Under the pieces are notes generated by a model. That model was not told the DNA's origin. It saw nothing but the letters and a program-made list of their open reading frames with translations, and did not search any database. Positions 1 to 33,303 of a stretch of 33,303 nt of DNA are shown here, piece after piece (within the stretch, counting starts at the first letter, position 1; each line of letters opens with the position of its first letter). The DNA is taken from assembly GCA_919902735.1 (NCBI GenBank), contig CAKKRM010000277.1, positions 1 to 33,303 of the forward strand. Reading direction: 5' to 3'. The position numbers were made by a program, and so were the translations under genes. Origin of the DNA: Anaerolineales bacterium. Lineage in GTDB: Bacteria > Chloroflexota > Anaerolineae > Anaerolineales > Villigracilaceae.

Positions 1-177
1 ATGTTCTAATTTTACGAGTGGGTGGATGAATTGTCAAGGTTTTTGGCGAGGAAATCGGACAGATGTCTCGGGCTGCTTACTGCCCTGATTATGAAGTGCT
101 GCTAACATTTCATTCCAAACAGAACCAAACCCCAGTCGATTAACCCATTCTTCAATATATCTGACACGTGGGCAACA

Positions 178-206
178 AAAACGCCCTGCAAATGCAGGGC
201 GTTTTT
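178..206. terminator. Rho-independent terminator, bidirectional
   Basis: A GC-rich 10-bp inverted repeat (acgccctgca / tgcagggcgt) is flanked by A-run and T-run, so it can end transcription from either side. It lies about 400 bases beyond the stop of the response regulator gene and may also end a gene outside the window. Confidence 0.7.
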
Positions 207-228
207 GAAGTCTTATTGGATCAGTTCT

Positions 229-295
229 TGCCGCCTACGTGACGCCTACGCGTTTGCGAAACTTATACCCGTATACATGATATATGCCGCGCTGG
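229..295. repeat. Dispersed direct repeat, copy 1
   Basis: It shares with positions 13679-13746 a 24-base block with two mismatches and an identical 20-base block (cgaaacttatacccgtatac). The inner 17-mer (260-276) occurs again at 13711-13727 and at 22967-22983, always in the same orientation. Read on the minus strand it encodes RG-x3-VYGYKFR and a nearby stop, like the end of the DUF35 gene at 22936. Confidence 0.75.
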
Positions 296-600
296 GCAAC
301 TCTGTGTTCAGCTTTGAAATTAAAAATATGCAAATTGGGCATAAATTTGATATTAACATGGCTTTCGCTTAGGTTGCTCGTGACCGTCGCTATCGGCAAA
401 CACGGTAGTCATAATCTGCTTGTAAGCAAAAATCCAGACTAAACCGGGCAGACAGTTACCCGATTTGTGCATGTATATGAAAGTAGGTGATTCGTGTGGA
501 TCTTTTTCTGGGTTCCCAGAGAAGCTTTACTATATTGGCATTATTTCATTTTGATTGACACTTCATAACTGACCTATGCCAACCCTCAGCCCCAGATTGT

Positions 601-1254
601 TCAATCTCTCGTAATTAAACCTTCCTGCAATGCAAACTTTACCAGCGCGGCGCGTGTTTGCAATCCAAGCTTTTCCATACCTCGTGCTCGATAGGTCTCA
701 ATTGTCTTCGCACTCAAGTTAAGTTGTTTGGCAATCTCAGCACTAGTGTGGCCGAGCGCAACCATCTTAACCACTTCCTGTTCGCGTTCACTTAAGCTGC
801 TCCAAGAGTCTTTATAATCACCAGATTGCGATTTTGGAAGCATATCTTCCAACAGGATTCGCGTCATCGAAGGGTGGACATACACTTCGCCGCGCAAAAC
901 TGAGCGCATGGCTGAGAGCAATTCGGAATCGGCGGCTTTCTTGAGAACATATCCGCTTGCGCCATGTTTGAGCGCCTGTCGCAGATATTGCGGATCATCG
1001 TGCATGGTAAGAATCAGAATACGCGCGGACGGGACAAGTTTCCGCAAAATAGGGAGGGCATCCAATCCGCCGAGCGCAGGCATGCTGAGATCAAGCAGGA
1101 TCAAATCGGGTTGGAGTTGCTCGGCGAGGGATAGTGTCTCTGTTCCGCTCGAGGCTTCGCCTACAACATCGTACTCGTTCTGGCTGGTCAGCAGGAGACG
1201 CAAACCAGAGCGAAGAACGGCATGATCATCGGCGAGGAGGACGCGGGCGGTCAT
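601..1254 (-). CDS. NarL/FixJ-type response regulator
   Basis: A DNA-binding response regulator of 217 residues. The N-terminal receiver domain (about 1-120) has the acidic pair DD at 9-10 and the likely phospho-acceptor D55 in LILLDLSMP. The C-terminal LuxR-type helix-turn-helix (about 148-212) carries the typical LSEREQEVVKM and SAKTIETYRARGMEKLG motifs. The ATG overlaps the stop of the upstream histidine kinase gene (ATGA), so the two are translationally coupled and form a two-component pair. With the PhnD-like lipoprotein before them, the likely target is the molybdoenzyme block upstream, as TtrR controls ttr genes; that target is an inference. Confidence 0.93.
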   Translation of the reverse strand: MTARVLLADDHAVLRSGLRLLLTSQNEYDVVGEASSGTETLSLAEQLQPDLILLDLSMPALGGLDALPILRKLVPSARILILTMHDDPQYLRQALKHGASGYVLKKAADSELLSAMRSVLRGEVYVHPSMTRILLEDMLPKSQSGDYKDSWSSLSEREQEVVKMVALGHTSAEIAKQLNLSAKTIETYRARGMEKLGLQTRAALVKFALQEGLITRD

Positions 1255-2699
1255 TCCCTCACCCCCGAACCCTCTCCCACAGGGAGAGGAGAGTGAAGTG
1301 GAATTTCAATAAAAATACTCGTGCCATGTTCAGGCGCGGACTCGATGGTGAGTGTGCCGTCCAACAACTCCGCACGTTCGCGCATACCCAGCAGACCGAG
1401 ATGACGTTCCCCGTGATTTGCGTTGACATCGAAGCCGACTCCGTCATCTTCCACAATTGCGCGAACCACATCATTATGGCGTTCAATCAGGATGCTGGCA
1501 GATTTTGCCCGGGCATGACGCGCAATGTTGGTGAGGGTTTCCTGTACGATGCGATAGATGGCGGTCTCCACATCGCCAGGCAAACGCTCACTTAATTGAA
1601 TGACAATATCAGCAGGGATTTTGTAACGCGCCTGCCATTCATGCGCCAGGCGTTCCAACGCGGCGGCAAGACCCAGATCATCAAGAACGCGCGGGCGCAG
1701 TCGCATGGAAAGGTCGTGGACTTCATCCAGTGTACGAGAAGCGACTTGCCGTAGATCGGATGCTTTGGTTGGAGAGGCGCAATGGGCGCATTGTGCCTCC
1801 ATCATCCGCAAGCCAACAATGAGGGAAGTTAGATTTTGCGAGGTCGAGTCGTGTAGTTCCCGCGCGATACGCCGACGCTCATCCTCCTGGGTGGTGATCA
1901 CTTTCTCCATCAGTTGGCGGCGTAAGACTTCGCGTTCGTGGCGCAGTTCATCGGTGCGAGCCAACTCTTCGGTCATGGCATTGAACGCTTCGGCAAGATC
2001 GCCGATCTCATCGTTTGCCCAACGTTTAACGCGTTGTGTGAAGTCGCCTTTGGCTACGGATTGGGTTGCGTTGACAAGCGCGATTATCGGGCGCGTGAGA
2101 ATCCAGGTGAGGAATACTGCAACAAAAATACCCGCCGCCGAAACAAACATGATGGTTAGGAGCAGTTGCACCGTCAGTGTGGATAATGCCGCTCGCATGG
2201 AAACATCTGAAAGTCCGATGCGAGCCGTGCCGATTTTTCCATCCAGAATGGGGACAGCCGTATCCCACACGAGTCCTTCATCTGTTTGAATCAAGGCTGT
2301 GTGGTGATGGTCGGTCGGGTTGGCGGAGTTCAGGGTCAGTAAATCCAGCGGGAAACCACCTTCAAAAGTTTGGGCAATCACCTGTCCTTGTGGGTCAACG
2401 ATAAAGGCATAACGAACATTGGGATTGTTGGTAAGTGTCTCGTTCAGCAGATCGTGGAGACCGAGCAAGTCGTTGAGCAGGATCGGGTCGGTGGCGCGCG
2501 CCGCGACATCACGCGAGACTGAGGCGCTTTGCTCCTCCAACTGCGCGGTCATGGTGACGGTCAGGGCATAACGCGCTTGAATGGTGACGCCCGCACCCAG
2601 CAGGAGGATAAACCCCAGCACAATGCCGAGAATTTTTCCGCGGATACTAACAGATCCCGCAATATCCCAAAAGAGCTGATAAAATTTTCGCAGGGTCAT
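1251..2699 (-). CDS. NarX-type membrane sensor histidine kinase
   Basis: A sensor kinase of 482 residues. A membrane segment at about 22-42 and another at about 175-203 enclose a 130-residue extracytoplasmic region. A HAMP domain follows (about 200-252). The HisKA_3 dimerisation domain has phospho-acceptor H283 in ARELHDSTSQNL, and the ATPase domain shows the N-box (QETLTNIARHA, N391) and G-box (EDDGVGFD). C304 and C307 form a CxxC just after the H-box, which could sense redox or metal. The gene overlaps the lipoprotein gene upstream and the response regulator downstream by ATGA. Its last dozen residues (PLPVGEGSGVRE) are encoded by a dispersed hairpin repeat, so the natural C-terminus was probably shorter. 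Confidence 0.93.
   Translation of the reverse strand: MTLRKFYQLFWDIAGSVSIRGKILGIVLGFILLLGAGVTIQARYALTVTMTAQLEEQSASVSRDVAARATDPILLNDLLGLHDLLNETLTNNPNVRYAFIVDPQGQVIAQTFEGGFPLDLLTLNSANPTDHHHTALIQTDEGLVWDTAVPILDGKIGTARIGLSDVSMRAALSTLTVQLLLTIMFVSAAGIFVAVFLTWILTRPIIALVNATQSVAKGDFTQRVKRWANDEIGDLAEAFNAMTEELARTDELRHEREVLRRQLMEKVITTQEDERRRIARELHDSTSQNLTSLIVGLRMMEAQCAHCASPTKASDLRQVASRTLDEVHDLSMRLRPRVLDDLGLAAALERLAHEWQARYKIPADIVIQLSERLPGDVETAIYRIVQETLTNIARHARAKSASILIERHNDVVRAIVEDDGVGFDVNANHGERHLGLLGMRERAELLDGTLTIESAPEHGTSIFIEIPLHSPLPVGEGSGVRE
1256..1296. repeat. Dispersed hairpin repeat inside kinase 3' end
   Basis: cctctccc / gggagagg form an 8-bp stem with a 3-base loop at 1271-1289. The surrounding text (ctctcccnnngggagagggttcggggtgagg, minus strand) is of the kind scattered between genes in many bacterial genomes. 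Here it is translated as the kinase tail. Confidence 0.6.
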
Positions 2700-3616
2700 G
2701 GCGAGTTGGGGATTGGAATAGTATCGAGAAGTTTGCGCACACCATCATAAGCATCATCTTCAATAATGACAAAGCCTTGCACACCGATGGAAGAGAGGGC
2801 ATCCTGCGCATTTGGGTCGTATGCCATTGCAAGCAGTAGTGACTGCAAATCTGCCTTCACTTGCGGGCGCGTCAATGGACTGATGACTACTGGGGGAATT
2901 CCAAAATCAGGCGAGCGATGGATGACTTTGGTTTTCTCAGCAAGAGACGGATCGCGTGTAATCGCAAACTCATACACCAGCGAGTCGACTGCGGCTCCGT
3001 CTGCCACTCCGCTTGCCACTGCGCGAATGGCTTCATCGTGGCTGTAGGTGAAGAACGTGCGCGCAAAAAAATCTTCGGGAGTGAAACCAAGTTCATGCAC
3101 AAGATAAGTGGGGTATACCCGCCCGCTAAGCGAGATTGGATCAGTAAATGCAAAGACCTTGCCGCGCATATCAGACATGCTTTGTGCGGTACTGGAGGAG
3201 GGTACGATCAATACAGAATTATAGACTGTTTCTCCATTTACCTGTGGGGCAGCCAACAATTCCATGCCGAAGGTGTCATGCCCTTCGACATAGGCGCTGG
3301 TACAAACGAAAGCAACATCCACTTCGCCGTGTTCGATTAGGTCATTGATTTCAAGATAGGTTCGGCGTTGGACGAGTTCGATCGGTCGGTTGAGCTTTTC
3401 TTCGAGGTAATTTAGAAAGGGAGAATAGGATTCGACCGTCCCTTTGGGCGAGATGACCGCCGCGACCGCCACGCGCAAGGGGACAGCTTCATGTCCCTCG
3501 GGTGTGGGCAGGGGTTGGAGGTTGTTTAAGTCCACTTTCCCAGAGATTTCCGTTTGTGGAATCGCCGAGCAGGAGACGAGAAAGAACATGGTTAACAGAA
3601 GGATGATTTTCTTCAT
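2696..3616 (-). CDS. PhnD-like substrate-binding lipoprotein, probable sensor partner
   Basis: An extracytoplasmic binding protein of 306 residues in the phosphate/phosphite/phosphonate (PhnD, PF12974) family. The start is the ATG at 3616, which has AAAGG 7 bases upstream; a GTG 27 bases earlier lacks a site. The signal peptide ends in a lipobox, LVSC, giving a lipidated C16. The family fold is shown by the segment VDVAFVCTSAYV and by FTDPISLSGRVYP. There are no transporter permease or ATPase genes nearby, and the stop overlaps the kinase start, so it probably presents a ligand to the kinase rather than feeding uptake. From memory, TtrS, the tetrathionate sensor kinase, carries this fold as its own periplasmic domain, so this may be a split version. 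AioX, which binds arsenite, is another member, so the ligand is open. Confidence 0.88.
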   Translation of the reverse strand: MKKIILLLTMFFLVSCSAIPQTEISGKVDLNNLQPLPTPEGHEAVPLRVAVAAVISPKGTVESYSPFLNYLEEKLNRPIELVQRRTYLEINDLIEHGEVDVAFVCTSAYVEGHDTFGMELLAAPQVNGETVYNSVLIVPSSSTAQSMSDMRGKVFAFTDPISLSGRVYPTYLVHELGFTPEDFFARTFFTYSHDEAIRAVASGVADGAAVDSLVYEFAITRDPSLAEKTKVIHRSPDFGIPPVVISPLTRPQVKADLQSLLLAMAYDPNAQDALSSIGVQGFVIIEDDAYDGVRKLLDTIPIPNSP

Positions 3617-3667
3617 GGCGGGCCTTTTGGTTTGTGTAGTCACACTTGAAGCGTAACCACCATCGTG

Positions 3668-3710
3668 AATGTAGCAAATCGGACAAAAAATGTCCAGTGA
3701 TGAATATCAC
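3668..3710 (-). promoter_or_regulatory. Promoter with Crp/Fnr-type operator for the sensor operon
   Basis: On the minus strand, TGGACA (3691-3696) and TACATT (3668-3673) are 17 bases apart, a good sigma70-type pair. Directly upstream lies a perfect palindrome, GTGATgaatATCAC (3697-3710). It fits both the Fnr core (TGAT-N4-ATCA) and the Crp core (GTGA-N6-TCAC). Its centre is near -42 from the predicted start of transcription, the class II activator position. It lies between the moaE stop and the lipoprotein start. Confidence 0.5.
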
Positions 3711-3717
3711 CGAATCG

Positions 3718-4179
3718 TTATTCGCCAAGCTGTGGATTGTAATCCCCTTCCACCCATTCTTCGCCATTTGGTCCAACTTCTTTTTTCCAGACAGGAACAA
3801 TCTCTTTCAAGCGATCAATGCCATAACGCGCCGCGTCGAATACACCAGTATCTCGATGTGCGGCGGTGCAGGCAATCAGGATCGTTGGTGTGCGCGGATA
3901 TAACTTCCCAATGCGCTGGACAATGGCAATCCCTTCGATGGTATCCCATCGCTCGCGGATTTCATCGGCAACCTGCTTCATCTTCGCTTCCGCCATCGGT
4001 TTGTAGGCTTCGTATTCGAGATAGACCGTCTCATGCGGATTGTCGCGGGAGGTAGTTCCGCGCACCATGCCTGTGAAGATAGCCGACGCGCCTGTGGAGG
4101 AAAGCGTAATCTGTTCGAGCAGGTGATTCAAATCAAGTTCATCTTCGGTGATCGAAAAGATGGTTGGGTAGGTTGTCAT
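3718..4179 (-). CDS. moaE: Molybdopterin synthase catalytic subunit MoaE
   Basis: The large subunit of molybdopterin synthase, 153 residues, normal for the family. It inserts two sulfur atoms from the MoaD thiocarboxylate into cyclic pyranopterin monophosphate in the cytoplasm. Family motifs are GASAIFTGMVRG near residue 30, LEYEAYKPMAE in the middle, and the catalytic-end lysines in RLKEIVPVWKKE and the W in EEWVEGD. It starts three bases after the moaD stop, so the two subunits are made together. moaC and the later-acting mogA and moeA are not in the window. Confidence 0.96.
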   Translation of the reverse strand: MTTYPTIFSITEDELDLNHLLEQITLSSTGASAIFTGMVRGTTSRDNPHETVYLEYEAYKPMAEAKMKQVADEIRERWDTIEGIAIVQRIGKLYPRTPTILIACTAAHRDTGVFDAARYGIDRLKEIVPVWKKEVGPNGEEWVEGDYNPQLGE

Positions 4180-4182
4180 TGA

Positions 4183-4431
4183 TTAACCGCCAGAAACTGG
4201 AGGGAATAATGCGATCTCCGCACGCTCAGGAATGATCGTTTCATCGAACACGTATTCATGATTGATGGAAACGAGTGTGTGATTTATTAATCCTGATAGC
4301 ACGGGATATTTTTCAATCAGCAAGGTTTTAAAATCCGCCACATTCATTTGCAAGGGGATTTCCAGTTCGACAGATTTGACACCTGCACGGTCGCGCAAGG
4401 TGGCAAAGAAGAGCGTTTTGATTTGATTCAT
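4183..4431 (-). CDS. moaD: Molybdopterin synthase sulfur carrier MoaD
   Basis: A ubiquitin-like sulfur carrier of 82 residues. The C-terminus is the required Gly-Gly (FPPVSGG), which is adenylated and converted to a thiocarboxylate. FFATLRDRAG near the N-terminus and EIALFPPVSGG at the end are typical of MoaD. The ATG at 4431 comes one base after the moaA stop (TGACATG). A TTG four codons earlier would overlap moaA and is less likely. Confidence 0.94.
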   Translation of the reverse strand: MNQIKTLFFATLRDRAGVKSVELEIPLQMNVADFKTLLIEKYPVLSGLINHTLVSINHEYVFDETIIPERAEIALFPPVSGG

Positions 4432-4432
4432 G

Positions 4433-5446
4433 TCATCCACCAATCTGACTCATGCCGCGTTGCGAACCCGCAGGCGTTGCAACCAGTATGTCGTGATGTT
4501 CTGGTTTTTGTAAGATGGCTTGCTGAAAATATTCTTCGAGCGGTTTTTTGCTTCGCACGGCGTCGCGCAAAGAAACTTCAGCGGGAATTACCAAACAAGA
4601 ACGCAATTTTCCATCGGATGTCAATCGCAGGCGGTTGCAATTTTGGCAGAAGTGTTCACCGAGCGGCGAGATGAATCCCACCGTGCCGAGCGCGCCTGGG
4701 ATGCGATACGTCCGCGCGGGACCGTTGCCCATAGGGGCAGTTACAGGTTGAAGGCGTAGTCCTGAGCTGGTCGAAGGATCAAAGGTCGAAAGAGCGGCGC
4801 GCATTTCCTGAACGGATACATAGCATTCACTCGGCGCGGGGAAGCCTTCGCCCCAGTCCTGCGCGTTGCCAATCGGCATGACTTCGATGAAGCGCACATG
4901 CCAATCATTCTCGATTGTCAATCGCGCGAGCGCGGGCAATTCGTCCGCGTTGAGTCCGCGCACGATAACAGTATTCAACTTGAGGGGCGAAAGATGCGCG
5001 CGTTCGGCGGCGGCGATTCCCCTCCAGACGCGGGCCAAATCTCCCCCGCGTGTGATCAGTCTGAATTTGTCGGCATCCAAAGAATCCAAACTGATGTTGA
5101 CGCGTTTGAGTCCCGCATCTGCGAGCGGCTGTGCGAGTCGTTCCAGCAACATCGCATTCGTGGTCAGGCTGACCTCTTCAATATTCTGGATGGATGCAAT
5201 GCGGCGCACGATCTCTACGACATGCGGATGCACAAGCGGTTCGCCGCCCGTGAGACGCACCCGCTTCACTCCGCCCTGCGCGGCTGTTTCCACCACCCGA
5301 ACAATTTCATCCGCTGACAGTTGGTCCGCGCGCGCCTGCCAGTGTAATCCCTCCTGCGGCATACAGTAGACACAGCGTAGATTACAGCGGTCAGTGAGTG
5401 AAATACGAAGATAGGTGATGGGGCGTCCAAATGGATCAATGAACAT
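4433..5446 (-). CDS. moaA: GTP 3',8-cyclase MoaA
   Basis: A radical SAM enzyme of 337 residues that starts molybdenum cofactor synthesis by converting GTP to 3',8-cyclo-GTP. The N-terminal [4Fe-4S] motif CxxxCxxC is seen in DRCNLRCVYCM. The second cluster is bound by FCQNCNRLRLTSDGKLRSC near the C-terminus, and the chain ends in Gly-Gly, which MoaA needs for activity. The ATG at 5446 starts MFIDPFGRPITYLRISLTD, the usual N-terminus; an upstream extension of 34 codons overlaps the previous gene and is rejected. The start overlaps the previous stop by 11 bases. Confidence 0.96.
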   Translation of the reverse strand: MFIDPFGRPITYLRISLTDRCNLRCVYCMPQEGLHWQARADQLSADEIVRVVETAAQGGVKRVRLTGGEPLVHPHVVEIVRRIASIQNIEEVSLTTNAMLLERLAQPLADAGLKRVNISLDSLDADKFRLITRGGDLARVWRGIAAAERAHLSPLKLNTVIVRGLNADELPALARLTIENDWHVRFIEVMPIGNAQDWGEGFPAPSECYVSVQEMRAALSTFDPSTSSGLRLQPVTAPMGNGPARTYRIPGALGTVGFISPLGEHFCQNCNRLRLTSDGKLRSCLVIPAEVSLRDAVRSKKPLEEYFQQAILQKPEHHDILVATPAGSQRGMSQIGG

Positions 5447-6257
5447 GGTTTGCTTCCCAATTTTGAATTGCTGTGACGACACCTTCCGCGATGCGGGCAG
5501 GGCGTTCGCCAACGCCAGAGACTTGCGCGCCCTGTGCATGCGGATCAACTTCGATGACCTTCGTTTTGGGGGTGACTTGCACGCCGTCGCGGGTCAGTCC
5601 GCGTAAAACACCCGCAATAGGTGCAAGGAGCGGGGTCGAATCAATGCGTGCAGATTCCTGACCTTGCGAGACATGATCTCCAATTTGGAGCGATGTGTGG
5701 AATGTGCCAGCGACAGGCGCATACACGTAGCGGTCACGCGCGTGTCCGTCAATTTCACGCGGCTCACCCTGTAATGGATTAGGCGAGCCATGTTCAATGA
5801 GCCGACCCAATGTATCGCCCCAGTTCGTTTCAATGGCAACATCTACTGTTTCGCCTGCGATGAAGTTGGGACCGAGTCCTATGGTAAATTCAGCTAGCCC
5901 GCGTTGATATTCAGGCTGCAAGTGTTTCCTCATCCGCGCGTCCGCCAGGATGTGTGGGCGAAGAGTTTGCGTCAGTTCGTGGATATCCTTCACTATCACA
6001 GGGATGATTTTTTGTGTTACCAACACGCCTCGAAGGAGATACAACTTTTTTATGAATTGTGCCTCAACGCCATCCAGCGCTGCATGTCCATCAAAGACGG
6101 CGTCCGTGAAGGACATCCTGCGGCGCGTCGTGGTGGGCTGTGGAATTTCGTGAATGACAACAGAATACCCCGCCGCAAACAGGCGATGAGCGACCGCAGA
6201 ACCAACGTCATTGGCGCCGCGCACTAAAATGCGGAGATCGGGTTTGATACGATTCAT
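5436..6257 (-). CDS. YqeB/EF2563-type molybdenum hydroxylase maturation protein
   Basis: A 273-residue protein of the EF2563 family (selenium-dependent molybdenum hydroxylase system, E. coli YqeB). The N-terminus LRILVRGANDVGSAVAHRLFAAG is a nucleotide-binding-like Rossmann segment. IGLGPNFIAGETVDVAIETNWG in the middle and TRDGVQVTPKTKVIEVDP near the end are family landmarks. Its exact step is not known; genomic context ties the family to maturation of molybdenum hydroxylases, possibly with selenium. It overlaps the exporter gene before it by ATGA and moaA after it. A molybdenum hydroxylase subunit lies at the right end of this window, but some 25 kb away. Confidence 0.88.
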   Translation of the reverse strand: MNRIKPDLRILVRGANDVGSAVAHRLFAAGYSVVIHEIPQPTTTRRRMSFTDAVFDGHAALDGVEAQFIKKLYLLRGVLVTQKIIPVIVKDIHELTQTLRPHILADARMRKHLQPEYQRGLAEFTIGLGPNFIAGETVDVAIETNWGDTLGRLIEHGSPNPLQGEPREIDGHARDRYVYAPVAGTFHTSLQIGDHVSQGQESARIDSTPLLAPIAGVLRGLTRDGVQVTPKTKVIEVDPHAQGAQVSGVGERPARIAEGVVTAIQNWEANHVH

Positions 6258-7000
6258 TTCATAAAGTTAAACCAGTAGATTCCAACGGCAACGAAGAGAA
6301 CGGTTCCCAGCACACGGCGCACACTTGCGCCCGAAAATTTAACCGCGCCCATTTGACTTCCGATCAGCGCGCCAAGCAAGCCAGTAACAAGCAAAGGGAT
6401 ACCAAACTCGCCAAGAGAAAATGTGCCGTGCGCAAAACGTCCGATCAAACCGCTGATGGAGTTGATGGCAATGAATCCGCCTGCGGAGGCGGCAGCTTGT
6501 TTGGAATCGCCCCATTGCATCAGAATGATGAGCGGCGAAAGAAAAATCCCGCCGCCGATTCCGATCATGCCAGAGAGCAGCCCAATGGCAGCGCCGCTGA
6601 GCAAAGCCGCCCACAGGGGAATGGGACGCGGCGTCCAGTTAAGTTTTTCAGTCAGCGTTGGAATTAAAGCCATGCGGATTGCAAGATAGGTCAGGACAGC
6701 ATAAAGTAGAGTCGTGTAAGCCTGTTCAGAGAGCTTGATGGTTCCGCCAATAAATGCGGCGGGAATGGATGTGATCAAAAACGGCAGAAGCAAGCGCGGA
6801 CGGAAATGCCCCGCGCGCGCATAGCTTGTAAATGAAATGGATGAAACAAAAATATTCAAAACAAGCGCGGCGCTTGCCATGATGTTTGCGGGAATTCCAA
6901 AGATGTTCATGGCGATGAGATACCCCGATGCTCCGCCAAAACCCGCGCTGGAATATAAAACAGCGGTCATAAATACCAGTAAATACAGAAGACTATTCAA
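6254..7000 (-). CDS. TauE/SafE-family membrane exporter
   Basis: A polytopic membrane protein of about 248 residues with some eight hydrophobic segments. Two glycine-rich repeats mark the family: YSSAGFGGASGYL near the start and GMIGIGGGIFLSPL in the second half. Members move sulfite, sulfoacetate, taurine-derived anions and similar ions across the cytoplasmic membrane. The preferred start is the TTG at 7000, with GGAG ten bases upstream and only an 8-base overlap with the FmdE-like gene; an ATG at 7045 would overlap by 53 bases and has no clear ribosome site. Next to a Ttr-like enzyme, export of a reduced sulfur product is a reasonable guess. Confidence 0.85.
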   Translation of the reverse strand: MNSLLYLLVFMTAVLYSSAGFGGASGYLIAMNIFGIPANIMASAALVLNIFVSSISFTSYARAGHFRPRLLLPFLITSIPAAFIGGTIKLSEQAYTTLLYAVLTYLAIRMALIPTLTEKLNWTPRPIPLWAALLSGAAIGLLSGMIGIGGGIFLSPLIILMQWGDSKQAAASAGGFIAINSISGLIGRFAHGTFSLGEFGIPLLVTGLLGALIGSQMGAVKFSGASVRRVLGTVLFVAVGIYWFNFMK

Positions 7001-7607
7001 TTGACTGCGGCTCCAGGACTTTTTTAGGGATGCAAACGGGGACATGATAATACGAATTTCCCGCGCAGGCGCGGCAAAGATTGAGTCCATCCTGTTTAAC
7101 TTCTCGCTCGTTCATGATCTCTTCTCCGCACACATCACAATTCACGCGGATTCCCGGGCGCGAAACGATACTTTCGATGGATGCGGCAAGTTGTACTTCG
7201 TTGACAGTAAACATTTCTTCATCGGACATGATTTGATATGCCTGCATTTGCGCGAAGTAGCGACGCGGCTCGTCGGGCACATAGATGTATGAACGCTCAC
7301 GAATGTCCAACACTGGCGCAACGCGGACAGCGTAACCCGTTTTCGCATCCACGAACACAGCCGCAACCTTTCCATAATCTTCCACGCGCAGGCTGCGATG
7401 ACCAACCATGCAATTCGTGGCAGCGGACAGTCCGTCTGCAAAACAGCCGTCTGTTTCGGTGATGATAAGAAGACGTTTGCCAGCGGGCGGTTCATCGAAA
7501 CCAAGGACAGATAACCCCGCCAGTCCAATGCGTACGCCGAGGATCTGGCGCGGACAGAGATGGGAATGGTCGCGGGCTGACTTATCGAGGAGGGGTTGGA
7601 TGTTCAT
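6993..7607 (-). CDS. FmdE-family protein with C-terminal zinc ribbon
   Basis: A 204-residue protein related to subunit E of formylmethanofuran dehydrogenase (FmdE). The family's N-terminal HSHLCPRQILGVRIG and ETDGCFADGLSAATNC contain the conserved Cys/His residues. A C-terminal zinc ribbon has CDVCGEEI and CRACAG about 20 residues apart. FmdE homologues commonly sit beside molybdopterin enzymes in organisms without methanogenesis and are thought to help their maturation; that role is not proven. The ATG at 7607 has GGAG seven bases upstream. It starts a new run of genes after the terminator at 7717-7748. Confidence 0.85.
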   Translation of the reverse strand: MNIQPLLDKSARDHSHLCPRQILGVRIGLAGLSVLGFDEPPAGKRLLIITETDGCFADGLSAATNCMVGHRSLRVEDYGKVAAVFVDAKTGYAVRVAPVLDIRERSYIYVPDEPRRYFAQMQAYQIMSDEEMFTVNEVQLAASIESIVSRPGIRVNCDVCGEEIMNEREVKQDGLNLCRACAGNSYYHVPVCIPKKVLEPQSIE

Positions 7608-7622
7608 GGTTGGCTCCAATTT

Positions 7623-7714
7623 ATGTCACTGCGAGCGCTTTGTGCGAAGCAATCTCCTCATACAACAGGAGATTGCTTCGACGGAACGCTTCGCGCACCG
7701 TCTCGCAATGACAT
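7623..7714. repeat. 92-bp palindromic dispersed element
   Basis: The ends are atgtca and tgacat. An inner perfect 14-bp stem (cgaagcaatctcct at 7645-7658, aggagattgcttcg at 7667-7680) encloses an 8-base loop, and CTCGCAATGACAT is a common tail of such bacterial repeats. It sits between the terminator and the FmdE-like start, in the likely promoter region. Confidence 0.7.
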
Positions 7715-7716
7715 AT

Positions 7717-7748
7717 AAAAAGGCTGTCTCAAGGAAAAGAGACAGCCT
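7717..7748 (-). terminator. Rho-independent terminator after tatA
   Basis: On the minus strand a 10-bp stem (AGGCTGTCTC / GAGACAGCCT) with an 8-base loop is followed by TTTTT. It lies 145 bases beyond the tatA stop and ends the oxidoreductase transcript. Confidence 0.85.
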
Positions 7749-7892
7749 CATAAAAAACCTGGGCATAATCTCCTTTCCAAATGCGGGGGGGACAGAGCAT
7801 TTCTGCTTTATCCGTGGATCACGGTTGTGATCGGCCTGTTGCCATGCTGTGAAGTTTAGGCAATCAGACTTCGGAGTTTCAATATTCAGTTG

Positions 7893-8051
7893 TTATTCGG
7901 TTTTGTTGTTATCTTCGCCGCTTAATCCAGATTTGAAAGAACGAATTCCAGAACCGAGTTCATTGGCTATTTTGCCAATTCTTCCAACTCCGAATAACAA
8001 AATAACAATCACGAGGATAACAATTAATTCGGTTTGTCCCAAATGAAACAT
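7893..8051 (-). CDS. tatA: TatA-like twin-arginine translocase subunit
   Basis: A very small gene (52 residues). The protein begins MFHLGQTELIVILVIVILLF: a short periplasmic start, one membrane helix, then the hinge FGVGRIGKIANELGSGIRSF, an amphipathic helix, and a charged tail. TatA/TatE proteins form the pore for folded proteins carrying a twin-arginine signal. The tail is shorter than in usual TatA (often 60-90 residues). GGAG lies about eight bases before the ATG. It follows the Tat-dependent catalytic subunit on the same strand, so it probably serves that export. tatC is not in the window. Confidence 0.88.
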   Translation of the reverse strand: MFHLGQTELIVILVIVILLFGVGRIGKIANELGSGIRSFKSGLSGEDNNKTE

Positions 8052-8063
8052 GATTACTCCAGT

Positions 8064-8101
8064 CATGTTGTTGGAGGCAGTTGCCCGCCTCCAACAACAT
8101 G
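8064..8101. repeat. Perfect 15-bp intergenic hairpin
   Basis: catgttgttggaggc (8064-8078) and its exact reverse complement (8087-8101) enclose an 8-base loop. There is no T-run, so it is not a classical terminator. Lying between the catalytic-subunit stop and the tatA ribosome site, it could protect the upstream mRNA end or reduce read-through. Confidence 0.75.
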
Positions 8102-8129
8102 GTTGCGTGTCTACCTGTTTACCTGTGTA

Positions 8130-11100
8130 CTACACCTTCTCAACTTTGACCTGCGTATCGTAGAACACCGCCGAACCGCCGACAGGATCGAAGAGGCAGG
8201 TGTTTGTCACCAGCGGGTCTGTCCGCATGGCCGCGTTGGCGTGGATACCTTCGTAGCGGCGTTCGTCGCCCGCGATGGTCGTGCCGTCAATGCTGATGTC
8301 TTGAGCGCCATACGCCCAGTGACCGAAGCCCAGCGCAAAGGCGATCACGCCAGGGCGCATGCCTTCAATAATTTTCACCTTTCCGGTGATGCCGCGTTTG
8401 TGTCCGTTGCCGAAGTCCCATTCGCCTTCGGGGTTGGAGGCTGAACTGATGCGGATCTGATCGCCGTCGTTTAATCTTCGTTTCTGCGCGTCTTCGCTGT
8501 TCATCAGCACGAAGTTTTCGGGCAGGAGCGCCTTGAGCCAGTAGTTGCCTTGCGTGCGGCTCTTGGTCTGGGCGATCTCGCGATAGGTGATCAACTTGAG
8601 GTCGTAGCCGTCAGCGCTGTCGTCAATTACATTGCCATCAAATCCCATGTATGGCTCGACATAAGTTGGGACTGGAGAAAGTGATTTTCCCGTTCCTGCA
8701 TGTTTAACGCCTGTGTTCTTCTCGAGGTACATGTTGATCAGTTTGCCGTACTTCGTTCCAGTGGGGACGATGTTTGGCTCATCGAAGAAACCAGGGAACA
8801 CGCCGTCGCCAGGATAACCTTTTTCGTACGCCTGGAAACGTCCGCCGCGTGCGAGAACCGTTACCACGCGGGGCCAAAGATCGCCCGTAATCGCCTGCCA
8901 GCGTTCAGGATCAAATACCGCCTTAGGCAGATGCGAGCGGGACTTGATGAACAGGTCAATTTCCTCGGGAGAAGCCTCGGGTACCGCGTCTTCCAAATCC
9001 TTCTTTTCGCCGTACGCCAGGTTCATCACCATCCGCAAATAGAGATCATCAGGATGGTTGTAGTCCACGCCTTCGCCAAGTCCGTTTGGACCGAAGTTGG
9101 GCAGTTCCAGTTTTTCAGCGATGGCGAGAAGCATGGCTTCGTACTGCATTGCCATTTCCTGACCGTAGACTTTCACTGTGCCAGTCAGCGGCGCAATAAC
9201 GGGGTTGCGAACGCCCTGCACTTTGAATGTGATGTTCGGGTGCGAACCGCCAAATTCCCAGCGTTCGAGATAGGTGACATCGGGGAAGATGTAATCCGCG
9301 TACATGCTGGTTTCGCCGACGAGAATATCATTGGCGACATACAGTGGAATTTTTTTCACGTCTTGCAAAATCTCGATCCATTTGTGACCGCCAGGCAGTG
9401 AATACACAGGCGAACCCATGTACATGAATGCGGCTTTGATCGGGTAGGGATACGCGTCGCCCGCCGAGGGGATGATCTCCTCGTATACATCCGAAGCCAG
9501 CGGATACCAGTTGCGCTTGGCGGGATAGTGCTGCTCTTCAGGCAGATTCATGTAAATGGTTGACTCTTCGTACTTCGCGTCGTGGCGGATGAGACTGAGT
9601 CCAAACGGCGCCAATGCGCCTGGGTCGGCTTTGCTTAACACGAAGGGACCTTCCGCCTTCGAGCCAGAAATGTCATACGTGCTGGCATACACCTGTCCGC
9701 CACGCCAGTCGAAGTTGCCGATCAGCAGGGCAAGGTTGTACCACGAGATCACGTTGTAATAACCGTTGGTGTGCTGGCTGACGCCGCGATGAATGTCCAC
9801 GCAGGCGTTCTTTCCGTACGACGTAAATTCAAACGCGAGGTCTTCCAAATCCTTCACGCGGATGCCCGCGATCTCAGACCACTCTTCCATCGTCTTCGCG
9901 TTCGCGGATTCTTTCAGGACTTGCAAACCGCTCTTGACGACGAACTCGCCAACGTTCGCATTCTCAACAAAGAGCTGACCTGCGACAACGGAACGATCGG
10001 CATCGTTCGGGTCGAACAGCACAGGATTTGAATCCGCATCCAACACGACGAAGGGGTCGGTTGCAAAAACTACAGGCTCAGTCCCATCTGACGGAAGGGT
10101 CTCGTACGTGACGACCTTCTTGCCGTCCGCTTCCACTTCCTTCTTCTCGACCAGTGCGAGTTCACTGCCGCGCAGGAACTTGCCCGCTGTGCCTTTTTCC
10201 TTGTCAATCTTTACCAGCCAGGGAGCATTGCACCAGGTCGGTTCTTTGCCTGCGGCAGACGCGGCTTTGTTTGCATTGGAGAGATACTTCACGTCATAGC
10301 GTTCGTTCGCTATGACCCATTGGATCAGAGCCAGCGCGATCGCGCCTTCACTGCCGGGCTTGTTGGGAAGCCACTTCCAGGCCTTGCCGCCGATCTTGGA
10401 AAGGCGCGGATCAATCACCGCGAATTTGAGTTCGCCCTTTGCAAGGCGATCCGTGATGCGCGGCACGCGGTTGGTAGGACCGTAATTGCCCTCGAACGGG
10501 GATGAGCCCACGAAGATGACGAACTGCGCCGAAGCGGTGTCGCCCTGCCAGTAGGCTTTTGCGCCGCCCGTGAACTTGGAGGTCGCGGCGTCCCATTGAT
10601 CGCTCATGGATTTGCCAGAGAAATACAGCGAACCCTGGCAGACGGTTGTATGACCATGACGATTGGTCGTGCCTAACCCGGAGCCAAAGAGACGGTGCGC
10701 GATATCCGCGCGTCCGCCCTTCTTGCGTCCCCAGAAGTACAGGATTTCGTTGTTCTTGGGTCCGAAATCGGGATGTTCGGGATCAATCATCTTGTCGAGG
10801 TCGGCGGCGAAATCAGTCTTGAACTGTTCCACCAACGCCTTTTTCTTTTCGACATCTTTTTCGGATCTGATCTTGCCGATGGCAGAGTTCATATCTTTCA
10901 TGACTTTGGCGTCGGTGAGGGCGCGCAGGGCGCGCAAGCCTTCCACTTCACGAGATTCTTCGCCAGAAACATCCGCGAACAGTTTGCCGCCTTCCACGAT
11001 TTCAGTGATTGCTTGATCGAATGGAATGGTGATCCACTTGTTCTCGCCGCGTTTGCCCGCGCGTTTGAGCACCTGCGTAATGCGGAAGGGATCATACGCG

Positions 11101-11468
11101 GCTTGCAGACCAGCCTGTCCCTTCGGGCAGAGTGGCGCGTCGATCTTGCCCATATCAGCGAGAGGAGTGTCATACGCCATATGCGGGACAAGATTCCACG
11201 GCGAGTACGGGTTTCCCTCGATCTTGACGGCAACGCCGTCTACAATTTTTACTTTGATGCCGCATTGTGTGTTGCATTGCTGGCAAATTGAATATACTTG
11301 CTTGGCGGGATCGGTCAGATTGTAGGCTGATCCTTCTGCGCCCTGCGCTAAAACTTTTTGCACTTTGGGCAGGCTGCCAAGAAATGCCGAAGCCGCGCCG
11401 CCGACGCCTGCGATTTTCAAAAAGTCGCGGCGTGAGATTTTACAATTTTCAGGTTGTTTGGTGTTCAT
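8130..11468 (-). CDS. TtrA-like molybdopterin oxidoreductase, catalytic subunit
   Basis: A 1112-residue DMSO reductase-superfamily enzyme. The Tat signal is SRRDFLKIAGVGGAASAF (12-29). A [4Fe-4S] cluster is bound by C62, C65, C69 and C114 (CQQCNTQCG, LCPKG). The likely molybdenum ligand is C277 in TTVCQGSLY. Length and many segments match Salmonella TtrA as I recall it: VLKRAGKRGENKW, EIVEGGKLF, PEHPDFGPKNNE, VKSGLQVLKE, GYPYP-type AYPYPIKAA. It should therefore reduce a sulfur oxyanion such as tetrathionate or a related acceptor outside the membrane, but relatives act on arsenate or selenate and the substrate is not shown. Its start shares a base with the stop of the membrane-anchor gene and has AAGGAGG seven bases upstream. 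Confidence 0.9.
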   Translation of the reverse strand: MNTKQPENCKISRRDFLKIAGVGGAASAFLGSLPKVQKVLAQGAEGSAYNLTDPAKQVYSICQQCNTQCGIKVKIVDGVAVKIEGNPYSPWNLVPHMAYDTPLADMGKIDAPLCPKGQAGLQAAYDPFRITQVLKRAGKRGENKWITIPFDQAITEIVEGGKLFADVSGEESREVEGLRALRALTDAKVMKDMNSAIGKIRSEKDVEKKKALVEQFKTDFAADLDKMIDPEHPDFGPKNNEILYFWGRKKGGRADIAHRLFGSGLGTTNRHGHTTVCQGSLYFSGKSMSDQWDAATSKFTGGAKAYWQGDTASAQFVIFVGSSPFEGNYGPTNRVPRITDRLAKGELKFAVIDPRLSKIGGKAWKWLPNKPGSEGAIALALIQWVIANERYDVKYLSNANKAASAAGKEPTWCNAPWLVKIDKEKGTAGKFLRGSELALVEKKEVEADGKKVVTYETLPSDGTEPVVFATDPFVVLDADSNPVLFDPNDADRSVVAGQLFVENANVGEFVVKSGLQVLKESANAKTMEEWSEIAGIRVKDLEDLAFEFTSYGKNACVDIHRGVSQHTNGYYNVISWYNLALLIGNFDWRGGQVYASTYDISGSKAEGPFVLSKADPGALAPFGLSLIRHDAKYEESTIYMNLPEEQHYPAKRNWYPLASDVYEEIIPSAGDAYPYPIKAAFMYMGSPVYSLPGGHKWIEILQDVKKIPLYVANDILVGETSMYADYIFPDVTYLERWEFGGSHPNITFKVQGVRNPVIAPLTGTVKVYGQEMAMQYEAMLLAIAEKLELPNFGPNGLGEGVDYNHPDDLYLRMVMNLAYGEKKDLEDAVPEASPEEIDLFIKSRSHLPKAVFDPERWQAITGDLWPRVVTVLARGGRFQAYEKGYPGDGVFPGFFDEPNIVPTGTKYGKLINMYLEKNTGVKHAGTGKSLSPVPTYVEPYMGFDGNVIDDSADGYDLKLITYREIAQTKSRTQGNYWLKALLPENFVLMNSEDAQKRRLNDGDQIRISSASNPEGEWDFGNGHKRGITGKVKIIEGMRPGVIAFALGFGHWAYGAQDISIDGTTIAGDERRYEGIHANAAMRTDPLVTNTCLFDPVGGSAVFYDTQVKVEKV

Positions 11469-12606
11469 TACTTCACCTCCTTATCAGGTGTGAAGATTCC
11501 CAGTCTTTTGAAATCGAGTCCAAGCAGGAGGGCGATAATCGTGCCGCCCACTACGCCAGAAACCACCGAGAGTTCAAGCAGGCTGGGGGAATAGTCGAAT
11601 GAGAGATGGGGTCCCGTGAACGCGGTGGCAAGGCCTTCGAGTTCGGGGATGGTCAACGCGGGGAAGACGATGTTCGTGCGTGCAATCGCAAATCCGACCA
11701 GCACGAGCAAGCCCATCCAGCCTGCCCAGCTTCCCTTCTCTGCCAGTTTCGGTTGAGTCAGGATGATGATGGGAATTAGTGTTCCGATCACGATTTGAAC
11801 CGCCCAGAACTGCCAGGAGTACGGACCGAACAATACTGCCTGGACTGCCTGCACGTTTTGCGGAACGCCCGCGTAAATGGATTGGGAGAAATCGCTCCAC
11901 ACGAAATAGGTCTTGACCAGCAAAAGCACAACAACAGCAATGCCTATCACCTTGAGTTGCTCGGGGCGGTTTGCATCCTTTGGAGCAAACCAACCCAGCA
12001 CGATCAACAACAGCGCGAAGCCTGTTGCCATCGAAAAGATCGGGAACTGCACGGGGAGCAGACCAACGTGCCAATACGCGCGGCTGGCGTTTGCGCCCAG
12101 CAATGCGCCCACGCCGCCGCTCAAAAAGATGGAGAGGAACAAGCCGATGGATAACGCCCACTTCGTCAGTTTGGATTCGGCTTTGTTGTACACCAGCCAC
12201 ATCGTCAGGAGGATGACCAAAATGAAGGATGTGTAGCCCCACACCATCTGCGCGAGAAGCGAGAAGGGATTCGGATTCAAGTACACCTTCCAAATTCTTT
12301 CCATGTGACCAATGTCCATGCCGATGGTCGCCAGTGCGGCGGGCATACAGATCAGCGCGCTCCATAGCGCGGCTTTGCCTGTCCCTTTGAACAATTTGAA
12401 GTTGAAAAGATACTCCAGTGTGGCGAACATGTATGCGCCAGTAGCCGCGCCTGCAAAGAACAGGTACATCGCAACCCACAAGCCCCACACCACGTAGGAA
12501 CCGTAATTCACATCGCGCTCACCCACAAACAGGCGGGTATAGATTCCCCACACGCCAGCCAGAAGAGCCAGAGCGCCAACTGCATAAGTCAATCGTTTGG
12601 TTAACA
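11468..12606 (-). CDS. NrfD/PsrC/TtrC-type quinol-oxidising membrane subunit
   Basis: A polytopic membrane protein of 379 residues with nine or so hydrophobic helices, from LTYAVGALALLAGVWGIY to SVVSGVVGGTIIALLLGLDF. The pattern GAATGAYMFATLEYLF and the internal HVGLLPVQFPIFSMATGF fit NrfD-family anchors. It would take electrons from menaquinol and pass them to the four-cluster subunit. The ATG at 12606 has AAGGAGG five bases upstream; an ATG at 12625 overlaps the previous gene and lacks this site. It lies between the iron-sulfur and catalytic genes, giving the order B-C-A. Confidence 0.92.
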
Positions 12607-12617
12607 TCTCTGCCTCC

Positions 12618-13364
12618 TTATACAAGATAGTAGACCTTCGGCTCGGTGCCCAACTCTTCCTTCAGGCGAATCGCGTTCGTCTGCTTGATGAGTTCCGTCA
12701 CCAGGCTGTCGGGGTCGTTGGCATCGCCGTAGAGTGTTGCGCGGCCAATGCAGGTCGTCACACACGCGGGCAGTTCGCCTTCGTGGATGCGGTGCAGGCA
12801 GAAGTGACATTTGCGCGCGTTGCCAATCGGCGAGTCACGATGACCCAGGCGCGGCCACTCCCTGCCATATTCGTAGTTCGCGGCGCGTTCGTAATCGTCA
12901 GCGGTTTCGCGTCCGACGATCGCGCCATCCAACACGGGCAATTCTTCGGTGTAGGTATATCCGAAGTCCGATGTGCGCGCGCCATACGGACAAGCCACGA
13001 TACAAGCGCGGCAACCGATGCACTGTTCATAATCCACAACCACCACACCTTCCGCGTTGGTGTACGTGGCGGTCACAGGGCAAACGGGTGTGCAGGGCGG
13101 GTTATCGCACTGCATACACGGACGGGGGATGAACTGGCGCGACACATTGGGATACATCCCAATCTCGCGCTCCATCACGGGGCGATACACCACCCCAGGC
13201 GGTAACTTGTTCTCAGCCACGCACGCAATGGTACAGGCATGACAACCCACACACTTGCGCAGGTCAATCACCATCACCCAGCGGCGATCCTCAGGCGCCT
13301 TTTCCAAAGCGCGTTGAAGATCTTCATTCATGCGGACGAGAACATCTTTCGGTTCTTGTGCCAT
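12618..13364 (-). CDS. Four [4Fe-4S] ferredoxin-like electron-transfer subunit
   Basis: A 248-residue TtrB/PsrB/DmsB-type protein. Sixteen cysteines form four groups: [35 protein letters not shown] and CHFC...ACVTTC. It links the NrfD-type anchor to the molybdenum subunit. The ATG at 13364 has a perfect AAGGAGG seven bases upstream; the 20-codon extension to 13424 has none. No Tat signal is visible, so export would depend on the signal of the catalytic subunit. It is the first gene of the operon, with a palindrome (atcgga-aaaa-tccgat, 13387-13402) just upstream of its ribosome site. Confidence 0.93.
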
Positions 13365-13548
13365 AGAGAAGCCTCCTTGAAATTTGAATCGGAAAAATCC
13401 GATAATGCCAGCGTTATTGTCCACCTTTCGAGGAAATCTTTATAGCGGGGAAAGTCCGTGTCTTTTTTCAGGATTGTCGGGAAAACCCTTACACGGAAAA
13501 GATGTTTGGCTTTCTGAGACTGTAAATTTGCCGGATTGCGTAGGAATC

Positions 13549-13574
13549 AAAAACGGCAGAGATTTTTCTCTGCC
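13549..13574 (-). terminator. Rho-independent terminator, minus strand
   Basis: GGCAGAGA / TCTCTGCC with a 4-base loop is followed on the minus strand by GTTTTTG. It would stop transcripts from the genes at 14-15.6 kb before the oxidoreductase operon, which therefore has its own promoter. Confidence 0.75.
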
Positions 13575-13678
13575 ATTGGATGCCTTGTAAAAAATTTATC
13601 TCATCATCGACTTTGGTCTATACCGTAGCGCATTTGCCAAAAGCATGGAAAGCCCCTCCTTAACAAGTGGTATATTCT

Positions 13679-13746
13679 GCCGCCAACGTGCCGCCTACGT
13701 TCTTAAACGAAACTTATACCCGTATACCAGATATGTACCCCGCCGG
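13679..13746. repeat. Dispersed direct repeat, copy 2
   Basis: Same orientation as copy 1 at 229-295; see that entry for the matching blocks. The minus-strand reading ends RRGTYLVYGYKFRLRT-stop, again like the DUF35 C-terminus. The two copies enclose the whole molybdoenzyme block. Confidence 0.75.
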
Positions 13747-13912
13747 ACAGATCAGATTGCGGTTGTGAGGCAGAAAATTGGCAGTTTTGACTTCAACGGA
13801 TCCAATTTTAGCAGGATTGATACCCTGGTGTCGTTACCCTGTCGTCAAGGAAGGAGTCGTTGTAGGCAGGGTAATGACTGCTTCCTTGTTGACCGGCTGT
13901 ACTTAATCCAAC

Positions 13913-14090
13913 GAGACTGTCGAAAAAACCCTGGTTCGAAAAATGTTCAAAAAAACCTCCCACAACAGGCTAAAAAACAGCCAAAATATAGCCAAAATGT
14001 TGTGCGGAACACTAAAAACCAGACGCTTTTCAGCGTTTCTCTCCCACTTTTCAAAAATAATTATTGGAAAGTGACTTATTCGACAGTTTC
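13913..14090. mobile_element. Possible miniature inverted-repeat element
   Basis: The outer ends, GAGACTGTCGAAAAA (13913-13927) and the complement of positions near 14076-14090 (GAAACTGTCGAATAA), match at 13 of 15 bases in inverted orientation. The roughly 178 bases between are AT-rich and code for nothing apart from the last dozen codons of the 314-residue protein. No target duplication was confirmed. Confidence 0.35.
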
Positions 14091-14995
14091 AACGGTTTGT
14101 GCTGTGCAAGCCATACCAAGCTTTCTCTTCTTGCCTCATCTGGAACAAACTTTGAGTCACTCCTGGTTTTGTGCATGGATTCCAATAGTCTTTCGTCGTT
14201 TATCAATTCGGGGGATAACCCTAGAAAATCACGATAATCATTAACATCCAGAGCAAAGCTCAGAGATTCTCGCAGTGCTTTTCTTTCCATAAATTCACTC
14301 CGGTTTTCTTCCTCACGCCATACACGGTCAGCCTGTCCACATGCCCCCAGTAGGGTAATGTATCCTGTCTCGACTTCCTGATATCCAAATCGACCGCGAA
14401 CGATTTCTCCTGTTTTGAACAATTGCAATATCCGGCTTTGATTCCAGACTTGCTGGGCTTGCTCTGCCACTGATGTTTCTTGATAATAATTTGTGAGTGA
14501 GGTAAACCGAAAGTGTTCGGAATTATCTCCAAGCATTTGGCTGATTTGGAAATGACCGGCATCAAAGTGAATATCATTTGTGAGTTTTCCTGGAGTTGGA
14601 TATCGATCAGAAAATTTATAGGTGTCGCCGCAAATCGTCTCAAAACTTTTGTAGGAAATAGGTTTAGCCTCCAGATCGATTAAGACTGTGTAGGTAATCC
14701 GTTGTGGCTCCATCCGGGCAGCATCGATCCAATAGGGACCATTTATGAGTTTCGTTTTTAATCGGGCGCGATTTGCTTTGATCTCTACCTCACTTAGTAT
14801 TCCCTCCTCTTTCTTTACATCTGGCTTATTTGCCAGATTAACGATCTCCTTTTCTACCCAATCCACTGCTTCGACGAACTTGACAAAGTGGTACGAATTT
14901 CCAATTTGACCTTCTCGTTTAACGCAAGTATTCCAGAAGAATTTATTCTCAGCGAGCCAAATTCTCCCCTCGGCTGTCTGATAGCGACAGATCAT
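14051..14995 (-). CDS. Unrecognised protein, second of a pair
   Basis: A 314-residue protein of no family I recognise. It is soluble by appearance, with many aromatic and charged residues (RYQTAEGRIWLAENKFFWN, YHFVKFVEAVDWVEKE) and a central β-rich part (YWIDAARMEPQRITYTVLIDLE). The start is uncertain: the ATG at 14995 has no clear ribosome site, and the open frame continues upstream with plausible residues (FEWHHDGDTR) to a stop near 15041. Translation may be coupled to the gene before it, 25 bases upstream. The last twelve residues are encoded by the end of a possible insertion, so the natural C-terminus may be lost. The region is AT-richer than its surroundings, which suggests transfer. 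Confidence 0.7.
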   Translation of the reverse strand: MICRYQTAEGRIWLAENKFFWNTCVKREGQIGNSYHFVKFVEAVDWVEKEIVNLANKPDVKKEEGILSEVEIKANRARLKTKLINGPYWIDAARMEPQRITYTVLIDLEAKPISYKSFETICGDTYKFSDRYPTPGKLTNDIHFDAGHFQISQMLGDNSEHFRFTSLTNYYQETSVAEQAQQVWNQSRILQLFKTGEIVRGRFGYQEVETGYITLLGACGQADRVWREEENRSEFMERKALRESLSFALDVNDYRDFLGLSPELINDERLLESMHKTRSDSKFVPDEARRESLVWLAQHKPLKLSNKSLSNNYF

Positions 14996-15020
14996 GCGAG
15001 TATCACCATCGTGATGCCAC

Positions 15021-15575
15021 TCAAAGGATCTGGTTTTTTAAATCAAATTCCCTTAACTCCTTATTATGAGAGATCTCAAATAAGAAATCATACACTCGAC
15101 CCAATGCCTCTTGAGCGCGTTTCTTTTCCTGCTCTGCCATTTGGGTGATAATTTGTTTTTTTGACTCTAGCAGTTCGATCAATTCGTAGCCTGCTTCGGG
15201 TGGTAAATGTATGATTTCTTCATAAACATCCTCGCCCTTCGGCTTCTCAACTGCAGGCTCTGGCTCACCTTTCTTTCGTTTCTTGCGGGAGGGCAGGTTC
15301 ATTTCAAATCGATGAACCAAACGGGTGATGGAGACGCCACTGGATTTCCAGACATCTAATGAAACCAGTGCATTTAATAACTCCAATGCATCGGTTCCAT
15401 GTAATGACTCTATTTTTCTGTCGGTGTTATTCCAGATGATCAACCCCTGCTTTTGCCAGATCTGAAATTGATTCGACTCGAGCCACTCTGGACACCCTTC
15501 TGGCTTCTGTCCTTTAGTAATACGTTGGTAATCCGGAAATTCATTAAACCGCATGCCCCAATTTTTTTCTGTCAT
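15021..15575 (-). CDS. Unrecognised protein, first of a pair
   Basis: A 184-residue protein of no family I recognise. The ATG at 15575 has GGAGG seven bases upstream; earlier in-frame starts do not. The N-terminal half is folded-looking (FPDYQRITKGQKPEGCPEW, ESLHGTDALELLNALVSLDVW). A basic stretch, LPSRKKRKKGEPEP, follows, and the C-terminal third is a predicted coiled coil (ELLESKKQIITQMAEQEKKRA). This layout suits a protein that binds a partner or nucleic acid, but nothing firmer can be said. It is followed after 25 bases by the 314-residue gene, probably its partner. Confidence 0.7.
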   Translation of the reverse strand: MTEKNWGMRFNEFPDYQRITKGQKPEGCPEWLESNQFQIWQKQGLIIWNNTDRKIESLHGTDALELLNALVSLDVWKSSGVSITRLVHRFEMNLPSRKKRKKGEPEPAVEKPKGEDVYEEIIHLPPEAGYELIELLESKKQIITQMAEQEKKRAQEALGRVYDFLFEISHNKELREFDLKNQIL

Positions 15576-15671
15576 ATGCACACCTCCCATGAGGAATTGG
15601 TGGTGAATCAGCGAAGTATACAATTTTACCTGACTAGATAAAAATGCTTTCAACCAATTCTGCACTTGTGT

Positions 15672-15933
15672 TTACTGAATCATCTGCGTTCGAGAGCAAG
15701 AGGCCACTATCTTTGACTCATACTCTGTGGAAATTTTCCTGAAGATTGCTGGTACCTGATACTCTAAATGAGGAACAGTTTGATTTGTTTCGAAGATGGT
15801 ATAGGTGCAAGTGTTTCCAACTCAAGGAATTCGCCGTTGCAATAGCAATCGCTCAAACTGTTGATATCATAGTATTGCGCTTGCGGGTTATAGGATGACG
15901 GAAATAGCATCCATCCCCATGTGAAGCGTTGGG
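15672..15933 (-). pseudogene. Frameshifted C-terminal relic (DUF4380-like?)
   Basis: Two minus-strand frames join into one sensible C-terminus. The first reads RFTWGWMLFPSSYNP and NGEFLELETLAPIPS. Near 15793 the frame changes and continues ETNQTVPHLEYQVPAIF to a stop at 15672. The NGEFLELETLAP phrase is reminiscent of DUF4380/aldose-epimerase-like proteins, from memory. No start or N-terminal part is present; the relic begins right at the stop of the 217-residue gene. Confidence 0.5.
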
Positions 15934-16587
15934 TTATCGGTCAGCCTTAAGTATTACGGCGAATCCGCCAGATTGAAGTCCTGCGAATTCTTTGCCGTTA
16001 ATCTCAAGGTTGATTTTCTGGTTGCGGTCTATTGTTAATTTACCTGTGTTGTTTGCGTTGTCGTTGAGATTTAAGAAACCATAGGCGCGGATGCGGGTTC
16101 GTCCGACGAGTGAGAGCGCAAGTTCGCTGGTGATGATACCCGTCAGGTCTGCAGTGTATCTGCCTGATATGAAATTGAATTTGGAAGGCGCAGGCATGCC
16201 CAGTCCGCGCAAGCCGACGGTGGTGCCAGCGATTTCTTCGCGCCCAGAGGATATATCCCCGTTGGGCATTGCGGCGGAATAGGAAATTTGATAGGCGGGC
16301 GAACTGGCTTCGAGTTTGGCGGTGACGATTGCGCCTGTGTGCGGGTCGGCTTCGGTCACTTCTTCGCCAACGGCGTTGAAGCGCGGCTGATAGTAGGCGC
16401 GCCCAAAAGATGTGGATGAAGTGACGGCATACATGGCAACTTGCGCGAGCGCGTTATTGCTTTTGTTTTCAGCAATCAGTGCAGGGACGGATGTCAGCCA
16501 TTGCGTTTTGTGCATACGCCGCACCACGTAGCCGAGCAGGGTGATGCCTGCGGAAGGTATTTCGTAGCGGGTGATATCGTCAGACAC
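15934..16587 (-). CDS. Unrecognised 217-residue protein, last in the light operon
   Basis: A soluble-looking protein without signal peptide or membrane helix that I do not recognise. It is rich in β-type alternation and glycine (SSGREEIAGTTVGLRGLGMP, SGRYTADLTGIITSELALSL, GRTRIRAYGFLNLND). This suggests a barrel or lipocalin-like fold, an inference only. The start is a GTG at 16587 with AAGGAG seven to eight bases upstream; that site overlaps the end of the decayed membrane gene. It is the last gene of the run that begins with the CarH-like regulator and may share its control. Confidence 0.75.
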   Translation of the reverse strand: MSDDITRYEIPSAGITLLGYVVRRMHKTQWLTSVPALIAENKSNNALAQVAMYAVTSSTSFGRAYYQPRFNAVGEEVTEADPHTGAIVTAKLEASSPAYQISYSAAMPNGDISSGREEIAGTTVGLRGLGMPAPSKFNFISGRYTADLTGIITSELALSLVGRTRIRAYGFLNLNDNANNTGKLTIDRNQKINLEINGKEFAGLQSGGFAVILKADR

Positions 16588-16590
16588 GAT

Positions 16591-16947
16591 TCAACTCCTT
16601 AATGTGATTTCAGGTTTGCGTTTGAATAAATTAACGATCCAGTTAATGAGCAGGAACAAACCATAGATGATGAAAATAAGAAGATAGTCAATCTATGGAA
16701 TGCGGATGATTTCGTTCAAAGCGCCGAGCCGGCCCATGAAGGCGTACGTGCCAACTGTGATGACCAGAAAGCCGATGGCAAGGTCGCGCTTTGCCCGTGT
16801 GATTAATTAATCCCAGACCATACATTTGAGTGAGAATGATCGTCGCGCCGAAGCCGAAGGCGAACATCTGCCAGAAAGCCTGTCCTGAAAGATGGCAACC
16901 GCCACGCCGTGAATCAGCACGAAGGCTTCAAGGAAGAAGGTCCATTA
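16591..16947 (-). pseudogene. Decayed small membrane protein gene
   Basis: Three minus-strand frames together give a membrane protein: WTFFLEAFVLIHGVAVAIFQDR, then AFWQMFAFGFGATIILTQMYGLG after a shift near 16880, then LAIGFLVITVGTYAFMGRLGAL after a shift near 16793. An in-frame TAG follows (16693-16695) before IDYLLIFIIYGLFLLINWI, and the chain ends at 16591. The family is unknown. It sits between DUF1295 and the 217-residue gene in the operon. Sequencing or assembly error could explain some of the breaks, but at least three lesions argue for real decay. Confidence 0.75.
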
Positions 16948-16982
16948 TTTATTCAAGTGGGCGCGGTTGCTATAGATGGAAA

Positions 16983-17849
16983 TTACAGTCGCGGAATTAA
17001 TACAGGCGTTCTCTTTTTATAGGATTCATAATCATCCTGCCCGCCCCATTTTTTATCCGCCTTTTTCTCAAGTAGGGGAACTCCGCTGACGCGGGTAAGA
17101 AGCAATGTGACAAAAACAGGAGAAATCATTGCAACCCACTGCCATCCTTGTAGAGCGGGCAGGGCGATAACTGCCACGCCGACCCAGAGAATGATCTCGC
17201 CAAAGTAATTGGGATGACGGGATCGGGACCATAGGCCTGTTTGAATGAACTTGCCTTTGTTGTCTGGGTTTGCATTGAAGCGACTTTTTTGGGAATCAGC
17301 TACGATTTCAATAGCAAAACCAAAAACCCATAACAGAAAACCGATAATGGCAAAAACATCCAATTCTTTTCGAGTAGTTGTTGTAATGGCAACCAGCGCG
17401 GCAGCCATCGTGAATGTTACCCATAAGCCTTGAATTGTCCAGACGTTTAGGAAGCGGACAAAAGAAGGTTTGATTTCATCAAAACGATCATCCTTCCCCG
17501 CTTTTTGGATGCGACCGAACAAGAAACTGCCCAGACGGATTGCCCAGATCATTACTAAAGCCGCCAGAAGGATTGACCTAACATCAATGCCAGTACTAAA
17601 AAGAACTGCGATTATGGTAACGGAAATATAAGTAATACTTCCTGTCAGATCGAAGAATTTTTCAGTCTGCAATAAATATGCTGGAATAAAGACCAGCCAC
17701 TGGATTAGAAATGCCAGCCCGACAGACATGGCAAATAATGGAATACCAGCAATCGAGGCTCCGCCCTGACTGCCAGCCAAAGCGACCAGAATACCGATCA
17801 ATATCAAAACGGGAAATGTAATGAGAGCATTGCGATCTGTCGTCTTCAA
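16983..17849 (-). CDS. DUF1295 (steroid 5-alpha-reductase-like) membrane protein
   Basis: A 288-residue polytopic membrane protein. The C-terminal motifs GLWSRSRHPNYFGEIILW and LLEKKADKKWGGQDDYESYKKRTP are those of DUF1295 (PF06966), a relative of steroid 5-alpha-reductases and isoprenylcysteine methyltransferases. The start is the TTG at 17849, with AAAGGAG eight bases upstream; the longer frame to 18035 overlaps the previous gene. The reaction is unknown; a lipid or isoprenoid substrate is likely from the fold. DUF1295 genes also occur in LitR/CarH-controlled light-induced clusters, as I recall, which fits this operon. Confidence 0.88.
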   Translation of the reverse strand: MKTTDRNALITFPVLILIGILVALAGSQGGASIAGIPLFAMSVGLAFLIQWLVFIPAYLLQTEKFFDLTGSITYISVTIIAVLFSTGIDVRSILLAALVMIWAIRLGSFLFGRIQKAGKDDRFDEIKPSFVRFLNVWTIQGLWVTFTMAAALVAITTTTRKELDVFAIIGFLLWVFGFAIEIVADSQKSRFNANPDNKGKFIQTGLWSRSRHPNYFGEIILWVGVAVIALPALQGWQWVAMISPVFVTLLLTRVSGVPLLEKKADKKWGGQDDYESYKKRTPVLIPRL

Positions 17850-17886
17850 GAATTCTTCTCCTTTTATAACTTTTGTTGGATTTGGA

Positions 17887-18567
17887 TTAAAACCCGCGTC
17901 GCTGACCTTGCCAAGGGGCCGGGGTGGCGTTACGAAACTCTTCCACGCTTGGGCCGCGTAGTTGCGCAAGCCGCCATGTTCCGTACAAATAACTAAAAAC
18001 CAACAGCAAAATGGTGGCCAGCCAGCCGGTGACAAAGTTGGTCACTGCCAACGAATTGACATCCTGATTTTCAAATAGTGAAAATTGCAGGAACAGGCGG
18101 GCAGTGAAGAATATCGCCCAGGCGAAAGTCACCTCGCTGTAGGCTGGGCGCACCTGCGGATGCCAGTACCAATCCAGTGGCCAGCGGCGGGCGATATAAC
18201 TGATCCACGCCACCATCGGGCGGCGGATAACCAGACTTACGATTATCAGAAGAAATGTCATACTTCCGCTGACGAGGCCCGGCAGAAAAAATCCTTCCGA
18301 TTTTCCCAGGAACCATGCAATACCAATGGCGACTGCTACACTGCCAACTCCCGCCAGCGCGTAGATCAAAGATTGTTTGCGGACAATTCTCACGGCAGCG
18401 ATGATGATCGAAAGCGATAGCGCGCTCCACATCGCGGCTTGAAAGCCAACCAAGCGGTTGATCAGCAGAAAAAGTATCGGCGGCAGGATGGCGTCGAGGA
18501 AGGAGTTGCGCCCCGCTGATACTGTGCGGAGTTCTTCCAGCAGTTCGCGCCATTTTAATTTCTTCAT
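17887..18567 (-). CDS. DUF3159 membrane protein
   Basis: A 226-residue membrane protein that looks like DUF3159, a family best known from actinobacteria. About five hydrophobic helices are visible. GFFLPGLVSGSMTFLLIIVSLV and RRPMVAWISYIARRWP are the recognisable parts, followed by a C-terminal GPSVEEFRNATPAPW. The function is unknown. It starts three bases after the DUF1475 stop and is followed by the DUF1295 gene after 37 bases, so it is firmly within the operon. Confidence 0.8.
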   Translation of the reverse strand: MKKLKWRELLEELRTVSAGRNSFLDAILPPILFLLINRLVGFQAAMWSALSLSIIIAAVRIVRKQSLIYALAGVGSVAVAIGIAWFLGKSEGFFLPGLVSGSMTFLLIIVSLVIRRPMVAWISYIARRWPLDWYWHPQVRPAYSEVTFAWAIFFTARLFLQFSLFENQDVNSLAVTNFVTGWLATILLLVFSYLYGTWRLAQLRGPSVEEFRNATPAPWQGQRRGF

Positions 18568-18570
18568 TCT

Positions 18571-18897
18571 TTACGCATGTTTCCCGAGCCAGAATTTGCG
18601 CCAGTCGTCGCCGCTCACTTGCAGGGCGATGAACGCGTACAGGCTGTCAGCGAAGAATCCCAAGGTCATCATGGCGACTGTCCAAAGGATGGCGACAGGC
18701 AGGGATTTTTCGCGGTAGATGATCCACCCCGAGAAGAGGGTGAAGCCCGCGTATAAGTCCACGAGGGAGACGATGCCCCACGGCATGGCAAATAGTTGAC
18801 TGCCTTCGCCGAAGAAATCTCCGCGGGTGAAACCGTTAATCAACACGGCAGTCATGGCGAGAATACCGAAAAGGGAAATGGTTTTTGCAAGTTTCAT
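18571..18897 (-). CDS. DUF1475 small membrane protein
   Basis: A 108-residue protein with about three membrane helices. WGIVSLVDLYAGFTLFSGWI, with a polar aspartate inside the helix, is the DUF1475 landmark. The ATG at 18897 comes four bases after the degV stop, with AAAGGA upstream inside the end of degV; the longer frame overlaps degV and is rejected. The function is unknown. DUF1475 proteins are found in photosynthetic and other light-exposed organisms, and the place beside a rhodopsin is suggestive only. Confidence 0.8.
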   Translation of the reverse strand: MKLAKTISLFGILAMTAVLINGFTRGDFFGEGSQLFAMPWGIVSLVDLYAGFTLFSGWIIYREKSLPVAILWTVAMMTLGFFADSLYAFIALQVSGDDWRKFWLGKHA

Positions 18898-18901
18898 GAA
18901 T

Positions 18902-19738
18902 TTATTCCTTTGAGATACATGCGAATCCCAGGGCGCCGATGCCGAGGTGCGCGCCGAGGACTGGGGTGATTTGCGCAATGAGAATTTCGCCATCGGGCAA
19001 AAAAGATTTAGCTAGATGATAGAGGGTCCGCGCTTCTTCTTCCACTCCAGCGTGGACAATGGCAAGTTTTTCGTACGGGGCATATTCCTTCAACCACCAG
19101 AGCAAATGTGATATCGCCTTTCTGCGAGTCCGCGTGCGGTGAGCGGTGGCATTGCCCATATTCATGTGCAGAAGCGGTTTGAGTTGTAAGAGTTCGCCAA
19201 ATGTGGCTATGGCAAAATTCATACGTCCGCTGCGGCGCAGATATTCGAGCGTATTCAATGCCGCGAAGACATACGCGCGCGGCATGGATTCTTTCAACGC
19301 AGAGAGGATCCTATCTACAGAGTTTCCTGAGCTGGCAAGTTGTGCGGCCTGTTCAACGAGGAATCCCATGCCGAGACTGAGTTGACTCGAATCCAATACC
19401 AAGACAGGAATGCGGGTAAATTGTTCGGCGGCAATACGTGCCGAGTTGACCGTTGCGCTTAAAGTTTCTGAAATATGAATGGATAGAATGGCTAAGGCAC
19501 CTTCATCTGCGAGACGGTTATATGCCTGTGTAAAAACTTCGGGTCCCGGTGCAGCAGTTTTGGGATGCGGACTGAAATTTGGAAGTTGGGCATAAAACTC
19601 TTCGCGCGAAAGATCCACTCCATCCAGAAAAGATTTGTCGCCTACATTGATACTCAACGGAATCACGGTGATCCCATATTGATTTATTACCTCAGCAGGC
19701 AGGTCACAAGTGCTGTCGGTGACAATGGCAATTTTCAA
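18902..19738 (-). CDS. DegV family fatty-acid-binding protein
   Basis: A 278-residue cytoplasmic DegV protein. The N-terminus IAIVTDSTCDLP is the family signature. PLSINVGDKSFLDGVDLS, ILSIHISETLSATVNSA (with the fatty-acid carboxylate-binding serines) and LNTLEYLRRSGRM are also typical. DegV (FakB-like) proteins hold one fatty acid and can present it to a kinase; a kinase gene is not in the window. The start is a TTG at 19738 with AAGGAG six bases upstream, 30 bases after the heliorhodopsin stop. Confidence 0.92.
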   Translation of the reverse strand: MKIAIVTDSTCDLPAEVINQYGITVIPLSINVGDKSFLDGVDLSREEFYAQLPNFSPHPKTAAPGPEVFTQAYNRLADEGALAILSIHISETLSATVNSARIAAEQFTRIPVLVLDSSQLSLGMGFLVEQAAQLASSGNSVDRILSALKESMPRAYVFAALNTLEYLRRSGRMNFAIATFGELLQLKPLLHMNMGNATAHRTRTRRKAISHLLWWLKEYAPYEKLAIVHAGVEEEARTLYHLAKSFLPDGEILIAQITPVLGAHLGIGALGFACISKE

Positions 19739-19768
19739 GATTTTCTCCTTAAGTATCAGTTTTTTGTT

Positions 19769-20548
19769 CTATACCGGAGCCAGCGTGCCGGCAAAAATCA
19801 TCCAGGCTAAAACTGTTTTTGCAACCAGGCTTAGGATAATGAAAGCGCGTTCACCATATAGGTAGTCTTTCCACAGGCCGATCTTTTTGTACTGAAGGTA
19901 CATATTGATAGCAAAGGTGTTGAAGAAGACAAACAACGTCGGGATGATGGCGTAAACAAAGGCGGGTGGTTTGGCTTCGCCGCCAGAGGCGATGGAGCCA
20001 AAGAAATAAATGAAAATCACCAGCCAAGGAATGATCCCGGCAATCGAACCAAATGTGAACGGTGTCCAGTCCAGTTTTTTCCTGCCTTGATTCAGGCTTT
20101 CCATCAGTAGTCCAAGTAGATTCATCATGGCGTTCAAGCCAAACATTAGGATAATGGCGCCCAAGTCCCAGACCCCGGCCAACATGCCAATCAGAACAAT
20201 CATCAGAGATGAACTGAGGGCATATTCGTAAAAGCGGAGGGGGTTCTTACCCAGCTTCAGGTTTTCTACGTAGTGTGAGTAGCCGATGGTTGAAAGGTAG
20301 TAGTGCGCTACTGCGGAGAGCAGCAGGAAGATTGCCACCGAGGGTCCGAGTGGTAGTTCGTAGAATAGTTTGGCTTGCGGGGAAAGCGAGAAAGTGGCGG
20401 TATCAAAATTGAGAAAATTTGTAAAGACGGGATAGGTAGTATCGTTGCTGACAATCCACATAAATACTCCCTGAATCAGGTGTAGGAATCCCATGATTAA
20501 GTTGAAGAGACGCAGTTTTGAATAGGTTTTATCGTTTGTTTCAGACAT
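19769..20548 (-). CDS. Heliorhodopsin
   Basis: A seven-helix retinal protein of 259 residues, close to the usual heliorhodopsin length. The Schiff-base lysine is K244 in LSLVAKTVLAW. E108 in RFYEYALSSS corresponds to the counterion Glu of the family, and H23 (FLHLIQG) and H82 (AVAHYYLS) to its two conserved inner histidines. NTFAINMYLQYKKIGLWKDY and FTFGSIAGIIPW are also diagnostic. Heliorhodopsins lack the pump motifs of type 1 rhodopsins, are inserted with the N-terminus inside, and have slow photocycles, so a sensory or enzyme-regulating role is favoured. AAAGGAG lies about eight bases before the ATG. It follows the CarH-like gene after 50 bases. No retinal-forming genes are seen here. Confidence 0.95.
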   Translation of the reverse strand: MSETNDKTYSKLRLFNLIMGFLHLIQGVFMWIVSNDTTYPVFTNFLNFDTATFSLSPQAKLFYELPLGPSVAIFLLLSAVAHYYLSTIGYSHYVENLKLGKNPLRFYEYALSSSLMIVLIGMLAGVWDLGAIILMFGLNAMMNLLGLLMESLNQGRKKLDWTPFTFGSIAGIIPWLVIFIYFFGSIASGGEAKPPAFVYAIIPTLFVFFNTFAINMYLQYKKIGLWKDYLYGERAFIILSLVAKTVLAWMIFAGTLAPV

Positions 20549-20598
20549 TGGTGTAGCTCCTTTGGGTTTTTGGCTTGCTTGTTTTATATTTGTTCAAT

Positions 20599-21915
20599 CT
20601 ATCTGGCTGGCTGAGCCTGTGTTTTCAGCCAATCCTTGATCGGCGTGCCCGAGCCGTTAATATGCTTGTTCACTGCCTGTGAATAAGTCTCCATGAAATA
20701 GGACAATTCTTCTGGAGGCCGTTGGCGCGAATTCATCAGAACCTTCACCCATTCCATTTCTGCGGTGACGTGTTCGATGTCGCCAAGTTGAAGGGCGGCG
20801 GCGATGTTGTCGCCGAGAAAGCGGACGCCTGTGTCGAAGTCTTCGGAATGGGCGGCGGGTGGCATGTTTTCTTTGATCGCGCTTTCGATGTGGATGCGCT
20901 TGGAGGTAAACGCCCGATGCGCTTCGATATACGACTGTGAGAGGCTCCTGGTCTGGGTGGGTTTGATCCTGGCTTGCAGGAGCGTTTCCACTGTGTCGAG
21001 GGAAGCAGTCAGCGAATCGCCGAGATGGTGACCTGGGATATGGTCCGCCAGATTCGGATGGAGATTGAAGATGCGTCCGCCGTAACCGACGGAGACGCGT
21101 AGTCCTGTCAGCGCGAGCGCGGTGGATTGCAGCGTGGCGGCGGTGGTCAACGTCTGTGCGGCGAGAATGACGAGGTTTGCATGAACGGCGGTGACGGTTT
21201 CCTCGAAGCGTTCAGCGGGAACGTTTGCGCCGAGGTGGATCACGTTCAGCCCGCGGCGGCGCAGAAGCAGGGATAGTAGTAATGGTGTGAAGGTGTGCCA
21301 TTCATTTGGAGAGCATCCTACAACGATGGTTTGATTTCGTGTTGGAACAGGGGAGGCGCTGATGAGCGAGTCGAGCCGGCGCATGGCGAGACCTGATGCA
21401 AAATGCTCCTGTTGCACAGAGGCTTCGTTTGCGTACCAAAGTCCGCCGAGTTCTGACAATCCTTTTTGCAAAACATCCATGCAAACTGCTTCGACAGGAT
21501 ACATGGAGAAAGCCTGGTTCAAGATTTGCTCGGCAGCGACTTCGCTAAAATTCAAGCAGGCGGCAACCCATTTGGCCCGCAGGGAATCGAGATTCATTTC
21601 GGAAGAAGCGATGGCAAGAGTCGCCTCGGGGGAGAAAAATGTCGAAGGGGCTCCGCCAGCCAGGGGGTCCAGCCCAGAAGCGATTTTTTCATTCCACAAA
21701 TCCACTGCGCGGGAAATCGAAAGTCCCTCTGCTTGGCGCGCCATCAGCCATTTGATTGTCTCGATGTCATATTGCGAATACAAGCGATGCCCGCCCGCGG
21801 TGCGCTGGGGCTTGGGCATGCCGTAGCGTCGTTCCCAGGCGCGCAGGGTGTCGGCGGCGAGGTTGGTTTCTTGCAGAACGGCTTTCAGGTTGAAGGTGGG
21901 AGTTTTGCTGGGCAT
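20599..21915 (-). CDS. CarH/LitR-type MerR regulator with cobalamin-binding photosensor domain
   Basis: A 438-residue transcription regulator. A MerR helix-turn-helix (about 8-75: LAADTLRAWERRYGMP, GGHRLYSQYDIETIKWL) is joined to a helical cap with the light-sensor motif W-x9-EH (W160, E170, H171) and a B12-binding Rossmann domain with axial histidine H207 in NEWHTF. CarH binds DNA as an adenosylcobalamin-loaded tetramer in the dark and falls apart in light. The residue after W160 is tyrosine, where Thermus CarH, as I recall, has the histidine that ligates cobalt after illumination. A C-terminal extension of about 120 residues is unusual. The start is the ATG at 21915: an ATG at 21945 lies upstream of the predicted transcript start. 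Confidence 0.92.
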   Translation of the reverse strand: MPSKTPTFNLKAVLQETNLAADTLRAWERRYGMPKPQRTAGGHRLYSQYDIETIKWLMARQAEGLSISRAVDLWNEKIASGLDPLAGGAPSTFFSPEATLAIASSEMNLDSLRAKWVAACLNFSEVAAEQILNQAFSMYPVEAVCMDVLQKGLSELGGLWYANEASVQQEHFASGLAMRRLDSLISASPVPTRNQTIVVGCSPNEWHTFTPLLLSLLLRRRGLNVIHLGANVPAERFEETVTAVHANLVILAAQTLTTAATLQSTALALTGLRVSVGYGGRIFNLHPNLADHIPGHHLGDSLTASLDTVETLLQARIKPTQTRSLSQSYIEAHRAFTSKRIHIESAIKENMPPAAHSEDFDTGVRFLGDNIAAALQLGDIEHVTAEMEWVKVLMNSRQRPPEELSYFMETYSQAVNKHINGSGTPIKDWLKTQAQPAR

Positions 21916-21936
21916 TTGATTTCCTAGTTGGGGGTG

Positions 21937-21964
21937 ATTATACATATTGTCCAGTATTTGTCAA
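21937..21964 (-). promoter_or_regulatory. Promoter of the CarH-heliorhodopsin operon
   Basis: On the minus strand TTGACA (21959-21964) and TATAAT (21937-21942) are both perfect and 16 bases apart. Transcription would begin near 21930, about 15 bases before the ATG at 21915. The -35 box lies inside the operator. Confidence 0.8.
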
Positions 21965-21990
21965 TATATATATTGACAATACATTGACAA
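21947..21990. promoter_or_regulatory. Symmetric four-half-site operator
   Basis: Four half-sites stand at 21947-21951 and 21958-21962 (TTGTC) and at 21975-21979 and 21986-21990 (GACAA). Neighbours on each side are 11 bases apart, one helical turn, and the whole is exactly symmetric about 21968.5. The inner two form a perfect 22-bp palindrome (21958-21979). The operator covers the -35 boxes of both divergent promoters. CarH of Thermus is known to contact repeats at 11-bp steps, so this is the expected binding site of the adjacent regulator. Confidence 0.75.
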
Positions 21991-22011
21991 AGTTGAATAT
22001 ATCGGTAAAAT
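21984..22011 (+). promoter_or_regulatory. Promoter of the TspO-like gene
   Basis: TTGACA (21984-21989) and TAAAAT (22006-22011) are 16 bases apart. Transcription would begin near 22018, and AAGGAG precedes the ATG at 22036. The -35 box overlaps the outer right half-site of the operator. Confidence 0.75.
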
Positions 22012-22035
22012 AGGGATATTCAAAAAGGAGTTTTC

Positions 22036-22791
22036 ATGTCAAAAGATACACTGCGCCAATTTGCAAACCTGTTGAGCGTCATCCTGGCGCTGACAATCAA
22101 TGTTCTCGCTTCCGTCCTGCCGCTCAACGGACAGAACACGGGCGAAATCTCGGATCGCTTCCAGGTTTATTTTGTGCCTGCGGGATATGTCTTTGCCATC
22201 TGGGGCATTATCTACATTGGTTGGATCGCTTTCACGATTTTCCAATTCCGACCTTCACAGAAGGAAAGCCCGCACCTGCGGAGACTTGGATACCTGTTTG
22301 CCCTCAGCGGGATTTTCAATTCCACGTGGTTGTTCACCTGGCATTACAACATCTTTGGCTTGGGTGTTCTGGTTATGCTATCCCTGCTTGGATTGCTCAT
22401 CGCCAGTTACCTGCGACTAAACGTGAATGGTTTCTCCGTCCCCCGTGTAGAATGGTGGTCGGTGGACTTGCCATTTAGCATTTATCTGGGCTGGATCACG
22501 GTCGCAACCGTGGCAAACGTGACCGATTGGCTGTATCTGATCGGCTGGAACGGATTCGGCATCGCGGCTCCTACTTGGGCGGTGATCATGATCGCAGTGG
22601 CATCCGTACCTGGATTGCTCATGGCGCTCACGCGTCGGGATGCGGGATATCTGTTTGTGCTGGTCTGGTCATTTGTGGGTATTGCCCTCAAACAGGTGGC
22701 TGCACCGGATGTGGTCATCGCTGCGTGGATAGGCGCAGGGTTTATGTTTGTCCTTGCGGTCTACAGCCTCATTCGACCGAAAACCGCATAA
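22036..22791 (+). CDS. TspO/MBR-related tryptophan-rich membrane protein
   Basis: A 251-residue polytopic membrane protein with about eight hydrophobic segments, longer than classical TspO (about 160). PAGYVFAIWGIIYIGW and GIFNSTWLFTWHYNIFGLGVLVM are TspO-like, and tryptophans are frequent. Classical TspO binds porphyrins and takes part in light and oxidative-stress responses. It is transcribed away from the CarH-like gene from a promoter under the same operator, which links tetrapyrrole, B12 and light biology. Alternative reading: a TspO-superfamily member with another ligand. Confidence 0.82.
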   Translation: MSKDTLRQFANLLSVILALTINVLASVLPLNGQNTGEISDRFQVYFVPAGYVFAIWGIIYIGWIAFTIFQFRPSQKESPHLRRLGYLFALSGIFNSTWLFTWHYNIFGLGVLVMLSLLGLLIASYLRLNVNGFSVPRVEWWSVDLPFSIYLGWITVATVANVTDWLYLIGWNGFGIAAPTWAVIMIAVASVPGLLMALTRRDAGYLFVLVWSFVGIALKQVAAPDVVIAAWIGAGFMFVLAVYSLIRPKTA

Positions 22792-22882
22792 TTGTTTTAG
22801 CGAATAAAGCAGGCAGGTTCTGGGATTGGAAAAACTGTCGGTTGCTACAAAAAGCAGTGTGATTGTTTATGGGAATGTTTTA

Positions 22883-22923
22883 AACGAAAACACCCCTATA
22901 CGTGGGGTGTTCATTCGTTTTTA
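22883..22923. terminator. Bidirectional terminator between convergent genes
   Basis: aacacccc / ggggtgtt (22889-22896 and 22904-22911) form an 8-bp stem with a 7-base loop. An outer aacga / tcgtt pair and flanking A- and T-runs complete it. It serves both the TspO-like gene and the DUF35 gene. Confidence 0.8.
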
Positions 22924-22935
22924 GATTTTTGCTCT

Positions 22936-23346
22936 CTATTTGGCGGGTACAAAATTTTGAGGTCGGAACTTATACCCGTATACAATCAACCCTCGCTCGT
23001 CGCCGTCATTCCGCATCTTCCGAGTGACCATTTCCACGGGCATGCCGATCTGAATTTCGCTGTTATCCACATCAGTCAGTTGGGCGGTGAGCATGGGGCC
23101 TTCCTCCAGCTTCACAATCGCCACGGTGTACGGAGCATTCGCCTCATAGCCTGCGGGGGCTTCATAAACCGTTGTGTATGAATAAACCTCACCCTTGCCA
23201 CTAAATGCAAATTGTTCTTTTGCTTCGTCGCCGCAATTGGGACAAACGTCGCGGGGCGGGAAAATTTTGTGGTCACAATGTGGGCAGACCTCACCCACCA
23301 AACCATATCGTTGTTTTTTGAGACGCCAATGTCTTGGGATTTCCAT
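22936..23346 (-). CDS. DUF35/OB-fold zinc-ribbon acyl-CoA-associated protein
   Basis: A 136-residue protein. The N-terminal rubredoxin-like zinc ribbon has CPHCDHKIFPPRDVCPNCG, followed by an OB-fold (GEVYSYTTVYEAPAGYEANAPY). In archaea and some bacteria this protein bridges acetoacetyl-CoA thiolase and HMG-CoA synthase, the first steps of the mevalonate pathway. Neither enzyme is adjacent here, but HMG-CoA reductase is encoded at 29600. The C-terminal codons for VYGYKF contain the 17-mer (22967-22983) that also occurs in the two dispersed repeats. AAGGA lies about eight bases before the ATG. Confidence 0.9.
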   Translation of the reverse strand: MEIPRHWRLKKQRYGLVGEVCPHCDHKIFPPRDVCPNCGDEAKEQFAFSGKGEVYSYTTVYEAPAGYEANAPYTVAIVKLEEGPMLTAQLTDVDNSEIQIGMPVEMVTRKMRNDGDERGLIVYGYKFRPQNFVPAK

Positions 23347-23405
23347 TCGTGTGTTCCTTTCTTCGAATGTAATTCTATCCCGCGCGCCTATCAGAAGCTA
23401 TCAGA

Positions 23406-25388
23406 CTATGGATTGCAATTAAGCTGGCGGATTATCCCCCCAATTTGACTTTCGCTTCCTGCCCCGCTCTCGGCTTGAATCTGTTCCCAAACAGTGCATA
23501 CGCCTCGGCGGATTCGTATATCCTCAGCCAATGCAGCTTTGGATAATTCTTTTGCGTTTGTAAAATCACCCATTCGAGCATAGGCGTCAACGAAGACCAG
23601 CCACTCATTTTGTTCCTGCGGTTTGAAGCCCAATGCCATGGCTTCATCGCCCAAACGGGATACCTGTTCATAATTCTCTTGTTGCTGGGCAAGTTCTGCT
23701 TTCGTAAAATAATAGCACCAGCCATGCTCAGGTTCGGGGAAGAACATGGGCGTGGCTGGGTTTTCTGCCTTTGTAATAATTCGCGACGGATCAGAAAGTG
23801 GAATAGCTTTGGTCAATACTTCTGGCAATTTTGCGTAAATCTCCAGATCGCCGCGGGCGGGGTCGAGCACACGCAAACATCCATTCCGCGGCATGTAAAT
23901 GACAACCGCGTTCGAGGTGGAAGAGTTGAACCGAACGGTGCGGTATAGATAGGTGATCGTCACGTTCGGATCGAGCGAGGGTAATGTTCCGCCGCCGATT
24001 CGTTTTTCTGTGTAGAGGAAAATATAAGGCAGGTCGGAGCGGGTGTATTCTGGCGCGTACATCCAGTTGATGGGCGCGGTGAAGGAGAGGTCGGTCTCGT
24101 AGTCAATGGGCATTTGGTCGGTGAGGAGAACGGTGTTCGGCTGCATGGCGGGGATGCGCCAGGTCATTTGCCAGTAGATTTCGCGCTGGTCTTCCCAATC
24201 TCTGCGGAAGATGTTGGCATTGAAAAATTGTTGCCCGATGCCCAGAGAAATCAGAGCGGCAAAAATAATGATTTTTGCGCGGTGGTTTTTTACCAGCAAT
24301 TCCACCAGCCCGATGACGAATAAACTTCCGCCGATCATCATGGAGACCATGAATCTGTCGAAGGAGGATTGCAAGGTGAGCGGAAGGCTGGCGGCGAGGG
24401 ATGGCAGCCTGCCAAGCAAGATGCCGATGATGCCGATGACGATGAGTGAGATGGGCAAGGCTTTTTCATGAGTCTCATCCACGGGCGCGGAGCGGAGCAG
24501 ATACGGCGTAAGCAATGTCAATGAAAGGGCAGACAGGCCGAGGGTTAGGAAAGAGGCGGGCGCGGGGAGGGTGGACAATATCAAAACGAGGATTTGAATC
24601 CAGGCGTAAAATCCTGCTTTCCAGAGAGCATCCAGCGCCGCTTTAAAAAACATGATGGCGGTGAAGGATTGGGGCGCATTGACTTCGTAGGAGTTGTAGG
24701 GGCCGAACTTGTAGTAGTAGATAAGCCAGAGGGCGTTGAGAATCCAGATGAGCAGATACGGCCACCAGACTTTGAGGGTCTTGATAAAACGCGGGATCAA
24801 ACTCCCGTCGAAGAAGAAAAATAAAAACAGGAAGCGCAAGCCTTCGAGGCCGAAGAAATATTCGGTTGGAAAGATGCCGCAGAGTTGAAGAAGCAAAGCG
24901 ATGATGACGTAAGTAGTTTTATTTTCGCGCAGGGCTTTGAAGGTGAAGCCGAAGGAAAGCAGATAAAAAATGAAGGGGATGAGTTCCTGATTGATGTGAG
25001 TCAGCGCGACCCAATGCTGGCTGTAGCCTGGGAAGACCAGAATTAATAGCGTGGCAATCAAAGCTATTCTTTGTTGTTTGGGGAAGATTTGTTTGAAAGC
25101 CCACCATGCAGCGAGGCCGATGATGAAGCGAATGACTAATGCGAATATCTGCCAGTACAACGGCACGGGCGGGATGAGACTGGTTGTGAAATAAAAGATG
25201 GGGCCGAGAAATGGGCGGAAGGGCGCGAAGGCTGGGTTGAATTCGGCGGGGCCGAGGAATTTTGCGATCCATGCGAAGGGCCAGTCGTCCCAGTAAAAAC
25301 CTGTGAGGGGCAGGAGCAATCCGTAGGCGATGACTGTGATAACCGCAAATAGAAGCGGGGGGGGGCGCTTTGAGGCGAATTTGAGCAT
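23406..25388 (-). CDS. Large polytopic membrane protein with C-terminal helical-repeat region
   Basis: A 660-residue protein. About twelve membrane helices fill the first 410 residues, with GFYWDDWPFAWIAKF in the first loop; an aspartate-rich first loop is characteristic of GT-C glycosyltransferases. A soluble part follows, and the last 120 residues (FTKAELAQQQENYEQVSRLGDEAMALG, WLVFVDAYARMGDFTNAKELSKAAL) look like TPR units. It may be a membrane glycosyltransferase or an O-antigen-type enzyme; no substrate can be named. The start is the ATG at 25388. There is no ribosome site, but TATAAT ends six bases before the ATG, so the mRNA may be leaderless. Confidence 0.75.
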   Translation of the reverse strand: MLKFASKRPPPLLFAVITVIAYGLLLPLTGFYWDDWPFAWIAKFLGPAEFNPAFAPFRPFLGPIFYFTTSLIPPVPLYWQIFALVIRFIIGLAAWWAFKQIFPKQQRIALIATLLILVFPGYSQHWVALTHINQELIPFIFYLLSFGFTFKALRENKTTYVIIALLLQLCGIFPTEYFFGLEGLRFLFLFFFFDGSLIPRFIKTLKVWWPYLLIWILNALWLIYYYKFGPYNSYEVNAPQSFTAIMFFKAALDALWKAGFYAWIQILVLILSTLPAPASFLTLGLSALSLTLLTPYLLRSAPVDETHEKALPISLIVIGIIGILLGRLPSLAASLPLTLQSSFDRFMVSMMIGGSLFVIGLVELLVKNHRAKIIIFAALISLGIGQQFFNANIFRRDWEDQREIYWQMTWRIPAMQPNTVLLTDQMPIDYETDLSFTAPINWMYAPEYTRSDLPYIFLYTEKRIGGGTLPSLDPNVTITYLYRTVRFNSSTSNAVVIYMPRNGCLRVLDPARGDLEIYAKLPEVLTKAIPLSDPSRIITKAENPATPMFFPEPEHGWCYYFTKAELAQQQENYEQVSRLGDEAMALGFKPQEQNEWLVFVDAYARMGDFTNAKELSKAALAEDIRIRRGVCTVWEQIQAESGAGSESQIGGIIRQLNCNP

Positions 25389-25510
25389 TGGGCAATTATA
25401 AGAGATAACGGGACTAAAACCTTTGTACGCGGACGCCACGGGTTTCACGGATCAACTCAAAAGATTTCACTACAGAGTATTCATGAACGAAGTTCATCCC
25501 GAAGGATGAA

Positions 25511-25572
25511 AACACCGTCCCGAAGGTTGACGGACAGAATCATGGTTTTCTAAGAACCCTTCGGGACGTTTA
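25511..25572. repeat. REP-like palindrome, copy 1
   Basis: cgtcccgaagg (25516-25526) pairs with ccttcgggacg (25558-25568). The 18 bases aacaccgtcccgaaggtt are repeated exactly, inverted, in the copy at 29354-29411. Confidence 0.8.
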
Positions 25573-25685
25573 CGCCTATTTTCATATCAGAGCACAGTGG
25601 TCAAAGAGAAAAGCTCAAAAAATCTCTGTGGACTCTGTGTTCTCTGTGGCGGACGATTTTCTGCCCATCCTTTTATCTAATATCG

Positions 25686-25722
25686 AAAAATAAAACAGGC
25701 ACACTTTTGGGTATGCCTGTTT
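25686..25722 (-). terminator. Rho-independent terminator of dnaA
   Basis: On the minus strand a 9-bp stem (AAACAGGCA / TGCCTGTTT) with a 12-base loop is followed by TTTATTTTT. It begins about 20 bases beyond the dnaA stop. Confidence 0.85.
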
Positions 25723-25743
25723 GGGTTGTAGTTTTCTGTTTTT

Positions 25744-27096
25744 TTATGCAGGTACAGCCTGATTGTACAACTGCTGTTTTATGGATGCGATGTCTTTTTC
25801 CAAACGGCTGTCGCCATGCCTGATTTGATCTTTTATTTTTTCGATGGCAGACATTACGGTGGAATGGTCGCGTCCGCCGAGGAATTCGCCGATTTGCGGG
25901 AAGGAAATTTTAGCTTCTTCGCGCAGCAGGTACATCGCGATCTGGCGGGGATAGGCCACTTCCTTTGTGCGGTCGCGTCCTAAAAGCTTTTCGGAAGTCA
26001 GGTTATATTTTCGGGCGACGAGGCTTACCACGTGGGCAGGCTCGATATCACCACGGGCAGGCATGAGGTCGGCGAGAGCCACTTCCACAAGGTTGGGGGT
26101 GAGGGCAGAGCCGCTCAGGTCGGCAAAGGCAATGATGCGATTCAATGCGCCTTCGAGTTCACGAATATTAGACTGAACCTGCTTGGCAACACTTTCGAGA
26201 ATTTCATCAGAAATGTGGCGGCCTGTACGTTCGGCTTTGGAGCGCAGAATGGCAAGGCGGGTTTCATAATCGGGAGCCTGAATGTCGGCGGTTAACCCCC
26301 ACTCGAAGCGGGAGCGCAGGCGTTCTTCCAGCGTGATGAGAGACTTGGGAGGGCGGTCGGACGAAACGATGATCTGTTTGTCCTGTCCGTGCAAGGTGTT
26401 GAAGGTGTGGAAGAATTCCTCCTGCGTAGATTCCTTGCCTGCGATGAATTGGATATCGTCTACGAGCAGAACGTCGGCAGAGCGGTATTTTTCGCGGAAG
26501 GCCTGGGTGGTGTGGGTACGAATGGCGTTGATCATGTCGTTCGTGAATTCTTCTGAGGAGACGTATAAGACGTTAAGTCCGCTGGTGTGGCAGGCGTTGC
26601 CAATGGCGTGTAATAAGTGAGTTTTGCCAAGTCCTACGCCACCGTAGAGGAAAAGCGGGTTGTAAGCGCGGGCGGGTTTCTCTGCCACAGCCTGACAGGC
26701 CGCATGTGCGAGGCGGTTGCCAGAGCCGACCACGTAAGTATCGAAGGTATAGCGCGGATTTAATGTCACATGGCGGGGTTTGGGCTCGGGTGGCGTTATT
26801 TCGATGGAAGAGGCGGCAGGTTCAAGGTCGGAGGAAGAGGCGTTTTCGTCCGATTGGGAAACAACGAACTTAACCGCAACGTTCGAGTTAAGGATTTCGA
26901 TCAATAATTTGCTGACATCGGTCGCAAGACGGCTTTCGAGCCAGTCACGCGCATACGCGTTGCGTACGCCAACGGTGATCATGCCGTTCTCGTACGCCAA
27001 TGGACGGGTATCACGCACCCAGGTATCGAAAGAAGCGCGCGGCATTTCCATTTGAAGTTGTGCGAGTACTGACTGCCAAGCCTGCTCTGCATTCAT
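25744..27096 (-). CDS. dnaA: Chromosomal replication initiator DnaA
   Basis: A 450-residue DnaA of normal length. Domain I (1-90) interacts with helicase loaders, a short linker follows, and the AAA+ domain has Walker A GGVGLGKTH (152-160) and Walker B VLLVDDIQF. The C-terminal DNA-binding domain has the signature GRDHSTVMSAIEKI. DnaA opens the replication origin by binding DnaA boxes. The ATG has AAGGA six bases upstream. The usual neighbour dnaN is absent, and no DnaA-box cluster is seen upstream, so the origin may lie elsewhere. REP-like palindromes flank this gene and the kinase beside it. Confidence 0.98.
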   Translation of the reverse strand: MNAEQAWQSVLAQLQMEMPRASFDTWVRDTRPLAYENGMITVGVRNAYARDWLESRLATDVSKLLIEILNSNVAVKFVVSQSDENASSSDLEPAASSIEITPPEPKPRHVTLNPRYTFDTYVVGSGNRLAHAACQAVAEKPARAYNPLFLYGGVGLGKTHLLHAIGNACHTSGLNVLYVSSEEFTNDMINAIRTHTTQAFREKYRSADVLLVDDIQFIAGKESTQEEFFHTFNTLHGQDKQIIVSSDRPPKSLITLEERLRSRFEWGLTADIQAPDYETRLAILRSKAERTGRHISDEILESVAKQVQSNIRELEGALNRIIAFADLSGSALTPNLVEVALADLMPARGDIEPAHVVSLVARKYNLTSEKLLGRDRTKEVAYPRQIAMYLLREEAKISFPQIGEFLGGRDHSTVMSAIEKIKDQIRHGDSRLEKDIASIKQQLYNQAVPA

Positions 27097-27582
27097 AAAA
27101 ATTCCTTAAAGTATGATGTTTGGTGCGTTTTTTCGAACATTGAACTAGCCCGCCTTGTTTGCGGCTTAGTAATTGGAATTAATGATTTTCTAGTAAAGAG
27201 TCTTGCGGGGTTCGGATGTAAGGGATACCCTTTAGGGGCAAACATCCTTTATATCAGCGTGCATCCATTCTAGCAGATACTTTGAAATGCTAACAGGCGT
27301 TCAACCTACGTTAAGCTAAAAAGATGTGTTTTTTTAAGGTTAGGTTATGTTAAAGAATCATCTCGTATTCATAAATGCTTCTGCAATGTTATAGAACGCG
27401 TGTTTCAGGCACTAGCACCCGCAAGCGCTCTCCTGCCCCCCATATATGGGCATGAAGGGCAATTTAGGCACATGGAAGGCATATCTATCTTAAAGAACCG
27501 TGACGCGAAACTTTTTTGATTCGTTGTCAATGAGACTCGAGTTCCTGTGATTCATTTTGAACGAATCATCGAATCGCATGAA
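27097..27582. other. Intergenic region upstream of dnaA
   Basis: No gene is seen. I looked for DnaA boxes (TTATNCACA and complement) and found none that match. A 12-bp palindrome CCCATATATGGG lies at 27439-27450 and an 8-bp inverted pair gattcgtt / aacgaatc near 27520 and 27560. The region is AT-rich in parts but shows no array expected of an origin. Confidence 0.55.
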
Positions 27583-29259
27583 TTATCTTTTTATTGCGCG
27601 GGGAACCCATACAAGTATGGTCGTTCCCTCGCCAATCACGGATGATATATCAATGTCACCGCCCACTGAATGCGTGCGAGTCTGCATATTGGCGAGTCCA
27701 TGGCCGATGGAGGTATGCATGTTTTCAAGGTCAAAGCCTTTTCCATCGTCGCGGATCTCCATCAGGGCGCGGTCATCGGTTGTCCAGACGGCAACTTGCA
27801 CATTTTTCGCCTTCGCATGTTTGGCGGCGTTGGCCAATGCCTCCTGACAGATGTGAAATAAAGTCAGGGATTGGGTATGTGGCAGGTCTTTCAAGTCTGA
27901 ATCAGGCCCTGTGAAGCGAACTTCAGAGAATGTATTGGCGCGGTATTCGGTAATCAGGCGTTTTATGCCGTTCAACAAACCTTCCGAACCCAGTTGACGG
28001 GGTCTCAAATCCAAAATATAGGCGCGGATATCGCGAATCGCCTGGTTTAATCCGTCGATGGCATGGTTGATGCGTTCTTTGGCTGTTTCGGGGTCTTCCC
28101 CCAATGTCAGCCGCACGCCTTCCAAAGACAACCCAACTCCATAAATGGATTGAATAATGCCGTCATGCAAATCCATGCCGATGCGGTCACGCTCCTCCAA
28201 CACAGCCAGACGGCGCGCATTGGCATGTAAACGGGCATTTTCAATGGAAAGACCCGCCCAGGCGCCCACTGCCGTGAGCATTTGAATGTTTCTCTCATCA
28301 AAAGGAGCCACAGTGCGGGTGGCAACGCTCATCACACCCATTAAATTTTCACCTGAAAGCAGGGGAATGCAGGCAATTTGCTGAAACCCCGCCTTTACAA
28401 CGGCATCTCTCAAAAAATTTGTGTCGTTGCCAAGGTGCGTGCCAATCATGGGTCTATGGGTTTTGGCTACCAGGCCGGGGTAGCCGTCTCCTACATTGAA
28501 CACGTTGCGCGTCCAAAATGCCTCCGCAGCCTGGCCGCGATGCAGCACCATGCGCAAGGTATTTTTATCTTCCTCCAGCAGGAATATCTCCCCCGCTTCC
28601 ACCTTCATGTAATTCATCACCAGCCCGAGGGTCTTGTTAAGTATCTCGTCGAGTTCCAGGCTGGAGGTTAAGGTCGAAGCGATGCCGTTAAGCAGGGACA
28701 TGTCCACGTTGCGGCGGGTCAGTGCGAGGTCGCGTTCCCTCATCTGTTCAATAAATCGCGCGTTTGTGATGGCAGTGGCAGCATACGCGGCCAGCATCTG
28801 GATGATCATCTCATCGTCCGATGTAAATTCAGGTGCATCAATTTTTTCGGTCAGGTAGATCTGACCGATCTGTTTATCCCCCGTGCGGATTGGCACCCCC
28901 AAAAAAGAAACCATGCGCGGGTGATGCTCAGGAAACCCCACAGAACGGGGATGATCTTGAAGGATCGGCAAACGAATTGGCAGATCCGTATCCATCAACT
29001 CGCCAATCAGGCCCTTGCCAACAGGCGGGTGCGCAATTCTTTTGATTTGTTGATCCGTCATCCCAACAGCAATGAATTGCTTTAACTTGCCATCATCATC
29101 CAAAACCCCCAGGGCGGCATAACGGGCATCGGCCTGCTCGCAAGCAGTGGATGCAATGCGCTCCAGCAATGTCTCCAACGAAACATCCTTCACCAGCTCC
29201 AAACTGGCACGATGGAGCGCAAATAAACGTTCCTGCAGTTGTTCGCGGGTGAGGAGCAT
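27583..29259 (-). CDS. DevS/DosT-like GAF sensor histidine kinase
   Basis: A soluble kinase of 558 residues. The first GAF domain (about 20-170) carries HPRSVGFPEHHPRMVSFLGVP and GQIYLTEK, the same wording as the heme-binding GAF of mycobacterial DevS/DosT, from memory; H112/H113 are the residues to examine. A second GAF (about 190-345) follows. The HisKA_3 domain has H365 in MDLHDGIIQSIYG and the ATPase domain N477 and DDGKGFD. It probably senses oxygen, NO or redox state. No response regulator is adjacent. There is no ribosome site; TATAAT ends six bases before the ATG, which points to a leaderless mRNA. Confidence 0.92.
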   Translation of the reverse strand: MLLTREQLQERLFALHRASLELVKDVSLETLLERIASTACEQADARYAALGVLDDDGKLKQFIAVGMTDQQIKRIAHPPVGKGLIGELMDTDLPIRLPILQDHPRSVGFPEHHPRMVSFLGVPIRTGDKQIGQIYLTEKIDAPEFTSDDEMIIQMLAAYAATAITNARFIEQMRERDLALTRRNVDMSLLNGIASTLTSSLELDEILNKTLGLVMNYMKVEAGEIFLLEEDKNTLRMVLHRGQAAEAFWTRNVFNVGDGYPGLVAKTHRPMIGTHLGNDTNFLRDAVVKAGFQQIACIPLLSGENLMGVMSVATRTVAPFDERNIQMLTAVGAWAGLSIENARLHANARRLAVLEERDRIGMDLHDGIIQSIYGVGLSLEGVRLTLGEDPETAKERINHAIDGLNQAIRDIRAYILDLRPRQLGSEGLLNGIKRLITEYRANTFSEVRFTGPDSDLKDLPHTQSLTLFHICQEALANAAKHAKAKNVQVAVWTTDDRALMEIRDDGKGFDLENMHTSIGHGLANMQTRTHSVGGDIDISSVIGEGTTILVWVPRAIKR

Positions 29260-29276
29260 ACAGACATTATACTCGT

Positions 29277-29315
29277 CGCGGTAAAAAGTTGCGAAAAACG
29301 CAACTTTTTACCGCG
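29277..29315. repeat. Perfect 17-bp hairpin
   Basis: cgcggtaaaaagttgcg (29277-29293) and its exact complement (29299-29315) enclose a 5-base loop of A. It lies just upstream of the kinase -10 box and may be an operator or a terminator-like block. Confidence 0.8.
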
Positions 29316-29353
29316 GACATACTATAACAGGCGTTATCGGTAATTAGCAAAAA

Positions 29354-29411
29354 CGTCCCGAAGGTTGCCATCAGGCATCTCAATTGCTTGAAAAAACCTT
29401 CGGGACGGTGT
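29354..29411. repeat. REP-like palindrome, copy 2
   Basis: cgtcccgaaggtt (29354-29366) pairs with aaccttcgggacg (29395-29407). It is the inverted counterpart of the copy at 25511-25572. Confidence 0.8.
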
Positions 29412-29508
29412 TTATATTTTATTTTCGATAACGTCTAATCAATTCAATGCTTTTTGATAGAATTTGAAAGAAAGCCAAACTATACTTGGAACGATCAGCG
29501 CTCTTTGC

Positions 29509-29556
29509 GCCGTCCTCGGCGCAAAAAAATATCCCAATAACGCCGCCGAGGACGGC
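29509..29556. repeat. GC-rich 13-bp hairpin before mvaA
   Basis: gccgtcctcggcg (29509-29521) and cgccgaggacggc (29544-29556) enclose a 22-base AT-rich loop. It lies 44 bases before the mvaA start and may shape its leader mRNA or be a dispersed repeat. Confidence 0.7.
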
Positions 29557-29599
29557 GGCTTGAACCTATGAAAGCGGAACTACACTTGAGACAACTCAC

Positions 29600-30883
29600 A
29601 TGACAACTTCACGCATCTCTGGATTTTACAACCTGACCATCGAAGAGCGCCGCGCCAAACTTGCGGACGCCGCGCATCTTTCCCCGCCCGATCTTGCTTC
29701 GTGGACGACAGGCGGACTCTCCGCTGAATCAGCCGACCACATGATCGAAAACGTGGTCGGCTTACATTCCCTGCCCCTCGGCATTGGACTCAACTTCATG
29801 GTGAACGGGCGCGATGTGCTCGTGCCCTTCGTTGTGGAAGAGCCATCCGTTGTGGCAGGCGCTTCGTTCATGGCAAAACTCGTCCGCGCGGGCGGCGGAT
29901 TCTTCGCCACCACCACTGACCCATTGATGATTGGGCAAATGCAACTGATCAACCTCGTCAACGTGGAAGAAGCCAAGCTAAAAATTTACGAGCACAAAGC
30001 AGAACTGCTTTCCATCGCAGACGAGATCGACCCGATCCTCAAAAAATTTGGCGGCGGCGCACGAGACATCGAAGTCCGCGTGATTGACGACTCCCCCATC
30101 GGCGCATTCATCGTCATTCACCTCATTTATGATGTGCGCGATGCCATGGGCGCGAACGCAGTCAACACAGCTTGCGAAAAACTCGCCCCGCAGATCGAAG
30201 CCATCACGGACGGGAAAATTCACCTGAAAATTCTCTCCAACCTCGCAGACCGCAGACTGGCCCGCGTGCGCTGCACAATCCCAGTCAGCGAATTAACTGT
30301 CGGATTTGAATCCTTCAAAGGGGAGACCGTCCGCGATGGAATTATCGCCGCTTACGCCTTCGCGGCATCCGACCCGTATCGCGCCGCCACCCACAACAAA
30401 GGCATCATGAACGGCGTGGACGCAGTTGTCCTCGCCACTGGCAACGACTGGCGCGCCATCGAAGCAGGCGCACATGCCTACGCCGCCCGTTCTGGAAGAT
30501 ACACCTCCCTCTCCACCTGGGGCAAAGACAAGGATGGCAACCTCGTTGGAACGCTCGAAATGCCGATGGCCGTGGGAATCGTCGGCGGCGCGACTAAAGT
30601 CCACCCTGGCGCGCAAGCCGCAGTTAAGTTGATGAACGTGAAAACCGCCAACGAACTCGCAGAAATCATCGTCTCTGTGGGACTCGCTCAAAACATGGCC
30701 GCCTTGCGCGCGCTTTCCACCGAAGGCATCCAACGCGGACATATGTCGCTACATGCAAGGCAAGTTGCAATTGCGGCAGGCGCGAGTGGCGAATTGATCG
30801 AAAAAGTCGCTGCGCAAATGGTGGCGGAAAAAATTGTGAGAATTGACCGCGCAGAAGAAATTTTAAGCAGCGGAGCTGAATAA
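29600..30883 (+). CDS. mvaA: Class II hydroxymethylglutaryl-CoA reductase
   Basis: A 427-residue enzyme that converts HMG-CoA to mevalonate, or the reverse. Class II features: ENVVG with the catalytic Glu, DAMGANAVNTACE, NKGIMNGVDAV with the catalytic Lys, GNDWRA with the catalytic Asp, and EGIQRGHMSLHARQ with the catalytic His. The enzyme has no membrane anchor. In bacteria without the MEP route it supplies isoprenoids, which would also feed retinal for the heliorhodopsin. No good ribosome site is seen; an 11-codon frame upstream ends in the ATGA that starts this gene, so coupled translation is possible. Confidence 0.95.
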   Translation: MTTSRISGFYNLTIEERRAKLADAAHLSPPDLASWTTGGLSAESADHMIENVVGLHSLPLGIGLNFMVNGRDVLVPFVVEEPSVVAGASFMAKLVRAGGGFFATTTDPLMIGQMQLINLVNVEEAKLKIYEHKAELLSIADEIDPILKKFGGGARDIEVRVIDDSPIGAFIVIHLIYDVRDAMGANAVNTACEKLAPQIEAITDGKIHLKILSNLADRRLARVRCTIPVSELTVGFESFKGETVRDGIIAAYAFAASDPYRAATHNKGIMNGVDAVVLATGNDWRAIEAGAHAYAARSGRYTSLSTWGKDKDGNLVGTLEMPMAVGIVGGATKVHPGAQAAVKLMNVKTANELAEIIVSVGLAQNMAALRALSTEGIQRGHMSLHARQVAIAAGASGELIEKVAAQMVAEKIVRIDRAEEILSSGAE

Positions 30884-30904
30884 ATGACGGTTTGGCGTAG
30901 TAAC

Positions 30905-30984
30905 GGTAGTGGGTCGAAATAAATGTTGGCAACCGTAGCGCGAGATAATATCTCGCGCTACATCATTTACGCAATGCCACTACC
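30905..30984. repeat. Nested hairpin downstream of mvaA
   Basis: The inner stem gtagcgcgagat / atctcgcgctac (30935-30961) is perfect with a 3-base loop. An outer pair ggtagtgg / ccactacc (30905-30912 and 30977-30984) encloses it. There is no T-run, but it may protect or end the mvaA transcript. Confidence 0.65.
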
Positions 30985-30999
30985 TAAAATGTTTTCCAA

Positions 31000-31179
31000 T
31001 TAGTACCGCCAGCCCAACAGATTCCACTGGTTCAGGAACCAGACAAAAGCAACCGCTGCGACCGTCGCCAGCGTGTAATAGACTCGGAAAGCAACGCCCC
31101 AATAGCCATCCTTCCAGCGTACTGGAGAAAACTGCGCAAGTCTTGACGCGGCATATTCGGTCAGAGAAAGAAGTCTCTG
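31000..31179 (-). pseudogene. C-terminal relic of a membrane-anchored serine hydrolase
   Basis: A 59-codon minus-strand frame without a start. It reads TEYAASRLAQFSPVRW, then KDGYWGVAFRVYYTLATVAA, and ends in VWFLNQWNLLGWRY. A C-terminal membrane helix followed by WNLLG-[WF]-R-[YF] is a frequent end of beta-lactamase-related serine hydrolases, as I recall. The upstream part is missing and a stop (31180-31182) precedes the fragment. Confidence 0.55.
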
Positions 31180-31232
31180 CTATTCTGAAAGAAATTCGCG
31201 TGGAGACGGTTTCGTAAATTACTTGAAATTTC

Positions 31233-31274
31233 AAAAAGGACTCTCAGGCTTGAAACCTTGAGAGCCCTTTTTAT
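31233..31274. terminator. Bidirectional terminator after the xanthine dehydrogenase-type gene
   Basis: An imperfect stem (ggactctcagg / ccttgagagccc) has T-runs on both strands. On the minus strand it follows the stop at 31278 and ends the molybdenum hydroxylase operon. Confidence 0.8.
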
Positions 31275-31277
31275 TTT

Positions 31278-33303
31278 CTATTTCCCTTCCCTCTCCCAAA
31301 TCTCCCTTGCAATCATCTCCTGATCGACAGGCGTCTTATAAATCCGCACACCCACCGCGTTGTAGATCGCATTCGTGATGGCGGGCGTGGTTGGGATACT
31401 GCATATCTCCCCCACACCTTTTGCGCCATACGGCCCAGTGGAAACGGGGTGCTCAACGATAATTGATGTGATCTCAGGCGTGAGCATAATGCCAGGGACG
31501 CGATAACGCGCGAGATGGTCGGTGACCACGTAGCCGTTATCCATGATGAACTCTTCGGTGAGGGCGTTGCCAAGTCCCATCATCACGCCGCCTTCGACCT
31601 GTCCCTGCAAGCCCAGCGGATTGACGGCCATGCCAACATCGTTGGCTGAGATGACCTTCAGCACGCGCACTTCACCCGTCAGTTTGTTCACTTCCACTTC
31701 AGCGGCTTGCACACCGAATGAAAACGCGAAGTGCATGTCACCGCCTGTTCCGAGAGGCTGGGTTTTCGGCGCTTCGTACTCGTAACGAACACGGGGCTGT
31801 TTCCCAATGGCTTTCATTTCCTTATAAATTTCCGAATACGGCATCGAATGCCCGTTGACATGGACGATGCCATTCTCGAAGCGAATCTGCTCGGGGCGAA
31901 CATCGTATTTTTCAGCCATTGAAGCAGTGATCTCATCGCGCAGAGTCTTTGCCGCATAACGTGAAGCATTGCCCGTAACAAAGGTTTGGCGTGATGCAGT
32001 CGTAGGTCCGCCGTTCGGGGTCAGGTCGGTATCCATGACGAGCACGCGCACTTGAGAAGGGGAAACGGACATTTCTTCTGCAACAATGGTTCGCATCACA
32101 GTTACGAGTCCCTGTCCCATTTCGGCAGAAGAACTGCGAACTTGAAACGTGCCGTCTTCGTAAAGTTCCACATCTGCATTGGAGATGTCGGGAGCGCCGC
32201 CGCCGAGTCCCGTATTCTTGTAAGCCGCGGCAAAGCCCCAGGAACGAACAAGATGCTCCGAGCCTGGAACGGAACACGCAACAAATGGGTCAACGCCTTC
32301 ACCCGCCAACCGCCTCATCTCCGCATCCACCTTATCGATACATTCCATCAAGCCAACAGACTCCTTCAATTCCTGCCCTGTGTTGGTGATGCTGCCAACA
32401 TGCAGCGCGTTCATGCGGCGCAGTTCAATGGGTTCGATATTTAATTTCTCGGCGAGCATGTCCATCATAGACTCGACCGCAAACGCCGATTGCGTAACGC
32501 CAAAACCGCGAAACGCGCCTGCAGGCGGATTGTTGGTGTACATGGCGTAACAATCGGCGCGTACATGTTCGATATCATACGGACCTGCGGAGTGCGTGGT
32601 GGCGCGGGTCATCACCTTTTCGCCGAGCGAAGCATACGCGCCCGTGTCGCCATAGAGTTCCGACTCGCTGGCTACGATGCGGCCATTTTTCTTCGCGCCG
32701 ATCTTCACGCGGATCTGCGTCGCATGTCGCTTGGGATGCACCAGCAAACTTTCGTGGCGGTCAAACAATAATTTCACGGGGCGCTGGGTTACATTCGCGA
32801 GCATGGCAACATGGATCTGCCCCATAATATCTTCCTTGCCGCCGAAACCACCGCCCATCAATTGCCCAATAATTCGCACACGCGACTCATCCCAACCCAT
32901 CGCGCGCGCCACCTGCGTGCGATCCTGATACGGAATTTGCGAGCCGACATAAATTTCCACCCCGCCAAGATCATGCGGGGCTTTGCGGCCTGCGGGCTTC
33001 GGTACTGCAATGCTGCACTCAGGCTCCATGAACGCATGGTCGGTGATCGGCGTGTGAAAAGTATGTTCGAGAATCACATCTGCTTCGGCAAAGCCTTTCT
33101 CCATATCGCCCTTGCGGACTTTGATATGTTTCAGCAAATTTCCATTTTGATGCAATTGCGGGACTCCATCCTGACGTGCCTGCACAGGATTCGTGATCAC
33201 AGGCTGGAGGTCAAACTCCGCTTCAATCAACGCCGACGCCTGCTCGGCGATCTGTTGGGTTTCCGCCGCTATGATCGCGATCGTATCCCCCACGTATCTG
33301 ACG
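31278..33303 (-). CDS. Xanthine dehydrogenase-family molybdenum-binding subunit, partial
   Basis: The C-terminal 675 or so residues of a molybdenum hydroxylase; the frame continues past the window edge (VRYVGDTIAIIAAET), so the listed GTG at 33293 is not a start. Motifs: GGGFGGKED that binds the cofactor, PPAGAFRGFGVTQ as in xanthine dehydrogenases rather than CO dehydrogenases, QGLVTVMRTIVAEE, and GAKGVGEICSIPTTPAI with the catalytic Glu. It hydroxylates a purine, an aldehyde or another heterocycle with water as oxygen source. FAD and iron-sulfur subunits, if separate, are beyond the window. The moa genes and the YqeB-like protein in this window could serve it too. Confidence 0.92.
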   Translation of the reverse strand, partial: VRYVGDTIAIIAAETQQIAEQASALIEAEFDLQPVITNPVQARQDGVPQLHQNGNLLKHIKVRKGDMEKGFAEADVILEHTFHTPITDHAFMEPECSIAVPKPAGRKAPHDLGGVEIYVGSQIPYQDRTQVARAMGWDESRVRIIGQLMGGGFGGKEDIMGQIHVAMLANVTQRPVKLLFDRHESLLVHPKRHATQIRVKIGAKKNGRIVASESELYGDTGAYASLGEKVMTRATTHSAGPYDIEHVRADCYAMYTNNPPAGAFRGFGVTQSAFAVESMMDMLAEKLNIEPIELRRMNALHVGSITNTGQELKESVGLMECIDKVDAEMRRLAGEGVDPFVACSVPGSEHLVRSWGFAAAYKNTGLGGGAPDISNADVELYEDGTFQVRSSSAEMGQGLVTVMRTIVAEEMSVSPSQVRVLVMDTDLTPNGGPTTASRQTFVTGNASRYAAKTLRDEITASMAEKYDVRPEQIRFENGIVHVNGHSMPYSEIYKEMKAIGKQPRVRYEYEAPKTQPLGTGGDMHFAFSFGVQAAEVEVNKLTGEVRVLKVISANDVGMAVNPLGLQGQVEGGVMMGLGNALTEEFIMDNGYVVTDHLARYRVPGIMLTPEITSIIVEHPVSTGPYGAKGVGEICSIPTTPAITNAIYNAVGVRIYKTPVDQEMIAREIWEREGK

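Follow-up and report, generated by a model that had tools for sequence, protein, structure and literature searches.

A candidate two-armed CarH-type operator between a heliorhodopsin operon and a TSPO-like gene in an Anaerolineales bacterium

Heliorhodopsin's role is debated, and the locus described here raises the question of how the gene for such a protein might be controlled. In the window (the whole stretch of DNA analysed, 33,303 nucleotides of an Anaerolineales contig) a heliorhodopsin gene lies directly 3' of a gene for a CarH-like regulator, and a 120-bp intergenic stretch separates that regulator gene from a divergent gene for a membrane protein. Sequence, conservation, gene context and domain make-up, which were all observed directly, bear on the answer. 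We consider it highly probable from the sequence comparisons that the intergenic site is a two-armed operator for the neighbouring B12-dependent CarH-like repressor, that it is derived from a crtB/crtI operator, and that it controls both divergent genes. It would be a CarH operator variant rewired to heliorhodopsin, in a facing-pair form that was not met in the CarH literature consulted, and its architecture makes it a candidate operator for a large group of uncharacterised B12 regulators of the Chloroflexota. The genes concerned are these:

16983..18035, minus strand: DUF1295 (steroid-reductase-like) membrane protein, presumed operon; profile match; collinear DNA in L102, L103, L104 and L097
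17887..18567, minus strand: DUF3159 protein, presumed operon; profile match
18571..18993, minus strand: DUF1475 protein, presumed operon; profile match
18902..19738, minus strand: DegV-family protein, presumed operon; profile match; collinear DNA in L102, L103, L104 and L097
19769..20548, minus strand: heliorhodopsin, directly 3' of carH; PF18761 325 bits (cut-off 26.7), NCBIfam HeR 348 bits (cut-off 100)
20599..21915, minus strand: carH-like regulator, 438 aa from ATG 21915; MerR helix-turn-helix, four-helix B12 cap, B12-binding Rossmann domain, C-terminal photoglobin-like domain
22036..22791, plus strand: divergent membrane protein of 251 aa, with roughly the first 170 residues in a TSPO-like fold

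The carH, heliorhodopsin, DegV, DUF1475, DUF3159 and DUF1295 genes follow one another on one strand in that order, and most of the run has collinear DNA in L102, L103, L104 and L097; the true start of the DUF1295 gene is uncertain because its open frame overlaps the preceding gene.

Layout of the intergenic site

The site at 21937-22011 contains the following features:

21937..21942, minus strand: -10 box TATAAT of the carH/heliorhodopsin operon, predicted by promoter scan
21947..21957, minus strand: 11-bp repeat ATACTGGACAA, outer copy of the carH arm (TnnACA = TGGACA), within the 16-bp spacer of the carH promoter
21958..21968, minus strand: 11-bp repeat TATATTGACAA, inner copy of the carH arm, includes the carH -35 box 21964-21959
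21969..21979, plus strand: 11-bp repeat TATATTGACAA, inner copy of the membrane-protein arm, 5' of the -35 box
21980..21990, plus strand: 11-bp repeat TACATTGACAA, outer copy of the membrane-protein arm, includes the -35 box 21984-21989
22006..22011, plus strand: -10 box TAAAAT of the membrane-protein gene, predicted by promoter scan

Positions 21947-21990 thus consist of four contiguous 11-bp repeats (nnnnTnnACAn notation), two on the minus strand and two on the plus strand with their junction at 21968/21969, and the two pairs face each other head to head, each overlapping one of two divergent promoters. The half-sites reported in the preliminary description (TTGTC starting at 21947 and 21958, GACAA at 21975 and 21986, both steps 11 bp, centre 21968.5) are exact to the base. 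Its inner pair is indeed a perfect 22-bp palindrome (21958-21979), the longest within the intergenic stretch, but this palindrome is absent from the relatives compared. Both divergent -35 boxes overlap repeats, as had also been described: the promoter scan gives a minus-strand promoter scoring 12/12 (-35 at 21964-21959, 16-bp spacer, -10 at 21942-21937) and a plus-strand promoter scoring 11/12 (-35 at 21984-21989, 16-bp spacer, -10 at 22006-22011), and it found seven promoter-like sites in 21700-22300 against a mean of 0.5 over 50 shuffles. At the carH promoter one repeat forms the -35 box and the second lies inside the spacer; at the membrane-protein promoter one repeat forms the -35 box and the second lies upstream of it. 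At both promoters the distance between the start of the -35 box and the start of the -10 box is 22 bp, or two steps.

CarH repeats have the form nnnnTnnACAn and a length of 11 bp (PMC9304148), and 4/4 TnnACA-type copies of the site fit this motif and step. The CarH operators of Thermus thermophilus, Bacillus megaterium and myxobacteria have in common with it the placing of such repeats over -35/-10 boxes, and the predicted -35 boxes of both promoters here sit inside repeats. Where the preliminary description took mirrored half-sites to be known for CarH, the accessible accounts say otherwise: published operators are tandem, in one orientation, with from one to four complete repeats and additional degenerate copies (PMC9304148, PMC8156234). 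A strict CarH operator would have repeats in a single orientation, usually three or four, whereas this site has two per strand, head to head, with one pair per promoter, and so is best called a variant of the type. Inverted repeats were first proposed for the M. xanthus CarA site and later replaced by direct repeats, and single-site binding has been proposed to control divergent promoters in Sorangium cellulosum (PMC9304148).

Dinucleotide shuffling of the intergenic stretch never produced TnnACA pairs at 11 bp in both arrangements, inverted and direct, in 20,000 trials, and it gave a palindrome of at least 22 bp in 1 of 4,000. The exact mirror symmetry is present as claimed, but it is automatic once two oppositely oriented 11-bp pairs exist and therefore adds no evidence, and because the gap between arms varies from 5 to 34 bp in relatives the exact mirror geometry is not under selection. 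The window's own genome is a 356-contig draft, 96% complete, in which the 42-bp array pattern has a single exact match, at this site, and two further places with two mismatches. No second operator was recognised there: the two-repeat pattern gave 55 matches, two of which are this site, where a reversed control gave 22, and the 26 two-repeat loci inspected all lay inside stop-to-stop frames of at least 128 codons. Four CrtI-family matches were found in the same genome, all under the family cut-off; one has a weak two-repeat pair about 800 bp upstream and the other three have none.

Recurrence in relatives and the reading of the arms

Recurrence in related genomes had been set beforehand as a refutation test, and the arrangement was found again: a 2+2 head-to-head array is present in 45 of 49 distinct divergent crtB/crtI regions of related Anaerolineales (68 regions minus duplicates, 160 bp on each side included, none taken from the pattern search described below). 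Steps of 7-10 and 12-16 bp gave 0 or 1 in 49, and shuffles a mean of 0.025 in 49. In the four regions without it (L119, L128, L133 and L134) the reverse arm is missing. The genes were named crtI and crtB from sequence motifs and a PF00494 match, and eight sampled proteins were then profile-tested: the crtI proteins scored 471-500 bits against a cut-off of 238, and the crtB proteins 261-272 bits with PF00494, above its cut-off and under the NCBIfam phytoene synthase cut-offs.

Read on the crtI strand, the consensus of these arrays is TTTGTCAAGGTTTTGCAAA, the gap, TTGACAAATAnTAGACAA and then a -10 box. The outer left copy, equivalent to window 21980..21990, is TTGACA in 41/45 and the inner right copy, equivalent to 21958..21968, in 43/45. 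The copy equivalent to 21947..21957 varies (TAGACA 24, TTGACA 5, TGGACA 5, TCGACA 3, and others), and at the copy equivalent to 21969..21979 the commonest form is TTTGCA (23/45). A -10 box stands at a 16-bp spacer in 40/45 left arms and 41/45 right arms, the latter being the equivalents of the carH arm, so that TTGACA with this spacer is found nearly always in both arms.

Of the 152 genomes of the family 89 have a regulator homologue, as do 207 of a sample of 400 genomes from the order, and 45 loci came from named records. In the first 89 distinct carH loci, same-strand TnnACA pairs at 11 bp occurred in 9 on the carH strand and 11 on the other strand, with at most 4 at any other spacing from 6 to 30 bp; RCAA pairs at 11 bp occurred on the carH strand in 67, with at most 30 at other spacings (30 at 30 bp, 15 at 22 bp). 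When 163 distinct carH loci were counted (duplicates removed, 26 loci without a usable carH start left out), head-to-head arrays stood directly before carH in 14, with 16 gaps where shuffles gave a mean of 0.08. Half-sites were defined liberally for this count (RCAA or TnnRCA), and L114, L199 and L181 are the weakest of the 14, which divide by the gene opposite:

TSPO-like gene: window, L145, L097; L178 (gene starts 246 bp away)
epimerase-like gene: L164, L071 (L164 protein TIGR01777 332 bits)
crtI: L137, L140, L142 (L137 crtI 471 bits)
remaining: L144, L114, L123, L199 and the weak L181

The other 149 of 163 carH genes have no head-to-head array in the 250 bp upstream of them, and many sit behind crtI. 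In an unbiased search of the 152 genomes the array pattern matched 34 times in the forward direction, in 24 genomes, and 6 times when reversed. Twelve of 24 loci lay between crtI and crtB, two between crtI and carH and one before carH, one was the window, and the remaining eight (L275, L278, L280, L283, L287, L288, L289 and L291) had none of six marker genes nearby. The pattern matches in genome G070 resemble a repeated element. It is with the crtB/crtI promoter pair, more than with the carH promoter, that the array is conserved; in relatives it usually lies between pigment genes, and here it adjoins a heliorhodopsin operon and a TSPO-fold gene.

The spacing of the two arms bears on how they relate to one another. 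Innermost gaps in the 45 crtB/crtI arrays are 5 (2), 7 (1), 8 (2), 9 (11), 10 (1), 16 (11), 18 (4), 19 (8), 20 (4) and 26 bp (1), so they group at 5-10 and 16-20 and leave 11-15 and 21-25 empty; the 14 carH-adjacent arrays have gaps of 8 (four), 9 (two), 19 (four), 20 (two), 29 and 34 bp. Pooled, the two sets give a mean resultant of 0.63 at 10.3 bp, reached by 0 of 5,000 uniform draws. When each combination of cluster and gap was represented by a single locus, 7 of 5,000 draws reached the period of about 10-11 bp, and 15 of 5,000 did when each cluster was. These clusters are coarse (single-linkage, 45 loci in one cluster) and remove relatedness only partly. Helical phasing of the arms is real but loose. 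The preliminary description proposed a single tetramer, which would use its four DNA-binding domains on the four repeats. The phasing favours contact between the arms, and the class of arrays with a 16-bp gap (11/45, some 3 bp out of the main phase) argues against one rigid complex; strict phasing as proof of one tetramer is not claimed, given that off-phase class. A version of our explanation in which the arms are two independent back-to-back operators, each holding one oligomer without contact to the other, is a serious if tentative possibility. Each arm does resemble a small tandem CarH operator, and the breadth of the gaps and the off-phase class fit such independence, but the grouping of the gaps at a helical period counts against it.

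That the site is a real operator read by some regulator other than the adjacent CarH-like protein we regard as quite unlikely. The arrays mostly adjoin crtB/crtI and not carH, and CarH-like binding is a prediction, which leaves room for another reader, but the motif and step match published CarH operators and the carH genes that sit behind crtI bear a related 11-bp motif of their own. A carH gene does lie in the same cluster at the loci examined, but this is to be expected since the loci were mostly retrieved by carH homology.

It is very unlikely that the site holds only two strong divergent promoters, with TTGACA and its AT-rich flanks mimicking repeats and RNA polymerase the sole binder. 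Two of the four repeats do hold -35 boxes and TTGACA fits TnnACA, but the other two hold the 11-bp step in the same 45 of 49 relatives and hardly occur at other steps, and the second hexamer of one arm lies in the -35/-10 spacer, where it has no known promoter role. A classical palindromic MerR operator, with the perfect inner palindrome as the site and the outer copies incidental, is scarcely credible and was dropped: relatives keep both 11-bp steps but often have TTTGCA as the inner copy of the far arm and a varied gap, and the palindrome is not conserved.

The regulator and the proposed switch

The preliminary description identified the adjacent gene as encoding a CarH-like MerR/B12 regulator, and the domain matches bear this out: PF13411, PF02607 and PF02310, that is MerR and both B12 subdomains, are above their cut-offs. 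Its longest open frame starts at 21945, upstream of the -10 box, and the ATG at 21915 agrees with the relatives. With CarH (class I LitR) the protein shares the MerR domain, the four-helix B12 cap with Wx9EH (W170, E180, H181; the motif is present in 160 of 161 related regulators), the position of the His ligand and the Rossmann B12 domain. It differs from CarH in having about 120 extra C-terminal residues, a T in place of the last G of ExHxxG and a score of 134 bits for the NCBIfam CarH equivalog against a cut-off of 400. The (E/D)xHxxG motif is incomplete (EWHTFT), with E215 and H217 kept and T220 replacing G; the final G was found in 2 of 42 aligned long relatives.

In the AlphaFold model of the regulator (mean pLDDT 91.5), residues 117-448 superpose on two solved photocobilins, SasPcob (8j2w) with Z 30.5 (rmsd 2.5 A, 313 aligned) and AbPcob (8j2y) with Z 30.3, and the B12 domain of TtCarH gives Z 23.8 over 197 aligned residues. 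Because the SasPcob superposition takes in the C-terminal domain, this extra domain is most likely a photoglobin domain, although a sequence search with it alone (residues ~330-448) gave no convincing relative. Photocobilins are sensors of B12 and biliverdin, so a red-light input to the regulator is possible on the strength of the model. Biliverdin in SasPcob is gripped by Asp270 and Trp296 (PMC10979010), for which the likely equivalents, placed by motif and order and not by residue-level superposition, are D379 (21/42) and W399 (42/42). A search for heme oxygenases of the PF01126 family came up empty in 21 of 22 genomes, the window's included, and bilin use by the regulator is for that reason uncertain. 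The two published photocobilins share the fold but, as far as the accessible accounts go, have no MerR domain, one having no further domain and the other a diguanylate cyclase (PMC11796333, PMC10979010). Photoglobin domains fused to several other domains were reported earlier, and it has been suggested that photocobilins may control transcription factors (PMC10979010).

Homology to CarH would give the site its binding and repression and its dependence on B12 and light, and would make the operators of the family kin by descent. Each arm would be a tandem CarH-type 11-bp pair covering the -35 box of one promoter. In the dark, if the CarH mechanism carries over (PMC8156234, PMC9304148), an AdoCbl-bound oligomer would sit on the repeats and shut both promoters; in the light the Co-C bond would be cleaved, the oligomer would dissociate and both promoters would open. 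The carH-heliorhodopsin-degV operon and the TSPO-like gene would then be switched on together by light, and carH would be autoregulated, since it lies in an operon under its own operator. The specific prediction is that the heliorhodopsin gene is turned on by light under B12 control. We think it doubtful that the arrangement goes further, to a two-chromophore factor combining MerR, B12 and a bilin photoglobin domain that reads green and red light, sits as one oligomer across the phased head-to-head operator and co-switches the heliorhodopsin operon and the TSPO-like gene, a former carotenoid switch, its carotenoid genes lost, now serving to adjust the level of another light-sensing protein.

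Neighbouring genes and the history of the locus

The divergent membrane protein matched no Pfam family at E 0.001 and none above cut-off. Its model (pLDDT 87) resembles RsTSPO with Z 11.7 (rmsd 3.7, 146 aligned), and with Z 11.4-11.7 over residues ~2-173, where unrelated designed helical proteins reach 8.4; further helices follow the TSPO-like part.

Heliorhodopsin was found in 16 of the 152 family genomes, and directly after carH in seven loci: the window, L097, L098, L099, L102, L103 and L104. MerR-family regulators are among frequent heliorhodopsin neighbours (PMC11109279), and the accessible text of that study identifies neither a B12 photoreceptor nor an operator in such operons. A literature search that covered few subscription papers found nothing joining heliorhodopsin and CarH, and among papers that mention both CarH and Chloroflexi none had a title on the present subject.

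The crtI and crtB genes lie beside carH in L099 and L102, and neither does in L097, L098, L103 or L104, nor in the window's stretches (L001, L294). The order in L099 is TSPO-like gene, crtB, array, crtI, carH, heliorhodopsin, and a TSPO-like relative lies just downstream of crtB in 9 of the 49 crtB/crtI loci, many of which end too early to tell. Because the TSPO-like gene sits downstream of crtB, deleting crtB and crtI would give the gene order of the window. In a FastTree tree, read without regard to branch support, the window's carH nests among crtI/crtB-linked carH genes and the L097/L098 carH stands beside L099/L069 in another crt-linked group. Of 22 genomes searched, 13 have a phytoene synthase (PF00494); the gene is present for L102 and L099, scores only 78 bits in the L097 genome, and was not found in the genomes of L098, L103 and L104 or in the window's draft genome, where with 356 contigs its absence could be a gap. 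The simplest reading of these comparisons is that crtB and crtI were lost more than once and that operator, TSPO-like gene and carH were left in place; the operator would then descend from the crtB/crtI operator of the family's carotenoid cluster, kept when those genes were lost. Heliorhodopsin is 84-99% identical to the window's in the carH-linked loci and carH 47-68%, so transfer of a heliorhodopsin cassette is an alternative or an addition to crt loss; the high identity could reflect such transfer or strong constraint.

Eight of 10 heliorhodopsin genes that are not directly behind carH have no two-repeat pair in 300 bp upstream, the exceptions being L101 with a reverse pair and L112 with a forward pair. 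At L101:3441-3800 a related array, its inner left copy degenerate, separates crtI from a divergent heliorhodopsin gene that has crtB behind it, a second way of putting heliorhodopsin at a CarH-type operator. The heliorhodopsin match of L102 (G139:C150:102373-103352) is in two pieces, one with an internal TAA, and is either a broken gene or an assembly error. L105, L110 and L111 have TSPO-like relatives about 3 kb or less from heliorhodopsin, and no carH in the stretch covered.

Elsewhere in the window, dnaA (25744-27096) lies about 3 kb past the divergent gene, and the GC skew between 24 and 28 kb is high, so a replication origin may be near. Genes for a molybdopterin oxidoreductase, an iron-sulfur protein and an NrfD-like protein stand in a row at 8130-13424 and likely encode a membrane-bound respiratory complex. 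HMG-CoA reductase is missing from many bacteria; a gene for it (PF00368) is found here at 29600-30883.
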